Positions 1 to 64,000 of a stretch of DNA of 64,000 nt are shown piece by piece. Source of the DNA: Sulfurimonas sp. (GTDB lineage Bacteria > Campylobacterota > Campylobacteria > Campylobacterales > Sulfurimonadaceae); NCBI GenBank assembly GCA_002899765.1, contig PPDH01000025.1:1-64000 (forward strand). The letters run 5' to 3'. The number at the start of each line of letters is the position of its first letter. Within the stretch, counting starts at the first letter, position 1. A program made the translations under genes and the position numbers. Under the pieces are notes generated by a model. It made no database searches, was not told where the DNA came from, and saw only the letters and a program-made list of their open reading frames with translations.

Positions 1-1
1 A

Positions 2-441
2 CTATTTGTCAAGCTTGATAAGAAACACTCTCACTAGTTCCTACAAAACAGTATTATTTATTGGTTTTTTGCTTGGAATTAGGTGCGAAAGTTCAGTTTA
101 TAGGTTTTGTTGATGCCGTTCTCAATATTTATGTCCGCGTTATCAACAATCTTTTTGAGTTTACCGCTCTTGCTTACGCACTTACCTCTTTGGGCGTTTT
201 TATCAAAGATAACGCAAAGAGCATAAGTGAAGATAGTTCAAAAACAAAAACAATGATTATGCTCTTAGAGCATTTGGGAGAAGATCTTACTTCGTGGAGG
301 GAACATATATTTATTTTACAAGACACAGCAGATATCCATTATCTTGATAGTTCGTTCTTTAGTTCTTGTATGCAGATAGAGGGAATTATCGGCAACAAAG
401 AAGTGAGTGCGGATGATGAAGATTGTATGGAATTTTTTTAA
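2..441 (+). CDS. 5'-truncated protein of unknown function with a probable frameshift
   Basis: The open frame ending at 441 has no convincing start. The only candidate near 61 is TTG without a ribosome binding site, and the frame is closed upstream by stops at 16-21. Frame 2 is open from the window edge to about 25. Adding one A to the short A run at 23-26 would join the two frames into one continuous product, so this looks like the C-terminal part of a longer gene with a one-base loss. I do not recognise the family. The tail (from about 250) contains a Trp-Arg-Glu-His segment and a Tyr-Leu-Asp-Ser-Ser segment. It lies 22 nt before a CheY-like gene, so it probably belongs to the chemosensory operon. 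Confidence 0.5.
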
Positions 442-463
442 AAAAAAACAAGGAGAGAGACAA

Positions 464-850
464 ATGGCAAAAAGAGTAATTATAGTTGATGATTCAAGAG
501 CGGTTATCGCAACGGCAGAATTGGCATTGGAGGGGATGATAAACTCAGGTGCAATAGAGTTTAAGTCCTATCTAAACCCGATGGAGCTTTTAGGAGCTCT
601 GCAAGGCGGAAGTGAAAATTTTGATCTTCTTATAAGTGATGTAAATATGCCTCAGTTAAACGGACTGGAGCTTGCCCGTGCGATAAAGGCGGATGAGAGA
701 TACAAAAACAAACCCATCATCATCTTAACAACGGAGAGTTCAAACGAAATGAAAATGAGCGGAAAAGAGATTGGTGTTACAGGCTGGATGGTAAAGCCTT
801 TTAGTGATGAGAAGCTTGTAAAATCACTTCAAATGGTCTTAGGAGTCTAA
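464..850 (+). CDS. CheY-like single-domain response regulator
   Basis: This is a 128-residue stand-alone receiver domain. The acidic pair is D9-D10, the phospho-acceptor is D59 in ISDVNMP, T89/T90 follow the fourth strand and K111 sits in the KPF motif, so it should be phosphorylatable. I chose ATG 464 because an AGGAGAG ribosome binding site lies just upstream; the open frame reaches back to 407 but overlaps the previous gene. It is followed 2 nt later by cheW, which suggests it takes phosphate from the CheA encoded at 3250. It could be a flagellar-motor CheY or a phosphate sink; the sequence does not decide. Confidence 0.9.
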   Translation: MAKRVIIVDDSRAVIATAELALEGMINSGAIEFKSYLNPMELLGALQGGSENFDLLISDVNMPQLNGLELARAIKADERYKNKPIIILTTESSNEMKMSGKEIGVTGWMVKPFSDEKLVKSLQMVLGV

Positions 851-852
851 AT

Positions 853-1347
853 ATGGATAAGAATGAAACTCAATCAAAAAGGGAGAGATATCTCACTTTT
901 TACATAGGAAATGAGCAGTACGGGATAGCGATAAACAGAATCAAAGAGATTATCGCAATGATGAATATAACAAAAGTTCCAAAGATTCCCTCTTACATGA
1001 GAGGTGTCATCAATCTGCGAGGATCTATTATCCCGGTAGTCGATACAAGACTTCGATTTAATATGGATTATAGGGAAGCGGATATGCATACGGCGATTAT
1101 AATCGTTGAAGTCGAGAAGATAAGTATAGGATTTATAGTAGACAGGGTTGAAGAGGTATCTTCGATTGAGTCTTCAAGTTTGAGCGAGCCTCCTAAATTT
1201 GGGGGCGGTATAGATACGGATTTTATCTGTTCCGTGGCTCAAATAGAGGATAACGTAGTAATGATTTTAGACGTGCTTAAGCTTTTTGAAGCTGACGAGC
1301 TGGCTGATATAGAACAAATTGAACAAAAACAAACACAAGGAGAATAG
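853..1347 (+). CDS. cheW: CheW coupling protein
   Basis: This 164-residue protein is a single CheW domain, the adaptor that links chemoreceptors to CheA in the cytoplasmic signalling array. The hallmark segments are visible: [12 protein letters not shown] near residue 25, the [15 protein letters not shown] core near residue 50, and [11 protein letters not shown] near residue 92. A short acidic and Gln-rich tail follows. It lies 2 nt behind the CheY-like gene and 2 nt before the chemoreceptor, so the three are almost certainly co-transcribed and form a dedicated coupling set with the downstream CheA. Confidence 0.95.
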
Positions 1348-1349
1348 AG

Positions 1350-2993
1350 ATGAATTGGTTGGAGAATATGATTTTACAGACAAAGTTAATTTTGTTAACA
1401 GGGGTAATGATGATAGCGTTGGGTATCCTCGGATATCTAGGATTTAACACGACGCAAAAATGGGAGGGCGGCATAAACGAGCTGGGTGCAGTGAGGCTTC
1501 CTTCGATAGTAGGTCTTATGGATATGCGTATAGGTATAAATCAAGCGGTAATCCAGCAAAACCGTGTGCGTGGATTAAAAGGGGATTCGGAGTTAGGTAA
1601 GAAACTCGAAGATGCTATGAGCAGGATAAATACAGGTTTTGAGCGTTATGAAAAAGGACTTAAGATATATGCTCCCCTTCCTCAGACCCCCGAAGAGGAG
1701 ATAGAGTGGAAAAAATTTGAAAACGCATTTGCCAAATGGAAAGATATGAGCATGAAGTTTCAGACAAATGTTCTTGAACCGCTCTCTCACACTAGCGATG
1801 AAACGATGATGGAGAACTACTTCGCGCAGATGACCGCATTTGTAGAGATGAGCAGAGAGTCTCGCTCGGCAGCATTGCAGAGCATGAACAAGATAGCAGA
1901 TATAAATGTTGATGTCGCAAACAAGACTGTACATACTGCACAAGAAGATTCTAAAAGTGCTGTTGAGTTAACTATTATAATAGTGACAGCCGCATTTGCG
2001 CTCTCTATTTTGCTCGCGGTACTTATCATCCGCTCTATAACACGCTCAATTACTCAAAGTGTAACGACCATACGAGACGGAGCGATGCAGATAACATCTG
2101 CCAGCGATCAGGTTGCTTCATCTTCGTCTTCTTTGGCTCAGGGTGCAAGCGAACAGGCTTCGAGCGTTGAAGAGGTGAGTGCAACTTTAGAAGAGAGTAC
2201 GGCTATAAATACTCAAAATACCGATAATGCGCGTCAAGCCGACATATTGGCGAAAAATGCCAATGATTCGGCTAGGGCAGGATATCAAAAAGGCGAGCAG
2301 CTTGCTCAGTCTATGCATGCTATTACAGAGTCTGCGGCTAAGATATCCGGCATCATAAAAGCAATTGATCAGATTGCGTTTCAAACAAATCTCTTAGCAC
2401 TCAATGCAGCGGTTGAAGCGGCACGTGCAGGTGAACACGGTCTTGGGTTTGCGGTTGTAGCGGATGAAGTAAGAAATCTTGCACAAAGAGCGGCATCTGC
2501 GGCAAAAGAGACCTCTGATATCATAGAAGAGGTAGTAGAGCAGATAAAAGAGGGCAATGATATAGCTCATGCTACACATACCTCTTTCCAAGAGATAGTA
2601 GAGCAGTCTAAAAAAGTTTCAGACCTTATCGGAGAAATCTCTATCGCAGGCAAAGAACAAAGCGAAGGTATGACTCAGATTAATCAGGCTATGGGACAAG
2701 TAGATCAGGTGACACAACAAGTTGCCGCAAACTCGGAAGAGGCTGCAGCAGCCGCAGAAGAGCTAAATGCACAGGCAAGTTCTATGATGGAGACTGTAAG
2801 AATTTTAGCAAAAATGGTAGGAATGGAGTCTGATGCACCAATGGTTACGCAAAAAAAGAAGCCTCTGCATCAGATGGAGATTAAAAAGCCCGTGACTATG
2901 CAGAAAAAACCAAATGCGCCTAAAAATACTTCTTCAACTAATAGGGCTGAAGAGATTTTTCCTTTGCATGAAGACGATTTAAAAGAATTCTAG
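1350..2993 (+). CDS. Methyl-accepting chemotaxis protein (membrane chemoreceptor)
   Basis: This 547-residue chemoreceptor has a first membrane segment at about 10-31, a periplasmic helical sensor region of about 170 residues, a second membrane segment at about 205-227, and a cytoplasmic signalling hairpin whose tip ([17 protein letters not shown]) lies near residue 340. The tip normally continues EHGRGF or EHGKGF; here residue 365 is Leu (codon CTT 2442-2444), one G-to-T step from CGT. The C-terminus is Lys-rich with no obvious CheR-tethering pentapeptide. The ligand cannot be read from the sequence. The ATG follows AAGGAGAA, and the gene sits inside the che operon, so it is probably the dedicated receptor of this array. 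Confidence 0.93.
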
Positions 2994-3257
2994 ATGGAAT
3001 TCAACGGAGATATATTAACCATAGATATGTCTATATCTATGGAGGAAGTAGCAGAATTTGAAGAGTTTGTTCGTCCTAGAATTGATTATATCGAGACAAT
3101 CGAAGTAGAGGAAGAGGGTGCTCTAAGAAGCAGCGCTCTTATGGCTTTGCTGGTAAGTTTAAAACGAACTAAACCGGAACTAAAAATCCCTTTTTTAGAA
3201 AAAGGAGTGTTAGTTTCACAAAAATACGGAACTATTCATTGGATATGTCATGACTAA
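2994..3257 (+). CDS. Small STAS-like (anti-anti-sigma/MlaB-type) protein
   Basis: This 87-residue protein starts on the base after the chemoreceptor stop and overlaps cheA by 8 nt. Its alternating hydrophobic strands and the segment LRSSALMALLVSLKR, where the regulatory Ser of STAS domains would lie, suggest a STAS fold. No other domain is present. STAS proteins usually act as phospho-switchable partners in signalling, and stand-alone STAS genes occur in some non-flagellar chemosensory operons. A role as an output or scaffold factor for this array is inference. Remote similarity only; moderate confidence. Confidence 0.6.
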   Translation: MEFNGDILTIDMSISMEEVAEFEEFVRPRIDYIETIEVEEEGALRSSALMALLVSLKRTKPELKIPFLEKGVLVSQKYGTIHWICHD

Positions 3258-5316
3258 ACAAGAACAGGTAAAAGCTATCTTTATTGAAGAAGCAGGCGAG
3301 ATAATTGAAAAATTAGATATTGATATTATCCGCTTTGAAGAAAATAGCAGTGATTTTAGCTTATTAAACGAAATATTTCGCGGTGTTCATACTATAAAGG
3401 GCAATGCCAATGCTTTTGGTTTTATCCGCCTTGGCGAGTTTGTTCACCATTTTGAAGATGTGCTTGATTATTACCGCAGTACGCAGGAGAGCATAGAAGA
3501 GCACAATTTAGAGCTTTTTGTAGGCAGCGTTGATGTCATCAAAGAGGTTATGAACTGTGAACTTGATGCTATACCTACGCTGCCTCAAAGTTATGATGGC
3601 TGTTTAGAGAAGATTAAAAATCTTATCTCTGTAAAAAAGAACAAAGCATCTTCTGCTCAAGAGCCTCAAGAGAGTACGGCAGGGCTAAAAGATTTGGCTT
3701 TAGAGTTTGGCTTAAGCTGCTCAGAACAGCAGCAAAACTCTATACAAAGAGCTATTAAAGATGCTCAGGCTAAACAGAGCGAAGGGTTGAGTGTTTATAA
3801 AGTAGATTTAACGCTTGATACCGATTGTTATAAAAGAGGTTTTGACTATCTTCTGTTTTTAAACATGCTTGCACAAAAAGCCCTGTTGTTGGAGAGTTTT
3901 TTCAACATGGAGGGCATTGTTGAGATTGATAGTTTTAAAAGCGGTGAAAACTATATAGGAAAAGTGTCTATAGTTGTTTTAACTCCTCTCTCAAAAAGTG
4001 AAGCAGACGAATTTTTTGAATTTTTGTTTGATTATGAGTATGAGATAAATCTAATAGAACCGCCTGTATTGGAGGTGATTAAGCCATCGGTCGAGACTGC
4101 CAAAGCAGTTACGCAGAACATCGTGTCAAATTCTATGTCCTCAAAGTCGACTATCCGTATAGATACTTTTAAACTAGATGAACTTTTTGACTCGGTGGGA
4201 GAACTTGTAATAGCACAAAATTTTATAGCTCAAAACGATAAAATCAGATCCATAGAGGATGAGTCGATAAACCGTACTATAGAGACGCTCTCAAAAATTA
4301 CAAAAAGAATTCAAGACCGTGTTATGAGTCTTAGAATGGTCGCTATCAAAGATACTTTTGACAAGATGAAGAGAGTTGTGCGCGACACTTCTAAAAAGAC
4401 TCTCAAAGAAGTTAATCTAATCGTTCAAGGTGAAGATACGGAGATAGATAAAACCATGATAGACAGCCTGTCCGATCCGTTGATTCATATTATCAGAAAT
4501 GCGATAGACCACGGGTTGGAGGCAGATGCCGATGAGCGCATAAAAGCGGGTAAAAGCACTGAGGGCTCAGTTACTCTAAAAGCTTTTCACAAAAGCGGAA
4601 ACATCGTTATCAGCGTGAGTGATGACGGCAGAGGAATCAACAAAGAGAGAGTTTTGGCAAAGGCGATTGAGAGAGGTGTTATCAGCGGAGACGAAAATCT
4701 AAGCGACTCTCAGATATTTGCTCTTATCATGCAGCCCGGTTTTTCAACGGCGCAGAGCATTAGTGATTTATCAGGGCGCGGTGTAGGTTTGGATGTGGTA
4801 AAAACATCTATTGAAAAGCTTCGTGGAAAGATAGAAATCGACTCAAAAGAGGGTGAGGGAACTACGCTTTCTATGGTTCTTCCTCTAACACTTGCAATCA
4901 TTGACGGAATGCTTGTACGTACTGCAGGTGAGATATATATTATCCCGACTCTAAGTGTTGTCGAGTCGTTTCGTCCCGAAAAGGAGATTGTACATGTATT
5001 TAAAGAAAAAGGGGAGTTTGTCAGTTTAAGAGGGCAATATATTCCTGTTATGAGATTAAGCGATGTATTTAATCTTAATGCTAAGCGTATTGAACCGTGG
5101 GAAGGGATTTTGGTTTGTGTGGAGACCGAAGGAGGACGTATAGCGATTTTAGTCGATGAGCTGGTAGGCCGTCAGCAGGTTGTTATAAAAACATTGGGTA
5201 AAACATTGGCTATGCTAAAAGAGATTTCAGGCGGTGCAATTCTTGGAAACGGAGATATAGCACTTATTTTAAACGTAGATGAATTACGACCTTTGGTAGA
5301 AGCTTCACATGTTTGA
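3250..5316 (+). CDS. cheA: CheA chemotaxis histidine kinase
   Basis: This 688-residue kinase has an N-terminal Hpt domain with phospho-accepting H47 in VHTIKGNANAFG, a long middle region (about 110-290) of unclear type in place of a recognisable CheY-binding domain, the dimerisation helices from about 295, and the ATPase domain. That domain shows an N-box near 412 (HIIRNAIDHG), G1 DDGRGI near 458 and G2 GRGVGLDVV near 510. A C-terminal CheW-like domain (about 540-680) docks it to the receptor array. All catalytic motifs look intact. It overlaps the STAS gene upstream by 8 nt and cheR downstream by 8 nt. Confidence 0.95.
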   Translation: MTKQEQVKAIFIEEAGEIIEKLDIDIIRFEENSSDFSLLNEIFRGVHTIKGNANAFGFIRLGEFVHHFEDVLDYYRSTQESIEEHNLELFVGSVDVIKEVMNCELDAIPTLPQSYDGCLEKIKNLISVKKNKASSAQEPQESTAGLKDLALEFGLSCSEQQQNSIQRAIKDAQAKQSEGLSVYKVDLTLDTDCYKRGFDYLLFLNMLAQKALLLESFFNMEGIVEIDSFKSGENYIGKVSIVVLTPLSKSEADEFFEFLFDYEYEINLIEPPVLEVIKPSVETAKAVTQNIVSNSMSSKSTIRIDTFKLDELFDSVGELVIAQNFIAQNDKIRSIEDESINRTIETLSKITKRIQDRVMSLRMVAIKDTFDKMKRVVRDTSKKTLKEVNLIVQGEDTEIDKTMIDSLSDPLIHIIRNAIDHGLEADADERIKAGKSTEGSVTLKAFHKSGNIVISVSDDGRGINKERVLAKAIERGVISGDENLSDSQIFALIMQPGFSTAQSISDLSGRGVGLDVVKTSIEKLRGKIEIDSKEGEGTTLSMVLPLTLAIIDGMLVRTAGEIYIIPTLSVVESFRPEKEIVHVFKEKGEFVSLRGQYIPVMRLSDVFNLNAKRIEPWEGILVCVETEGGRIAILVDELVGRQQVVIKTLGKTLAMLKEISGGAILGNGDIALILNVDELRPLVEASHV

Positions 5317-6133
5317 TATTGAATTAAAACCACAGGAGTTTCAACTCTTTCGTAGTTATATTTATGAAAAAGTGGGTATTTCTCTCTCCGAGCAAAAAAC
5401 AACGCTCGTAAAAGGAAGACTCAACAAAAGGTTAAATCAGTTGGATATAACCTCGTTTAAAGATTATTATGACTACTTAGTCGGCGATGCAAGCGGTGAA
5501 GAACTTACATTTTTCATGAGTGCCATATCTACAAATGTCACCTCTTTTTTTCGCGAGGCTGCTCAATGGAGCTGGCTTGAGGGCTATCTGCCGCAGATGG
5601 CGGCATCAAAGAGAGAGAAAAAATTAAGAATCTGGTCGGCAGGATGTTCAAGCGGAGAAGAGCCGTATACGATTTTAATGTTTTTGCAAAATCATCTTCA
5701 TGATTTTGAGAGCTGGGATATTAAAATTTTGGCGACTGATATTTCATCAAAAGTTCTCTCCAAAGCAATTTTGGGTCATTATGAACCAAAACATGTAGAG
5801 CAGCTGCCAAAAAATGTAGTTATAAAATCTTTTGAAAAAGTACATGAGCAAAATGTTCTCAAATATCAGATAAAACCGTTTCTTAGGGAGAAAGTTATGT
5901 TTCGTTTATATAATCTTATTACAGACCCTTTCTTCATCAAAAATGAGTTTGACATGATTTTTTGCAGAAACGTTATGATCTATTTTGATGAAGCAAACAG
6001 AAATAATCTTATAGGGCGCTTTACGACTCTTCTGCCAAAGGGAGCACCTCTTTTTTTAGGAAGTTCTGAATCTTTAACATCACATAAAAATAGCCTGAAA
6101 CTTTTGGGTTCTTCAATTTATCAAAAAATATAA
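5309..6133 (+). CDS. cheR: CheR chemoreceptor glutamate methyltransferase
   Basis: This 274-residue enzyme transfers methyl groups from S-adenosylmethionine to receptor glutamates to adapt the array. It has the N-terminal helical domain and the SAM-binding motif IWSAGCSSGEEPYT near residue 108, followed by ILATDISSKVL and FCRNVMIYFD near residue 217, all typical of CheR. No TPR extension is present. The start overlaps cheA by 8 nt, implying translational coupling. Its antagonist would be the CheB encoded at 8824, which is broken in this sequence. Confidence 0.94.
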   Translation: MFDIELKPQEFQLFRSYIYEKVGISLSEQKTTLVKGRLNKRLNQLDITSFKDYYDYLVGDASGEELTFFMSAISTNVTSFFREAAQWSWLEGYLPQMAASKREKKLRIWSAGCSSGEEPYTILMFLQNHLHDFESWDIKILATDISSKVLSKAILGHYEPKHVEQLPKNVVIKSFEKVHEQNVLKYQIKPFLREKVMFRLYNLITDPFFIKNEFDMIFCRNVMIYFDEANRNNLIGRFTTLLPKGAPLFLGSSESLTSHKNSLKLLGSSIYQKI

Positions 6134-6142
6134 GGTTATGAT

Positions 6143-7507
6143 GTGAAAAATTCAGAACTCCATGTCTCATCACAAGAAGCAAAGTTTGATCTTAGTGAAC
6201 TCTTCTTCTCAATTACAAAAACTGATAGTACGATACTTTCGGGGAATGAGACGTTTGTGCGTATCAGCGGATATGAAAGAGATGAAATTATAGGAGAGTT
6301 CCATAATATCATCCGTCATCCGGATATGCCTCGTGTAGTTTTCAAAACATTTTGGGATTTTTTAAATGCAGGCAAGAGTGTTGCGGCTTATGTTAAAAAC
6401 AGAACAAAAGAGGGCGGTTACTATTGGGTTTTTGCCGTAGTTTTTCCGCTAAGAGAGCGTTATGTATCCATACGTATAAAGCCAAATTCACAGCTGTTTG
6501 GTTCCGTAAAAGGGCTGTATGCTCAACTTCTTGAATCTCAAGAGAGCTTAGATATGCAAGAGAGCGAGCAGCAGCTTTTAGAGGCGTTAAAGAGTTTTGG
6601 TTATCGTGATTATGAGCATTTTATGAATGAAGCTTTGATTGCAGAGCTTTTGATGCGAAAAAAACTTTTTTTAGAGAGAGAAGCAATAGATGACTCTTTT
6701 TGTGCAAAATCGGAGTTGGAATTAAAGATAGAAGAACTCTACTGCTCTAGCAAAAAAATGCTTGAGCGGTATGCTAAATGGTTTGAAAAAATTGAAGGAT
6801 TTAGCAAAATAAAGTCACTCTTTGAGGAGAAATCTCTTGTTCTTAGTTCACTTGCAAGGGATATAGTGTTTTTATCGCTCAATGCGTCGGTTGCATCTTA
6901 CAGAGTAGATACTTACGGTGAGACATTCGGTGTTTTAGCGAGCGACATTAGAGTCAATGCCAAAGAGAACGATATTTTAATCGCTCAGATTGACGTACTC
7001 TCTCAATCTTTGTCCGAGTCGCTAAACGAGGTTATATTTTTAGTCTCATCCATTAGTCTGCAGATGGAGATGATTACTTACTTTATAAGAGAGCTTTTTG
7101 AGAACAATAATGAAGAGCTGACTAAAAATGTCTCCTTCTTGTTTGAACTAGTACATGTATATAACAAGAAGCTCAGCGAACTTGTTTTGATGATAGAAAA
7201 AACGATTCAAAAGAGTATTTTGCATCTAAATGCGCTTGAAGAGCAGATTATGTACTTAGGGTATGTTCAGATATACGGGATTATCGAATCAGCCAGAAGC
7301 AATGACGAATCTTCAGGTTTTTCAGAGATATTTTTGCAGTTAAAATCTCTAATCGCAAATACGACGCAAGAGGTTTCAGAGATAAAGCAAGTAGTTGAGA
7401 AATTTTTTACGGATAATCACATTTTGATAAATGAGTCAAAAGAGAATGAGAAGATGCTTGTCAAACTCGAAGATGAGATATCTGATATCAATAATATAGA
7501 GGGCTGA
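6143..7507 (+). CDS. PAS-domain protein with a degenerate chemoreceptor-like hairpin
   Basis: The start is GTG at 6143; ATG codons at 6138 and 6141 run straight into a stop. Residues 15-120 form an Aer-type PAS domain (GNETFVRISGYERDEIIGE, then IIRHPDMPR), which in related proteins binds FAD or haem for redox or energy sensing. From residue 239 the segment FLSLNASVASYRVDTYGETF aligns in register with the receptor tip [21 protein letters not shown], but most array-contact residues are changed. The rest is helical with no membrane segment. It therefore looks like a soluble receptor-like protein whose signalling tip has diverged. The alignment is by eye; its role in the array is inference. Confidence 0.72.
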   Translation: MKNSELHVSSQEAKFDLSELFFSITKTDSTILSGNETFVRISGYERDEIIGEFHNIIRHPDMPRVVFKTFWDFLNAGKSVAAYVKNRTKEGGYYWVFAVVFPLRERYVSIRIKPNSQLFGSVKGLYAQLLESQESLDMQESEQQLLEALKSFGYRDYEHFMNEALIAELLMRKKLFLEREAIDDSFCAKSELELKIEELYCSSKKMLERYAKWFEKIEGFSKIKSLFEEKSLVLSSLARDIVFLSLNASVASYRVDTYGETFGVLASDIRVNAKENDILIAQIDVLSQSLSESLNEVIFLVSSISLQMEMITYFIRELFENNNEELTKNVSFLFELVHVYNKKLSELVLMIEKTIQKSILHLNALEEQIMYLGYVQIYGIIESARSNDESSGFSEIFLQLKSLIANTTQEVSEIKQVVEKFFTDNHILINESKENEKMLVKLEDEISDINNIEG

Positions 7508-7510
7508 GTT

Positions 7511-8335
7511 TTGGAAAATATAGTAAATAAAGAGAACATGAGTGATGAGTTGGAATTTTTGAGCAAAAAAATCTTAGAGTTAAATAAAAAACTTATAGAT
7601 GGCGAAAAAGCAAAGTCAAGGTTTCTCTCACTTGTGGCAAACAAGTTAAACAACCCTCTGACAGCTATTTTGGGGATAATGCCTCATTTGAAAATTATAG
7701 ATACACAAGAGAATAAACTCCTCTTTGAATTGGTTTACAAAGAGGTTTTAAATCTTGATTTTAAAATTCAAAATCTGGTGATGGCATCCGAAATAGAGAG
7801 CGGAAATATTGACATCTCTTATGCTTTGGTAGATCCTAAAGAGATTATAGATGAAGCTCTTGAGTGTTTAAAATATCTCATAAAAGAGAAAAACATCGAA
7901 ATAAAGATAAAGAGCTCAATCAAACAAAAAGTTGTGACAGACCCGAAAAAAGTCTATATAATAGTAAAAAACCTTATCTCAAACGGCTGCAGATACGGTT
8001 TTGAAAATAGTGTAATTACGATTGCTTTGGATATTGAAGATTCAATGTTTGTTATTAAAGTAAAAAATCAAGGAGATGCACCTAAAGTAAAGTATAAACC
8101 TGAAATATTTACGCGTTTTGCAAAAGATGCTGACGGCAAACACGGTTTGGGCATAGGTCTTAGTGTTGTCCGCGAGATATGTGAAAGAGTTGAGGGAAGC
8201 ATAGATTATGAGGCTGATGATGGATTTGTGACTTTTGTTGTTAGGCTCTCACTTGATGAAAATATGGTAGATTCCCAAGCTTACGGGTCAAATGAGTTTC
8301 TCTTTGAATCCTTTGATGATGCTATTGAGTTATAA
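7511..8335 (+). CDS. Histidine-kinase-like protein lacking the phospho-histidine
   Basis: This 274-residue cytoplasmic protein starts at TTG 7511 behind GAGGG; an alternative ATG lies at 7538. An N-terminal coiled coil leads into a HisKA-like helix in which the usual SHELRTPL reads ANKLNNPL, so the phospho-acceptor His is N44 (codon AAC 7640-7642, one C-to-A step from CAC). The ATPase half keeps the N-box (LISNGCRYG) and a strong G2 box (HGLGIGLSVVREI), but the DxGxG motif is replaced by NQGDAP. It may bind ATP without autophosphorylating. It lies 3 nt behind the PAS gene and 2 nt before cheD, so it probably works inside the chemosensory system. Confidence 0.78.
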   Translation: MENIVNKENMSDELEFLSKKILELNKKLIDGEKAKSRFLSLVANKLNNPLTAILGIMPHLKIIDTQENKLLFELVYKEVLNLDFKIQNLVMASEIESGNIDISYALVDPKEIIDEALECLKYLIKEKNIEIKIKSSIKQKVVTDPKKVYIIVKNLISNGCRYGFENSVITIALDIEDSMFVIKVKNQGDAPKVKYKPEIFTRFAKDADGKHGLGIGLSVVREICERVEGSIDYEADDGFVTFVVRLSLDENMVDSQAYGSNEFLFESFDDAIEL

Positions 8336-8337
8336 CA

Positions 8338-8808
8338 ATGATAGAAGGTAATTCAACTTTTATACATGTAGGACAGTTACATGTTGATGTCGCACCTGCC
8401 GCAATTTCAACTATTTTAGGTTCTTGTGTGGCAGTTTGTCTTTATGACAGAAAATCGGGTATTGGCGGAATGAACCACTATCTGCTCCCTTTTTGGAACG
8501 GCAACTCTTTGCAATCTCCAAGATTTGGTAATATTGCTATTCCAAAACTAATAGAGAGTATGCTTGAGAGAGGTGCCAATATAAAAAATATAGAGGCAAA
8601 GATTTTTGGCGGTGCATCTATGAATATATCTGCATCAAACAATATGATGATAGGTGAAAAAAATATTTTGGTTGCAAGAGAGATTTTAAAAGAGTATAAA
8701 ATTCACATAGTGGCTGAAGATGTCGGTAAAGAAAACGGCAGAAAAATTCAGTTTAATCTGCAAAATGCGAAGGTGCTTTTAAAGTATACCATGAAGGCAC
8801 ATGTATGA
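8338..8808 (+). CDS. cheD: CheD chemoreceptor glutamine deamidase
   Basis: This 156-residue enzyme deamidates receptor glutamines to glutamates and in some bacteria also interacts with CheC. The catalytic Cys is C30 in LGSCVAV and the catalytic His is H47 in GGMNHY, followed by the conserved IFGGASM segment. Length and motifs match the family. It lies 2 nt after the kinase-like gene and just before cheB, a common cheD-cheB arrangement. No CheC is visible in the window. Confidence 0.93.
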   Translation: MIEGNSTFIHVGQLHVDVAPAAISTILGSCVAVCLYDRKSGIGGMNHYLLPFWNGNSLQSPRFGNIAIPKLIESMLERGANIKNIEAKIFGGASMNISASNNMMIGEKNILVAREILKEYKIHIVAEDVGKENGRKIQFNLQNAKVLLKYTMKAHV

Positions 8809-9846
<1,038 letters not shown>

Positions 9847-9864
9847 TATAAAAGGGGATAATAG

Positions 9865-10239
9865 ATGAGAATTTTTTTAGCAGAAGATAACGAAGACAAC
9901 TACTTGATTGTAAAATCAAATTTAAAAAAGGTACAGGAGCCTGTTGAGTTATTGTGGGCTCAAGATGGAGAGATTAGCATTAAGATGCTTGAGCATGAAG
10001 ATGATATAGATATTTTCTTAATTGATATCGAGATGCCGAAAATCGGCGGTTTAGAGCTTACAAACTGGATTAGAAAACAAGAGAGATTTGCAAATAAACC
10101 TATAATTGCCGTTACCGCATCTGTTTTTGCAGAGATGAAGAAGATGTATATTGAGAAAGGTTTTGATTTTATTTTAGAAAAACCATTTTCAAGAAAAGAG
10201 TTTCTTGATATTTTACAAAAAGCGATGGAGATACCATGA
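9865..10239 (+). CDS. Stand-alone response regulator receiver domain
   Basis: This 124-residue receiver domain has acidic residues in AEDNEDN near residue 8, phospho-acceptor D54 in FLIDIEMP, and a switch Thr in AVTAS with Lys in EKPFS. The first motif resembles the EDN/DNx type seen in receivers served by hybrid histidine kinases rather than CheY. An RBS (AAAGGGGA) precedes the ATG. It overlaps the next gene by 4 nt (ATGA). It may take phosphate from the histidine kinase at 11890 or from CheA; it has no output domain of its own. Confidence 0.88.
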   Translation: MRIFLAEDNEDNYLIVKSNLKKVQEPVELLWAQDGEISIKMLEHEDDIDIFLIDIEMPKIGGLELTNWIRKQERFANKPIIAVTASVFAEMKKMYIEKGFDFILEKPFSRKEFLDILQKAMEIP

Positions 10240-11900
10240 AAGAGCCGCTTATTTTAATTATTGACGATAACTTTGACAGTCGTTTGGCAGTTCGCTCGGC
10301 GCTTAGAAAAAAAGGATATCTTTTTTTAGAGGCACAAGATGCAAAAGAGGGTATCGATATGGCGATAGAGCATAATCCTGATTTGATTATTATGGATATT
10401 ATGATGCCGCAGATAAACGGCTATGAAGCTCTGCGCATAATTAAAGGAAGCGATAAAACAAAGCATATTCCAGTCTTGATTGTCTCTGCGCTTAGTTCGA
10501 TGAACGAGAAGATTGTTGCTTTGGAATACGGTGCAGACGGGATGCTTACAAAACCATTTGATAGAATCCATTTGGCAGAGCAGATAGAAGCATTGGTAGG
10601 GTTTTATAAAAATGGTTTAAATACTAAAGCAGAGATTATAGAACAAAAAGAGAGATTGGACAATGTTTTACATAGACAAAGCGAAGAGCTTATACGTTAC
10701 TACTATACAGATGCTCTAACCGGGCTTCCAAATCGAAGCCAGCTTATAAAAGATATAGTCAATGCAGTAAATTCATCTCTGATTTTGATAGACATCGACG
10801 GTTTTAAGGATATTGTCTATTTTTACGGTCATGAAACAGGTGATTTGTGTCTTAAATCATTCGCATTAAAAATAAAACAACTTTTAAAGGGCGACAAGTA
10901 TAAGCATTACAGAATTTCGGGCGATATATTTGCCGTTTTAGTAAAAGAGTGCAGTGCAGCAGAAGAGCTTAATAATCTTATGAGGCAATTTGTCTATGAA
11001 ATGAATAGGACAAACTTTTTATGTGAAGGGCATGAGATGCACTTTAGATTTACGGTTGGTGCCTCTATGTTTGAGAGTGAGCTTTTAATAAGTGCTGAAA
11101 AAGCTCTTAAAACTGCAAAAACAGCAAATAAAACTATACTTTTATATGATGAAAAGAGTGAAGAGTTTAGATTTTATGAACAGAATATATTTTGGGTAAA
11201 CAAAATAGTCGAGGCGATATCATGTGATAATATCGTTACTTTTTATCAGCCTATAATTAACAATAAAACTCATAAGATAGAAAAATACGAGTGTTTAGTG
11301 CGCATTATTGAAAGAGACGGTACTATTTATGCGCCGATAAAATTTCTAGATATTTCCAAAAAATCAAAACACTACGCTGCTATCACAAAAAATGTAATAG
11401 AAAAATCGTTTAAAAAATTCAAGAACAGTGATTGTCAATTTTCCATAAACCTTTCGGCTAAAGACATGATAGATAGCGAAATATCGGAATATATCTACGA
11501 TAAACTTAATAGCTTTAACGGATGCAACAGGGTTATTTTTGAGCTTCTTGAGTCGGAAGGAGTCGAAAATTACAGTGCCGTTTACGCTTTTATAAGCAAG
11601 GTAAAAGAGTATGGATGTCAGATTGCGATTGATGATTTTGGAAGCGGATATTCAAATTTTATACATCTTTTACGACTGAAAGTTGATATTATAAAAATTG
11701 ACGGGTCTCTAATAAGAGATTTAGATATAGATGAAAATGCACAAATTATGGTTCAGACAATTGTTGATTTTGCGAAAAAACTTGGTATATTAACCGTTGC
11801 AGAGTTTGTGCACTCCGAATCCATCAGCCGTATAGTCAAAGATCTAGGAGTCGATTATTCTCAAGGGTATTTTATAGGAGAGCCTAGTAATGAAATTTAA
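10236..11900 (+). CDS. Receiver-GGDEF-EAL protein (probable c-di-GMP phosphodiesterase)
   Basis: This 554-residue protein has a receiver domain (1-120; phospho-acceptor D54 in IIMDIMMP) and a GGDEF domain (about 160-300) whose active-site motif reads SGDIF instead of GGDEF, so cyclase activity is unlikely. The EAL domain (about 325-554) shows YECLVR at the EAL position, NLSA, FELLES, IDDFGSGYSNF, KIDGSLI and QGYFIGEP. The metal-binding and catalytic residues of EAL appear kept, so it probably hydrolyses cyclic di-GMP under phosphorylation control. It overlaps its neighbours by 4 and 11 nt, tying second-messenger turnover to this chemosensory locus. Confidence 0.9.
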   Translation: MKEPLILIIDDNFDSRLAVRSALRKKGYLFLEAQDAKEGIDMAIEHNPDLIIMDIMMPQINGYEALRIIKGSDKTKHIPVLIVSALSSMNEKIVALEYGADGMLTKPFDRIHLAEQIEALVGFYKNGLNTKAEIIEQKERLDNVLHRQSEELIRYYYTDALTGLPNRSQLIKDIVNAVNSSLILIDIDGFKDIVYFYGHETGDLCLKSFALKIKQLLKGDKYKHYRISGDIFAVLVKECSAAEELNNLMRQFVYEMNRTNFLCEGHEMHFRFTVGASMFESELLISAEKALKTAKTANKTILLYDEKSEEFRFYEQNIFWVNKIVEAISCDNIVTFYQPIINNKTHKIEKYECLVRIIERDGTIYAPIKFLDISKKSKHYAAITKNVIEKSFKKFKNSDCQFSINLSAKDMIDSEISEYIYDKLNSFNGCNRVIFELLESEGVENYSAVYAFISKVKEYGCQIAIDDFGSGYSNFIHLLRLKVDIIKIDGSLIRDLDIDENAQIMVQTIVDFAKKLGILTVAEFVHSESISRIVKDLGVDYSQGYFIGEPSNEI

Positions 11901-14217
11901 ACTTAACTCTATAGTCTTTAAAATGATGGTGCCTTTGATGGCGGTTGCAATTTTAGTCGTTGGTATTACGTATTTAGTAACGCAGACATATCTAAAAAAA
12001 GTCGTTGAAGATGTTTTTATTGATCTTCAGGCGCATCATCTTGAAGAGATATACTCCTTAAAAATGGAAAATATTCTCATTGAGATTCAAAGTGCCGGAA
12101 CTGCTATCGCTGCTTCAAAAGAGATTGAAAGTTTTCTTTTAAGTCAAGATGCGGCAGAAGGAAAAATGTCGCCGCATATGAAGCAGAAGCTCTATGATTT
12201 GAAACAACTTTATAAACTCGATATGATATACGTCGCTCATGCAAAAAGCAGAAACTATTTTAACGAAAACGGTTTTCTCAGAGTTGTAAATCCATCCGAT
12301 AAAGAGAGCGGATGGTTTTTAAAAACGCTCCATGGCAAAAAAAGCTTTTTAATCAATACGGATGCAGATTTTGCACAAAGTCTGCATATATGGATTGACG
12401 GAATTGTCGGCAGCGAGGATAACCCCATAGGTCTTGCAGGAGGCGGAGTAGATATAGATAACATTTTTGAAATAGCGCTTGGAGATTTTCACGAATATAG
12501 CGCAGATGTAACCATCCTCCGCGGCGCAGATACGCTTCACGCATCTTCAAAAAAAGACAGCATCTTAAATATACCTCTGCATAATTCAGATTTGAGCCAA
12601 GAGAAAATATCAGCTATACAAGTTGCAAAAATAAGAGACGAACGTTTAGCCGAATATAAAATTAACGCCAAATCAAGACAGCTTATCTTTATTCCCGTAA
12701 AAAAGCTTGATTGGACTATAATCGTAGACTTTTAAAAAGATGAATTTTTAGAAGTGCTCCACGGTATATACGACAGAATTATAACAGGAGGAATTATTTT
12801 ACTCTTTTTGCTTCTTTTGGTAGGCACTCTGACTTTTACATATTTGGTATCGAGGCCTCTTGCCAAGATCTCATCCGCAGTCGGTGTTTTTGACTACGAA
12901 AGTGATTTTGAAATCAAAGAACGCAAGCATATGAGCGATGAGTTTGACATGATATATGAGGCATTTAGAAAAAGTTCTGCTCTTTTGAGAAAAACCATAG
13001 ATGAGTATAAGTATAACGAAGAGCTTTTAAAGAGTATTATAAACGCCGCCGATGATTTGATATTTTATAAAGATACCAAAAATATGTACTTAGGGGGTAA
13101 CAGTGCGTACGAGAAGTGGCTCTCAAAGAGTATTGATGAGCTTATAGGCAAAACGGATAACGAACTTTATCCGCCCGATATCGCAAGTTATCATGTAAAG
13201 ACGGATAAACAGGTTGTAGAGCAAAAGCGTACCATTCTTGTAGAAGAGAGATTTCAAAAAAATAACGGAAATTTTGTAATACTTCAGGTAAAAAAGAGTC
13301 CGTTTTACGATAAAGACGGTAACGTCAAAGGCGTAGTGGTCGTTGCAAGAGATATGACCATGATAAAAGAGATGGAGCAATCCCTGCTTACTTTAAATTC
13401 TACGTTGGAAAAAAGAGTAGAAGATAAGACGCTTGAACTTCAAAAGTCAAATGAGATACTTGAAGAGCATATAGTAGATCTTGAAATACTAAACTCAAAG
13501 CTTATGAGAACAAGAACTGAAGCCCTGCAGGCAGCGCAGGCAAGATCTAACTTTATTACAGGTATTTCACATGAGCTAAGAACACCGCTTAATGCAATCA
13601 TCAATTTTACGGATCAAGTTATAGAAGATTTTGATGAGATGCTTGAAGATAAAGAACTTCAAGAAGATACAAAAAAGTTTATGCAAAGAGTTTTGGTAAA
13701 CTCAAGACATCTGTTGAATCTTATAAATGATTTGCTTGAGTTTACAAAAGCGGAAGCCGGAAAAATAGATTATAAAATTGAGGAGTATGATTTAAATATT
13801 ATTGCAAAAATGGCATACAACAATACATACTCTCTGCTAAACGGAACTGATGTAAAATTTAATTTAAAGTTATGCAAAACACCGCTCATGGCAATGGTTG
13901 ATTCAAGACGATTTTTGCAGATACTTTTAAATCTACTCTCAAATGCAATAAAATTTACTCAAAAGGGAATGATTGAGTTAAGAAGTTTTGAAGAAGAGGG
14001 TCATGCAATTGTTGAGATAGAAGACAGTGGAAAGGGCATACCGAAGGATAAACAAAGCACAATATTTGATCCGTTTATACAGGTAAACAGTACCGATAAC
14101 GGAACAGGACTGGGACTGGGACTCGTAAAAAGAATGTGTGATGACATGGATATTAAAATCTCATTTACTTCTATTGAGAATGAAGGAACGATTTTTCGTT
14201 TAGTTGTATTAAAATAA
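11890..14217 (+). pseudogene. Membrane sensor histidine kinase, interrupted by an in-frame TAA
   Basis: The reading frame from ATG 11890 gives a membrane segment at about 12-32, a periplasmic Cache-like sensor region, then TAA at 12733-12735 in the segment IIVDF-stop-KDEFL. The same frame continues with a second membrane segment (from about 12780), HAMP-like linker, PAS domain (about 13000-13370), coiled coil, HisKA with intact SHELRTPLNAI near 13570, and an ATPase domain with N-box LLSNAIKFT and GTGLGLGL. Apart from the stop it is a complete sensor kinase of about 775 residues. GTG 12754 could start a kinase without its sensor. It is the likely partner of the receivers just upstream. Confidence 0.9.
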
Positions 14218-14282
14218 CTTTTTTCTAATAATTATAGTAATATTAAAAAAAATAATTAAATATATGATAAAAACAATATTTA

Positions 14283-14293
14283 TGTGATAAAAT
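14283..14293 (+). promoter_or_regulatory. Putative extended -10 promoter of the CZB chemoreceptor
   Basis: TGTGATAAAAT lies 30 nt before the chemoreceptor start, in an AT-rich gap of 105 nt after the histidine kinase. Campylobacterota sigma-70 promoters often rely on an extended -10 without a clear -35, as here. An AAGGAG ribosome binding site follows at 14311-14316. The gap suggests that the receptor is transcribed apart from the che operon. Confidence 0.4.
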
Positions 14294-14322
14294 AAACACT
14301 TAAAAAAGAGAAGGAGAGTATT

Positions 14323-16485
14323 ATGTTTCAGAATATGTCTATAAAACTCAAGATGGCGCTTATAGTTATAGTGCCTGTGTTGGTAATAGCCGTGTCGCTT
14401 GGGATGGATAGCTATAGAAGCTATAAAGAAGTAAAGGTTTTAGAACATATTGAGGAGATGGTCGGATATGCTCAAAAGAGCAGTGCGCTTGTCCATAATC
14501 TTCAAAAGGAGAGGGGGGCATCAGCAGGATTTATAAGTTCTAAGGGTGAAAAGTTCTCATCTGAACTCTCAAGCATCAGAAAAGATACCGATAAAACTCT
14601 CTCTGAATTAAAAGAGTATTATAACTCTATGGAGTTAGGTTATTATGCACAAAATCTTCGCTCAAAAATGGCAAAATCATTTGAACTGCTTTTAAAGCTT
14701 CAAGAGATAAGAAAGCAAGTCGATGCTTTAAGTGTTGCCGTTGCTGTTCCCGTAAAATTTTATACGGACTTAAACGGCAGCTTTATCAACTCTATAGAAG
14801 AGATAGCTAAGATGAGTTCAAATGCCGACATGAACAATGCTATTAACGCTTTTGTAAACTTTTTGTCTTCTAAAGAGCGTTCCGGAATTGAGAGGGCGGT
14901 TATATCTTCAACCTTTAGCAGAGACAGTTTTGCTCCGGGCTTTTATGAAAAGTTTATCGGACTTATAAATGCACAAGAGATATTTATGAATAAATTTCTG
15001 TTTTTAGCATCAGATGAGCTTAAGACTTTTTATGAACAGAGCATGAAAGCAAAAGAGGTTGATGAAGTCCAAAAGATGAGAGATATAGCACTTAAGCATC
15101 CAAACGGTGGATTTAATACGGATGCTACTTATTGGTTTGCCACTATAACATTAAAAATAAACATTCTTAAAAAAGTTGAAAACAAAATAGCAGAAAATTT
15201 AAAAGATACAATTACGACACTTAGAGATAGAGCTTTTAATGCGATGGTGGGTGGATTGGCATTTAATGTTTTTGTAGTTGTTTTTATAATTTTATTTAGT
15301 TTTTATATCTCAAACTCTTTGGCAAAAAGAATTAATAGATTTAAAAATGAGATAGATGACATAGTCTCTTCAAAAGATTTCTCAAAAAAAATTACCAGTT
15401 GCGCTACAGATGAGATAGGTTTTATCCAGCAATCTGCAAATCATCTTGCAAGTGTCGCATATAAGGCACTTGAAGACGCAAAAGAGAGTTTGCAAAAATC
15501 AGAGGAGCACTCTAGGGAGAGCTTAAAACAGTTAGAGTCAAATAAGCTAACACTCTCTTTAACCGAACTTCTAAATAATGGAGCAGCATCGGGTGTTGGA
15601 AGTGTTCAAGAAGGTCTCTCAACGAATATGGCGGCTCTAAAAGATATCAATGATAAAAATGCACAGACAGAGATAGTTGTTGAAGATGTAAAAAAATCTA
15701 CAGACGAGATGGTTGAGTCTTTAAATAGTATTTCCGAAAAAATGCAAGGCAGCAGAGAGAGTTCAGAACAGTTAAACAGCAGTGTAAATGAGATAACAAA
15801 TGTTATATCGCTTATTAAAGATATAAGTGATCAAACAAATCTTCTTGCACTCAATGCTGCCATAGAAGCAGCACGTGCGGGAGAACATGGACGCGGATTT
15901 GCCGTGGTCGCCGATGAAGTGCGCAAACTTGCGGAGAGAACACAAAAAGCAACAAGTGAAGTAGAGGTAAATATAAATCTTCTAAAACAAAACAGCTCAT
16001 CCATGCAAGAGTTCTCCGAACATATGAATCAAGAGGTTTCGGCATCTTTGGATAAGCTTGAAGTATTCAACGTAAGTCTTCATGGACTGGTAAACGGTGC
16101 AAAAGATATCCAGCTCTCAAATAAAAAAATCTCTAACGAGCTATTTATAACTCTTGCAAAACTAGACCATATAGCGTTTAAACTTAGCGGATACAGTGCG
16201 GTGTTTAAGGATGATCATAACTTTAAATTCTCAGACCATACAAGTTGTAGATTTGGTAAATGGTATGCTGGAGATGCAAAAGAGTCGTTCTCTTCAACTA
16301 CTTCATACGCTAAAATTGACCCTATCCATAAAACGGTACATGATAAAGTTAGAACTATTCCTGATTATATTGAAGAGGGTGCTATTAAAAATGCGGATAA
16401 AATTATCATGGCATTTGGCGATGCGGAAAAAGCTTCAAAAGAACTTTTTGTTACACTAGACAACATGGCAAACGAGATAAAATAG
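14323..16485 (+). CDS. Chemoreceptor with NIT sensor and C-terminal CZB zinc-binding domain
   Basis: This 720-residue chemoreceptor has membrane segment 1 at about 11-29. A NIT-type helical sensor region follows ([16 protein letters not shown]), a fold linked to nitrate/nitrite sensing in other proteins. Membrane segment 2 lies at about 310-330, then HAMP and a canonical signalling tip ([20 protein letters not shown]) near residue 505. The last 120 residues form a CZB domain with the His-Cys-His-His zinc site (KLDHIAF, CRFGKWY, HKTVHD). CZB domains in such receptors respond to zinc or oxidants such as HOCl. The pairing with superoxide reductase just downstream is suggestive but on the other strand. 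Confidence 0.9.
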
Positions 16486-16499
16486 TTCTCAAACTCAAG

Positions 16500-16607
16500 G
16501 ATTGCCGCACTTGTCATTGCGAACGAAGTGCGGCAATCTCTCACCCAGTCATTGAGATTGCCACGGCTAAAGCCTCGCAATGACGAGATGGCTTCGCTCG
16601 CAATGAC
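16500..16607. repeat. REP-like palindromic repeat cluster (three units)
   Basis: Three related units lie in the intergenic space: GTCATTGCGAACGAAGTGCGG... at 16513-16540, an inverted unit at 16554-16584 ending CGCAATGAC, and another inverted unit at 16585-16607 (GAGATGGCTTCGCTCGCAATGAC spans it). An extra half unit at 16500-16510 can pair with the first. The composition is clearly richer in G+C than its surroundings. The core GTCATTGCGA...GCAATCT is typical of bacterial REP elements moved by RAYT transposases. No RAYT gene is in the window. It may also act as a transcript end between convergent genes. Confidence 0.7.
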
Positions 16608-16652
16608 GGAACATGTCGTCTAGCTAGGAGTAAAACGACGCGGCAGTCTTTT

Positions 16653-17039
16653 CTACTTAGTTACTTCTACAACTTTCTCGGTCGATTCCCACACACCGTG
16701 TTTTGTACAGTATGCCTGAGCGGTAAGTTTTAGTTTGCTTCCTGTTGGAATGATATTAAACGTAACCGTTGCATGCGCTTTTATGTTTCCAAGAGTACCG
16801 GGCGTAAAATCAGCACGAGCTAGAAGAGTTTCACCGTTAAAAAGTGACATGTTGGCAATATAGTGGTCAAAATCATCAGGGTGAGTATACTCATTTCCCA
16901 TTTTAACTGTTACGCTAAACATCTCTCCCTCTTTAGCGGTATCCGCACAGTGAATAAACGGTGAATGACGGTCAATATAATCTTTTTTACTTTCTCTCTC
17001 AACTGTATCTATATCAACGTAACGATTTATTTTTGGCAT
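16653..17039 (-). CDS. Superoxide reductase (neelaredoxin-type, class II-like)
   Basis: This 128-residue protein reduces superoxide to hydrogen peroxide at a mononuclear Fe(His)4Cys centre, without making oxygen. The ligands are visible: His in DRHSPFI, His in YTHPDDFDHYI (two), and the C-terminal YCTKHG pair supplying Cys and His. The N-terminal rubredoxin-like (desulforedoxin) domain of class I enzymes is absent. It is a single gene on the minus strand with AAAGGATTAAGA before the ATG. It fits a microaerophilic or anaerobic lifestyle. Confidence 0.9.
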   Translation of the reverse strand: MPKINRYVDIDTVERESKKDYIDRHSPFIHCADTAKEGEMFSVTVKMGNEYTHPDDFDHYIANMSLFNGETLLARADFTPGTLGNIKAHATVTFNIIPTGSKLKLTAQAYCTKHGVWESTEKVVEVTK

Positions 17040-17162
17040 TTCTTAATCCTTTAATTTTAAATTTGCGCAGCATTGTAACTACAATATCATTTATCAAAAA
17101 CTTCCATTACTCTTTATCTGCTTTGATTAAGAGTTTTTTAATTTATAAACATTTAACAAAAA

Positions 17163-17174
17163 TATAGATAAAAT
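17163..17174 (+). promoter_or_regulatory. Putative -10 promoter element of glyS
   Basis: TATAGATAAAAT lies about 35 nt before the glyS start, at the end of a 168-nt gap that also has to carry the divergent promoter of superoxide reductase. Upstream T-rich tracts are present but there is no clear -35 box, as is usual in Campylobacterota. Assigned by eye. Confidence 0.35.
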
Positions 17175-17207
17175 CGCGGCATTAATACCTATAAAAAGAG
17201 TCTATTT

Positions 17208-19229
17208 ATGATTAAACCACTACTAATTGAGATTGGTGTTGAAGAGCTTCCTGCCATTCCGCTTTTAAAAGAGTTAAACAATATTGAAAAAAAATATGCC
17301 GATATTTTAGAAAAAAATTCGCTTTTGTGTGAATTTGAATTTTACTATACTCCCCGCCGTTTGGTTTTGTGGCATAGAGAGTTTAAAACCAAGCAAGATG
17401 ACAGCAGTGAAGAGTTTTTCGGCGCGCCTCTTGAAGTTGCATATAAAGACGGTAATCCTACACCTGCAGCACTTGGGTTCGCTAAGAAATGCGGTGTAGA
17501 TATCGAGGAGATAGGCTCTGTGCAAAAAAATGCAAAAGAGGTTCTTTACTACAAAAAAGAGCTAAAAGGAAAACCCTCGGTAGAGCTTCTTAACGAGATA
17601 ATAAATGAGTGGATTAAATCTTTGGACTTTGGTAAATCTATGAGATGGGGAAGTCTGCATGAGAGCTTTATTCGTCCGATTCGCTGGGTGAACGTACTTT
17701 TTGGCGATGAGCTTGTTGACGCAGAGCTTTTTGGAGTTAAAGCAAAAAAAGAGACTTTTGTGCACCGTATAAGCAATTTTAACTCAGTGGCTCTAAGCGG
17801 TGCAAAAGATTATTTTGAGACTCTCAAGAAGGGCGGCGTAACTCTTTTTCCTGAGCTAAGACGTGAGAGTATTTTAAATGATTTTGCGATGCTTGAAAAA
17901 GAGAACAATATTACGATAGAGATAGATAAAGATTTACTAGATGAAGTTGTAGCGATTGCAGAGCATCCTAGAGCAATTTTGGGTTCATTTGATGAAGCAT
18001 TTCTAGAGCTTCCTCCAGAGGTCATCATAACGTCTATGAAAGAGCATCAGAGATATTTTCCCGTTTTTAAAGATGCTAAGCTGGTAAATAGATTTGTCGT
18101 AGTCTCAAATGCCCTAACAGACGATTTTTCTAAAGTTATAGAGGGTAACGAGAGAGTTTTGCGCCCTCGTTTGGCAGATGCGCTTTTCTTTTATAACAAT
18201 GACCTTAAAAAAGGACTTAGCACAGAGGGGCTTGAAAAAGTTGTGTTTATGAAAGGCTTGGGAACAGTTGCCGACAAGATAGAGCGTGATAGAAAAATTG
18301 CCGATGCTCTTTTTGACATGTACAAGCCACACGATGCAACAAAAGAGATGTTGAATCGTGCAATTGATTTAGCAAAAGCTGATTTAATGAGCGATATGGT
18401 TTATGAGTTTACGGAGCTTCAAGGTCTTATGGGTTACTACTACGCTAAAAAATCAGGTGAGAGCGATGAAGTGGCAATTGCCATAAAAGAGCAATATCTG
18501 CCTGATGGTGAAGAGAGTCTCCTTCCTTCAACCGTTATGAGCGCTATTGTTGCCATGAGCTTAAAGCTTGATACTCTTTTGGGTCTCTTTAGCGTAAATC
18601 AGATTCCTACAGGCTCACGTGACCCGTTCGCACTTCGCCGTGCCGTTAACGGTCTTATTAGAATTACAAAAGAACACAATCTAGAGTTTGATATTGTTGG
18701 TACTCTAAAGCATTTAAGCAAAGAGTATGCGGAGTTTGACATCTCAAAACTTGAAGCATTTTTCTTAGAGAGACTAAGACAATATTTTAAAGTAAATCCT
18801 TCCATCATAGAAGCCGTACTATTAAGCGGAGAGAGAGAGCTTCTAAAAATCGGTAAAAAGATAGAAGCGTTAGAGAACATGGTGGGTAGTGAAGGCTTTA
18901 GTGAATCATTTTCAACATTTAAAAGAGTTGCGAATATTACTAAAGATATTGATATGTCAGGTAAATTCAGCATTGATGCAAAACTTTTTGAGCAGAGTGC
19001 GGAAGAGACTCTTTTTGCAAGATATAATGAAGTAAGTTCGGCTAAATATACTTCATACGAAGAGGAATTAGATGCTCTTTTAGGACTCAAGCCTGAGCTT
19101 GATAAGTTTTTTGACGATGTCATGGTAAATGCCGAAGATGAGGCTATACGTAGCAACAGAAAAGCTCTTGTCGCTTCCATATATAAAAGTATTTTGAATA
19201 TCGCGGACATTAAAGAGGTAAGTGTTTAA
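17208..19229 (+). CDS. glyS: Glycyl-tRNA synthetase beta subunit
   Basis: This 673-residue protein is the beta subunit of the two-subunit bacterial glycyl-tRNA synthetase, which recognises tRNA-Gly. The start LLIEIGVEELPA, the central SMRWG and IRPIRWV segments, and PTGSRDPFALRRAVNG near residue 465 are diagnostic. The C-terminal anticodon-binding region is complete. The alpha subunit glyQ is not in the window. Its stop overlaps the stop of the convergent unknown gene by 4 nt. Confidence 0.96.
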   Translation: MIKPLLIEIGVEELPAIPLLKELNNIEKKYADILEKNSLLCEFEFYYTPRRLVLWHREFKTKQDDSSEEFFGAPLEVAYKDGNPTPAALGFAKKCGVDIEEIGSVQKNAKEVLYYKKELKGKPSVELLNEIINEWIKSLDFGKSMRWGSLHESFIRPIRWVNVLFGDELVDAELFGVKAKKETFVHRISNFNSVALSGAKDYFETLKKGGVTLFPELRRESILNDFAMLEKENNITIEIDKDLLDEVVAIAEHPRAILGSFDEAFLELPPEVIITSMKEHQRYFPVFKDAKLVNRFVVVSNALTDDFSKVIEGNERVLRPRLADALFFYNNDLKKGLSTEGLEKVVFMKGLGTVADKIERDRKIADALFDMYKPHDATKEMLNRAIDLAKADLMSDMVYEFTELQGLMGYYYAKKSGESDEVAIAIKEQYLPDGEESLLPSTVMSAIVAMSLKLDTLLGLFSVNQIPTGSRDPFALRRAVNGLIRITKEHNLEFDIVGTLKHLSKEYAEFDISKLEAFFLERLRQYFKVNPSIIEAVLLSGERELLKIGKKIEALENMVGSEGFSESFSTFKRVANITKDIDMSGKFSIDAKLFEQSAEETLFARYNEVSSAKYTSYEEELDALLGLKPELDKFFDDVMVNAEDEAIRSNRKALVASIYKSILNIADIKEVSV

Positions 19230-20743
19230 GAATTCTCCTCAATAAGTACTTTTTTTGAAGTAAGTGCTTTTAAAAGAGAGTTTTTTATGGAGAGATAAGC
19301 ATTTTTGTTTTGCGCTAAAATCTTCTCTTCTCTTTTCTCTTGTCTTTTTAGTGCATCTATATCTCTTTTTATATTGTTGTATTTGAGTATGTGGGATTTG
19401 GTTGCCATTTTTGATGTCAGCTTGTCTCTTTCATCTTTTTTAATCTGCATCTCTTGTTGAATCTCTCTAATATCATTTTTTAAACCATTTGCTTCTTCGC
19501 TGTTTTTAGACGAGTCAAGTGAGTCGATATATATATTTAATCTTTTTGAAATATAAATGAGATTTTGTGTTATTTTTTCTATCTCTTTTGTGATTTTGCT
19601 ATTGTATTCAACAGGTGAAAAAGAACTAATATAGAGTTCTGAAATTTTCTCTTCAAGTTCCTCTCTCTCCTCTATAGCCGTTTCAAGCGACATTTCTGTT
19701 TTTACATATATTTTAACAATCGACATCATTGATGCAACATTCCACTTCATTCCGTTTGAAGCTTCAATCTCGGGAACTTTGTACTTTTGTCCGTCCACTA
19801 CTACTATACTTAACGAGTAGTATTTTAAAAAATCCATTATGTATCTGTTTGAAATGCTTAGTTCGGAGAGTATTAAATTTGCTATGTAGTTAAACACTTC
19901 TTTAAAATGTATTCTAAAAACATATCCTGAAAATCCTTTGAAAAATTCGTCATTTTTGTCAAAAGTGTTTGTTAGATGTTCGGTTACGATTGACTGAATA
20001 ATTGAGAATGCATATTTCTCATAAGTAAAATTATCTATTTTTTTCTCAAGCATATATACATCTACAAACTGCTCTGCTACAGAGTAGAAGAAATTTTTAT
20101 TTTCATCTTTGAGAAAAAAATTGTTGTAAAATGATTTTAGTTCATCTTCATTGATTCCGTTATATCTGTTTGCAATTGTGTTTTTTTCTTCATCAGAGAT
20201 TTGTTTTACACTGCCGTTATCAAATAATTTTATAAATATTTGACTATTCTTAATGATGATAATATCACTCTTTTGCAGCTCAAACGCTTCTCTGATAGCA
20301 TATTTTAAAAGTTCTTTTTTGTTTATCTCTTCATTATTTATCTTGTTTACAAAGTGTGTCAGCTCAAGTGTCAGCTCTTTTTGAAGACATATTAAATCAT
20401 CTTTATTGTTGTGGTTGTACTGTATTAAATCTTCATTTTGATCTATTATATCTATGATTGCATCAAGGTTTATACTGTCTTTTGGTTCTGTTTTATAAGG
20501 AATAAGTTTAACACGAAGTTCATTTTCGGCAACTTTGAACATGGTGTATCCAATAGATTCAAAATGCTCTCGTATAGACTGTTTTACCTCTTGTTGTACC
20601 TCTTTGTCGAGCAAAGAGGAAGATTCAAAATTTTTGCTTAAATAAGAGAGCAGTTTTTCGTTATGTTCACTGCCCCATTTAAAGTCAACTCTAGGAGTAT
20701 CGATAATAGTTTTTACGTGTGTTTTTAGTTTTTGCAACAACAT
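19226..20743 (-). CDS. Unrecognised 505-residue protein with a C-terminal coiled coil
   Basis: I do not recognise this family. The product is rich in Lys, Glu, Ile and Asn and has no signal peptide or membrane segment. Residues 1-330 look globular and mostly helical. Residues 355-500 are strongly heptad-like and charged (ELEEKISELY, KKDERDKLTSK), predicting a long coiled coil. It ends convergently with glyS (4-nt overlap) and lies 16 nt downstream of another unknown gene on the same strand, so the two are probably one transcription unit and may work together. Confidence 0.75.
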   Translation of the reverse strand: MLLQKLKTHVKTIIDTPRVDFKWGSEHNEKLLSYLSKNFESSSLLDKEVQQEVKQSIREHFESIGYTMFKVAENELRVKLIPYKTEPKDSINLDAIIDIIDQNEDLIQYNHNNKDDLICLQKELTLELTHFVNKINNEEINKKELLKYAIREAFELQKSDIIIIKNSQIFIKLFDNGSVKQISDEEKNTIANRYNGINEDELKSFYNNFFLKDENKNFFYSVAEQFVDVYMLEKKIDNFTYEKYAFSIIQSIVTEHLTNTFDKNDEFFKGFSGYVFRIHFKEVFNYIANLILSELSISNRYIMDFLKYYSLSIVVVDGQKYKVPEIEASNGMKWNVASMMSIVKIYVKTEMSLETAIEEREELEEKISELYISSFSPVEYNSKITKEIEKITQNLIYISKRLNIYIDSLDSSKNSEEANGLKNDIREIQQEMQIKKDERDKLTSKMATKSHILKYNNIKRDIDALKRQEKREEKILAQNKNAYLSIKNSLLKALTSKKVLIEENS

Positions 20744-20759
20744 TTTATATAACCGATTC

Positions 20760-21494
20760 TTAAGACGTTTTAATAATTTGTGGAGGATATTTAGAGAATG
20801 CTTTTTTAAAGGCGTTTGCTCTTACATCTTTAAATTTTCCTGTTGCAACGGGAGGTAGAAAATATGCTCCCTCTTGGCTCTCTTGGGCATCATGATTGTT
20901 ATCATACATAAATGCTATCTCTTTGCCTAGCTTTTTTGCTTGAGCGGCTAAATTTCTGGCATAAGCGATGATATTTTTATGATGTTTGTCAAATTTGTTT
21001 CCTGAGCCGAAAAAGACAAATTTGCCGCTTAGACGGATATTTAGGTAGTCATGATAGTTGAGTTCTCTGTCATATCTTGTCAGCTGATTACTCGTATATT
21101 TATCTAAGTCTGCATCAAACTCTTCTAAGATGGGTGTTGGTTCTATATTTGGCTTATTTATGTTGAAGAGATATTTTATCTCTATAAGTTTGCCTCTATA
21201 GCCCTCTTTTATGGCAGAAGCAAAGAGGTTGCAGTTGTTGTCAAAATTTAATTCGTTGAATTTATTCTCAAATACGTAACATTGAGATGCAAGTTTTGTG
21301 TTTGTGTTGTAACCGACGGGAGCGATAGTCGGGTTGTATAAAAAAATGGTTCCGGCTACAGTTTTACGTCTTTTGTTTAACAACTCTTCTAACTGAGCAG
21401 TATCTATAATTTCGCTGTCCTCCGGTATATAGATATACTGTTCTGTTATATATTCCACATCAAAACTTGTTGAAAATTTTCCAAATGTCTGCAA
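20760..21494 (-). CDS. Unrecognised 244-residue protein
   Basis: I do not recognise this cytoplasmic protein of 244 residues. There are no membrane segments or signal peptide. Notable segments are AGTIFLYNPTIAPVGYN near residue 47, FASAIKEGYRGKLIEI, and a C-terminal KFVFFGSGNKFDKHH followed by ARNLAAQAKKLGKEIAFMY, which reads like an alpha/beta fold. AGAGGA precedes the ATG. It is the first gene of a two-gene minus-strand unit with the coiled-coil protein. No function is proposed. Confidence 0.72.
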   Translation of the reverse strand: MQTFGKFSTSFDVEYITEQYIYIPEDSEIIDTAQLEELLNKRRKTVAGTIFLYNPTIAPVGYNTNTKLASQCYVFENKFNELNFDNNCNLFASAIKEGYRGKLIEIKYLFNINKPNIEPTPILEEFDADLDKYTSNQLTRYDRELNYHDYLNIRLSGKFVFFGSGNKFDKHHKNIIAYARNLAAQAKKLGKEIAFMYDNNHDAQESQEGAYFLPPVATGKFKDVRANAFKKAFSKYPPQIIKTS

Positions 21495-21520
21495 ATTTAA
21501 ATCCTCTTATATTTATTGGA

Positions 21521-21526
21521 ATTATA
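21521..21526 (-). promoter_or_regulatory. Putative -10 box of the unknown two-gene unit
   Basis: On the minus strand a perfect TATAAT lies 26 nt before the ATG at 21494, with an A/T-rich sequence upstream and no recognisable -35 element. The rest of the 183-nt gap to the haemoglobin gene holds nothing else that I can support. Confidence 0.4.
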
Positions 21527-21677
21527 CTATAATTCTGCGTTATAGAGGTCATCGCGCTTTTTGATTTGACTTTTAAATTTTTGTTGTTATGATTCACTTA
21601 AGGAAATTTATTGATAGCACGCTAATGTAAAAAATCTGGCGGCAAAAACAGAGTTAAAATATTATAATTCAACTCTC

Positions 21678-22139
21678 TTAAACGTAAGCAGACTCTTTTA
21701 GGTATCTGTTTACGGTCAGTTTGGAAAATTTATCAAGATATTGCCAGAAATCATCTTTGATATTTTGGTCAATATCAAGTTCCATTAACACCTCTCTAAA
21801 AGTACCAAGCCACTCATCTCTTGATTTTTCATAGATAGAGAAATTTTTATGTATGTCTATCATGTACTGGTCAAGGTCTTTGCCCTTCATCTCTTCATCA
21901 TAGATTGACGGACCTCCGCATATTTGAATAAAAAATTTTGTGTTTTTTTTCTTTACTTCTTCAAACTCATCGGGATCTTGAGGAAAAAAATGTGCGATAT
22001 TGCTCTCATAGATACGGTCATAAAATTTATACATAAGTTCTTGCATACCATCATAACCCAGTGCTTCATAAAAAGCAGGGTCTGGGTTTTTAAATTTTAC
22101 GTCTTCGCCTTGAATTGCTTTTGTTATTTTGTAGCTCAT
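21678..22139 (-). CDS. Truncated haemoglobin
   Basis: This is a small globin that binds haem and handles oxygen or nitric oxide. The pattern LMYKFYDRIYESNIAHFFP, then CGGPSIY, then MIDIHKNFSI (proximal His) and RDEWLGTF matches group II truncated haemoglobins, including the Trp of the G helix. I prefer ATG 22139, giving 153 residues beginning MSYKITK; the frame is open to an ATG at 22166 that would add nine hydrophobic residues and has no better ribosome binding site. It stands just behind truA on the same strand but separated by a gap, so it is probably transcribed alone. Confidence 0.88.
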   Translation of the reverse strand: MSYKITKAIQGEDVKFKNPDPAFYEALGYDGMQELMYKFYDRIYESNIAHFFPQDPDEFEEVKKKNTKFFIQICGGPSIYDEEMKGKDLDQYMIDIHKNFSIYEKSRDEWLGTFREVLMELDIDQNIKDDFWQYLDKFSKLTVNRYLKESAYV

Positions 22140-22184
22140 CGTTCCCACTAATATTAAAATTGTCATAATAATAGCAAAAGTTGA

Positions 22185-22895
22185 TTAATATTTAATTTTT
22201 GCAAGATACAATCCATTACTCTTTGCTGGTCTGATTTTGTACTTTTTTTTGCATTGTAGTTGTTCTGCTATTTCTTTGGAGTCAAGTTGTAGAAGCGCCC
22301 CGACCATCATCCTTATCTGGCTTCTTAAAAATCCGTTGGCTTCAAAGTTGAGGATTGTATATCCCTTGTGTCTGTATGCAAAAGCTTTATAGACAACTCT
22401 GGTTGTGCTCTTAACATCGCTTCCGCTTTTCATAAAAAATTTGAAGTCATGCTCTGCGACAAAGAGTTTTATATTTTTCTCTATTTTTGAAAAATCAACA
22501 CCACTCAAAAAGGTTACAAAACTCTCTTCAAAAGGATTGCTCATAGCCTCTTTAATGATGTATCTGTAAACTCTTTTTTTTGCGCTGTATCTTGCATGAA
22601 AGTTATTATCTACGGGCTTTATCCGCTTAACAACAATAGAAGGAGGAAGCATGTCATTTAGAACTGATTTTAGTTTGTCTAAATCACTCCAAAACTCAGG
22701 TAAATCAACATGACAAACCTGAGCACTTGCATGAACACCTCTGTCCGTTCTTCCGCTTGCTACGACTTTTGCATCTATGTTGAGTTGATGCAGTACATGT
22801 TCTAGTTGACCGAGTATAGTGTTTTTTGAGCTTTTTTGCGTTTGCGAACCCAAAAAGTGCGTACCGTTATAGGCAAGTGTTAAAGCACATCTCAT
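22185..22895 (-). CDS. truA: tRNA pseudouridine synthase A
   Basis: This 236-residue enzyme makes pseudouridine at positions 38-40 of tRNA anticodon stems. The catalytic Asp lies in ASGRTDRGVHA near residue 50. The start MRCALTLAYNGTHFLGSQ, the middle FHARYSAKKRVYRYII, and FEANGFLRSQIRMMVGAL are typical of TruA. It is the last gene of the run coaBC-uppS-pilD-lptF/G-truA and begins on the base after the upstream stop. Confidence 0.96.
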   Translation of the reverse strand: MRCALTLAYNGTHFLGSQTQKSSKNTILGQLEHVLHQLNIDAKVVASGRTDRGVHASAQVCHVDLPEFWSDLDKLKSVLNDMLPPSIVVKRIKPVDNNFHARYSAKKRVYRYIIKEAMSNPFEESFVTFLSGVDFSKIEKNIKLFVAEHDFKFFMKSGSDVKSTTRVVYKAFAYRHKGYTILNFEANGFLRSQIRMMVGALLQLDSKEIAEQLQCKKKYKIRPAKSNGLYLAKIKY

Positions 22896-23915
22896 TTAAA
22901 ACTTATCTACAATTATTTTTTTATAAATGATATAGGTCGCTATTAGCCAGCCAAAGATTAAAACAGGTACTGCATACGTAGATATAGCCAGTTGAAGCGC
23001 AACTACAAGAGCATCATATATGATTATTGAGAGAAAAAGATATAGGTAAACTTTTCCTTTTTGGTGTCTTACATGTACAATCCCGATGCTGGCAATCAAA
23101 AAAAGACTTAAAATCGGAAAGAGTGAAAACAGAGTGTTTGTTACAAGCCTTTTTGTTGTTTTAGCGGAGGGCTCATTTGGAAACCAGTACTGCATGGGTG
23201 TCTGATATTCATCAAAGTCTGTTTTCATGGTGTCGTTTATGTACATTGTTTCAAAATCAATCTGTGTAAATTTTTCCTAAGAATAGCTATATCCTTCCCC
23301 GTCGGTAAGTTTTAATCTTAAAACCCCTGAATCATTTATGATTCTTGCCCCTTTAGCACCTATTAGCACCTCTTCATCCTGCTTTTTGTTAAACAAAATT
23401 ACGTCGGCATATGTTCCGTTGGAATCTTCTCTGCCTATATATAAAAGCCATTCTCCAAATTTATGTCCAAATTCAGAGGCTGAGAGATTAAATTTTGCTT
23501 CACTTTTTTTATAAGAGATAAAGTTGCTTGAGAGTACTTTTGCATGTGGAAAGAGAACCAGAAAATTAAAGAGCAGAATTGCCGATAAAAAGAGTGCCGG
23601 TGCAAAAAGTGTTTTTAAGATAAGCTTCGGGCGAATCCCAAGAGCAAAAAGCACGATTATCTCATTGTCGTTTGAGAGTTTAAAGAGCGCAAGTGTAGCA
23701 GCTACAAAAAACGAGATTGGCAGTGTATAAAAAAGAAGTTCGGGCAGCATAAAGAAAAATAGTTTACTCATCTCAAAAAAAGAGAGCTGGATAATAGCCG
23801 TATAGGTAGCCATTTTTATTAAAAAGACTACAGAGGCGATTGAGAAAAGAGGTAAAAAAATGGATAAAAACAGGATTGAGAGAGACTGCTTTATATAGTT
23901 TTGTAATATTTTCAT
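22896..23915 (-). pseudogene. LptF/LptG-family lipopolysaccharide export permease, interrupted by TAG
   Basis: LptF and LptG are the membrane subunits that pull lipopolysaccharide out of the inner membrane. The frame from ATG 23915 gives four N-terminal membrane-helix regions and part of the periplasmic domain (about 212 residues, ending GEGYSYS). It then meets TAG at 23279-23277 and continues in the same frame through FTQIDFETMY to a C-terminal half with further membrane helices and a stop at 22896. Together they make a normal 339-residue permease. The lost codon could be GAG, CAG, AAG or TCG. The family is firm; LptF versus LptG cannot be settled here. Confidence 0.88.
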
Positions 23916-24730
23916 TAGTAGTTCGCCTCTATGTATCTTAAAATCGGGCTGTCAAACAGATAGACTATAAACGCAGCCATAGTTAAAAACGGCACAAAAG
24001 GAACTCTCTGCTGTTCTTTTGATCCTCTTATAACAAACAGCATAACGGGCAGGGCTAAAAGAGCAGATAAAAAGATGGCGGCAAGTGTAAGTTTAACTCC
24101 AAGAAGCGCACCCATAGTAGCTGCAACCATGATATCTCCTTCTCCCATAGCTTCTATAAAAGGGTAGGTATGATAGTTCTTACTCCATGACGTTACGGTT
24201 TTTTTAGCATGTCTGTGCGCAGATGACGTTAACATGTAAGAGATGGCAAATCTAAGCAGCGTAAATCCGCCCGCAAAGAGCAGGGCGTTTTGGAAGTTTG
24301 TCATGACTGAGCTTATACTCCATGCTCCAAAGACGGCAAATACTAAAGCCAGAAGATTTAAAGAGTCGGGAACCATTTTGTATCTGAAATCTATCATGGA
24401 TAACCCAAGGAGGGTTAAAAAGCTAAAACCAATCAGCAAGACCGGAAAATTTAACCCAAATTTGATTGCCAAAGCTAAGAATATAAGACCTGAAGCCAAT
24501 TCAACAAGCGGATACTGCAGAGATATTTTTGAGCCGCAAAATGCACATTTACCTCTTAAAAATATCCATGAAAAAAGAGGAATATTATGCCAAGGTTTTA
24601 GAGTGTTTTTACATGTAGGGCAGTGGGAAAAGCCATGTACTATGCTCTCGTCTTGCGGAAGTCTTAAGATAACGACATTTAAAAATGAACCAAGCAGCAC
24701 GCCCAATACGAAAGCAATTAAAAGCTCCAC
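23915..24730 (-). CDS. pilD: Prepilin peptidase (A24 family leader peptidase/methyltransferase)
   Basis: This 271-residue inner-membrane enzyme cleaves type IV prepilin-like leaders and N-methylates the new end. The N-terminal methyltransferase domain has two CxxC pairs (CPTC near residue 38 and CAFC near residue 63) that bind zinc. The peptidase Asp residues lie in SMIDFRYKMVPDSLN and EGDIMVAATMG. There are about eight membrane helices. It shares one base with the permease gene downstream and one with uppS upstream. Confidence 0.94.
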   Translation of the reverse strand: MELLIAFVLGVLLGSFLNVVILRLPQDESIVHGFSHCPTCKNTLKPWHNIPLFSWIFLRGKCAFCGSKISLQYPLVELASGLIFLALAIKFGLNFPVLLIGFSFLTLLGLSMIDFRYKMVPDSLNLLALVFAVFGAWSISSVMTNFQNALLFAGGFTLLRFAISYMLTSSAHRHAKKTVTSWSKNYHTYPFIEAMGEGDIMVAATMGALLGVKLTLAAIFLSALLALPVMLFVIRGSKEQQRVPFVPFLTMAAFIVYLFDSPILRYIEANY

Positions 24731-25407
24731 TATTTAAGTCCTCCGAATCTTCTCTCGATTTTTGTAAAATCTTTTATTATTTTTTCAAGCTCATTCGTCG
24801 TAAAATCAGGCCAAAGCGTATCTGTAAAAAAAAGCTCGGCATAAGCGGCCTGCCAAAGTAGAAAATTTGAGAGTCTTTTGTCTCCGCCCGTGCGAATAAT
24901 CAAGTCAACGTTATGTTTGCAGTCAAGCGCATTTCCAAGCATCGCTTCGGTAATGTCGTCTTGAGAGTTTTTAATCTTGTTTACGGCTCTGAGTATCTCG
25001 TCATGAGCACCGTAATTCAATGCCAAAGATTGAACCAAACCGTCACAGTGGGCAGTTTTTTCCTTCACATTTTGAATTGTTTGACGGAGTGATTTTGAGA
25101 ATGCTCTTATATCGCCGATAGGCTCAAATCTAATATTGTTTTGAAGATAATTCTCAAGCTCACTATCTAGATATTTTTGCAAAAGCTTCATTAAAAACTC
25201 TACTTCCAGGCGAGGTCTTTTCCAGTTTTCCGTTGAAAAAGCATAGAGAGTCAATCTCTCTATATCCTTATCACATGAGCAAAATTCGGTAATGGCTCTA
25301 ACCACTTTTGCACCCGCTTCATGCCCTTTTACTCTTTTTTGCTCTCTTAGCTCTGCCCATCTGCCGTTACCGTCCATGATAATAGCTATATGTCTTGCTT
25401 TATTCAT
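24730..25407 (-). CDS. uppS: Undecaprenyl diphosphate synthase
   Basis: This 225-residue cis-prenyltransferase makes the C55 lipid carrier for peptidoglycan and surface polysaccharides. The start carries IAIIMDGNGRWAELR with the catalytic Asp, followed by GHEAGAKVVR, TLYAFSTENWKRP, and the C-terminal LIIRTGGDKRLSNFLLWQ and TDTLWPDF. Length is slightly short but all signature regions are present. It overlaps coaBC upstream by 4 nt and shares one base with pilD downstream. Confidence 0.96.
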   Translation of the reverse strand: MNKARHIAIIMDGNGRWAELREQKRVKGHEAGAKVVRAITEFCSCDKDIERLTLYAFSTENWKRPRLEVEFLMKLLQKYLDSELENYLQNNIRFEPIGDIRAFSKSLRQTIQNVKEKTAHCDGLVQSLALNYGAHDEILRAVNKIKNSQDDITEAMLGNALDCKHNVDLIIRTGGDKRLSNFLLWQAAYAELFFTDTLWPDFTTNELEKIIKDFTKIERRFGGLK

Positions 25408-26672
25408 ATGTTTTTTGCATGTTTGAGGATTTCAAATGATACGCTGAGTTTATCAGACTTAGCGATGGACTCTTTTTTGTTTGGAAGTATGAACTCTATC
25501 TCGTTTGTGTCAGTTCCAAAGCTTGATGAATCTTTTAAAATATTTAGACAAACGGCATCAACTCCTTTGCCATCTATCATCTTGAGGGCATTGGCAACCG
25601 CGTGTTCTTCATCCATTTCAGCTTTAAAGCCGATTGTTACGATGTCTGTTTTATCTATTTCGCTTAAGATGTCAATATTTTGTTTTAGCTTCAAATCCCA
25701 CTCATTACCAAGATTTTCTTTCTTGAGTTTTGCGTTCTGCGGGAACTGGGCAACATAGTCGCTTACTGCTGCCGCCATAAAGAGATAGGGCTTTTTTTGA
25801 ATCAGATGAATCTGCTCTTCTCTCATAAGTGTCGCTTTTGATAGCTTCCCTTTTTTCGCAACGCGAACGGAATCTTTAAGGTACTCCAGCATCTCTGCAG
25901 AGCTTTGAGTATCTATCGTGTAGAGATTAAGCGGAAGATCTTTGTCGAACTTTGAAGATATAAGGTTTACGTCCGCACCTCTGCAGTAAAGCGCAGCAGC
26001 AAGAGCCGAAGCCATTTTTCCGCTTGAGAAGTTTGAGAGATAGCGGACTTCATCTATCTTCTCAACGGTTCCGCCGCCCGTTACGATAACACGTCTGTCT
26101 GTCCAAAACTCCTCTTTAAGCAGAGCCCTTGCGCAGTGCCAAAAAATCTCTTGCGCCTCAGCCATTGCGCCGTCACCTACCGTTTTGCATGCAAGTTCTT
26201 TTATCTGCGTGTCCACTATCTCATAGTTGGCAATTGCAAGCATTTTTAGGTTGCCCTTTGTTATGGGGTTATTTATCATGTTTGTATTTGCGGAGGGTGC
26301 GATTATTTTTAGGTTCGGATAGGCTAGGGCAGTTTGTAAGAGTATATTATCGGCTATAGCATTTGCTAGTTTTGCTATAGTGTTTGCGGTAGCAGGCGCA
26401 ATGACGAGAAGGTCTGCCCATTCGCCTGCTTTTATATTGTTATGTGACGTGACCCATGATTCGTTTATATCATCAAGCACTTCGTTGGAGGTAAGGGCTT
26501 CAAAAGAGAGAGGAGCTACAAATTTTTTGGCAGCTTCACTCATGATGACTTTAACTTCTGCACCGGCTTTACTTAGCAGTCTGACAAGATCTAGTGCTTT
26601 ATACGCGGCTATAGAACCTGTAACTCCTAAAAGAATCTTTTTATTTTTTAGCAAATCCGGCGATATAAGCAT
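25404..26672 (-). CDS. coaBC: Bifunctional phosphopantothenoylcysteine synthetase/decarboxylase
   Basis: This 422-residue two-domain enzyme makes 4'-phosphopantetheine for coenzyme A. The N-terminal decarboxylase (flavoprotein) domain shows LLGVTGSIAAYKALDL, IAPATANTIAKLANAIADN and APSANTNM. The C-terminal synthetase domain begins near VIVTGGGTVEKIDEVRYLSN and includes AAAVSDYVAQ and the Lys-rich loop. It is the first gene of the minus-strand run into uppS. Confidence 0.96.
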   Translation of the reverse strand: MLISPDLLKNKKILLGVTGSIAAYKALDLVRLLSKAGAEVKVIMSEAAKKFVAPLSFEALTSNEVLDDINESWVTSHNNIKAGEWADLLVIAPATANTIAKLANAIADNILLQTALAYPNLKIIAPSANTNMINNPITKGNLKMLAIANYEIVDTQIKELACKTVGDGAMAEAQEIFWHCARALLKEEFWTDRRVIVTGGGTVEKIDEVRYLSNFSSGKMASALAAALYCRGADVNLISSKFDKDLPLNLYTIDTQSSAEMLEYLKDSVRVAKKGKLSKATLMREEQIHLIQKKPYLFMAAAVSDYVAQFPQNAKLKKENLGNEWDLKLKQNIDILSEIDKTDIVTIGFKAEMDEEHAVANALKMIDGKGVDAVCLNILKDSSSFGTDTNEIEFILPNKKESIAKSDKLSVSFEILKHAKNI

Positions 26673-26807
26673 AATTTACCTCATTTTTGTTTTTGGCGTA
26701 TTTTAACACGAAAAGACTTAAGCGGCTTTAGTTGTTGATATAAATAAAGCACAAAAATTTATTGCGTGTTAAGATTACAACTTATAATAATTAAAAGGAA
26801 AATTTAT

Positions 26808-27914
26808 ATGAAAAAACTAGTGCTATCAGTTTTTGTTTTGTCCTCATTGCTTTTTGCTGAGTCGGCAACGCAAACATGCAAGAAGTGTCATCCGGTTATC
26901 GTTGATGAGTTTGAGAATTCAATGCATAGAAATTCTACGATTTACAGTGATGCAATCCATAAAGCAGTCTGGGATAAACACCCTTTAAAAGCAAAAGACG
27001 AGTATACATGTGCAAAGTGTCATACGCCAAATGCTAAAAATGAAGAGGATGCTAAAGAGGGCATTACATGTGTGAGTTGTCATACTATCAAGGATGTAGA
27101 GGTACATGCAAACGTAAATAAAAATGTTTACTCCAAAGATGCAAAAACATTTTACTCTGAAGAACCGGGCAGAGAAGGCGAGAAAGTAGTTTATAAAAAA
27201 GAGAGTTCATGGTTTGGTATGAATACAAGCAGTGTCGGCTCGCCTTATCATGACATAGACTATACAAATGAAAAATTCTATAACGCTCAAATGTGTATGG
27301 GGTGTCATTCACATAGAAAAAATTCAAATGAATTTATGGTTTGTGAAACATCAAAAGAGGGCGCTAAAAGCAAAGAAGAGAACTGCATAACATGTCACAT
27401 GCCAAAGGTAGACGGTACGGCAACGACTATCAGACAGACTCAAAAACACTCTTTTCACGGTTTTGCGGGAACTAGAAAAAATCCTCAAATGCTCTCAAAA
27501 CATGTTGAAATAGATTTCAAAAAGAGTTCAGGCGGTTTTGAAATAACTATCGACAACAAAGCACCGCATGACCTTATGCTTCACCCTCTTAGAGTTGTAG
27601 AACTTAGAGTAAATCTTCTAAAAGATAAAAAAGCAACACCGCTTAAGACACACTCTTTTGCCAGGGTAATAGGTAATGAAGAGGGACCTTCAATGCCATG
27701 GCTTGCAAATAAAGTTGTTGTAGATACGATGTTAAAAGCCAATGAGAAAAAGAGTATAAAATATGATGCCGCACTTCTAAGCGGAGATAAAATCGAAGTT
27801 CAGCTTGGATATTTTGTTGTAAATCCAAAAGCTCTTAAAAAGCTAAATCTGGAAGAAAATGAGGAAGCTCAGAAGTTTACAGTCTTAAAACAACAACATT
27901 TTACGGTGGAGTAG
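26808..27914 (+). CDS. Periplasmic pentahaem cytochrome c (c-554-like)
   Basis: The start ATG 26808 lies behind AAAAGGA; the frame extends upstream but without a signal. A signal peptide (MKKLVLSVFVLSSLLFA) is followed by five CXXCH haem-binding motifs: CKKCH, CAKCH, CVSCH, CMGCH and CITCH. All five lie in the first 205 residues; the remaining 165 residues form a beta-rich domain without haems. This layout resembles the cytochrome c-554/NrfB-like multihaem group with an added C-terminal domain. The electron donor or acceptor cannot be told. It is a single gene ending convergently with murJ. Confidence 0.85.
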   Translation: MKKLVLSVFVLSSLLFAESATQTCKKCHPVIVDEFENSMHRNSTIYSDAIHKAVWDKHPLKAKDEYTCAKCHTPNAKNEEDAKEGITCVSCHTIKDVEVHANVNKNVYSKDAKTFYSEEPGREGEKVVYKKESSWFGMNTSSVGSPYHDIDYTNEKFYNAQMCMGCHSHRKNSNEFMVCETSKEGAKSKEENCITCHMPKVDGTATTIRQTQKHSFHGFAGTRKNPQMLSKHVEIDFKKSSGGFEITIDNKAPHDLMLHPLRVVELRVNLLKDKKATPLKTHSFARVIGNEEGPSMPWLANKVVVDTMLKANEKKSIKYDAALLSGDKIEVQLGYFVVNPKALKKLNLEENEEAQKFTVLKQQHFTVE

Positions 27915-27950
27915 CCTAGTGCTGCTCTAACTTCAAAAACACAACTCTCA

Positions 27951-29351
27951 CTAAATATCTATAAAACTTTTCAAAACAATAAGAAAAATTGTAAATAAAA
28001 TAGAACCTGCTATTAAGTAAAGAACTTTTTTTGATGCAAGTATGCTAAAGAAGTTTTTCACCCCAAAAGCCTTGATTGTTAGAACAAACCCTACAAAACC
28101 GCCTATAGTTCCCGCAAGTGCCAAACCGGCAGCTCCCATCGGGGTTATGAGCGTGAGTGCAAAGACGATATAAAACAGTAGTGAGAAAGTTGCTATTTTT
28201 GCAGCTCTCATCTGCTGCTCGTTTGCATAGAGCCAGAGTAAAAACAGCTTTTGAAGTCCCAGAGGAAGTAGCCCTATCATGTACATCTGAAGAACAAATG
28301 CGCTGTTGATTGTGTCTATGGCATTAAAAGAGCCTCTCTCAAAAAGGAGCCAGATAATCTCATGGGCGAGTATATAACCGCCGATAGTGCTGGCACTTAG
28401 CAAATACGCCAAAAACCAAAAAGCTTTCTCCATGTAGAGTCTTGCTTTTGTCTCATCGTTGTTCTTTATGTATCTTGCAATGCTGGGAAAGAGTGCGATA
28501 GAGGTTGCAATAGCAAAGAGTGCAAGAGGGAGCTGAAATATGCGGTTTGCATAGTAGAGATAGCTGATAGAGCCGGTTGCTAGAAAAGATGCCAGAAACG
28601 TATCTAAAAAAGCGCTGACTTGAGGAGTCGAGTTTCCCCAGATGGCAGGAAAAAACTGCTTTTTAAATTTCTGACTCTCCTCTTTAATTTTATCTGCTTT
28701 TGTTCCAAGGTGTTTAAAGCCGCTGCATAAAGGCTTTAAAAGCCCAAGTTGACGAATAGCTATAACATGAGAGAGCAGTTGTAAAAGACCGCCGATAACA
28801 ACACCGAAACTTAAATAGTAGACTATCTCTGCATGGCTTTTTTCTGCCGAGAAATATAGAGCTAAAATAAGCGAAATATTAAGCAGCGCGGTTGAGAATG
28901 CAGTAGTGGCAAAGTGGCGTTTATATTGAAGCATGGCGCTAAGAAAAGTAACACCGAAGATAAGAGGAAGATACCAGAAGTTTATGGCAACAAACGGTGA
29001 TGCAATCGCAACCGTTTTTTCATCAAAGCCTACCGCAATTGCCTGTGTTGCAAGAGACGGCAAGATATTTACAAGCAGAGTTATGACAAGAATAATAGAT
29101 AAAAAAATTAAAAAAATATGTGCAGAAAAAGCAGATTTATTGTTTGAATGGGCATAAGCCGGAATAAATGCCTGCGTAAAAGCACCTTCTGCAAAAATAC
29201 GGCGAAAAAGGTTCGGGAGCTTGAAAGCTACAAAGAAAATGTCGCTGAAAACACCCGCTCCAAGAGCCGATGCTGTCATAAGGTCTCTGAAAAATCCCAG
29301 AATCCTTGAGAATAAAATTCCAAAACTATTGGTAAATATTGCTTTAAACAT
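27951..29351 (-). CDS. murJ: Lipid II flippase
   Basis: This 466-residue integral membrane protein of the MOP superfamily flips lipid II for peptidoglycan synthesis. About 13-14 helices are visible, and the N-terminus IFTNSFGILFSRILGFFRDLMTASALG and the segment FFVAFKLPNLFRRIFAEGAFTQAFIPAY are diagnostic for MurJ/MviN. The start is the ATG at 29351. The gap to fapA is 106 nt and must hold two divergent promoters. Confidence 0.95.
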   Translation of the reverse strand: MFKAIFTNSFGILFSRILGFFRDLMTASALGAGVFSDIFFVAFKLPNLFRRIFAEGAFTQAFIPAYAHSNNKSAFSAHIFLIFLSIILVITLLVNILPSLATQAIAVGFDEKTVAIASPFVAINFWYLPLIFGVTFLSAMLQYKRHFATTAFSTALLNISLILALYFSAEKSHAEIVYYLSFGVVIGGLLQLLSHVIAIRQLGLLKPLCSGFKHLGTKADKIKEESQKFKKQFFPAIWGNSTPQVSAFLDTFLASFLATGSISYLYYANRIFQLPLALFAIATSIALFPSIARYIKNNDETKARLYMEKAFWFLAYLLSASTIGGYILAHEIIWLLFERGSFNAIDTINSAFVLQMYMIGLLPLGLQKLFLLWLYANEQQMRAAKIATFSLLFYIVFALTLITPMGAAGLALAGTIGGFVGFVLTIKAFGVKNFFSILASKKVLYLIAGSILFTIFLIVLKSFIDI

Positions 29352-29457
29352 AGGCTTCTTTTTGAGTTAAGTATCGCTTTTACGAAAGTTTAACAAATAT
29401 TTGATTAAAATGGAGAGTTTAATTTTTAAAAAAAATCATTTTCGGGGAAATAAAAGT

Positions 29458-31362
29458 ATGGCATTATTTGGTTCAAACAACAAAACAGAACAGTTACCAA
29501 AAACTATTCGCCCCACAGTTATAAAAACGCAAAACGTAGCTAAAGAGATTATGGATTTGGCAAAAAAAAACGGCGTGAGCGCAAGTAGTTTGGATTTTGA
29601 TATTTTAGAGATAGAAACATTTACAAGAGTAAAAAAAGATAAGACTGAAACAGATTGGGAAGAGATAAGCGTAGAAGAGCTGCACAAACTTGATGATGCA
29701 ACTGCAATATTAAATCCCAATTTTGAGATAAAACAGGTCTATGAAGTAGAGATATACTCCAAAGAAGAGAACGATATTTTTAAAAATTTTCATGCCGCTG
29801 TCGGAGCAAATGCTACAAAATGTAAAATATATTTAAGTATAAAAGCCGGCTCAGAAGTATCTACAAGCCCAAGATTCGAAGATGAGTTCTTAAACTATAT
29901 AAATAAAAGTAAAATCAGAGCCGGAATTCTGGTCAATATTTTTGATGAGATGGTAAAAGATGTCGTCTCTCGTATATCTGCACTTGCAAAAGTTGACGGC
30001 ATTATACGGTATGATAAAAATCAGACAATACTTATAGCGGACGCACACGAACCTACTGCTACCGTAAACGATCAGCTTATAGCACACTATGATAAAGAGA
30101 TTGAAACCGGCAACGGCGATCGTGTAGATTACTCAAAAAGAGGATTTATACACAGTGTTTTAGACGGTGATATTTTGATGGAGTATATAAAACCAAAAAA
30201 AGGAAAAGCGGGCAGAAACTGCCGCGGTGAATTTTTAGAACCGCCTGAACCGGAAGTAAAATTCGCACCTGATTTTAATGTTGACGACACTATAGAGACA
30301 GTAGACAATAAAGAAAACATTATATACCGGGCAAAAGCCAGCGGCTATATCAGTTTAGACGCAAATACCTATAAAATAAAATCCGAGATGGATGTAGGGG
30401 AGATAAGCTTTAAAACAACAGGATCTATCTCAACAGGTCTTGATTCCGACGTTTCACTCAGTGTAAAAGAGAATGACTCGCAAAAAGATGCTATCGGAAG
30501 CGGTATGGATGTTGAGGTTAAAGAGATTGATATAAAAGGAAATGTCGGACCAAATGCTAAAGTAGTTGCAAAAAGAGCTACCATTGAGGGGCAGACACAT
30601 AAATCGTCATATATAAAAGCAGATGATTTGACAATAAATGTACACAAAGGTGCTGCAGTCGGAGATATTATTAAAATTACAAGACTAGAACATGGAAGCG
30701 TAGACGGGAAAAAAGTAGAAATTGTGCAAGCAGTCGGCGGTAATATAAAAGCTAAAGATATAGAAATAGGTTTATGCGCTTCATTTGTAAAAGCTACAGC
30801 ATCAAGATTGATTGAGATTAAAAAGCTTCACGGCAGTGAAAATATCTTTACCATCGATCCACTTCTGCAAGAGGATAAAAAAGATGGATTTAGTGAAAAT
30901 AAAGATGAGATAAATCAACTTCGTATAAGCGTTAAAGAGATAAAAAATGAGGTAGAGAAGTATCAAAGACTTGTTAGAGACAACACCGCCTCTTTTAATG
31001 AGGTTAAAAAAAGATTAATGCATTATAAAAAAAACGGCATAAAAATGCCGGCAGCCTTTTTAAATAAATATAGACAGTTTTATAAAGCCCAAGAGCATTT
31101 AGAAGGAATAATAAAAGAGTATAATGTCAAAAATGACAAACTGCATCTTTTAACCAGCAAAACAGCTTCTTTTCAAGATAATATCGCAGATGCGAGAATT
31201 ATAAACAGAGATAGATGGATTGGGCATAATGAGTTGATTTTCAGACTTGTAGAACCGCCTATTGAACTAAGCTATAAACCTCAAGAAGGTTCTCTTTATA
31301 AGATATTTGCGGTTGTAGAGACAGAAAACGGAGTATTTGAAATTCAGGCGGTAAAAGAGTGA
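29458..31362 (+). CDS. FapA (DUF342) family polymer-like protein
   Basis: This is a 634-residue cytoplasmic protein. ATG 29458 follows GGGGAAATAAAAG; the frame reaches 29401 but without a signal. The centre (about 220-460) is a right-handed beta-helix-like repeat region ([43 protein letters not shown]) typical of FapA/DUF342. A coiled coil follows (about 500-600). FapA proteins affect cell-envelope or flagellar functions in some bacteria, but the biochemical role is unknown. It overlaps ruvA by 4 nt and heads the ruvA-ddl-murF run. Confidence 0.85.
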
Positions 31363-31925
31363 TAGTAGGCTTAAGGGGAGATGTTATATATAAAGAGCCG
31401 TCGTTCGTACATGTAGAGGTTCAGGGAGTCGTTTATGAAGTGTTTATATCGCTTCAAAGTTTTTCAGCTATGGGCAGCAGTGCGGTAAAACTCTTTACAT
31501 CACATGTAATAAGAGAAGATGCGCAGCTGCTTTACGGGTTTTTGGAACTAAGTGAGAAGAAACTCTTTGAGAGACTGCTTAAGATAAACGGCGTAGGTCC
31601 AAAGGTCGCTATGGCAATCTGTTAAACATACACGCCTGCACAGTTTGCAGTTGTAGTAAATAACAAAGATATGAACGGTGTAAAAAAAGTTCCGGGGATA
31701 GGCCCTAAAAGTGCGGGACGAATTTTAGTTGAGCTAAGCGGTTTTGATACCCAGCTTGCTCTATCACAAAATGAAGATATGGACAGCTCTTTTGCTCAAG
31801 CAAGTGAAGCGTTAGAGTCACTGGGTTTTAAAAAAGAGAAGATATCAAAAGCGCTTAGCCAGTGCAGTGCAGATGACACCGCTTCATTGGTGAAAGAGGC
31901 TTTGAGGCTTCTAAAAACAATTTAA
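31359..31925 (+). pseudogene. ruvA: Holliday junction helicase subunit RuvA, interrupted by TAA
   Basis: RuvA binds four-way junctions and recruits RuvB. GTG 31359 overlaps the fapA stop. The frame encodes the N-terminal OB fold and first helix-hairpin-helix ([19 protein letters not shown]), stops at TAA 31623-31625, then continues in frame with TYTPAQFA, the second hairpin (VKKVPGIGPKSAGRIL) and the C-terminal domain. One base (probably TCA to TAA, Ser) accounts for the break; otherwise the 188-residue length is normal. If real, recombination and repair would be impaired. Confidence 0.94.
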
Positions 31926-31940
31926 CTAAGGAAATATAGA

Positions 31941-32978
31941 TTGAAATTAACTATTTTATTCGGAGGCGCTAGTTTCGAGCATGAAATCAGCATAGTAAGC
32001 GCTATAACTTTAAAAGAGAAACTTTTGGGTTTTAACTTAACTTTTATTTTTTGTGATCAGGATCACACTTTTTATCTCATAGATGCTTTAAAAATGAAGG
32101 CTACGACTTTTTCAAGAGGCGAGTATAAAAAAATGCCTAAACTCTCTGTTGCTAACGGGGCATTTGTTCAAAAAGGATTATTTGGTTCAAAAGAGTACAG
32201 CTCTACCGTTTTGAACCTTATCCATGGTGCAGACGGTGAAGATGGTTCTATTGCGGCACTTTTAGATTTTTTCTCTATTAAATATATTGGACCTCGCGTT
32301 GATGCAAGTGTTTTTTCTTATGACAAACGTTATACAAAATGGCTCTGCAATGCCAGAGGAGTTAAAAGTATAAAACATGAAGAGCTCAGCTTAAAAGAGC
32401 ACAATAATATTAAAACTCCATATCCGATTATCGTAAAACCTTCACGTTTGGGAAGTTCAATCGGAGTGAGTGTAGTAAAAGAGGAGAGTGAGCTTGATTA
32501 TGCCCTTGACAGCGCTTTTGAGTTTTACAGCAGCGTTATAGTAGAGCCGTTTTTGCAAGGGGTAAAAGAGTATAACCTTGCAGGTTTTATGGCAAAAGGG
32601 AAGATTCACTTCTCAATTGTTGAAGAGCCTCAAAAAAATGAGTTTTTGGATTTTGAAAAAAAATATATGGATTTTTCAAGAAGCTCGCAGGTTTTAAAAG
32701 CTGAAATTTCAAAAGAGTTAGAGTCAAAATTAAAAGCAAATTTTGAAAAAATATATAAAAATATGTTTGAGGGTTCTTTGATTAGATGTGACTTTTTTGT
32801 CGTTGAGGGAGAGGTTTATCTTAATGAAATCAACCCGATACCAGGCTCAATGGCAAACTATCTTTTTGAAGATTTTGCAAATTCTCTTGAGATGCTTTCA
32901 AATTCACTCCCGCATGCAAAAAGAGCAAGAACAAACTACGAGTATATCCACTCAATTTCTAAAGCCAAAGGGAAGTAA
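31941..32978 (+). CDS. ddl: D-alanine-D-alanine ligase
   Basis: This 345-residue ATP-grasp enzyme joins two D-Ala for peptidoglycan. The start is TTG 31941 behind AAGGAA. Signature segments are LFGGASFEHEISIVSA at the N-terminus, LNLIHGADGEDGSIAALL, IVKPSRLGSSIGVSVV, and the metal-binding YLNEINPIPGSMANYLF near the end. It overlaps the next gene by one base (TAATG) and is two genes upstream of murF, whose substrate it makes. Confidence 0.95.
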   Translation: MKLTILFGGASFEHEISIVSAITLKEKLLGFNLTFIFCDQDHTFYLIDALKMKATTFSRGEYKKMPKLSVANGAFVQKGLFGSKEYSSTVLNLIHGADGEDGSIAALLDFFSIKYIGPRVDASVFSYDKRYTKWLCNARGVKSIKHEELSLKEHNNIKTPYPIIVKPSRLGSSIGVSVVKEESELDYALDSAFEFYSSVIVEPFLQGVKEYNLAGFMAKGKIHFSIVEEPQKNEFLDFEKKYMDFSRSSQVLKAEISKELESKLKANFEKIYKNMFEGSLIRCDFFVVEGEVYLNEINPIPGSMANYLFEDFANSLEMLSNSLPHAKRARTNYEYIHSISKAKGK

Positions 32979-33715
32979 TGGCTATTAAGTCAATACAGTT
33001 TGAACAACACACTTTAGATATTAGTTATGAAATATTAAACCCTCAGGCAAAAATCGATTTAATTATTTTACATGGATGGGGAAGCAATAAAGAGTTGATG
33101 AAAAAAGCATTTTCACCCTATATGGATACATTTCGTCATATTTATATAGATTTGCCGGGATTTGGCAACTCTACATGTAATATGGCGCTTGAGACAAAAG
33201 ATTATGCAAGAATTGTAGAGCTTTTGATGATTCATCTAAATGCCTCAAAAGATATTGTTTTGGGGCACTCTTTTGGCGGTAAAGTCGCACTTCTTCTTGA
33301 GCCTCAGGTTTTGGTTTTAGTTGCAAGTGCGGGAATCTATAGGTCAAAATCCCTAAAAGTAAGAACAAAAATCGCACTCTTTAAGCTTTTAAAACTATTG
33401 GGAGCAACAAAATTTAGAGAGTTTTTTGTAGCCGATGATGCAAAAAAACTTAGCGAACCGATGTATCAAACTTTTAAAAATGTCGTAGACGAAGATTTTT
33501 CAAAAGAGTTTACCTCTTATGGCGGAAAAGCTCTTCTTTGCTGGGGGACAAATGACACTGCAACTCCGCTTAGCAGTGCAAAAAAGATAGATAGACTCAT
33601 AAATGATTCTTCTCTTTTAACCTACGAAGGCGATCACTACTTTTTTTTAAATCATGCCAAAGATGTAGCGCAAAATATAGAAAAAACTTTTTTAAAAACA
33701 TTGGAGCATAAATAA
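32978..33715 (+). CDS. Alpha/beta-hydrolase fold protein
   Basis: This 245-residue cytoplasmic hydrolase has the oxyanion segment ILHGWGSNKEL near residue 28, the nucleophile Ser in LGHSFGGKVAL near residue 90, an acid in CWGTNDTATPL near residue 192 and the catalytic His in YEGDHYFFLNH near residue 222. The substrate is unknown. A hydrolase between ddl and murF recurs in Campylobacterota as I remember it, with TAATG overlaps on both sides as here, so a link with the cell envelope is likely but inferred. Confidence 0.86.
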   Translation: MAIKSIQFEQHTLDISYEILNPQAKIDLIILHGWGSNKELMKKAFSPYMDTFRHIYIDLPGFGNSTCNMALETKDYARIVELLMIHLNASKDIVLGHSFGGKVALLLEPQVLVLVASAGIYRSKSLKVRTKIALFKLLKLLGATKFREFFVADDAKKLSEPMYQTFKNVVDEDFSKEFTSYGGKALLCWGTNDTATPLSSAKKIDRLINDSSLLTYEGDHYFFLNHAKDVAQNIEKTFLKTLEHK

Positions 33716-35160
33716 TGCAAGATTATGAAGTACTTATGGCATTTGTCACAAATGTTCTTTTTGTGAGTGTTTTGGGATGGTATCTTATAACAAACCTTCA
33801 ATGGTATGACTATAAGTTATCACGCGTAGTTTTAAAACATCATAAACCTCACTGGCATGTTATCTATTTTCTTATCCCTTTTATCGCTTACTATACGACG
33901 GGCAGATTTTTTATTATCTTTTTTCTTTTTGCAGTTTTGCCGGCAATATTTATTTGGCATAAAAGTTTAGATAAAAAATTGATTTTGACATGGAGGGTAA
34001 AGAGATTTTTGATTCTCCTTGTCTCTTTAGTTATTTTTCAAGATATTCTCTGTACTTTAAAGTCGGCATGCGAGACTTATGGCGTATTTATGCCGTTGTT
34101 TGTTGCTTATGTGGGAAGTTTTGCAATGGAGAAATTTCTTTTTGCAGCTTATAAAAAAGAGGCTCAAAAAAAACTCCAAAGTATGTCCAAACTTCAGATA
34201 GTCTGCATTACGGGAAGTTACGGTAAAACAAGTACGAAAAATTTTGTTCGTGAAATATTGAGTAAAAAGTATAGAGTTTATGCAACTCCCAGAAGTGTCA
34301 ATACTCTTGGAGGAATCATCAAAGATATAAATGAGTCTCTGCCGAGTGATACCGAGATTTATGTTTGCGAAGCGGGTGCAAGACAAAGAGGGGATATCTT
34401 GGATATTACAACCTTTTTGGAGCCTCAGGTGGTAGTTGTAGGTAAAGTGGGTCTTGCTCATGTAGAGTATTTTAAGAGCCTGCAAAATATTATTGCAACA
34501 AAGCTTGAGATTATGAAATCTCCGAGATTGGAGTGCGCTTTTATCCATACATCGGTCACAGATGAGCCTCATGAGAAGGTTACATTTTTTGGAGAAGAGA
34601 TTCAAAATGTTAACGCAACTCTTGAGGGAACTGATTTTGATATAATTTTTAGCGATAGAACTCTTCACTTTCACACCGATGTGCTTGGCTCATTTCAGAC
34701 AATCAATATTGCCGCGGCAGTTCATATTGCAAAAACATTTGACATGAGCGATGATGAGATAGTTAAAGCGGTAAAACGTTTAGCTCCGGTTGAGCATAGA
34801 TTAGAGATGATAAAGGCGGGCGGAAAGCTAATACTAGATGACGGATATAACGGCAACATAGAGGGAATGCTCGAAGCAGTGAGGCTTTGTTCGCTGCATG
34901 AAGGTAGAAAAGTGATAGTCACTCCCGGTCTTGTTGAGAGCAGTGATGAACTAAACTTAGAGCTGATTGAAGCAATAAACACTGTTTTTGACATAGCAAT
35001 AGTTACGGGCTCTTTAAATTCAGAGCTATTTGACAAGAACTTAAAGGTCAAAAATAAAATCATCCTGCATGACAAAGCAAAAATCCAAGAGTTGCTCGCA
35101 CATCAAACAAGAGCAGGAGACATCATTCTCTTTGCAAATGATGCACCCAATTTTATATAG
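33715..35160 (+). CDS. murF: UDP-MurNAc-tripeptide-D-Ala-D-Ala ligase, with N-terminal membrane region
   Basis: This 481-residue protein adds D-Ala-D-Ala to the UDP-MurNAc-peptide. Residues 1-145 carry several hydrophobic membrane-like segments, absent from the E. coli enzyme. The Mur ligase core begins with the P-loop ITGSYGKTSTKNFV near residue 162, followed by NTLGGIIKDINESL, VCEAGARQRGDI, and the C-terminal ILDDGYNGN. This membrane-anchored MurF form is what I expect in Campylobacterota. It shares one base with the hydrolase gene. Confidence 0.93.
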   Translation: MQDYEVLMAFVTNVLFVSVLGWYLITNLQWYDYKLSRVVLKHHKPHWHVIYFLIPFIAYYTTGRFFIIFFLFAVLPAIFIWHKSLDKKLILTWRVKRFLILLVSLVIFQDILCTLKSACETYGVFMPLFVAYVGSFAMEKFLFAAYKKEAQKKLQSMSKLQIVCITGSYGKTSTKNFVREILSKKYRVYATPRSVNTLGGIIKDINESLPSDTEIYVCEAGARQRGDILDITTFLEPQVVVVGKVGLAHVEYFKSLQNIIATKLEIMKSPRLECAFIHTSVTDEPHEKVTFFGEEIQNVNATLEGTDFDIIFSDRTLHFHTDVLGSFQTINIAAAVHIAKTFDMSDDEIVKAVKRLAPVEHRLEMIKAGGKLILDDGYNGNIEGMLEAVRLCSLHEGRKVIVTPGLVESSDELNLELIEAINTVFDIAIVTGSLNSELFDKNLKVKNKIILHDKAKIQELLAHQTRAGDIILFANDAPNFI

Positions 35161-35230
35161 ATAGATGGTAAAATCACTATTTGATTAAAATCATAAATGC
35201 ACTTCTTCAAAAGGTACACGAGGGGATAAA

Positions 35231-35383
35231 ATGAGCAAAAAACCAATAAGTAAAAGAGAATTAGCCATGACGATAAAAATAACTCAGAGTATCGAGGGGT
35301 ATAAAGAGGTTAAAAAAGAGGTCGTCGCAGAGGTAATGCTGCTAAAGGAAAAGCATGGCATCAAAGTACAAAAATCAAGTTAG
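35231..35383 (+). CDS. Small Fic-type antitoxin (VbhA-like)
   Basis: This 50-residue protein starts at ATG 35231 behind GAGGGGATAA and overlaps the fic start by 29 nt. The sequence ITQSIEGYKEV contains the (S/T)xxxE(G/N) inhibitory helix motif (T-Q-S-I-E-G) of Fic antitoxins, whose Glu blocks ATP positioning in the Fic active site. The remainder is charged and helical. Gene order (antitoxin first, overlapping) matches FicA-Fic and VbhA-VbhT pairs. The antitoxin frame is intact while the toxin is interrupted. Confidence 0.78.
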   Translation: MSKKPISKRELAMTIKITQSIEGYKEVKKEVVAEVMLLKEKHGIKVQKSS

Positions 35384-35966
35384 CAGTATCTATATTAAAG
35401 ATTCGGATGTACCTATAAATAAAGCAGGCATCAAGAGTAGCGAACAGATACATGAGTTAGAAAAAGAGCTTTTATTTGAAGCTTATGAGATTTTTTATGA
35501 TGAATTAAATGAAGATACTGTTTTTGATGAGAATTATTTTATACAACTGCATAAAAGAACATTTGGAAACCTTTATGAATGGGCAGGAAAATATAGAGAT
35601 TTTAATATGTCAAAAGATGAGTCGAAATTTTGTCAAGGTATGTATGTAAACAGCTCATCGAAAAAAATATTTGATGAATTAAAAAAAGATAATTATCTTA
35701 AAGATTATGAGCATAAATCAAAAGAAGATTTTGCTCAAAAATTAGCTTATTATAAAAGTGAGCTAATAGCATTACATCCGTTTTATGAGTTAAACGGAAG
35801 AATAACCAGACTTTTTTTTGATATGATTGCTGTTTATAACGGTTATAAATATATTGACTACTAATCCGTTTCCACAAAAGAATATATTGATGCCGCTATA
35901 GAGTGTGTAATATATGCAAATAGTGAAAAAATGCAAGATATAATATTTAATGGATTAAAAAGATAG
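35355..35966 (+). pseudogene. fic: Fic-domain AMP-transferase toxin, interrupted by TAA near its C-terminus
   Basis: Fic enzymes transfer AMP from ATP to target proteins. The core motif reads HPFYELNGRITRLF near residue 136, keeping the catalytic His and both Arg of HPFxxGNGRxxR with Leu in place of the first Gly. The upstream segment LHKRTFGNLYEWAGKYR is typical. TAA at 35862-35864 follows YKYIDY; the same frame continues 33 more residues (VSTKEYIDAAIEC) to TAG at 35966, the family's usual C-terminal helices. TCA to TAA is the likely change. A protein truncated after the catalytic loop might be unstable or partly active. Confidence 0.85.
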
Positions 35967-35969
35967 ACG

Positions 35970-36449
35970 ATGATAGACACAACCATAAAATATCTCGGCT
36001 ATTTTACGGCTTTTGTCGTTGCTTTGCTAGTTCTGTTGGTTGTCTATGATGCAACTGCAAGATATCTTTTTTCAACAGGCTCAGTTGCTCTTCAAGAGCT
36101 TGAGTGGCATCTTTTTGACGTAGTCATTCTCTTTGGCATAGCGTATACGCTAAGAGAGGGTGCACATGTGAGGGTAGATATATTTTACGCCTCATTTTCG
36201 CAAAAGACAAAAGCTCTTATTAACATCATAGCATCTCTCTTTTTTGTACTTCCATTTTCGTTTCTTATTATCTATATAGGGATAGATTTTGTGACTATGA
36301 GCTATCTTCAAAACGAAGCATCTTCAAATCCCGGCGGGTTGGAGTATCGGTTTTTGGTAAAAGCACTTATGCCTCTTTCATTTGTTTTTTTATCCCTTCA
36401 AGCCATAAAAGATGCCAAAGCGAATTTTGACATGTGGAGATCATTATGA
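35970..36449 (+). CDS. dctQ: TRAP transporter small membrane subunit (DctQ)
   Basis: This 159-residue protein has four membrane helices. The motif EWHLFDVVILFGIAYTLREGAHVRVDI near residue 44 (only part is needed for recognition) marks the DctQ family. It works with DctM and a periplasmic binding protein to import carboxylates or related solutes with sodium or proton symport. It overlaps dctM by 4 nt (ATGA). No dctP lies beside it; the upstream neighbour is the fic locus. Confidence 0.9.
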   Translation: MIDTTIKYLGYFTAFVVALLVLLVVYDATARYLFSTGSVALQELEWHLFDVVILFGIAYTLREGAHVRVDIFYASFSQKTKALINIIASLFFVLPFSFLIIYIGIDFVTMSYLQNEASSNPGGLEYRFLVKALMPLSFVFLSLQAIKDAKANFDMWRSL

Positions 36450-37729
36450 TATCCATGTTTATGTTTGTAGTTGTTTTAGCACTTTTAATGGTAGGAATTC
36501 CTGTCGCTTTTGTTTTTGGAAGTGTTGCTATTGCGTTTGCCTTTTTGGTTCCACATCTCTGTTTTGACGTCTTTTCTGTTCTGCCGTTTCGCATATATGG
36601 AATCATGTCAAATGCCACTTTAATGGCGGTTCCTCTTTTTATAGCAATGGGTTTGGTGCTTGAGAAGTCGCTTATGGCTGAGAAGCTCTTAATTGCCATG
36701 AGCTCTGCATTTCGAACTGTTCGTGGTGGTTTGGCAGTTAGTGTTGTACTTGTAGGTGCGATACTGGCGGCTTCAACGGGAGTGGTCTCTGCGAGTGTTG
36801 TTATGATGAGTGTTATAGCGCTTCCGCTTATGCTTCGTGCAGGGTATGACAAAGGTTTGGCTGCGGGAACGATAGCTTCAAGCGGAACATTGGGGCAGAT
36901 TATACCGCCTTCTATCATCCTTATTATTTTGGGCGATGTTATGAGTGTTAGTGTAGGTGAGTTGTTTATGGGAGCGGTTTTGCCGGGGCTTGTTTTGGTC
37001 GGTCTCTACATCATCTACATCTTGATTTTTTCCTACTTTAGACCAGATGCTGCACCCGTTGCAAAAAATGTAAAAGAGGTAAGCTTCAAAGAGATAATCA
37101 TGGCCATTATTCCTCCTATGCTTTTGATGGTCTCTGTTTTGGGAAGCATCTTCGCAGGCATAGCATCTCCTACGGAATCGGCTGCATTTGGGGTAATTGG
37201 CGCAATTTTGCTCTCGGCGTATAATCGCTCTTTAAACTTTGAAATGCTCAAATATGCAACACTTGGCAGCGTAAAACTAAGCGGCATGATTTTTATGATT
37301 CTTATTGCGGCAACGGCTTTTTCTCTTGTTTTCAACGAACTCGGCGGAAGTGATTTGATACTTGAATTTTTCTCTAAAGATATAGGCGATGTTTGGATTT
37401 TTATAGCAGTTGCCATGATTAGTATATTTATACTCGGTTTTTTCATAGATTTTATAGAGATAAGTTTTATCATTGTTCCGATTTTGGTGCCGGTTATGCA
37501 TGCGTTTGGGATAGACCCTGTTTGGTTTGCGATATTGATTGCTCTAAACCTGCAAGCCTCGTTTTTAACTCCGCCGTTTGGACTTTCGCTGTTTTTTTTA
37601 AAGGGAGCCGCAGGAGATAGTATAAAAACTATGGAGATATATAGAGGTATCATACCCTTTATAGCTCTTCAATTTTTGGCTCTAGTTTTGGTTATGATAT
37701 TTCCTGATTTAGTTTTTGCGTTTATTTGA
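36446..37729 (+). CDS. dctM: TRAP transporter large membrane subunit (DctM)
   Basis: This is the large TRAP permease subunit with about 12 membrane helices, 427 residues from ATG 36446; the frame also opens at GTG 36434, but the ATGA overlap with dctQ favours the ATG. Family segments include VGIPVAFVFGSVAIAF, AASTGVVSASVVMMSVIALP, GTIASSGTLGQIIPPS, and ASPTESAAFGVIGAI. The C-terminus is normal. The substrate cannot be inferred without the binding protein. Confidence 0.93.
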   Translation: MISMFMFVVVLALLMVGIPVAFVFGSVAIAFAFLVPHLCFDVFSVLPFRIYGIMSNATLMAVPLFIAMGLVLEKSLMAEKLLIAMSSAFRTVRGGLAVSVVLVGAILAASTGVVSASVVMMSVIALPLMLRAGYDKGLAAGTIASSGTLGQIIPPSIILIILGDVMSVSVGELFMGAVLPGLVLVGLYIIYILIFSYFRPDAAPVAKNVKEVSFKEIIMAIIPPMLLMVSVLGSIFAGIASPTESAAFGVIGAILLSAYNRSLNFEMLKYATLGSVKLSGMIFMILIAATAFSLVFNELGGSDLILEFFSKDIGDVWIFIAVAMISIFILGFFIDFIEISFIIVPILVPVMHAFGIDPVWFAILIALNLQASFLTPPFGLSLFFLKGAAGDSIKTMEIYRGIIPFIALQFLALVLVMIFPDLVFAFI

Positions 37730-37735
37730 TAGTCC

Positions 37736-37760
37736 GTAAAAGGAAGTGAATTCCTTTTAC
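37736..37760. other. Perfect 10-bp stem-loop after dctM
   Basis: GTAAAAGGAA and TTCCTTTTAC flank a 5-nt loop directly after the dctM stop. There is no T run behind it, so it is not a classic intrinsic terminator, but it probably marks or protects the transcript end. The following 100 nt contain further short inverted repeats (for example GTTTCTTCGAAAC at about 37819) and no open frame. Confidence 0.6.
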
Positions 37761-37872
37761 TTCGCTTACGCCGCTGTGGCGACAAAACAAGCTTAGCGCA
37801 GTTTCTTTAGAAAAGCTAGTTTCTTCGAAACAGAGGAAATCTATAATTTTAAAAGTATAAAGGTTTTAGATA

Positions 37873-38364
37873 ATGAAAGATATTTTATATGCACCATGGC
37901 GTGATGAATATATAGCAGGCAAAGAGACCCAGGGTTGTGTTTTTTGTCATATAAGTCAAAATCAAAAGGATGATGAAGCTCTACATGTACTCTACAGAGA
38001 TGAGCACTGTTTTATGGTAATGAACCGTTATCCATATACTCCTGGGCATTTTATGATTATTCCTCATCTTCATACCGATAAGCTAGAAGAGCTGCCAAGT
38101 GAGACATGGCTTCACATGAGCGATTTGGCGCAAAAGGGCGTAAAGCTTTTAAAAGAGGGATTTGGCGCTCATGGAGTAAATATCGGTATGAATCTTGGAC
38201 GTGCAGGCGGAGCAGGCATTGCAGAACATATACACATGCATTTGGTTCCAAGATGGGATAGAGACACAAACTTTATAACATCCATTGCACAAAACAGGGT
38301 TTACTCAACTGATTTTATAAGAGTATATAAAAGAATAAAAGAGCTTGTTCCTAAATATATTTGA
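37873..38364 (+). CDS. HIT-family (histidine triad) nucleotide hydrolase
   Basis: This 163-residue protein carries the histidine triad HIHMHLVPRW near residue 123, preceded by GVNIGMNLGRAGGAGIAEH. It also has a CxxC pair (CVFCH) near residue 18, and the AP4A-phosphorylase-like segment RYPYTPGHFMIIPHLHT. HIT enzymes of this branch cleave nucleotidyl phosphates such as Ap4A or adenylylated amines. It is a single gene between the TRAP operon and tRNA-Gln. Confidence 0.92.
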   Translation: MKDILYAPWRDEYIAGKETQGCVFCHISQNQKDDEALHVLYRDEHCFMVMNRYPYTPGHFMIIPHLHTDKLEELPSETWLHMSDLAQKGVKLLKEGFGAHGVNIGMNLGRAGGAGIAEHIHMHLVPRWDRDTNFITSIAQNRVYSTDFIRVYKRIKELVPKYI

Positions 38365-38378
38365 TGATGAAAAAGATA

Positions 38379-38477
38379 TTACTTTTTCTTAGATTTTAAT
38401 ACAAAGTAAAATGTAGCAGCTATAACGATAAAAATGAGAATTCTTACGGTTAAAGTAGTTAAGTCTGTAGTTTCCAT
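38379..38477 (-). CDS. Putative 32-residue single-pass membrane protein
   Basis: A 33-codon frame on the minus strand encodes a short polar N-terminus (METTDLTTLTVR), one hydrophobic segment of about 16 residues, and a basic end (KSKKK), the layout of a small inner-membrane protein with positive residues inside. The ribosome binding site is weak. It sits between tRNA-Gln and the convergent HIT gene, and could be read through from the tRNA promoter. Only composition and layout support it as a gene. Confidence 0.45.
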   Translation of the reverse strand: METTDLTTLTVRILIFIVIAATFYFVLKSKKK

Positions 38478-38493
38478 TTAAAGTCTTTTTATG

Positions 38494-38568
38494 TGGATGG
38501 GGTAGAGGGATTCGAACCCCCGAATAGCGGCACCAAAAGCCGCGGCCTTACCGCTTGGCGATACCCCA
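38494..38568 (-). tRNA. tRNA-Gln (anticodon TTG)
   Basis: The minus strand folds as a tRNA. The acceptor arm TGGGGTA pairs with TACCCCA, the D arm has AAGCGGTAAGGC, and the anticodon stem GCGGC/GCCGC encloses loop TTTTGGT with anticodon TTG. The T arm GGGGG/CCCTC has loop TTCGAAT. The discriminator is T and CCA is encoded at 38496-38494. The TTG anticodon gives glutamine. Single tRNA, not part of a cluster. Confidence 0.96.
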
Positions 38569-38602
38569 GTCTGTGAAAGAATAGTTTCGTAAAACGGGTG
38601 GA

Positions 38603-38608
38603 ATTATA
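38603..38608 (-). promoter_or_regulatory. Putative -10 box of tRNA-Gln
   Basis: A perfect TATAAT on the minus strand ends 35 nt before the mature 5' end of tRNA-Gln, leaving room for a short leader. No clear -35 box is seen. The remaining 140 nt up to the DUF2156 gene hold a second TATAAT on the plus strand at 38653-38658, which probably serves that gene. Confidence 0.45.
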
Positions 38609-38752
38609 AATATACTCCCCTTACAATACCCTTAATCCCGGTATAAAAATTTTATAATATACTCTTTTAAAAAGATGAAAAAATAGTAGTTGCAAATGGT
38701 AAAAAAAGATGTATTATTGCAATATTATTTATAAAACTTAAGGAGATATAAC

Positions 38753-39733
38753 ATGGGGAATTTAACGGTTAACAAACAGAGATTAAAACGATTTACAATA
38801 GCTACAAAGCCCGTCATGGAGGAGTATCTGGCAAAGATGGACGTTGATCTTAGCGACTACACTTTTGCGGCAAACTTTATATGGCTGGCAAATAGCAGCG
38901 GATTTTACGCACTTATAAATAAATGTTTTTGTCTCTTTGTCATGACGGGCGGCGAGTTAACTATGCTTTTGCCTCCTATATGAAAGAAAAAAAATGTTAC
39001 AAATGCTATTATAAGCTGTTTTGAGATTATGAACAAAAACAATAGTTCGCCGTACTACTCCCGTATCGACTATGTTCAGGCCTCTATGCTTGAAGAGTTT
39101 GTGCAGAATACGGATGAAGCCCAGAGTATGTTTGAGATGCTTGAATCCTATTTGGTTGAGAAAAAACTGGTTGATTATGTTTATGAAGTAGATGCTCTTA
39201 TAGATTTACGCGGAAACAGCTATCACACAAAAAGAACAGAGATAAATAAGTTTATGAAGTCTTATCCTGATTATGTAATTGAACAGCTAGACAGCATAAA
39301 ACATAAAGATGAGATTACGCATCTTTTTAACAAGTGGGTCTCCGACAGGGTAAGATACATGCCAAAAGAGGAGGCGGAACATTTTTTAGAAGGGATTCAT
39401 CAAGAGAGACATGCGGTAAAGCAGATGCTGAAATATTATGAAGAACTCTCTTTAATCGGTTTGGTTATCTACATAAACGGCGAGTTAAAAGGCTTTACGG
39501 TAGGCGAGAGAATCAATCAAGATACGGCAACCGTAATCATAGAAAAAACAGATTTTGAAATTTTGGGATGCGCTCAGTTTATCTTTAGAGAGTTCTCTAA
39601 AATGTTAAAAGAGCACTACAACATCACATATATTAATGTAGGAGATGACATGGGATTTGAGAATCTCCGCAAGGTAAAGATGTCGTATCGCCCGTTTAAG
39701 CTTGTACCAAAGTATACAATTTACCAAAAATGA
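38753..39733 (+). pseudogene. DUF2156 (LPG synthetase C-terminal-like) protein, interrupted by TGA
   Basis: The frame from ATG 38753 (behind AAGGAGA) runs through MLLPPI, meets TGA at 38981-38983, then continues unbroken to 39733, giving a normal-length product of about 326 residues. The features YTFAANFIWLANS, the MLLPP motif, CFEIMN, and the late VIYINGELKGFTVGER with HYNITYINVGDDMGFENLRKVKMSYRP are those of the DUF2156 domain, an aminoacyl-transferase-like GNAT fold found in phosphatidylglycerol lysyltransferases. The lost residue is probably Gly (GGA to TGA). It overlaps the next gene by 4 nt. The biochemical role is unknown. Confidence 0.85.
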
Positions 39734-40179
39734 TACTAAGAAAAGCCCAAAAGTCTGATGTTTCTTCGCTTTATGCGCTGGAGAGAGAGCTGTTCTTGCC
39801 GCAGAACTATACACTTTCAAGAGGCTCTTTTTCATATCATGTAAAAAACAATCTGCTTTATGTAGCAGAGATTGACGGCAAGATAGCAGGCTATATCTTG
39901 ACGCTCATTAAACGTAAAAATGCCAAACTATACTCTATAGGAGTTGATAACTTATACCGAGGCAGACAAATTGGCAAAAAGTTTTTAGAGACGGTGTCTT
40001 GTGAGTTGATATCTTTAGGTTTTAGCAGACTTCTGCTTGAAGTACGCATTGATAATGAAACCGCAATAGCTCTTTATAAAAAGGCAGGTTTTAAGATAAT
40101 TAAAAAGTTAGATTCATTTTATTTAGACGGGTGTGATGCCTATCTTATGGAGTTGAAATATGCCGATAAGACACTATAA
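39730..40179 (+). CDS. GNAT-family N-acetyltransferase (RimI-like)
   Basis: This 149-residue single-domain acetyltransferase has ILRKAQKSDVSSLYALE at the N-terminus, the strand pair LYVAEIDGKIAGYI, the acetyl-CoA-binding SIGVDNLYRGRQIGKKFLE (Q/RxxGxG/A-type) near residue 75 and the motif-B segment LEVRIDNETAIALYKKAGFK. The pattern is that of RimI-like protein N-acetyltransferases. It overlaps the DUF2156 gene upstream by 4 nt and a membrane protein gene downstream by 20 nt, so the three are co-translated. Confidence 0.88.
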   Translation: MILRKAQKSDVSSLYALERELFLPQNYTLSRGSFSYHVKNNLLYVAEIDGKIAGYILTLIKRKNAKLYSIGVDNLYRGRQIGKKFLETVSCELISLGFSRLLLEVRIDNETAIALYKKAGFKIIKKLDSFYLDGCDAYLMELKYADKTL

Positions 40180-40810
40180 AGAATTATTTAAAGAGCTTAA
40201 AAACAGCAAGTTGTTAAAACTTCAAGTAATAGTACTATTTTTAACCACCTATATCGACTGGGTAATTATGCCCTATATTACAAAGCTTGAGGGTATGTAC
40301 CTGCCTGTGTATATGATTAGTTTTTACATGTTAATCGGCGCTATGGACGGTCTTATACAACCGCTCTTTAAGAAGGTTAAAATCTATCGTATATATCTGT
40401 TTGTTATTGTTTTGGATATCATACAGATATGCAGCTATATTTTAGCAGAGATAAATATGGTGGTTTTTACATATGTAATTTTGAGCATATTCACTCTTCA
40501 GGCTATCACTTTTGAGATTTCAAGAATTCATACGGTTGATTTTATGAAAGATGAGATTGAGATTAAAGATTATCTCATGCTTCGTTCATTTGTCGTATCA
40601 GCTGCAATAATTGGAGGTGCGTTAAGTGCTATGATACTTGATTATCTTGGTGTTAAACTTACGACAATGTTGTCAATAATAGCTTTGCTTGGCGTATTTG
40701 CAATATTTATAGAGTATAAACTTTATGCAAAGTTTAAAACTATACTTCAAGACGCAGATACTATAATAGAGCCTCAAAAAACTTTATTAAATGAAAAAAT
40801 AACACTTTGA
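40160..40810 (+). CDS. Unrecognised six-helix membrane protein
   Basis: This 216-residue protein has about six hydrophobic segments, starting at VIVLFLTTYIDWVIMPYI, and a charged cytoplasmic tail. The layout and the TYIDW and GALSAMILDYLG segments are reminiscent of half of a major-facilitator-type transporter, but it is half the usual length and I cannot place it. It overlaps the GNAT gene by 20 nt and precedes mgtE by 30 nt, so it is likely part of the same operon. Confidence 0.65.
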   Translation: MPIRHYKELFKELKNSKLLKLQVIVLFLTTYIDWVIMPYITKLEGMYLPVYMISFYMLIGAMDGLIQPLFKKVKIYRIYLFVIVLDIIQICSYILAEINMVVFTYVILSIFTLQAITFEISRIHTVDFMKDEIEIKDYLMLRSFVVSAAIIGGALSAMILDYLGVKLTTMLSIIALLGVFAIFIEYKLYAKFKTILQDADTIIEPQKTLLNEKITL

Positions 40811-40840
40811 AATTAGATACTTTAAATATTAGGAAATAGA

Positions 40841-42202
40841 ATGAAACTCTCCATTCAAGAGCTTATTGAACAGCTTCAAGATAAAGTACTGAAGTATACA
40901 CAATGAACTGATTCAACTATTCACCCTTATGATATAACGGAACTGCTTTTAGAGCTTCGTGAAGAGGATGAAAAAGTATACCTTGAAGAGTTGGCAAAGT
41001 TTCCGCAGGAGCTAAAAGCTCTTGTTATGATAGAGCTGCCCCGCCACTGTCATGAAGAGATAGTAGAGTATTTTACTCCAAATGAGCTTGCAGATTTGAC
41101 AAACACTCTTGATACTGATGATGCCGCAGAGCTGATTCGTAATATTGAAGAGGTAGATGAAGATATTGCACAAGAAGTTCTTCAAAGCCTTCCGCATAAA
41201 GATCGTCAAAATTTAGAAGCTCTTATCTCATATGGAGATTATGAAGCCGGTTCATATATGCAAACGGAACTTTTTTCGGCTTTTATAGATGAACAAGTCG
41301 GAGATTCAATTAGAAGGCTTAAGAGTCTTAAAGCAAAAAAAGAGCTAGACAGTGTATATCAGGTTTATGTTATAACAAGAGAAAACAGGTTTGTCGGTTC
41401 TATCCCATTGGAAGATTTGATTTTGCTTGGACCGAATGTTCATTACGGAGAGTTGGTAAAAGAGGGTGTAAACAGCATCAGCGTAAATGTAACGGATGAT
41501 ATACATGATGTTGTAGAGATAGCGTCAAATTACGATATGGGAGTTATCCCTGTTGTTGATTCAGGCTTTAAGCTTCTTGGGCGTATAACCTCGGATGATA
41601 TATATGACATCATAGAAGAGCGTGCAACGGGGCAGCTCTATAATCTTGCGGGTGTTAATGAGGATGCAGAGCAGGAAGAGAGCCTTTTTCATATAGGTAA
41701 ATATCGTGCTTACTGGCTTGGTATAAATCTTATAACCGCTATTGCGGCATCGGTTGTTATCGGTCTTTTTGATGAAACTTTGCAGTCGCTGGTCGCACTT
41801 GCGGTTTTAATGCCAATCGTGGCATCTATGGGCGGGAATGCTGGAACGCAGACGCTTACCGTAACGGTTCGCCAGATGGCGCTTGGAGATATAAGCAGTG
41901 AAGATGCAAAAGAGACTATTTTAAAAGAGGTTTATTTGGCTCTTATGAATGGTTTTATGTTTGCCGTCGTTATAGGTTTTATAGCTTGGATATGGTTTTC
42001 AATGCCTCTTCTTGGAGTAGTTATAGCCGCTTCCATGATTATCAACATTATCACGGCAGGTTTTTACGGCTCACTAATCCCTCTGCTTCTTCAAAAGGCA
42101 GATATCGACCCTGCAGTCGGTTCATCTGTGCTTCTTACTACAGTTACGGATATAGTCTGATTTTTTAGTTTTCTTGGATTGGCAACAATAATTTTGCTAT
42201 AG
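40841..42202 (+). pseudogene. mgtE: MgtE magnesium transporter, interrupted by two in-frame TGA codons
   Basis: MgtE is a magnesium-gated Mg2+ channel with an N domain, paired CBS domains and five membrane helices. ATG 40841 follows AGGAAA; TGA occurs at codon 22 (40904-40906) and again at 42158-42160, where the family has Asp-x-x-Gly-Phe-Phe at the start of the last helix. The frame then runs to TAG at 42202. Between the stops are the helical N domain, CBS segments (near 41460-41640) and four of five helices (ASMGGNAGTQTLTVTVRQMA). Both stops are one G-to-T step from GGA. If real, Mg2+ uptake by this protein is lost. Confidence 0.92.
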
Positions 42203-42223
42203 TAAAAGAAAAGGTGCGTTTGT

Positions 42224-43291
42224 ATGAAAAAGGTATTACTGTTTTTTTTATTTTTAGTATTTTGTGTAGATTTTTTAAGTGCCAAAAATCAAAGTGATTC
42301 ACAAAGCGAGGGAGCAGTTGTCTTTATGTATCATCGTTTTGGTGAGAGCAAATATCCGTCCACAAACATCAGGATGGAGCAGTTTGAAAAGCATCTGGAG
42401 TATCTCTCGCAAAATGAGTATAAGGTCTGGACTCTCTCAAAAATTGTTCGTCATATCGTAGAGGGCAGGGAGATACCGAAAAAAGTTGTCGCACTTACAA
42501 TAGATGACGCCTACAAAAGCATATATACGCACGCGTTTGCAAGGTTAAGGGAGTACAAATTCCCTTTTACGGTATTTGTCAACAGTTCGCCTATAGACAA
42601 CGGCTCTAAAAGTTACATGAGCTGGGATGAGATGCGGGAGATGCAAGCTTTTGGAGCAGAGTTTGCGAATCACTCCAAAACACATGACTATATGCTGCCA
42701 AAAGAGGGCGAAGATGAGCAGAGCTGGAAAAAACGCATAAAAGATGAGATTGAGAGTGCGCAAAAGAGGCTTCAAGAAGAACTCGGAGACGCTACAAACG
42801 AAAATCCAAAGCTTTTCTCATATCCGTTTGGGGAGTATACAAAACAGAGCGCTGAGTTTATACAAAGTTTGGGATACGTGGGAATTACTCAGACATCGGG
42901 CGTGGTCGATATCGACAGTGATACTAAAATAGTGCCTAGATTTCCTATGGCGGAAGCTTATGCAGACATGAGCGGTTTTGTTTTAAAACTTAACGCTCTG
43001 CCGCTTCCCATAAAAGAGGTTTCGTCAAAAGAAGATTCTCTTATTTTATCTCAAAACCCGCCTACACTTACTTTAGAGCTTAAATATCCGCTGAAAAATC
43101 TAAACTGTTATCTCTCAAACGGAGAGCCGCTAGAGCTTGAATGGGCATCTGAAACAAAAGTGTTTGTTAGAGCAAAAAATAGATTGGAGCCTCCGCGAGA
43201 CAAATATACATGTACCGCTCCTTCAAAAGATGGCAGATGGCACTGGTATAGTCATCTTTGGATAATAAAATCTGAGGGTTCAACTAAGTAG
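42224..43291 (+). CDS. Secreted polysaccharide deacetylase (NodB domain)
   Basis: This 355-residue protein has a signal peptide (MKKVLLFFLFLVFCVDFLSA), then a NodB-type deacetylase domain: VFMYHRFGE near residue 31, the metal-binding LTIDDAYKS (the TFDDG position) near residue 93, and the NHSKTHDYM motif near residue 147 that supplies two His. The C-terminal 100 residues are beta-rich. It probably deacetylates N-acetylglucosamine polymers in the envelope or biofilm, as PgaB-like enzymes do; the exact substrate is not visible. Single gene overlapping cbiX convergently by 8 nt. Confidence 0.87.
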   Translation: MKKVLLFFLFLVFCVDFLSAKNQSDSQSEGAVVFMYHRFGESKYPSTNIRMEQFEKHLEYLSQNEYKVWTLSKIVRHIVEGREIPKKVVALTIDDAYKSIYTHAFARLREYKFPFTVFVNSSPIDNGSKSYMSWDEMREMQAFGAEFANHSKTHDYMLPKEGEDEQSWKKRIKDEIESAQKRLQEELGDATNENPKLFSYPFGEYTKQSAEFIQSLGYVGITQTSGVVDIDSDTKIVPRFPMAEAYADMSGFVLKLNALPLPIKEVSSKEDSLILSQNPPTLTLELKYPLKNLNCYLSNGEPLELEWASETKVFVRAKNRLEPPRDKYTCTAPSKDGRWHWYSHLWIIKSEGSTK

Positions 43292-43634
43292 AGAGCAGAA
43301 TATTTTCTATCATCTTCACATAGGCGCTATTTGCACCTATATGCTCTAAAACATCTATTTTTATATCGTATTTTTTTGAACAAGCGGATGCAAGTTCGGG
43401 AACATCTTCTCTTACATGTTTACCAGGAGCTAAAAAAAGCGGCAAAACCGTAATAACACTAACACCTGCTGTTTTTAAATTTTTTACCGCCTCTTCAAAA
43501 TCAGGTTCAGAGAGTTCTAAAAAAGCCAGTTCTATGTTTTTAATATTTTGTCTTAGTTTCTTTAAAACATCTTTGCTTGCATCGTTTGAAGCTTGAACCT
43601 TGCTTCCATGTGAGAGTAATATATATCCATTCAT
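43284..43634 (-). CDS. cbiX: CbiX-type small sirohydrochlorin chelatase
   Basis: This 116-residue protein is the half-size chelatase that inserts cobalt or iron into sirohydrochlorin, acting as a homodimer. It has the N-terminal ILLSHGSKVQASND with the metal-binding His, and LPLFLAPGKHVREDVPEL with the second His near residue 72. The length matches the CbiX-small class. It could serve cobalamin, sirohaem or haem d1 synthesis; no pathway partner lies nearby. Confidence 0.9.
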   Translation of the reverse strand: MNGYILLSHGSKVQASNDASKDVLKKLRQNIKNIELAFLELSEPDFEEAVKNLKTAGVSVITVLPLFLAPGKHVREDVPELASACSKKYDIKIDVLEHIGANSAYVKMIENILLST

Positions 43635-43736
43635 TTTTTAAAACCTTTATAGGCACTCTTTATTTATATATGCAAATATAGCATAGTTGTAATAAATCAT
43701 ACACCAATTCTAAAAAATAGTGCCGGCTTTAAAAAA

Positions 43737-43949
43737 TTATACCGAAGAAGATAGGCTAAGCTGCAGTTTTTCCTTTTGGTTTAACTCGTTAATGTCTATG
43801 CTGTATAAAGAACAGAGCTCTTTTTTTGCATTTTCGCCAAGAGTTTTTAAATCAATGACATAATCGACATAGTCGTCTTCTTCCGTTGTTTTCATGTTGA
43901 AGTTTGCTATCTGCTCTTTTGTCGGATGTGTTTTAAGTATTTTGTACAC
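43737..43949 (-). CDS. Small acidic protein of unknown function
   Basis: This 70-residue cytoplasmic protein has no recognisable motif. It is acidic in the middle (TTEEDDYVDYVIDLKT) and likely helical. It stands alone with about 100 nt of A/T-rich DNA on each side. The ribosome binding site is AAGAGGT before the ATG at 43949. Coding support is the length, the start signal and the codon pattern only. Confidence 0.55.
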   Translation of the reverse strand: MYKILKTHPTKEQIANFNMKTTEEDDYVDYVIDLKTLGENAKKELCSLYSIDINELNQKEKLQLSLSSSV

Positions 43950-44079
43950 GGTTGACCTCTTGTTTTAAGTGATAATATTTAGAATGGAATTGTATTATTT
44001 TTTTTGAATTTTGCGTCAAGAAAATATATGAAAATTTTAGTTATGATTTTTATATGAAAAATTTGATTATGAGCATAAA

Positions 44080-44685
44080 ATGATAGAATCATTTGCAGAA
44101 GGTTTTTTACTGGGACTTGGTGCAGCAATACCTTTGGGTCCTATAAATATACTTATTATGAATACTGCATTAAAAAACTATAAAAGTGCAGTTGTCATAG
44201 GTATTGGAGCTATGAGTTCCGATATGTTTTACTTGATTTTAATTTTAGTCGGAATGATAGAGTTAATAAACAATCCTTTTTTTATAAACATAGTAGGTAT
44301 TGTCGGGAGTTTTTTTCTAACCTATCTTGCATATGAGATATATAAGCATAGAGAAAAAAAGATAAATGCAAAGAAAGAGGCGATTAAAAGTAAAAGTCTT
44401 TTAAAGATATATGCCAAAGGATTTTTTTTAACACTTATGAATCCTTATACGATAATATTTTGGTTTAGTGTAGCCGGATATAGTGCGAACAGGGATTTAA
44501 ATCTTTACTTTACTCTATTTGGCATGATAAGTTCTATAGTTTTGTGGATAACTCTTATGCCGTATTTAGTACATAAGTCAAAACATAAGATATCACAAAA
44601 CATGTCTATTTATCTAAATATTTTTTCATCTTTTATTTTTCTTTGTTTTGCTCTTATGCTATTTGTAGATGTGGTGTTTTTATGA
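44080..44685 (+). CDS. LysE/RhtB-family amino acid exporter
   Basis: This 201-residue integral membrane protein has about six helices. The N-terminal FLLGLGAAIPLGPINILIMN carries the PxGPxxxL-type motif of LysE-family exporters. The later segment FFLTLMNPYTIIFWFSVAG is the second family signature. The substrate is probably an amino acid or a small metabolite. It ends convergently over the last 6 nt of the nosD-like gene. Confidence 0.88.
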   Translation: MIESFAEGFLLGLGAAIPLGPINILIMNTALKNYKSAVVIGIGAMSSDMFYLILILVGMIELINNPFFINIVGIVGSFFLTYLAYEIYKHREKKINAKKEAIKSKSLLKIYAKGFFLTLMNPYTIIFWFSVAGYSANRDLNLYFTLFGMISSIVLWITLMPYLVHKSKHKISQNMSIYLNIFSSFIFLCFALMLFVDVVFL

Positions 44686-45897
44686 TTTTTTAAATATCGG
44701 TTTTTTATCTTCTACCAAAAAAACAGGTTGGATAAACGGAGCTATTTTTAGTAAAAAGTTTAACATGGATAACGCTGCAGAGCCGTAAAAAAATCCTAAC
44801 TCAGGATTTTTAACTAAAAGAGCGTCAAGATAAAGATACTTTTTATGCGGTGTGTCGCCTATGTTGTCTCTGTTTACGTCAAATCCTTCATAATCATCCC
44901 AGTAGTTTGATTCTACCTCGTTTTGATTTGTTAAGCCGCTGCGGCTGTCGCTCATGACATTGTCCATATTTCCAAAGAGTTCATTTCTTTGTATGACATT
45001 TTTTACACTATAGTTTTTAAAATTCAAACCTTTTGTGCTGTAGATAATCTTGTTATCCAATATCCAATTTTTCGTATCTCTGATTTTTGGAGAGTTGTCG
45101 ATATAGAGTGCCTGGTTGCACTCTGCAATGTTGTTTTTTTCTACATGTATATTTGAGGCAGCTTTTAAAAGTATGCCGAGACTGGTTTGTGCTCCGTGAT
45201 GTCCTTTTATGGAATTACTGCTTACATTTATGTCACGGCTCGCTTCTAAAAAAATGCCTACTGCATTGTCTTTGAGTACATTGTCTATAACTGTAATGTT
45301 TTTTGAGTGTTGCGTAAATATAGCATATCTACACTCTTGCATGTAGTTTTTAGAAATATTGTTATCATTTGAACGCATTAAAACGATGTCTCGTGATTTT
45401 ATAAACTTGTTGTTTTGTATAGTGTTGTTATGGCTAAACCAAAGTCTAAGAGCGTCACCCCTAAACCCTATGCTCTCACCGCTTGAGGAGACGGTACTGT
45501 TTTGTATGGCAGAGTTGTGTACATTGTCCAAAAATACACCAAAAAGTGAGTTTTTTATTGTACAGTTATCAATATTTACATGTTTTGCGTTGTTTATAAA
45601 AACGGCAGAGTCCATAGTGTCCAATCTGCTTCCGCTGTTTGTTATGGTTAGATTTTTGAGTTTTACATGTGAGCTTTTGATTGTTATGATATTTCCTCTG
45701 CCTTCTCCTTCTATAATAACGCCATCTTCTTTACCTATAATGTTTATAGGTTTTGTTATGGTTATACTGCCTTTGTAGATTCCGGCAGAGAGTTTCAAAG
45801 TAGAGCCTGCAGGCGAGGAGTCAATAGCATCTTGAAGTAGATTGGCATATGTATTTATGATAAATATAAAACAGATAAAAAAAGCTTTTTTAAACAT
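44680..45897 (-). CDS. nosD: NosD-like periplasmic beta-helix protein
   Basis: This 405-residue protein has a signal peptide (MFKKAFFICFIFIINTYA) followed by many parallel beta-helix repeats (NNTIQNNKFIKSRDIVLM, HSKNITVIDNVLKDN) and the C-terminal signature YWDDYEGFDVNRDNIGDTPH that marks NosD/copper-ABC-type proteins. A hydrophobic stretch near the end (FYGSAALSMLNFLLKIAPF) is also family-typical. NosD helps mature nitrous oxide reductase with NosF and NosY; none of nosZ, nosF or nosY is in the window. It may be a displaced nos gene or an isolated paralogue. Confidence 0.86.
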   Translation of the reverse strand: MFKKAFFICFIFIINTYANLLQDAIDSSPAGSTLKLSAGIYKGSITITKPINIIGKEDGVIIEGEGRGNIITIKSSHVKLKNLTITNSGSRLDTMDSAVFINNAKHVNIDNCTIKNSLFGVFLDNVHNSAIQNSTVSSSGESIGFRGDALRLWFSHNNTIQNNKFIKSRDIVLMRSNDNNISKNYMQECRYAIFTQHSKNITVIDNVLKDNAVGIFLEASRDINVSSNSIKGHHGAQTSLGILLKAASNIHVEKNNIAECNQALYIDNSPKIRDTKNWILDNKIIYSTKGLNFKNYSVKNVIQRNELFGNMDNVMSDSRSGLTNQNEVESNYWDDYEGFDVNRDNIGDTPHKKYLYLDALLVKNPELGFFYGSAALSMLNFLLKIAPFIQPVFLVEDKKPIFKKS

Positions 45898-46033
45898 AGA
45901 AATCCTAAAGATAAAAGTAAGTTTTAATTTTTTATTATGCCATATCTAATAAATAAAGTTGTATTTTGCGGTAGAAAAAAAGAGGGGGAAATATATATAA
46001 AGTATGCGAGCGGATAAATCCGCTCAAGAAAGA

Positions 46034-46252
46034 TTACAGACCTGTAACGTTTTCTGCTTGTGGACCTTTTTCGCCTTGACCGATTTCAAAAGTTACCTTT
46101 TGACCTTCGTCTAGTGAAACACGACCGTAGCCTGTGCTGTTGATTTGACGAAAGTGTACGAATACATCTTTACCGCCATTTTCTTGTTCGATAAATCCGA
46201 AACCTTTTTCACCATTGAACCATTTAACTGTACCGTTTACTAATGCTGCCAT
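46034..46252 (-). CDS. Cold-shock domain protein (CspA family)
   Basis: This 72-residue OB-fold protein binds single-stranded RNA and DNA. The motifs are [15 protein letters not shown] (RNP1) and KDVFVHF (RNP2), followed by [16 protein letters not shown]. It is a single gene with AAAGGT before the ATG and a leader of about 70 nt after the putative -10, consistent with post-transcriptional control. Confidence 0.95.
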
Positions 46253-46331
46253 TGTAATACCTTTGTGTTTGAATACACCTCATTGCTGAAGTGGTCTAAA
46301 ATCTAATATGAAGCTTTCTCTTAGTAGGCGG

Positions 46332-46337
46332 ATTATA
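46332..46337 (-). promoter_or_regulatory. Putative -10 box of the cold-shock gene
   Basis: A perfect TATAAT on the minus strand lies 79 nt before the ATG, with a possible TTTACA -35 at 46362-46357 (19-nt spacing). This would give a long 5' untranslated leader, typical of csp genes. The rest of the 222-nt gap, up to the neighbouring gene's stop at 46475, shows nothing else supportable. Confidence 0.45.
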
Positions 46338-46474
46338 CTGTTAACTAGGTCATCAATGTAAAGCAGACTAAAGATGTAACTCGAATCATCTTTTATTGCC
46401 GAGAGTATAACTGAATAAAAGGTAAATGTATATAGCTGAGGCTAATTCTTTTTAAATTAGTACTTTTGAGTGTT

Positions 46475-46951
46475 TTAAAACTTAGTCTCTTTTTTGTTAT
46501 AGGCGATAAACTCGCTTGTAAACTTGAGCATATTTTTGTAGTGGTCGCCGTGCCAGTAGACTTTGCCGCACTCCCTGCATCTGGCAAAGGTGTCAAAGTA
46601 CTTTTTAGTTTTTGCTTTGAGCTCCTCTATGGCTTCATGCTTCTCTATCTTCTCAAGTTCGCCGTTACACTTGATACATCTGCTAAGAGGCTTGCTCTTG
46701 TCAAAAAGTTTGTAGTGGTGAAATATCTCTCTTAACTGCTCCTCGAACCCTGCATGAGCAAGATACAAAGCGTTATGATGCTTCATCCTCTCATAGAGTA
46801 TCTTGTCGCTTGTGAGAAGAAATCTCTGCTCTTTGTGTGCAATCTCGATGATATCGTCATCATCTATGCTCTGAAAGTAAAGCGTATCAAATCCAAATAT
46901 TCTAAGATACTTGGCAATCTTCCCCAAATGGCAGTCGGCTATGAATTTCAT
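46475..46951 (-). CDS. Mut7-C RNase-domain protein with a zinc ribbon
   Basis: This 158-residue protein has a PIN-like Mut7-C domain: MKFIADCHLGKIAKYLRIFGFDT at the start (only its first part is needed), DDDDIIEIAHKEQRFLLTSD with acidic residues, and then two CxxC pairs (CIKC near 92 and CREC near 125) that would form a zinc ribbon. Such proteins are predicted nucleases; the target is unknown. It is 15 nt downstream of the next unknown gene on the same strand, so the two are probably one transcription unit. Confidence 0.85.
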   Translation of the reverse strand: MKFIADCHLGKIAKYLRIFGFDTLYFQSIDDDDIIEIAHKEQRFLLTSDKILYERMKHHNALYLAHAGFEEQLREIFHHYKLFDKSKPLSRCIKCNGELEKIEKHEAIEELKAKTKKYFDTFARCRECGKVYWHGDHYKNMLKFTSEFIAYNKKETKF

Positions 46952-46966
46952 GGGGTTATAGGGTCT

Positions 46967-47293
46967 TTAAAGGTGCGTTTCAATATCAACCAGTTCTACG
47001 CGGGCACACTCTTTTTTTAAAAGTTTTTTGCTGTTTGAATCATCTTCTGCCAAACTCAAAAGATCTGCAAAGTCATCTTTAGACACTTCGACAGTATGGA
47101 GTTCTTTAAGAGTTTCAATACTGAGTGTTGCCTCTTCTTTGGATTTAAGCGTAATATTACGATGCCCCTTAGCAAACTCTGATTTTATAGCTTTTGCTAC
47201 TTTTTCGTTGTTAAGCAGTTCCTTAAGTGAAATCTTTTGATTGAGATCATTATCGCATAGTATTTTATACGTTACCACTATTTTTCCATCCAT
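46967..47293 (-). CDS. Unrecognised 108-residue protein
   Basis: The product is small, hydrophilic and charged, without signal peptide or membrane segment. Recognisable features are absent apart from helix-prone Lys/Glu/Leu segments (LLNNEKVAKAIKSEF). ATG 47293 follows AAAGGAAATC. It probably shares a transcript with the Mut7-C protein. The gap upstream (47294-47495) holds no gene; an AT-rich stretch with a TATAGT-like box near 47330 may be its promoter. Confidence 0.6.
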   Translation of the reverse strand: MDGKIVVTYKILCDNDLNQKISLKELLNNEKVAKAIKSEFAKGHRNITLKSKEEATLSIETLKELHTVEVSKDDFADLLSLAEDDSNSKKLLKKECARVELVDIETHL

Positions 47294-47495
47294 AATGCTG
47301 ATTTCCTTTACAAGTTTTATAAAAAAAGATTATAGTAAGTAGCACTTAAATCTCGTTTTAAAAGGCTTTTATATGAGTATCTTAACGAATGTATCTTTAC
47401 AATTCGCTTCGGAGTGAGACAAACCCGGACACTGATAAACTTCATAACCCGCGCAGATATTTATTTACTTGCGTGTAAATTTGAATTTAATGGGA

Positions 47496-47663
47496 TTATA
47501 TAAGTTCAACTTTCAACTCTTTGCCTAAGATATGTGCAAAGTTTTGAAGAGTTGAGAGCTTTATATCTTGTGCATGGTTTTCTATCCTAGAAATAGCGGA
47601 CTTCTTTGTATGCAGTTTTTGAGCTAAATCTTCCTGCGTAAGCTCGATGACTATGTTTGTACT
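47496..47663 (-). pseudogene. Remnant of an XRE-family HTH antitoxin (HigA-like)
   Basis: Fifty-five codons in frame behind the stop of the next gene encode a helix-turn-helix core: [21 protein letters not shown], then [20 protein letters not shown] and TAA at 47498-47496 (quoted in two short parts; positions about 47620-47500). This is the Xre/HigA pattern, but the first helix is missing and no start codon is available. It is either a gene remnant or the C-terminal half of a fusion broken by TGA at 47666-47664. Confidence 0.65.
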
Positions 47664-48056
47664 TCATTTCACTTCAAAATGTGCAAATGCACCTTCTACG
47701 CTTAATACATTTTTATAGCTAATATTTGTAATTCTTACTTTTTTTGTAGTTAAGTCACACACTGCGATGCGAAAATTTTGACCCATATATGGCTCAACAA
47801 TGCATATGATTTTATCTTCGATTTGTCTTGTTGCATGGATGATTCCTTTTAGAGTGTGAAAAAAGTACTTTGGGTAACTCAGTGGTGTAATCTCAACAAC
47901 ATCTGCAGCTCTTTTTTTGTCAAGACTTTGTGCAATAATGTTAGCATCTTCAAAGCTGTCAAACTGAACACACCAGTCATCAAACTCTTTGTTAAACCGT
48001 TTTAGGTCTTCATCTAAAAAACCACCCGCCGGTGATTGTAGGGCAAATATACTCAT
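47664..48056 (-). CDS. Unrecognised 130-residue protein ahead of an XRE remnant
   Basis: I do not recognise this soluble 130-residue protein. It begins MSIFALQSPAGGFLDEDL and has a mixed alpha/beta pattern. It ends VEGAFAHFEVK at TGA, and the same frame then continues into the XRE remnant without another stop. If the TGA is a mutated Gly codon, the two would be one protein; otherwise this may be a toxin-side or orphan gene next to an antitoxin fragment. ATG 48056 is the only good start. Confidence 0.55.
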   Translation of the reverse strand: MSIFALQSPAGGFLDEDLKRFNKEFDDWCVQFDSFEDANIIAQSLDKKRAADVVEITPLSYPKYFFHTLKGIIHATRQIEDKIICIVEPYMGQNFRIAVCDLTTKKVRITNISYKNVLSVEGAFAHFEVK

Positions 48057-48183
48057 TTGTTAAATCTCGTATGTATGTTCATAATTGTATTTTGTTACTC
48101 CATTAAACACATGAAGTATAAATCACAGCTACATTGTATCTAATAGATGATAATTATAAAAAAAAGTCACTCACTAAAAACAT

Positions 48184-48453
48184 TTAATATCTAATTTCAA
48201 AGTCTCCGCTAAAAGTCTCACTAGAAGGGAATCTCTCTATTTTATTTACAATGCTTTTTAGTGAACCTTTTTTTAGTATTTCTATAAATCTCTCAACATC
48301 ACCTTCACTACATGTAACGCAAGCTTCAACAGAACCGTATTCTAAGTTTTTAACATATCCGCTGAAGTTTTCTTTAGTTGAGTTTTCATAAACATTTTTT
48401 CTATAAAAAACACCTTGCACATTTCCACTTACTTTAAACTTGTAGTTATTCAT
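48184..48453 (-). CDS. acyP: Acylphosphatase
   Basis: This 89-residue protein hydrolyses acyl phosphates such as acetyl phosphate. The catalytic loop reads KVSGNVQGVFYRKNVYE near residue 7, with the phosphate-binding Arg, and the Asn lies in FSGYVKNLEYGSVEA. Length is normal. It is a single gene on the minus strand. The upstream gap (48454-48557) contains two TACATGTA palindromes at 48497 and 48515. Confidence 0.93.
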   Translation of the reverse strand: MNNYKFKVSGNVQGVFYRKNVYENSTKENFSGYVKNLEYGSVEACVTCSEGDVERFIEILKKGSLKSIVNKIERFPSSETFSGDFEIRY

Positions 48454-48557
48454 AGATATTCCTTTTTTAAAAAGTATCCAAATTTTGCTTATGTTTTACA
48501 TGTAGTTTTATTTTTACATGTATGAGGAGATTCAACCCCTGGGGTGTAATTTGTAGG

Positions 48558-49619
48558 TCACTTATGGTTTTTAAATACTTCTACTACTTTTTGCAAATTT
48601 GATTTAATTGTCTCATCTGTTTGTCTGTCAATTAATTCATCAAGTTCAGTAAAACCCCAACCTTTTAATGATGTATCTTTATATGTTTCTAGCCATTTTT
48701 TTAATTTTATATCTATATTCTGATTGTTTGTAGCATCTTTTATAATATCAAGCATTTGATATTTAATCATTTCAGCTTTATTTAGTTTGTACTTTTCAAT
48801 AAATTTATTAACTAATTCAATATCAGTATTTATTTCTTTTATAATGTGTAATTCAAATAAATTTAAAAATGAACTATTAAATTTAATATCATCTTTTATA
48901 GACTTTTTATAGCAATCTAAGGCATTGTCATAATCTTTTTTACTACTATAGACAAGAGCTAAATTATAATGTGCATTATGATTATTAGGAGTTAATTCAA
49001 TTACTTTTTTATACGCTGAAATAGCATCATCATAATTTTTTTGATTGTGGTTTTCCAAAGCTACTACAAACCAATCATTTGCAGTTTTATCCTGCTTATT
49101 TTTAATCTCTTCAGATAATTTATTTAATAATTCTTTTTCTTCTGAAGTAAGATTTTCTGTTTTATTCTTTAAAAAAGTTTCTATATCTTTTTCAGTTTTT
49201 ATCTTTATTTCTTTAAGGAGTTTTTCATACTCTTTAATTGTTTCTTCAAGTTTTGTAATTTTGTTATTTGCTTTATCATCAATAAGTTTTATAACATATG
49301 CTTTTATATTGTTAATTCCTAAAATTGTCACAAGTAAAAATAACGCACCGACTACCCCTAAAATTACTTGAAAAGTACTTAGTTGTTTGTCATACAAGTT
49401 GTTTGTTATTTCACTTTCTCTGCTATATTTTTCTTTTACAATATTTAAATCATATTTGATTGTTTCATTTTCTTTTTGTATAAGTTGTATTTGAATTTTT
49501 AATTCATTGTTTTATTTTATGAGTTGCTCAACCTTATACTCTAATAATTCAGAGTTTTCCTCTTTTGCATATAACATAGATGAGATTGATAAAATGCAGA
49601 TAAATATAAGTTTTAACAA
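48558..49619 (-). pseudogene. Secreted or membrane TPR/coiled-coil protein, interrupted by TAA
   Basis: The frame from TTG 49619 (behind AAGGACTCAA) encodes a signal peptide (LLKLIFICILSISSMLYA), meets TAA at codon 36 (49514-49512) and continues in frame. After the stop come a coiled coil, one membrane helix (VILGVVGALFLLVTILG) near 49360, a second coiled coil, and two to three TPR repeats (NAHYNLALVYSSKKDYDNAL). GAA to TAA is the likely change (LIK-stop-NNELK). It could also restart at the TTG codon at 49397. Codon use matches its neighbours. The function is unknown; TPRs suggest a scaffold. Confidence 0.78.
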
Positions 49620-49696
49620 ATTGAGTCCTTTGATATATTTGTATGAATTATATCTTAAAATATAATTCAAATGTAGAAGTAAATAAGTTTTTTTAT

Positions 49697-52066
49697 TTAC
49701 AACTCCACAACCAGCTCAAACATCTCTTTTATCTCCATCTCGTGGCTTATGAGAAATATCTGTCTGTATTGCTCTTTGATGGTGTGGAATGCTTCTAGTA
49801 TCTCCATTCTTCGGCTCTCGTCCTGACTTCCAAAAACTTCATCAAATGCCAAGAAACCTATAGAACTTGCACCGCTGAGTTCCGTGAGAGTCTTTGAAAT
49901 GGCGATGCGTAGAACCAAATTTGCCAAGTCAATCTCTCCGCCGCTAAATCGTTCTATCGGGTATTTTTTGCCCTCGTCGTAGATGAAAAAGTCGAAGTCG
50001 TTGCTGACCTCTATGTGCTGGTATTTGCCTTTGGTAATAGTCGCGTACATGTCGGATGCGATACTTGAGATTCGCGGTGCTACTTTTGCGTTTAGGCGGG
50101 TTTTGAACTCGGCTAGTGAGACTTTTATCTTCTCATAATCCACCAAATCATCTTTTTTATTTTGGACTTTTTTTAGCTGTATTTCATTGTTTTGAAGTGA
50201 GTTTTGCACTGTTTTTATCTCGCCCTCAATACCGGCGATTTGCACTTTTATCTCATTTAAAAGTGTGGTTTTTGACTCTATGGTTTTGAGTATGCTCTCA
50301 TGTTCTTCAAGCTGATGTTTATGCTTCACATCATCGTAAATGATGCTTTTAAACTCTGCTTCTTTGCTTTGACATGTCAAGCTTAACTCTTCTATCTTTT
50401 TGTTTACATGTAACAAATCCGACTTCACGAGAACAAGCCTTTTTAGCTCGGTTTCAAGACTGAGCGCATGTTTATACTGCGGCTCTATCGCCGTTATCGA
50501 ATTTTTAACTCTCTCATGCAGTTTTTCATCGTAACTATACGCTTCAAGCTCTTTAAGTTCCGCTTTGTTTTTGATGCCTTTTTGTTCTACATGTACAAAA
50601 TGCTCTTTGGCTGTTTTGAGGTCTTTGAGCTTGCTTTGCATGATGTTTATGTTCTTTGTCAGCTCCAAAAACTCTTTCTCTTTTTCCTTCTTTTGTGCCT
50701 CAAACGCGGCTTTTTGAGCAGTTACGTTTTGGAGCTGTTTTTGATACTCGTCTATCTTTTTTTGATGAGTCTCTTTTACTGCGGTGACAAGCGAGTTTAT
50801 GACATTGTCGTACTCTTCAAGCAGCGGTCTTGTACATGTCGGACATGCTCCCTCGCTTCCGAGTTCATGGAGTTTTGCGATTTTGGCGTTTGTCATGTCT
50901 ATCTGTTTCTGCTCTGCCACCGTCTCCGCTTTTAGCTCGTTTTCTATGGTGTGTTTTGCGTTTATGCTCTCTTGCAAAACTGCGATATTCAGCTCTAAGT
51001 TTTTGGCATTTAATACAAATTCGTCATATCCCTCACATGCGCTCTCAAGTGCTTGAATGTCCGCTTTGGACTTTTTCCACTGCTCTGTGAGCTGGGCTTG
51101 CTCTTTTAAAATCCCCTCGCGTTTGAGATGAAACTCTCGCAGTTTCTCCTGCTCTTTTATCTGCTCTTGAAATGCCGCGTACTCTGTTTTTAGAGGTTGG
51201 AGTTTATTTAATTTTTCTTGTTTGTCCTCTAGCTCGTGAAGTTCAGCGGTAAGTTTTACCTGATTCATAATCTCTGAACTTTTTGAGTTTTTGGCAAGTT
51301 CGAGTTCGCCAAAAAGCTTCTGTTTTTGCTCTTTTGTTTTTGCGAGAAGTTCAAGCTCTTTTTTGATGTTTTGTTCTCTGAGTTTTATATGCTCCAATTC
51401 TTCTGTTTTACTAAGCACCTCTTTTGAAAGAGCTTCTTTTGCGCTAATGCTCTCTTTTATCTGCTCCTGTTTTAACTTTATCTCGTCTTCGCCCAAAAGC
51501 ACCTCTTTAAACGCTTCTATCTCACGTTTTAGCTCTCTGCTTTTTTCAATCAGCTCTTTTTCTACAAAGTCTATTTTTTCAAGTCCAAGAAGCTTTCTTA
51601 TCATCTTTTTTCGCTCTTCGGGTTTAAGAGTGCTCAGGCTTGTCAGCTCTTTTTGTGAAGCGAAAAGCGTGTGCATAAATGCGTCTTTGCTCATCTTTGT
51701 TAGTTTGATTATGGCAGATGTAACCTCTTTTGCTCCGCTTGTAGTCAACTCGCCGTTTTTGTAAAACTTTGCGTTTGCGCTCATGGCTTTGCCGCGAAAT
51801 TCACGAACCACTTTGTACAAAATGCCCTCAAATTCAAACTCAAGTTCTACGACTACGGCATCTTTTTCACTTGCGTTTGCGTTTCTTAGAAGCTCTTTGT
51901 TTCCTCTGTTTTTTGCCTCTCCGTAAAGTGCGAAGAGTATCGCTTCAAAGATGGTGCTTTTTCCGCTTCCGTTTTTACCGATAATGCCTATGAGACCTTC
52001 GCCGAACTCTATGGTTTTGGCGGTGTACTTTTTAAAGTTTTCAAGGCGGAGTTTAGAGAGTGTCAT
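49697..52066 (-). CDS. sbcC: SbcC exonuclease subunit (Rad50-like ATPase)
   Basis: This 789-residue SMC-like ATPase works with SbcD to cut hairpins and blocked DNA ends. The Walker A segment GIIGKNGSGKSTIFEAI lies near residue 30, long coiled coils occupy about 180-690, with a central zinc hook CPTC near residue 405 (GACPTCTRPL). The C-terminal signature FSGGEIDLANLVLRIAIS and Walker B FLAFDEVFG close the ATPase. It overlaps sbcD by 14 nt. All motifs look intact, unlike its partner. Confidence 0.94.
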   Translation of the reverse strand: MTLSKLRLENFKKYTAKTIEFGEGLIGIIGKNGSGKSTIFEAILFALYGEAKNRGNKELLRNANASEKDAVVVELEFEFEGILYKVVREFRGKAMSANAKFYKNGELTTSGAKEVTSAIIKLTKMSKDAFMHTLFASQKELTSLSTLKPEERKKMIRKLLGLEKIDFVEKELIEKSRELKREIEAFKEVLLGEDEIKLKQEQIKESISAKEALSKEVLSKTEELEHIKLREQNIKKELELLAKTKEQKQKLFGELELAKNSKSSEIMNQVKLTAELHELEDKQEKLNKLQPLKTEYAAFQEQIKEQEKLREFHLKREGILKEQAQLTEQWKKSKADIQALESACEGYDEFVLNAKNLELNIAVLQESINAKHTIENELKAETVAEQKQIDMTNAKIAKLHELGSEGACPTCTRPLLEEYDNVINSLVTAVKETHQKKIDEYQKQLQNVTAQKAAFEAQKKEKEKEFLELTKNINIMQSKLKDLKTAKEHFVHVEQKGIKNKAELKELEAYSYDEKLHERVKNSITAIEPQYKHALSLETELKRLVLVKSDLLHVNKKIEELSLTCQSKEAEFKSIIYDDVKHKHQLEEHESILKTIESKTTLLNEIKVQIAGIEGEIKTVQNSLQNNEIQLKKVQNKKDDLVDYEKIKVSLAEFKTRLNAKVAPRISSIASDMYATITKGKYQHIEVSNDFDFFIYDEGKKYPIERFSGGEIDLANLVLRIAISKTLTELSGASSIGFLAFDEVFGSQDESRRMEILEAFHTIKEQYRQIFLISHEMEIKEMFELVVEL

Positions 52067-53170
52067 CGCTCACCTCCTCATACTTTGCAAACAGTTCTTG
52101 AATCTTCGGTTTTAACCTCTCAAACTCATTTTCTTTGCTCTCCTCTTTTACATGTAAGATAAAATACTCCTCCAAAGAGAGCGCTTCCACATCTTCTACA
52201 TATGCTTCATTTGTACCTCTTTTAAATTCTCTTTTTACGCTTACATGTAAAGCGTCGGCAAACAGCTCTTTTATGGCAGAGTTTTGGATGTCGATGGATT
52301 GCAGGACAGTTAGATTTGTGAGCTTTACTTCTACCAAAGCATCTTTTATATCGCTTATATCAAGGTCAAATACTGAGTTCTCAAAATCCTCGCACTCTAT
52401 CTCTTTAAGAACGATAGGGCGGATTTTTATCTCTTTATATTCTACATGTAGAGTCTCGCCCAGAGTTACCAGTGCAAAGCCTTTTGAGTTGCGTTTGTCG
52501 TTTAGGCTTGTACGTTCGGTTGAGCCGCTGTAAAAGACATTTTCATGCTTTCCGACTTGTCCAAATCCGTTCCAATGTCCGAGTGCTACATAATCCATCA
52601 TTTTAAATATATACTCTTTATTACTCGGGTAAACCCACTCGCCAAACTCCTGCATGAGGTAAAACGCACCGACCGAGCAGTGCATCATCATGATGTTTTT
52701 TTGCTTTTGTCAATCTCGGCTTCGCAGAGTTCTATCTGAGAGAGTGCCTTTGTTTCGTCGTTCATGTGGGGCAGGGTGTGAAATATCACGCGCTCAAACT
52801 CTACTTTTTTGTACTCTTGATTGTAAGATACATGTATGTTTTTAAAACCTTCAAATATCTTAAGTATAGGCGAGGAAAGGTTTGTTCTAGGCGTTGAGTG
52901 GTTTCCCGCAATGAGGATAAAAGGGATGTTTAAATAGTCGATGATTTTGAACTGTTCCAGCGCAAAAGTGATAGCTCTGTTTGAAGGGCTTGAACGGTGA
53001 AACAGATCGCCCGTGTGGATGATATAATCGGGCTTAATAACTTTTATCTGCTCTACGACCTGAGAAAAAGCGTCGTAAAAGTCGGCTTCTCTCTTGTTGA
53101 TGTTTTCATCGTTTAAAATGTCTAGGTCGTTAAAGCCTAAGTGAGTATCGCTAAAGTGAACTATTTTCAT
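52053..53170 (-). pseudogene. sbcD: SbcD exonuclease subunit (Mre11-like), frameshifted
   Basis: SbcD is the metallophosphoesterase nuclease of the SbcCD complex. The N-terminal part (53170-52688) shows the phosphoesterase motifs FSDTHLGFND, IHTGDLFHRS, and AGNHSTPR. It ends after DKSKKTS in a run of seven A (52702-52696 on the minus strand). One extra A restores the frame into MMMHCSVGAFYL and the rest of the protein to 52053. A one-base loss or a sequence error is the simplest explanation; ribosomal or polymerase slippage on the A run is also possible. Confidence 0.88.
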
Positions 53171-53233
53171 CTGAAAACTCCCGATAATTTTAAATATTTT
53201 ACCTAAAAAACAGATTTTTTAAGAAGAGCACAA

Positions 53234-53248
53234 TGATATCTATTATCA
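53234..53248. promoter_or_regulatory. Fur box 1 upstream of exbB
   Basis: TGATATCTATTATCA matches the 7-1-7 Fur consensus TGATAATnATTATCA at 12 of 14 specified positions. It lies about 70 nt before the exbB start in a 146-nt gap between the divergent sbcD and exbB genes. Iron-loaded Fur would repress the exbB-exbD-hemP-tonB operon from here. Confidence 0.7.
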
Positions 53249-53285
53249 AAATCAGAATGATTTAAGGAGTATAGTTATATCATTT

Positions 53286-53300
53286 TGATTTTAGTTATCA
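53286..53300. promoter_or_regulatory. Fur box 2 upstream of exbB
   Basis: TGATTTTAGTTATCA is a second Fur-like palindrome, matching at 11 of 14 consensus positions, 38 nt downstream of box 1 and 16 nt before the exbB start. Between the boxes lies an AT-rich sequence (TATAGTTATAT) that may contain the -10. Two boxes on either side of the promoter would give tight iron repression. Confidence 0.55.
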
Positions 53301-53316
53301 AAATAAGGTTATAAAT

Positions 53317-53748
53317 ATGGAAGTTTTAAAAGAGTCTGTTGATTATCTGATATTGGGAGCTCTTTTCTTGATGAGCTTTGTATCGATTGCGCTCTCGTTT
53401 GAGAGATATTTTTTCTATAAAAGTATAAAACTTAGAGAGTATAAAACAAAAAATGAGATAGAAGTTGTTTTAACAAATAATCTCTCGACAATATCAAGTA
53501 TAGCTTCAAATGCTCCTTATGTCGGGCTGCTTGGAACCGTTATAGGGATAATGGTGGTTTTTTACGATATGGGTCAAAATGCGTCTTTAGAGACCTCGGT
53601 CGTAGTTATCGGGCTTTCTCTTGCTCTAAAAGCGACTGCATTAGGGCTTCTGGTGGCAATTCCGTCAATGATGCTCTATAGCGCGTTTTTACGAAAGAGC
53701 GATATCTTATTTGCAAAGTGGGAAGATGAAGTCTATAAAGAGATATGA
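53317..53748 (+). CDS. exbB: ExbB-type TonB energy-transducing proton channel subunit
   Basis: This 143-residue inner-membrane protein of the ExbB/TolQ/MotA family has three membrane segments and the typical core SIASNAPYVGLLGTVIGIMVVFYDMG near residue 70 (first part shown). It continues LGLLVAIPSMMLYSAFLRK. It uses the proton gradient to drive TonB. It is shorter than the E. coli protein, as usual for this group. ExbD overlaps its end by 23 nt. Confidence 0.93.
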   Translation: MEVLKESVDYLILGALFLMSFVSIALSFERYFFYKSIKLREYKTKNEIEVVLTNNLSTISSIASNAPYVGLLGTVIGIMVVFYDMGQNASLETSVVVIGLSLALKATALGLLVAIPSMMLYSAFLRKSDILFAKWEDEVYKEI

Positions 53749-54103
53749 GGGCATAAATGTCGTTCCATTCATAGATGTTTTGCTTGTACTGCTTGCAATC
53801 GTGTTTGTCATATCTAACTTTATCGCGCTTGGAAAGATTGAGGTGAAGCTGCCCGCTTCATCTACGAAAGAGACGATTAAAGATGTGAAGCATAATATTG
53901 TCATAACGGACAACAGTGAGTTGTTTATAAACGACGTGCTTGTCGATAGGGATGAGTTTAAAAGAAGACTCGCGGGATTTTCAAAAGAGGATGTCATCAC
54001 GATTGTCTCAGACAAAAAAGCGGTTTATGAGGATTTTATCTTTGTAGTGGATATCTTAAAAGAGAGAGGTCTTGAAAAAATTTCAATGGCGGTAAAAAAA
54101 TGA
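53726..54103 (+). CDS. exbD: ExbD-type TonB energy-transducing subunit
   Basis: This 125-residue protein has one N-terminal membrane helix, with GINVVPFIDVLLVLLAIVF carrying the essential membrane Asp, and a periplasmic domain. I chose ATG 53726, which begins MKSIKRYEGIN, over the upstream 53711 codon because ExbD proteins start this close to the helix. It overlaps exbB upstream and hemP by 4 nt downstream (ATGA). Confidence 0.92.
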   Translation: MKSIKRYEGINVVPFIDVLLVLLAIVFVISNFIALGKIEVKLPASSTKETIKDVKHNIVITDNSELFINDVLVDRDEFKRRLAGFSKEDVITIVSDKKAVYEDFIFVVDILKERGLEKISMAVKK

Positions 54104-54228
54104 AAGATGTACAAGAAATAGATTCAAAAAAACTTTTTAAGAGCGAAAAAGTAGTGAAGATAATTCATGAAAATCAAGTATATACGCTTAGAATCACTCG
54201 TGAAAATAAGCTTATACTTACAAAGTAG
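54100..54228 (+). CDS. hemP: HemP-family small protein
   Basis: This 42-residue protein matches the HemP pattern: an IDSKKLFKSEK start, then VYTLRITRENKLILTK at the end, with the almost invariant LRLTRxGKLILTK-type tail. HemP proteins accompany haem and iron uptake operons; in some proteobacteria they activate transcription of the haem receptor. It is embedded between exbD (4-nt overlap) and tonB (8-nt gap). Confidence 0.85.
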   Translation: MKDVQEIDSKKLFKSEKVVKIIHENQVYTLRITRENKLILTK

Positions 54229-54236
54229 GAGTTTAC

Positions 54237-54953
54237 ATGTTAGCAGCAAACAAAAACAGTATAAACGGTTTTTCTATATCTTTTGTTTTACATGTGTTAG
54301 CTGTTTATGCCCTGTTTTATGCCGCAGAGACAAAGAGCGACTTCGTAAAAGAGAGTGCTCAAAAGGTTATATCTATCTCTTTGGGGAGTTTTGAAGTGCC
54401 GCAAGAGGTAGTTCAAAAGATAGAAAAACCAAAACCTATAGAGAAAAAGGCAGAGGCTCCAAAAAAGGCAGTGGTAAAAAAGCCGGCAGTAGAAAAAAAG
54501 AAGCCCAAAATTGCAGAGCCTAAAAAGATAGAGCAAAAAATAGAAGCTGTTGAGCCTGTAAAAGTTGCAGAAGCAAAACCGCTGCAGGACGACTCTTCAC
54601 AAGAGAAGTTTGAAGTCAAAGAAGAACCTGTAGAGAAAAATGTGGCACAAAGTGTGGAAGTTTTGCAAGAAGAGTATGAAAAGACAAACTTTCAAAGCAT
54701 CAGAGATATGGTTTTGGCAAATCTAAAGTATCCAAACAACGCAAGAAGAATGGGGCTTCATGGAACAGTAGAACTTGTTTTGGTTATAGATACGAACGGA
54801 AAACTTTTAGACGTGATTTTGCAAAAATCTTCAGGACATGCGCTCTTGGATAAAAGCGCACTGAAATCAGCAGACAAACTATGCAAAAAAACTTTGCCTG
54901 CGCCGCAGAGAGTATCTAGAGTAACGCTTCCAATATATTTTGCACTAAATTGA
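54237..54953 (+). CDS. tonB: TonB energy transducer
   Basis: This 238-residue periplasm-spanning protein has an N-terminal membrane anchor (ISFVLHVLAVYALFYAA), a long Lys/Pro/Glu-rich spacer (about 60-150; PKPIEKKAEAPKKAVVKKP), and a C-terminal TonB domain (about 160-238; YPNNARRMGLHGTVELVLVI). It carries the force from ExbB-ExbD to outer-membrane receptors. ATG 54237 follows TAGGAG. It lies in the Fur-regulated operon and most likely energises the receptors at 58251 and 62164. Confidence 0.93.
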   Translation: MLAANKNSINGFSISFVLHVLAVYALFYAAETKSDFVKESAQKVISISLGSFEVPQEVVQKIEKPKPIEKKAEAPKKAVVKKPAVEKKKPKIAEPKKIEQKIEAVEPVKVAEAKPLQDDSSQEKFEVKEEPVEKNVAQSVEVLQEEYEKTNFQSIRDMVLANLKYPNNARRMGLHGTVELVLVIDTNGKLLDVILQKSSGHALLDKSALKSADKLCKKTLPAPQRVSRVTLPIYFALN

Positions 54954-54976
54954 AATATTTTAAAAAATATTGATTT

Positions 54977-57900
54977 ATGATAAAAGAGTTAATTGCAATC
55001 GGAATAAAAAACAGAACTTTTAATCATATATTTTTTCTATTTTTATTGGTGTCGGCGTATCTGTCTTACACCAAAATTCCAAAAGAGATGTTTCCCCCGA
55101 ATTCGCTTGATATTGTAACTATTCAGGGTTATTACAGCGGCGCAAACAGCACAATGCTTGATAAACTCATAGTAAAAGAGATTGAAAAATCTTTGCAAAA
55201 CAATCAATAAATATCAAATGTAAATACTCTGATATCAAACGGAACTTTTCATATAAACTGTGAGATTAAAGACTCTAGACATATGCAAGAGAGTATTGAT
55301 GATATAAAAAGCCAAATACAAAACTTACAACAAGATTTGCCGCGAGATATGGATATGCCGACCGTCAAGGCGTTAGAGAACTATTTTCCGCTTTTAGATA
55401 TATCCGTCTCGTCTAATACGGATGAAAACTATATAGAAGTGGCAAAAGAGCTGCAAGACGATATAAAAGAGCTGCCAAATCTACATAGCGTAAGCATGGA
55501 TAAAAACTATGACCTGCTGATGATTATCTCTTTAAATGAGCAAAAACTCTCGGCATACGGCATTTCAAACGAAAAAATTTATAATGCGCTTAAGAGCTTG
55601 TATTCGCTCCATCCCATCGGGAGTATTAGCACAGCGGCGCAAAAATATTATTTAGAGAGTAAAAACAGCGGTGTAGGTCTGGATGAAATTTTGGATTTTG
55701 AAATTTTAGTGGATGAGAAACTCATACCTTTAAGAAATGTTGCAGAAGTAAATTATGATTATGAAAATCAAGAAATTATAACACGCACAAATGCGCAACA
55801 AAGCGTCTTAATCAATATAAAAAAAGCAAAGCAAGGCGACAGTATAAAACTATCTCAAGATATTAGAAAAATCTTGTCAAATTACAAACAGAGGTATAAT
55901 GAGATAGATTTTGAAGTCTTAAGCGACAGCTCTTTTTGGATAAAGAACAGACTAAATACTATAGCTTCAAATATTATCATCGGTCTTATACTCCTTTTTT
56001 TATCTATCTGGTTTTTTATCTCTTTAAAAATTGCTATCGTGGTAATTCTGGGCATACCTGTCAGTTTTGCTTTTGGTCTTATCGGTTTAGATTTTTTTGA
56101 TGCATCGCTCAATACGCTCTCAATGATAGGCGTACTTTTGAGTCTTGGCATACTTGTAGATGAAGCGATTGTGGTTAGTGAAAATATTCATCGTCATCTG
56201 GGCATGAAAAAAGATTTAACGCAAGCTTGTATAGATGCAACTTATGAGATGCTGCCTATACTTTTTGCGTCAATGCTTACAACCATTATCGCTTTTTTAC
56301 CGCTAACTATGCTCTCAGGCGGTTTGGGTGTTTTTATAAAGATAATTCCTCTTATGGTAATCATTCTAATCGTGAGTTCGTTTATAGAGAGTTTTCTGTT
56401 TTTGCCGCTTCATTACAAGGAGTTTTCATTTGGTTTTTTGAGAGAAAAAAAGCAAAACTATAGAGACAGGCTATGGGGAAAAGTCTCTCATGTTTATCAA
56501 TCTTCTTTATATTTTTTTATAAAAAAACGATATTTATGGGCTCTTTTTTTTATAGTATTTTCATTTTTAGCCATATTTGCACTTATAAGATCAGGCAGTT
56601 TTCAACTCTTCCCCGAGTTTGATGCGATGAGTATAAATATAACGGCAAAAGTAAAAAACAACTCCCTTGCCTATACACTGCAAGAAGCTCAAAAACTAGA
56701 GTCCATACTTTTAAATAAGTTGGATTCAAAAGATGCGGCGTCGATATCTTCGATAATCGGGATGAAGAGTGACGGTAGAACTCTGCATGAGAGAGGTGAT
56801 AATCTTTTTACCGTTACTATAAATTTAAAAGAAAAAACTCATGATGATTTTTTCAACAGAGTTATCAATCCCCTGTTTACTCCATACAAAGAGAAAGACT
56901 TTTCACATAGGACAAGAAAACTTTTTGCTAAAGAGATTAAAGAAGAGATTGAGTTTTTGATAAAAAAACATAATCTGGGAGAAATTTTTTTAGAGTTTGA
57001 TATAGATATACCGCAAACAGGCGTTGTAAAAAGCGATGTCGAGATTGCTCTCTCACACAAAGATAATAAAAAAATAGAAGAGAGTATAAAAATAGTTCAA
57101 GAGAAGATGAAGAGTATAGACGGAGTTTTGCAGATAAAAAATGACATGAGATTGGATGAGCTAAGAGCGCAAATAAAGTTAAACTCTTATGGTAAGAGTC
57201 TTGGATTTACTCAAGAGACGATAGTCTCAAAAGTAAGAGCGTTTGCATCTTTGAAAAAGTTATCAAAGATAATCGATACAAAATCAAATCTTGTAGAACT
57301 TGGAGTAAATTTTTTAAATCAGGAGAACCTGAAATCACTTTATAATCTCTCTCTTGAGTCGCCCCGTGGTGAGTGTATCGTCTCTTTGCGTGATGTGGCT
57401 GACATAAGCTTTATAAAAGATACCGCCAATATTAAAAAAGAAAATTTCAAAAAAATATTTACCGTATCGGCTAATTTTGATAAAAAAAAGATGAGTTCAA
57501 GAAGGTTTTATCAACTCCTAAATCCTACAGTGCAAGAGCTGAGAAAATCCGGTGTTGCCGTGTTTGTTAAAGGCGAAGAAAAAACAAACAATCAAATCAA
57601 AAAAGATATAACCGTCTCTTTGGTTTTTACTCTTTTTGGGATACTTTTAGTGCTGGTATGGCTCTTTTCATCGCTTGGGCTCTCTTTGTTTGCCTTAAGC
57701 GTTTTGCCTTTTTCTCTGCTTGGCGTGCTTTTGGGGCATAAAATAATGGGCATGAACATATCGTTTTCCTCTATTTTAGGTTTTGTAGGATTGATAGGCA
57801 TAATCATAAACGATACGCTCATTATGCTCAAAATGATAAAAGAGAGCAAAGATTTAGATGAACTTGTACGTAACGCATCTATGCGTGTAAGACCGATTTT

Positions 57901-58111
57901 GCTTACATCGATAACTACCGTCATAGGTCTGAGCACACTTATCTTTTTTGCTTCAGGGGAGAGTCTGCTTATGCAGCCCTTAGCCGTAAGCATGGGCTTT
58001 GGGCTTATATATGCAACAATCATAAACCTCTACTATCTGCCGATTTTTTTTAGTTTTGGAAAAGGAATTCAGAGAGATAGAGTTGATACTGGTTATCACA
58101 ATCAGGAATAA
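54977..58111 (+). pseudogene. RND-superfamily efflux transporter, interrupted by TAA
   Basis: The frame from ATG 54977 encodes a membrane anchor and first periplasmic part, stops at TAA 55208-55210 after LQNNQ, and continues in frame (ISNVNTLISNG) to 58111, giving about 1,044 residues. About 12 membrane helices in two sets, the LGILVDEAIVVSENI and LGFVGLIGIIINDTLIMLK segments and the two large periplasmic loops identify an AcrB/HAE-type pump. No membrane-fusion or outer-membrane partner adjoins it. GAA to TAA is the likely change. It lies 23 nt after tonB, so it is probably co-regulated by iron. Confidence 0.9.
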
Positions 58112-58116
58112 TTAAG

Positions 58117-58122
58117 TATAAT
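58117..58122 (+). promoter_or_regulatory. Putative -10 box of the TonB-dependent receptor
   Basis: A perfect TATAAT lies 6 nt behind the RND stop and 129 nt before the receptor start, just ahead of the Fur box. The start of transcription would fall near 58130, inside or beside the Fur site, and the RNA would carry a leader of about 120 nt with the hairpin at 58152-58230. Confidence 0.5.
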
Positions 58123-58135
58123 TTCTATAGTATTT

Positions 58136-58150
58136 TGATATCAATTATCA
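58136..58150. promoter_or_regulatory. Fur box upstream of the TonB-dependent receptor
   Basis: TGATATCAATTATCA matches the 7-1-7 Fur consensus at 12 of 14 specified positions and overlaps the predicted transcription start. It is nearly identical to Fur box 1 before exbB, so the receptor and the TonB operon should be repressed together by iron. Confidence 0.72.
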
Positions 58151-58151
58151 G

Positions 58152-58230
58152 GATGATACCTTTTGAGGCTCTTAGTAAACCCTCCTGTGAAAAATAAAAA
58201 AAAATACTAAGAGTTTCTAAAGGTATCATC
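58152..58230 (+). promoter_or_regulatory. Long leader hairpin before the TonB-dependent receptor
   Basis: The arms 58152-58177 and 58205-58230 form a 26-bp stem with 23 Watson-Crick pairs, two G-U wobbles and one mismatch. The 27-nt loop (58178-58204) contains CCTCCT, complementary to the receptor's AGGAG ribosome binding site 12 nt after the stem. The loop is also A-rich. There is no T run, so it is not a simple terminator. It probably controls translation or stability of the receptor mRNA; the mechanism is inference. Confidence 0.7.
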
Positions 58231-58250
58231 AAAAATAAAAGGAGAGAGAA

Positions 58251-60350
58251 GTGAATAAGATAAAGTTGAGTCTTTTGGCTGCGTTGTTGTTAAGTTCGCA
58301 AATAACGGCAAACGATACGATAGAGCTAGAACAAATCAGTATAGCAACAAAAACTCAAAAAAACATAGACGGAGTTGCGGCAACGGTTGAAGTGGTTACA
58401 CAAAAAGAGATAGAGCAGATGGGGGCGCAAAGCCTCAAAGATATCATGGAAAGAGCAGAAGGTTTGAATGTCATGTACGGCACATTTCCAAACGCATCTT
58501 CTAAAAGCAAAGCTTCTATAACCATAAGAGGTATGAGCCCAAACGGTACTCTTATCTTGCTTGACGGCAGACGATTGGCAGGCGAAGTGCAAAACCCTTA
58601 TGACCTTGAGCGTATTCCTGCTTCTGTTATAGAGCGCATTGAGATAGTAAAAGGTCCTATGAGTTCACTTTACGGTGCGGATGCGGTAGGAGGCGTTATA
58701 AATATCATCACAAAAAGACCTAAAGATGGACTAAAAATCGATGCGGGTGTGAGATACGGGGCAAACAGCGATGGTGATGCAGATAACCTAAATTTAAATC
58801 TATCAATTCAAGATAAGATAGATAAGTTTGCATATAGCGCTTATGCAACATTATCTACTACAAAACCATACACTCAAAGAGAGAATGAAAATGTTTGGGC
58901 GCCGACTCCTGCAGGCAAAGCAGCTCCCTCGGCTCATCCAAATCCAAATGTAAGTAACAATATACCAGACAGCTATGAACAAGATGTTACTTATCGTGAA
59001 GATAGTGAAGTCTATACTTTAGGCTCAAGAGTTAGTTATGACTTTTCATCCGATTTTATAGTCGGTTTTGATGCGAACTACTTTACGGAAGAGCGTGAAG
59101 GTGCATATATCGGGTATTTTCATCCTTCTGCTTACGGAGTTCCTATCTTTAATGCTCCCGTCAACTCAAGCGATAAAAACCGCCGTTTGGATGTAAGTCT
59201 CGATGCGCTCTATAAACCTATGGATGAGTTAGAGTTAAAAGCAAGAGTTTATAACAGCAACTATAAAAAGAGAAATAAAACAACTGCCAGAGAGTACGCT
59301 GCTATGGGATATGCAAGCGAGGACGCATCTGCACAAAACGGCATGGATGCGGATGTAGATATAAAAGTAGCTGAACTTAGCGCACTCTACATGGCAAGTG
59401 ATAATCACTTAGTAACAATAGGGGGCGAATATAGGGATGAGACAAGAGACTCAAGCGTTTTTTCTCAAGCAAATACAATGACCACAAAAGAGATGGATTA
59501 TCGCTCACTTTATGCGCAAGACGAGTGGCAAATAGGTGAAAAACTCAGCGCAATATTAGGTGCCAGATATGATGAGATAAGCAATGCGGATTCAAAAGCA
59601 ACCTTTCGCTTAGGCGGTATTTATGAGTTTGACAAAATGGCATCTCTTAGAGCAAATTTTGCACAGGGATACAGAGTGCCGGACATTAGAGAGATGTACA
59701 TCTTTAAACAAACTCCATCAGGACTTCAAGTCGGTGCAGATGCAATGGGATATGACTTAAAGCCGGAATCTACAAACGCTTACGAGATTGGATTTGGCGG
59801 ACGCAACGCGGACATGAGTTACGATTTGGTCTTTTTTTATAATGACGTCAAAGATATGATAGCTCAAACTCTGGGCAGCTATAACGGCAGTGCCGCTTAT
59901 ACGTTTGAAAATGTAGCGGATGCAAACACTAAAGGTATGGAATTGTCGCTAAAGTATAAAATAAGCAGCGATTTGAGCAGCAGTTTTTACTGGAGTGAGT
60001 TAAGAACAGAAAATGAAGCAACAAAAAAAGATTTGGAATTTCAACCTGAAAAAACTATAATGATAGGATTCGACTATAAATTTACACATGCGCTAAGCGG
60101 AGGTATTTTTGCAAAGTATGTAGGAGAACAGCACTATACGAACGTGTTAAACATAGGTGCGCCTAACGAGAGCCGTATGGAAGCAACAGCAGATTCGTTT
60201 ACGACCTTGGATCTCAGAAGCGAATATAAACTAAGCAAAATTTTTGAAATATATGGAGGTATAAATAATATAGCGGATGAAAAAGTAGAGGATGTTTTGG
60301 GTTCAAACGTGGGAAGATACTATTTTGTCGGTGCGAGAGCACATTTTTAA
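58251..60350 (+). CDS. TonB-dependent outer-membrane receptor (iron/siderophore or haem type)
   Basis: This 699-residue outer-membrane protein starts with GTG 58251 behind AGGAGAGAG. It has a signal peptide (LSLLAALLLSSQITA), a plug domain (about 40-150) with VVTQKEIEQMGAQSLKDIME and IEIVKGPMSSLYGADAVGGV (typical plug signatures, shown in parts), and a 22-strand barrel ending YYFVGARAHF. The terminal Phe is the barrel assembly signal. Ligand choice is not visible; the HemP gene and Fur boxes suggest haem or a siderophore. Confidence 0.92.
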   Translation: MNKIKLSLLAALLLSSQITANDTIELEQISIATKTQKNIDGVAATVEVVTQKEIEQMGAQSLKDIMERAEGLNVMYGTFPNASSKSKASITIRGMSPNGTLILLDGRRLAGEVQNPYDLERIPASVIERIEIVKGPMSSLYGADAVGGVINIITKRPKDGLKIDAGVRYGANSDGDADNLNLNLSIQDKIDKFAYSAYATLSTTKPYTQRENENVWAPTPAGKAAPSAHPNPNVSNNIPDSYEQDVTYREDSEVYTLGSRVSYDFSSDFIVGFDANYFTEEREGAYIGYFHPSAYGVPIFNAPVNSSDKNRRLDVSLDALYKPMDELELKARVYNSNYKKRNKTTAREYAAMGYASEDASAQNGMDADVDIKVAELSALYMASDNHLVTIGGEYRDETRDSSVFSQANTMTTKEMDYRSLYAQDEWQIGEKLSAILGARYDEISNADSKATFRLGGIYEFDKMASLRANFAQGYRVPDIREMYIFKQTPSGLQVGADAMGYDLKPESTNAYEIGFGGRNADMSYDLVFFYNDVKDMIAQTLGSYNGSAAYTFENVADANTKGMELSLKYKISSDLSSSFYWSELRTENEATKKDLEFQPEKTIMIGFDYKFTHALSGGIFAKYVGEQHYTNVLNIGAPNESRMEATADSFTTLDLRSEYKLSKIFEIYGGINNIADEKVEDVLGSNVGRYYFVGARAHF

Positions 60351-60368
60351 AACAATAAAGGATATACG

Positions 60369-60860
60369 ATGTTAACACAAAAAATGATTCAACGACTTAA
60401 CGAACAAGTCAACTTGGAGATGTACTCTTCAAATATCTATCTGGCTATGAGTGCTTGGTGCGCTAATAATGGACTCCATGGAAGTGCAAAGTTTTTAAAA
60501 GACCACTCTAAAGAGGAGTTGAGTCATGCTTACAAACTTTTTGACTATATAAATGAAACAGGTGCAATTGCTACTATCGATACGATAGGAAAACCTGATA
60601 GTGATTTTAAAGACTTAAAAGATGTTTTTGAGAAAACATACAAACATGAACTTCTTGTTTCTAAGTCTATCTTAGAGCTTGTTGATGTTGCTTTGAGTGA
60701 AAAAGATTATGCAACATTTAACTTTCTTCAATGGTATGTAAGTGAACAACATGAAGAAGAGAAGCTCTTTAAAGATATCTTAGATAAATTTGAAGTTATA
60801 GGCATGGAAGGCAGAGGGCTCTTTATGATAGATAGAGAGATAGCATCTTTGGTGCAATAG
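60369..60860 (+). CDS. ftn: Ferritin (non-haem)
   Basis: This 163-residue iron-storage protein has the ferroxidase ligands in EMYSSNIYLAMSAW and HSKEELSHAYKLFDYI near residues 17 and 50, and EQHEEEKLFKDILDK near residue 129. Length matches bacterial ferritin. The ATG follows AAAGGATATACG, only 18 nt after the receptor, so it may share its transcript. Storage together with uptake genes is a common pairing. Confidence 0.95.
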   Translation: MLTQKMIQRLNEQVNLEMYSSNIYLAMSAWCANNGLHGSAKFLKDHSKEELSHAYKLFDYINETGAIATIDTIGKPDSDFKDLKDVFEKTYKHELLVSKSILELVDVALSEKDYATFNFLQWYVSEQHEEEKLFKDILDKFEVIGMEGRGLFMIDREIASLVQ

Positions 60861-60882
60861 CATTTATACATCTGATGTTACG

Positions 60883-61008
60883 CACTAAAACGAACTCGTC
60901 CGTTTTAGTGGCAGGGACAAATGTCCCTTGCAACCCCCTAAAGCTACGAAAAACATTTTTTTCGAGATTTATAATGTGTTTTATGCACTTTTGTAAAAAA
61001 GTGCATAA
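60883..61008 (+). other. Three consecutive stem-loops between ferritin and flavodoxin
   Basis: Stem 1 is a perfect 10-bp pair CACTAAAACG/CGTTTTAGTG (60883-60910). Stem 2 is GGGACA/TGTCCC inside GCA/TGC (60911-60931). Stem 3 is a perfect 12-bp pair with a GTAA tetraloop (60981-61008). Stem 3 ends 30 nt before the flavodoxin ATG. They could end the ferritin transcript or form a leader for flavodoxin. No open frame lies here. Confidence 0.6.
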
Positions 61009-61038
61009 GTCCATATACATGTAAGGAGATAAGAAAAT

Positions 61039-61545
61039 ATGGCAACTGCAATTTTTTACGCAAGCAGCACGGGTAATACCCAGAGAGCTGCTGAGCGAAT
61101 CTTAGAAAACTTAGGCGGCAAAGAAGTTGTAGCTATCTACAACGTTGCTGATGGCAACATAGCGAAAATGTCAGAGTATGAGAAGTTGATTATCGGTACA
61201 TCTACTTGGGGTGACGGAGATCTTCAAGATGATTGGGAAGATGTTTTTGAAGAGTTCAAAAAGATAGATTTTAGCAACAAAACAGTTGCATTTTTTGGGC
61301 TTGGCGATCAAGAAGAGTACCCTGATGAGTTTTTAAGTGCTATGGGCACACTTTATGAAGTTGTTGCATCACAAGGTGCACAAACGATAGGCGGATGGTC
61401 TATCGCAGGATATTATCATGACTCTTCAAAAGCTCAAGACGGAGAGAATTTTATAGGTTTGGCACTAGATGATGATAATCAAAGCGATGAAACCAATGAA
61501 CGTATAGACACTTGGTGTGAACGAATCCGTTCGCAAATAATATAA
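61039..61545 (+). CDS. fldA: Flavodoxin
   Basis: This 168-residue FMN-binding electron carrier has the phosphate loop ASSTGNTQRAAERI near residue 8, the FMN-contact segment STWGDGDLQDDWEDV near residue 55, and FFGLGDQEEYPDEFL near residue 91. It is a long-chain flavodoxin. Flavodoxins replace ferredoxin when iron is scarce, which fits its place in this iron locus. AAGGAGATAAGA precedes the ATG. Confidence 0.95.
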   Translation: MATAIFYASSTGNTQRAAERILENLGGKEVVAIYNVADGNIAKMSEYEKLIIGTSTWGDGDLQDDWEDVFEEFKKIDFSNKTVAFFGLGDQEEYPDEFLSAMGTLYEVVASQGAQTIGGWSIAGYYHDSSKAQDGENFIGLALDDDNQSDETNERIDTWCERIRSQII

Positions 61546-61571
61546 CGGACAAAGAATTGAGAAAAACAAAG

Positions 61572-62096
61572 ATGAAAATATTTACAAAATTTGGTTTGCT
61601 TAGTTTGGTTGTGCTCTCTGCAGCAGCACAACCACATGTGCAAAAAGACGGAGGCAAAGAAGCTTCGCAAAAAAAGTGCGAAAAACAACAGTATAAGAGT
61701 GGACAAAAGTTTAAACATGAAGAGAGGTTTCCTGCCGATTATTTTTTAATCCATAAAAATATGCCGCACTATATGCAAATTTTTAACTTATTTGAAAATG
61801 ATACGGCTTTGGCACTTAGCGAGTTGCAGAAAAAAAAGATTCACGCTTTAAGAGAGAAAGTTGTTATAAAAGTTGCCGAAGTTGCGCATAAGATTAAAGC
61901 ACTTGAAGAGAAGCTTAAAAAAAAAGTAATTTTTGTGGATATGACAACTGCAGAAATAAAACCTTTGGTTGTTGAAATTGCAAATTTAAGAACAGAGCTT
62001 ACACTCTCTCACATTGAGTGCATTCAAAAAACAAGAGCGCTTTTAACAGAAGAACAGCATAACTTCTTTCTGGAGAAACTAGAAATCGAAAAATAA
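61572..62096 (+). CDS. Periplasmic LTXXQ (Spy/CpxP-like) protein
   Basis: This 174-residue protein begins at ATG 61572; TTG 61557 is open but has no better signal. It has a signal peptide (FGLLSLVVLSAAAQ), a Lys/Gln/His-rich linker with HVQKDGG, and a helical domain ending RALLTEEQHNFFLEKL, which carries the LTxxQ motif. The helical pattern LSELQKKKIHALREK is typical of Spy/CpxP or CnrR-type heavy-metal resistance proteins. It may sense or chaperone under metal or envelope stress. Confidence 0.72.
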   Translation: MKIFTKFGLLSLVVLSAAAQPHVQKDGGKEASQKKCEKQQYKSGQKFKHEERFPADYFLIHKNMPHYMQIFNLFENDTALALSELQKKKIHALREKVVIKVAEVAHKIKALEEKLKKKVIFVDMTTAEIKPLVVEIANLRTELTLSHIECIQKTRALLTEEQHNFFLEKLEIEK

Positions 62097-62097
62097 T

Positions 62098-62105
62098 CCC
62101 CCCCC
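62098..62105 (+). repeat. Eight-C homopolymer before the second TonB-dependent receptor
   Basis: A run of eight C lies right after the LTXXQ stop and 59 nt before the receptor start, in a strongly AT-rich setting. Long G or C tracts drive phase variation in Campylobacter and Helicobacter. This one is intergenic and short, so any effect would be on spacing or readthrough. Confidence 0.5.
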
Positions 62106-62163
62106 TAAAGCCAGCAAACTCTACAGATAGTAGCCAGCCAATAAAATTTTAGCAAGGACTACT

Positions 62164-64000
62164 ATGAAAAAACAGACAATCAGTATTATTACAAGCATGT
62201 TGCTTCTTAGCCAACTCGGCGCTTCAGAGAAATTAGAGAGTATTGTCATTACCGCAAAATCTCCCTCTGCAGCGATAGATATGGCAGGAAGTTATACCAT
62301 TATCTCGCAAGAAGAGATAAAGCAGATGAACGCAAACACTATAGCAGAGGTTCTCGCTGAGAGAGCAGGCATCAGCACTGGAGTAAATTCCGGCTCACAG
62401 TACGGCAGGTCATCCATAAACTTAAGAGGTATGGACTCAAAACACTCTTTGATTTTAATAGACGGTAAAAGAGTAAGTGCCAGTGATGCTCTTATCGGTA
62501 TGAGCGATTTTGCATATAGCTGGGTTCCGCTTAACGCAATTGAAAAGATAGAAGTCGTTAAAGGTCCTATGAGTTCGCTTTACGGTTCTAGTGCAATCGG
62601 CGGTGTTGTAAATATCATTACAAAAAAACCAAAAGAGAATTTTTTTGGAGAAGTTGATGCAAAGTATGGTTTTAGCAGTGCCGATGGTGCAGATGAGCAA
62701 GACTACTCATTTAATCTCGGCGGCAAAATAACAGACAAGCTCTCTGCAACCTTTTTTGCTCAAACGATTAAAATAGAACCGATGAAAGACGGAAGTAATG
62801 TTTTGGCAAAAAGAGAGGGCAGGGATGTTAAAAACGGCATTATAAACCTTTGGTACGATATAGACGACTCGCAGCAAATAGCTATCTCATCCATGAGAGG
62901 AAATGAGATAAGAGACAACCTCAAATACGAAGAGTATTACGATATAGACAAAAGCCATGACTCCATAGAGTATAGAAAATATTTTGACGATATAAAAATG
63001 AATCTAAAATATTACATGACATCATTAGACGCCCACTCAGATGATGCAAGCCTGCTCTATACACATAAGATGGATGATGAGGTTATAAATGCGGAGTTTG
63101 CTATAAGCAAGTTTGAAAATAACTACATTATTATCGGGGCGGAGAGAAGAGTCGAGAAGTACCATAAAGCCTATGACCTCACACCCGCAAAAGATTTTAA
63201 AGATGAAATAGACTACATGTCATTTTATTTTCAAGACGAGATTGCATTTGGAGAAAAAACGCTTCTTACACTTGGTGCGAGATATGACAAACATGAGAAA
63301 TTCGGCGGCGAGTTAAGCCCAAAAGCCTATCTTGTTTATAAACTTGATGATTATAACAGGCTAAAAGGCGGCTACGGGCATGGTTTTAACGCTCCGTCTT
63401 TAACCCAAAACTCAGATGATTATGTACTGGCATACCCGATAAATACATCTTCTATGCCTATGCTCTTTTACAGATTTCAAGGCAATAGCGAGCTTAAGCC
63501 TGAGATATCGGACAGCTTTGAAATCGGCTATGAGTATGCAAAAGATACAACCTCATTTAAAACAACCGCTTTTTATACAAAAGTAAGCGATCTCATCACC
63601 TACAAAGACAACGGAACAACGGTAGTAATGCCTATAGCATATCAAGAGAAGTTGTATTCAAATGTCGATGAAGCGACTATTTACGGGCTTGAAGTGGAGT
63701 ATGAAAAGAAACAGTTTCTCTCAAATTTAGATATTTACATGGGATACAGCTATCTTCATACGGAAGATGAAGCAACGGGCAAAGAGCTTCTGCTTAGACC
63801 TTCACACAAAGCAAATCTCAAACTAAGCACAATGCTGCCGCTTAATATCAAAAGCACACTCAGAGTTAACTACATCGGCGAACAGTATAACGGCGAAAAA
63901 GATATCGGCTCTTATGCAACGGCAGGTTTGCAATTTTCCAAAGAGATGATGAAAAATCTTACACTATTTGCAGGAGTGGATAATCTAACTGACAAACAGC
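62164..64000 (+). CDS. TonB-dependent outer-membrane receptor, cut by the window end
   Basis: The frame starts at ATG 62164 behind GCAAGG and stays open to the end of the window (612 codons). It has a signal peptide (ISIITSMLLLSQLGASE), a plug domain with TIISQEEIKQMNANTIAEVL and IEVVKGPMSSLYGSSAIGGV (in parts), and then barrel strands. The last visible segment LFAGVDNLTDKQ is the family's near-C-terminal signature, so only about 30 to 50 residues are missing. It differs from the receptor at 58251 and probably imports another ligand. No Fur box lies directly before it. Confidence 0.9.
   Translation, partial: MKKQTISIITSMLLLSQLGASEKLESIVITAKSPSAAIDMAGSYTIISQEEIKQMNANTIAEVLAERAGISTGVNSGSQYGRSSINLRGMDSKHSLILIDGKRVSASDALIGMSDFAYSWVPLNAIEKIEVVKGPMSSLYGSSAIGGVVNIITKKPKENFFGEVDAKYGFSSADGADEQDYSFNLGGKITDKLSATFFAQTIKIEPMKDGSNVLAKREGRDVKNGIINLWYDIDDSQQIAISSMRGNEIRDNLKYEEYYDIDKSHDSIEYRKYFDDIKMNLKYYMTSLDAHSDDASLLYTHKMDDEVINAEFAISKFENNYIIIGAERRVEKYHKAYDLTPAKDFKDEIDYMSFYFQDEIAFGEKTLLTLGARYDKHEKFGGELSPKAYLVYKLDDYNRLKGGYGHGFNAPSLTQNSDDYVLAYPINTSSMPMLFYRFQGNSELKPEISDSFEIGYEYAKDTTSFKTTAFYTKVSDLITYKDNGTTVVMPIAYQEKLYSNVDEATIYGLEVEYEKKQFLSNLDIYMGYSYLHTEDEATGKELLLRPSHKANLKLSTMLPLNIKSTLRVNYIGEQYNGEKDIGSYATAGLQFSKEMMKNLTLFAGVDNLTDKQ

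What the first reader, a model, noticed from the sequence alone, without database searches (positions are those of the whole stretch)
6859..7000. PAS protein carries a fossil of the chemoreceptor signalling tip
The segment FLSLNASVASYRVDTYGETF, then LASDIRVNAKEN, lines up residue for residue with the conserved receptor tip ([18 protein letters not shown], then [12 protein letters not shown]) but most CheA/CheW contact residues are changed. It may bind the array without activating CheA, acting as a redox-tuned decoy, or it may have a new partner such as the kinase-like protein encoded next.
Basis: partly seen in the sequence, partly recalled or inferred. Interest (0 to 1): 0.62.

Follow-up and report, generated by a model that had tools for sequence, protein, structure and literature searches.

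The report
Natural single-chain two-tip redox receptor
The protein is a redox-sensor-like domain joined to two different copies of the chemoreceptor signalling hairpin in one chain; it belongs to a conserved, widespread family often encoded near chemotaxis genes, and it may show nature splitting between two tips the jobs that one receptor tip normally does alone.

Summary
It is not a fossil, and half of the finding was missed. The same protein (6143-7507, 454 aa) carries a second MCP hairpin, tip at residues 370-408, in the same register. Family profiles of both hairpins match MCPs (hhalign P 4.5e-15 and 1.6e-9) and each other (4.2e-8); no shuffle came close. The hairpin-2 profile alone ranks eight MCP sequences first in the PDB. 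AlphaFold (pLDDT 90, pTM 0.86) gives an Aer-like PAS plus four helices of about 62 residues in one bundle; by topology both tips are at one end: a single-chain counterpart of an MCP dimer without methylation helices. By record titles the family spans Campylobacterota, Aquificota, Bdellovibrionota, Planctomycetes, Alphaproteobacteria and others. The tips keep different residues: Asn247 in 70 of 70, Glu382 in 68 of 70. Core che genes lie nearby in 33 of 80 loci; dN/dS is 0.125. The next gene encodes a histidine-kinase-like protein with the phospho-acceptor His in 0 of 16. Most likely a non-adapting redox input into the chemosensory array (inferred). Natural single-chain MCP-like proteins are mentioned in print, so this is a new variant.

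The parts
6143..7507 (+). Whole gene, 454 aa: PAS + neck + two MCP-type hairpins in one chain
6170..6532 (+). PAS domain, residues 10-130, closest to the PAS of E. coli Aer
   Evidence: PDB 8dik 36-40% identity, VIA Z 17.3 rmsd 1.4 over 122 residues; phmmer Aer E 1.6e-22
6533..6712 (+). Helical neck between PAS and bundle, residues 131-190
   Evidence: AlphaFold helices 117-133, 138-151, 157-178
6713..7102 (+). Hairpin 1, residues 191-320 (helices 191-215, 217-254 and 259-320)
6860..6967 (+).
7103..7111 (+). Base turn 321-323 joining the two hairpins; lies in the part of the bundle with the widest length variation
   Evidence: AlphaFold break; region 312-334 is 20-35 aa long among 70 members
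7112..7501 (+). Hairpin 2, residues 324-453 (helices 324-385 and 393-453)
7250..7366 (+).
7511..8335 (+). Histidine-kinase-like neighbour, 274 aa: no phospho-acceptor His, G1-box Asp replaced by Asn, conserved C-terminal tail
853..6133 (+). Upstream part of the chemosensory cluster: CheW 853-1347, MCP 1350-2993 (aligns to Tsr without gaps over 262 residues), small protein 2994-3257, CheA 3250-5316, CheR 5309-6133
   Evidence: CheW named by its resemblance, not run through Pfam
8338..9846 (+). Downstream part: CheD 8338-8808, CheB receiver 8812-9186 and CheB esterase 9250-9846 (in-frame stop between them)

Best explanation
The 6143-7507 product is a soluble redox receptor whose signalling part is a single-chain counterpart of an MCP dimer. 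An Aer-type, probably FAD-binding PAS domain is joined by a helical neck to two tandem MCP hairpins. The chain runs up, down, up, down as one four-helix bundle about 62 residues long, which corresponds to Tsr residues of about 325-454: the protein-interaction tip and flexible bundle without the methylation region. By topology both tips lie at the end far from the PAS domain. Shown by sequence: two MCP hairpins, their conservation, their association with chemosensory genes. Predicted: the fold. Inferred: the protein joins the chemosensory array encoded around it, taking the place of one receptor dimer in trimers with the neighbouring MCP and touching CheW/CheA, so that it feeds a redox signal to CheA that cannot be adapted by methylation. 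Because the two hairpins keep different residues, each probably serves a different position in the trimer (axis or periphery). In Sulfurimonas and Sulfuricurvum the next gene adds a dead-kinase-like accessory protein of unknown contact.
For: Hairpin 1 and hairpin 2 of 70 members match a 53-MCP profile at P 4.5e-15 and 1.6e-9 and each other at 4.2e-8; the best of 150 heptad-preserving shuffles of hairpin 2 reached P 1.3e-4 against MCP and 6.5e-5 against hairpin 1; reversed hairpin 2 gave 9.1e-4 and 6.1e-3. Hairpin-2 profile against the whole PDB: 271 sequences at E up to 10, 60 shown, the first 8 are MCPs (E 3.6e-7 to 1.3e-5; some are variants of one protein). Full-family profile finds MCP 2ch7/3ja6 at 1e-14 and Tsr 1qu7 at 1.6e-10. 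AlphaFold pLDDT 90.0, pTM 0.86; a Solirubrobacter member, 29% identical, gives four such helices at pLDDT 91.3, pTM 0.89. Single-chain four-helix bundles are the best structural matches to 191-453 (5vjs Z 19.0, rmsd 2.3, 193 aligned). Length varies at the base turn but little in helices: 51 aa in 62, 69 and 68 of 70 for helices A, B and C. Core che genes in 33 of 80 loci, 16 of the 62 outside L108-L125, 13 of those 62 with CheA; CheA in 28 of 32 genomes. Purifying selection.
Against: No experiment shows binding to CheW, CheA or MCPs. In 43 of 80 loci no che or MCP gene passed my thresholds in the fetched DNA (several contigs are short), and 4 of 32 genomes gave no CheA (all four are MAG records, completeness not told). 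31 of 70 members give no MCPsignal match at E 0.001, and one scanned relative, L039, gave none even at E 10. With hairpin 2 alone Tsr (1qu7) comes only at E 0.0017, behind unrelated bundles. The window's own tips have lost the Glu385 (tip 1) and Asn381 (tip 2) equivalents, which could weaken trimer or CheW contacts. AlphaFold was run as a monomer, so a homodimer or strand-swapped pair is not excluded. Flavin binding rests on resemblance to Aer.
Confidence: 0.6

Rival explanations
1. DosM-like rod: two MCP signalling domains at opposite ends of a long molecule, bridging two CheA/CheW layers.
For: DosM also has two signalling domains in one chain and is a rod with one at each end (PMC7534058, passages read).
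Against: Helices B and C would have to be continuous, but the stretch between them varies from 20 to 35 residues among 70 members while the helices are nearly constant; AlphaFold breaks the helix at 321-323 and the closest folds are compact four-helix bundles; a second divergent member agrees.
Confidence: 0.06
2. Decoy: it binds the array through its tips but cannot activate CheA, and so lowers kinase output when the PAS domain is in one redox state.
For: The window's tip 1 has Ala for the Tsr 385 Glu and tip 2 has Tyr for the Tsr 381 Asn; the bundle is too short for a methylation region.
Against: Each of these two lost residues is present in the other hairpin, so a set exists across the pseudo-dimer; 20 of 70 members have all six scored positions in both tips, and Nitratiruptor-type members, whose tips carry them, lie in che operons.
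Confidence: 0.17
3. It signals mainly to the kinase-like protein at 7511 rather than to the array.
For: The two genes occur together in 16 of 16 loci of this lineage and are adjacent in 15 of 16.
Against: No clear homologue of the kinase-like protein was seen in the Nitratiruptor-type or Bdellovibrionota loci (one weak distant kinase hit in L169); it has the phospho-acceptor His in 0 of 16 and Asn for the ATP-site Asp in 16 of 16.
Confidence: 0.12
4. Ordinary CetB-like PAS protein with an unrelated coiled coil; the tip resemblance is coincidence.
For: The PAS part matches many CetB-like proteins of about 170 aa in relatives (CetB-like is my label); the single-sequence MCP score is under the Pfam cut-off.
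Against: Profile comparisons with shuffled and reversed controls and the PDB search with hairpin 2 alone.
Confidence: 0.02

Closest known systems
E. coli Aer (PAS-HAMP-MCP aerotaxis receptor)
   Same: PAS domain closest in sequence and fold (8dik, 31cj); PAS input to an MCP-type hairpin
   Different: Aer is a membrane-bound homodimer with HAMP and one hairpin per chain (recalled); here no HAMP match in Pfam, two hairpins in one chain, divergent tips
CetA/CetB bipartite energy-taxis receptor of Campylobacter
   Same: CetB is a FAD-binding PAS redox sensor in the same phylum (PMC13401364, passages)
   Different: CetB is an isolated PAS that signals through a separate CetA; here PAS and hairpins are one chain
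Engineered single-chain Tsr~Tsr and Tar; [quoted passage not shown] centenum and others
   Same: Two MCP hairpins in one chain (PMC4692393: abstract, passages, introduction, section 26 and part of the reference list read)
   Different: Engineered Tsr halves are the same protein twice; the natural ones are only mentioned there, and I did not compare their sequences; a PAS fusion and unlike tips are not described in what I read
DosM of Vibrio cholerae F9 arrays
   Same: Two signalling domains in one chain
   Different: DosM has the two at opposite ends of a rod; here length variation and model put them side by side

Membership tests
MCP signalling domain (PF00015) | Whole-protein score over Pfam's gathering cut-off | tested here: not met
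   32.0 bits against 34.6 for the window protein; of five relatives scanned two exceed it (37.2 and 36.4 bits) and three do not; 39 of 70 members match at E 0.001 or better
MCP signalling domain (PF00015) | Hairpin tip in register with the highly conserved MCP tip | tested here: met
   Both hairpins, ungapped over 101 and 103 columns; PDB search
MCP signalling domain (PF00015) | Methylation helices flanking the tip | tested here: not met
   Helices end about 62-66 residues from the tips, short of the Tsr sites at 297, 304, 311 and 493 (sites from PMC6606802, passages); Tsr numbering carried over by alignment
MCP signalling domain (PF00015) | Homodimer of one hairpin per chain, trimers of dimers, CheA/CheW binding | not testable with these tools
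   Sequence and monomer model point to two hairpins per chain; oligomers and binding need experiments
Aer-type FAD PAS | PAS fold with the Aer sequence motifs | tested here: met
   36-40% identity to 8dik; HN..RHPDMP and VKNR.K.G..YWV shared; that these line the flavin is recalled, and the cofactor was not tested
DosM double-signalling-domain receptors | Two signalling domains at opposite ends of a rod | tested here: not met
   Variable-length base turn and compact bundle in two models; by prediction only
Active histidine kinase (gene 7511) | Phospho-acceptor His in HisKA and Asp in the G1 box | tested here: not met
   His in 0 of 16 (12 Asn, 3 Ser, 1 Tyr); Asn at the G1 Asp in 16 of 16; N-box Asn and G2 glycines intact in 16 of 16

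The most novel reading that the evidence does not exclude
Evolution has fixed the inside and outside halves of a receptor dimer in one polypeptide. Hairpin 1 (Asn247 in 70 of 70, Lys/Arg254 in 61 of 70, Ala or Ser at the Tsr 400 position in 69 of 70) and hairpin 2 (Glu382 in 68 of 70, Gly379 in 67 of 70, Phe397 in 56 of 70) are specialised for different positions in the trimer of dimers. The family is then an ancient, widespread class of adaptation-free redox receptors that show which tip residues are needed at the trimer axis and which at the CheA/CheW face.
Probability: 0.35. Interest if true: 0.8.

Novelty: new variant of a known kind. Interest (0 to 1): 0.62.

Why it matters
In a normal MCP dimer the two tips are identical but sit in two environments, and ordinary mutations cannot tell the two apart; this is the problem for which single-chain Tsr was engineered (PMC4692393, introduction read). 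A natural family in which the two tips have diverged, found in many phyla, offers some 70 aligned natural experiments on which residue is needed where. It also suggests an overlooked class of soluble redox inputs to chemosensory arrays (31 of 70 give no MCPsignal match at E 0.001), and it accounts for an unnamed gene in che clusters of Sulfurimonas, Sulfuricurvum and Nitratiruptor-type genomes.

Tried and rejected
A profile of only 17 nearly identical own-genome MCPs was too narrow for single-sequence scoring: many Sulfurimonas-type members scored weakly, several with whole-sequence E above 0.01 and up to 0.62, and L039 at 2.3, so I went to profile-profile comparison.

Hairpin 1 against hairpin 2 with the 32-member alignment was not convincing (P 0.0075 for the tips alone, 0.035 for the halves); only the 70-member alignment gave 4.7e-8. 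With the narrow alignment hhalign put a 3-residue gap in the rising helix of tip 2; with the wide one there was none.

The structure searches list de novo bundles, TTYH and ClyA-type helical proteins, a PilJ periplasmic and a TorS sensor region, and PAS/LOV domains; MCP cytoplasmic domains are not among the 50 rows shown. This does not speak against MCP homology, since each MCP chain holds one hairpin, but it is no support either. I read the helical matches only as 'compact four-helix bundle'; the tool warns that helical models often reach Z 14, so Z 19.0 is clear and Z 15.7 (second model) modest.

Three of 34 hits were dropped before the counts: L079_16681 by the E-value limit, L075_943 and L077_1455 by me; all three match only within the PAS stretch, and the latter two do not align at the tip. 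For A2, 70 of 81 sequences were used; L112, L116, L119, L128, L153, L164, L167, L169, L180, L183 and L184 were left out by me as fragments, near-duplicates, relatives already represented or (L167) a match that ran outside one frame. L153 (367 aa) has no recognisable tips.

Literature: nine searches (listings and starts of abstracts seen) showed no description of a PAS protein with two unlike MCP hairpins in one chain; one search listed no paper for its terms on a kinase-dead protein in a chemotaxis operon. Three papers were not held, among them Wuichet & Zhulin 2010, and Berleman & Bauer 2005 was not looked up, so prior description there cannot be excluded. Tsr numbering of tip residues is partly recalled; the Glu385-Arg388' lock and Phe396 stacking were read as passages in PMC8144572.

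Full report
What was checked. The gene at 6143-7507 (+) encodes 454 aa. It lies in a chemosensory cluster: receiver 407, CheW 853, MCP 1350, a small protein 2994, CheA 3250, CheR 5309, this gene, a kinase-like gene 7511, CheD 8338, CheB 8812/9250 (the first two named by resemblance, not by Pfam). The protein is 93% identical to one of Sulfurimonas sp. RIFOXYB12. The neighbouring MCP aligns with E. coli Tsr without a gap over 262 residues. Pfam gives PAS_3 (E 1e-13) and a sub-threshold MCPsignal match at 233-310. Of 19 MCPsignal matches in the genome, 18 are over the cut-off and this one is not.

The second tip. Aligning full-length relatives showed two conserved blocks in the helical part, not one. 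The second, in residues 370-408, reads LGYVQIYGIIESARSNDESSGFSEIFLQLKSLI, and in Nitratiruptor-type relatives LDFIHINGLIESAHTKEEGGGFTIIFSQMLKLIE. That is the MCP pattern [29 protein letters not shown] (own-genome MCPs) in register. The window's second part alone matches MCPsignal weakly (E 0.0056, profile positions 58-104) in the same register as the first, 131 residues further on.

Statistics. With 32 members, hairpin 1 and hairpin 2 match 17 own-genome MCPs at P 4.1e-11 and 1.5e-6; 0 of 200 heptad-phase-preserving column shuffles was as good in either case (best 3.8e-4 and 7.2e-4), and reversed profiles give 0.13 and 0.022. With 70 members and 53 MCPs (17 own, 36 from the fetched loci) the values are 4.5e-15 and 1.6e-9, and hairpin 1 against hairpin 2 gives 4.2e-8; the alignments run without a gap over 101, 103 and 93 columns. 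For hairpin 2 the best of 150 shuffles reached 1.3e-4 (MCP) and 6.5e-5 (hairpin 1), and the reversed profile 9.1e-4 and 6.1e-3. The hairpin-2 profile alone, run against all PDB sequences with their many coiled coils, ranks eight MCP sequences first (E 3.6e-7 to 1.3e-5; some are variants of one protein), before a designed bundle (5e-5); Tsr 1qu7 comes at 0.0017 among unrelated bundles.

Fold. AlphaFold with the 70-row alignment gives pLDDT 90.0 and pTM 0.86: PAS, a helical neck, then helices 191-215/217-254, 259-320, 324-385, 393-453. The closest solved folds of 191-453 are single-chain four-helix bundles (5vjs Z 19.0, rmsd 2.3, 193 aligned); the PAS matches Aer (8dik, Z 17.3, rmsd 1.4, 122 aligned). 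A Solirubrobacter member, 29% identical to the window protein, was predicted separately with the same four long helices (pLDDT 91.3, pTM 0.89; bundle 8d9o Z 15.7, rmsd 2.5, 194 aligned). Independently of any model, helix lengths are nearly fixed (51 aa in 62, 69 and 68 of 70 for A, B, C; 47 aa in 57 of 70 for D) while the region joining the hairpins runs from 20 to 35 aa. Seven of 70 are 14 residues, two heptads, shorter in helix A. A chain that turns back at both tips and at the base brings the two tips to the same end. This is the layout of an MCP dimer made from one chain. The helices reach to the equivalent of about Tsr 325-454, so the methylation region is absent.

Spread. Several are isolates, so this is not a binning artefact, though the Nocardioides record has tips nearly identical to those of Leisingera from the same strain series and may be contamination. 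In the window's order the full-length protein is patchy: in 398 genomes (at most six candidates scored in each), 40 listed matches stand apart from the ordinary MCPs (E 1.6e-12 or better against 1.4e-7 or worse).

Neighbourhood. In the Sulfurimonas/Sulfuricurvum type the order CheR - this gene - kinase-like gene - CheD - CheB is nearly constant: the kinase-like gene is present in 16 of 16 loci, window included, and adjacent in 15 of 16. In Nitratiruptor-type genomes the order is CheA-CheW-CheV-CheY-MCP-this gene, without the kinase-like gene (CheV and CheY named by my reading). Members in records titled Oligoflexia, Bdellovibrio and relatives, Dadabacteria, Omnitrophota and Balneola also lie among che genes. 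In numbers, 33 of 80 loci have a core che gene in the fetched DNA (17 of 18 in L108-L125, 16 of 62 in L126-L187, eight of these 16 from the Nitratiruptor type), 13 of those 62 have CheA, 4 of 80 have only an MCP and 43 of 80 none. From the 39 CheA matches in 32 genomes totalling about 136 Mb (my sum), a 17-kb window would hold a CheA in about 0.5% of cases. CheA is present in 28 of 32 genomes tested.

What is conserved at the tips. Counts in 70 members: tip 1, Tsr-381 Asn 70, Tsr-388 Lys/Arg 61, Tsr-393 Gly 63, Tsr-385 Glu only 25. Tip 2, Tsr-385 Glu 68, Tsr-382 Gly 67, Tsr-396 Phe 58, Tsr-400 Phe 56, Tsr-381 Asn 24. Twenty of 70 have all six scored positions. In the window protein tip 1 lacks the Glu and tip 2 lacks the Asn, so the set is complete only across the two hairpins. 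Glu385 and Arg388 form an inter-dimer lock in receptor trimers (PMC8144572, passage read), and in a trimer one subunit of each dimer faces the axis while the other lies at the periphery near CheA/CheW (PMC4692393, abstract and introduction read). Division of labour between the hairpins is therefore a natural reading, but it is inferred.

Not a fossil. Against the 93% relative dN/dS is 0.125 for the gene, 0.053 for tip 1, 0.098 for tip 2 (few changes in the tips), and 0.163 for the kinase-like neighbour.

The neighbour at 7511. HATPase and a sub-threshold HisKA match are present, but the phospho-acceptor position is Asn 12, Ser 3, Tyr 1 of 16, and the G1-box Asp is Asn in 16 of 16; N-box Asn and G2 glycines are kept in 16 of 16. 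A tail (N/D)EFLF(E/D)SF followed by IEL-like residues is conserved in nearly all. It is a conserved pseudokinase candidate, probably a scaffold or regulator; what the tail binds is unknown.

How it probably works. The PAS domain senses redox state through flavin, as Aer does (inferred from resemblance). The signal passes the neck into the single-chain bundle. The bundle takes one dimer's place in the array of the cluster and alters CheA activity. Lacking methylation helices, it would give a steady, non-adapting bias. Whether the bias is up or down, and whether this lineage has become a decoy, cannot be told from sequence.

Relation to the known. [quoted passage not shown] DosM carries two signalling domains at opposite ends of a rod (PMC7534058, passages). 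The family here differs in its Aer-type PAS, its unlike tips and, by prediction, side-by-side arrangement. I call it a new variant of a known kind.

Noticed in passing
window 8812-9846: The cluster's CheB reads as two ORFs in one frame, split by a TAA between receiver and esterase domains, while most relatives have one CheB ORF of about 340 aa. Real mutation or assembly error unknown.
   Followed up: partly
window 11890-14217: A sensor-kinase frame is likewise interrupted by an in-frame TAA at 12733-12735; the 93% relative's locus (L070) has longer kinase ORFs there.
   Followed up: partly
window 7511-8335: Histidine-kinase-like protein with the phospho-acceptor His in 0 of 16 loci and a conserved acidic/aromatic C-terminal tail; possible docking peptide for CheD, CheB or another partner.
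   Followed up: partly
window 2994-3257: Small 87-aa protein between MCP and CheA, found in most of this lineage's clusters, no Pfam match at E 1; I labelled it STAS-like from its look only.
   Followed up: no
L075, L077, L079: Three clusters carry a further PAS-containing protein of 477-503 aa nearby that shares only a PAS stretch with this family.
   Followed up: no
L038, L086, L090: Nitratiruptor-type genomes can hold a second, more divergent copy (about 30% identical to the window protein) with no che gene recognised around it.
   Followed up: partly
L184: A Nocardioides marinus record holds a protein with tips nearly identical to those of Leisingera from the same strain series; probably contamination.
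   Followed up: no
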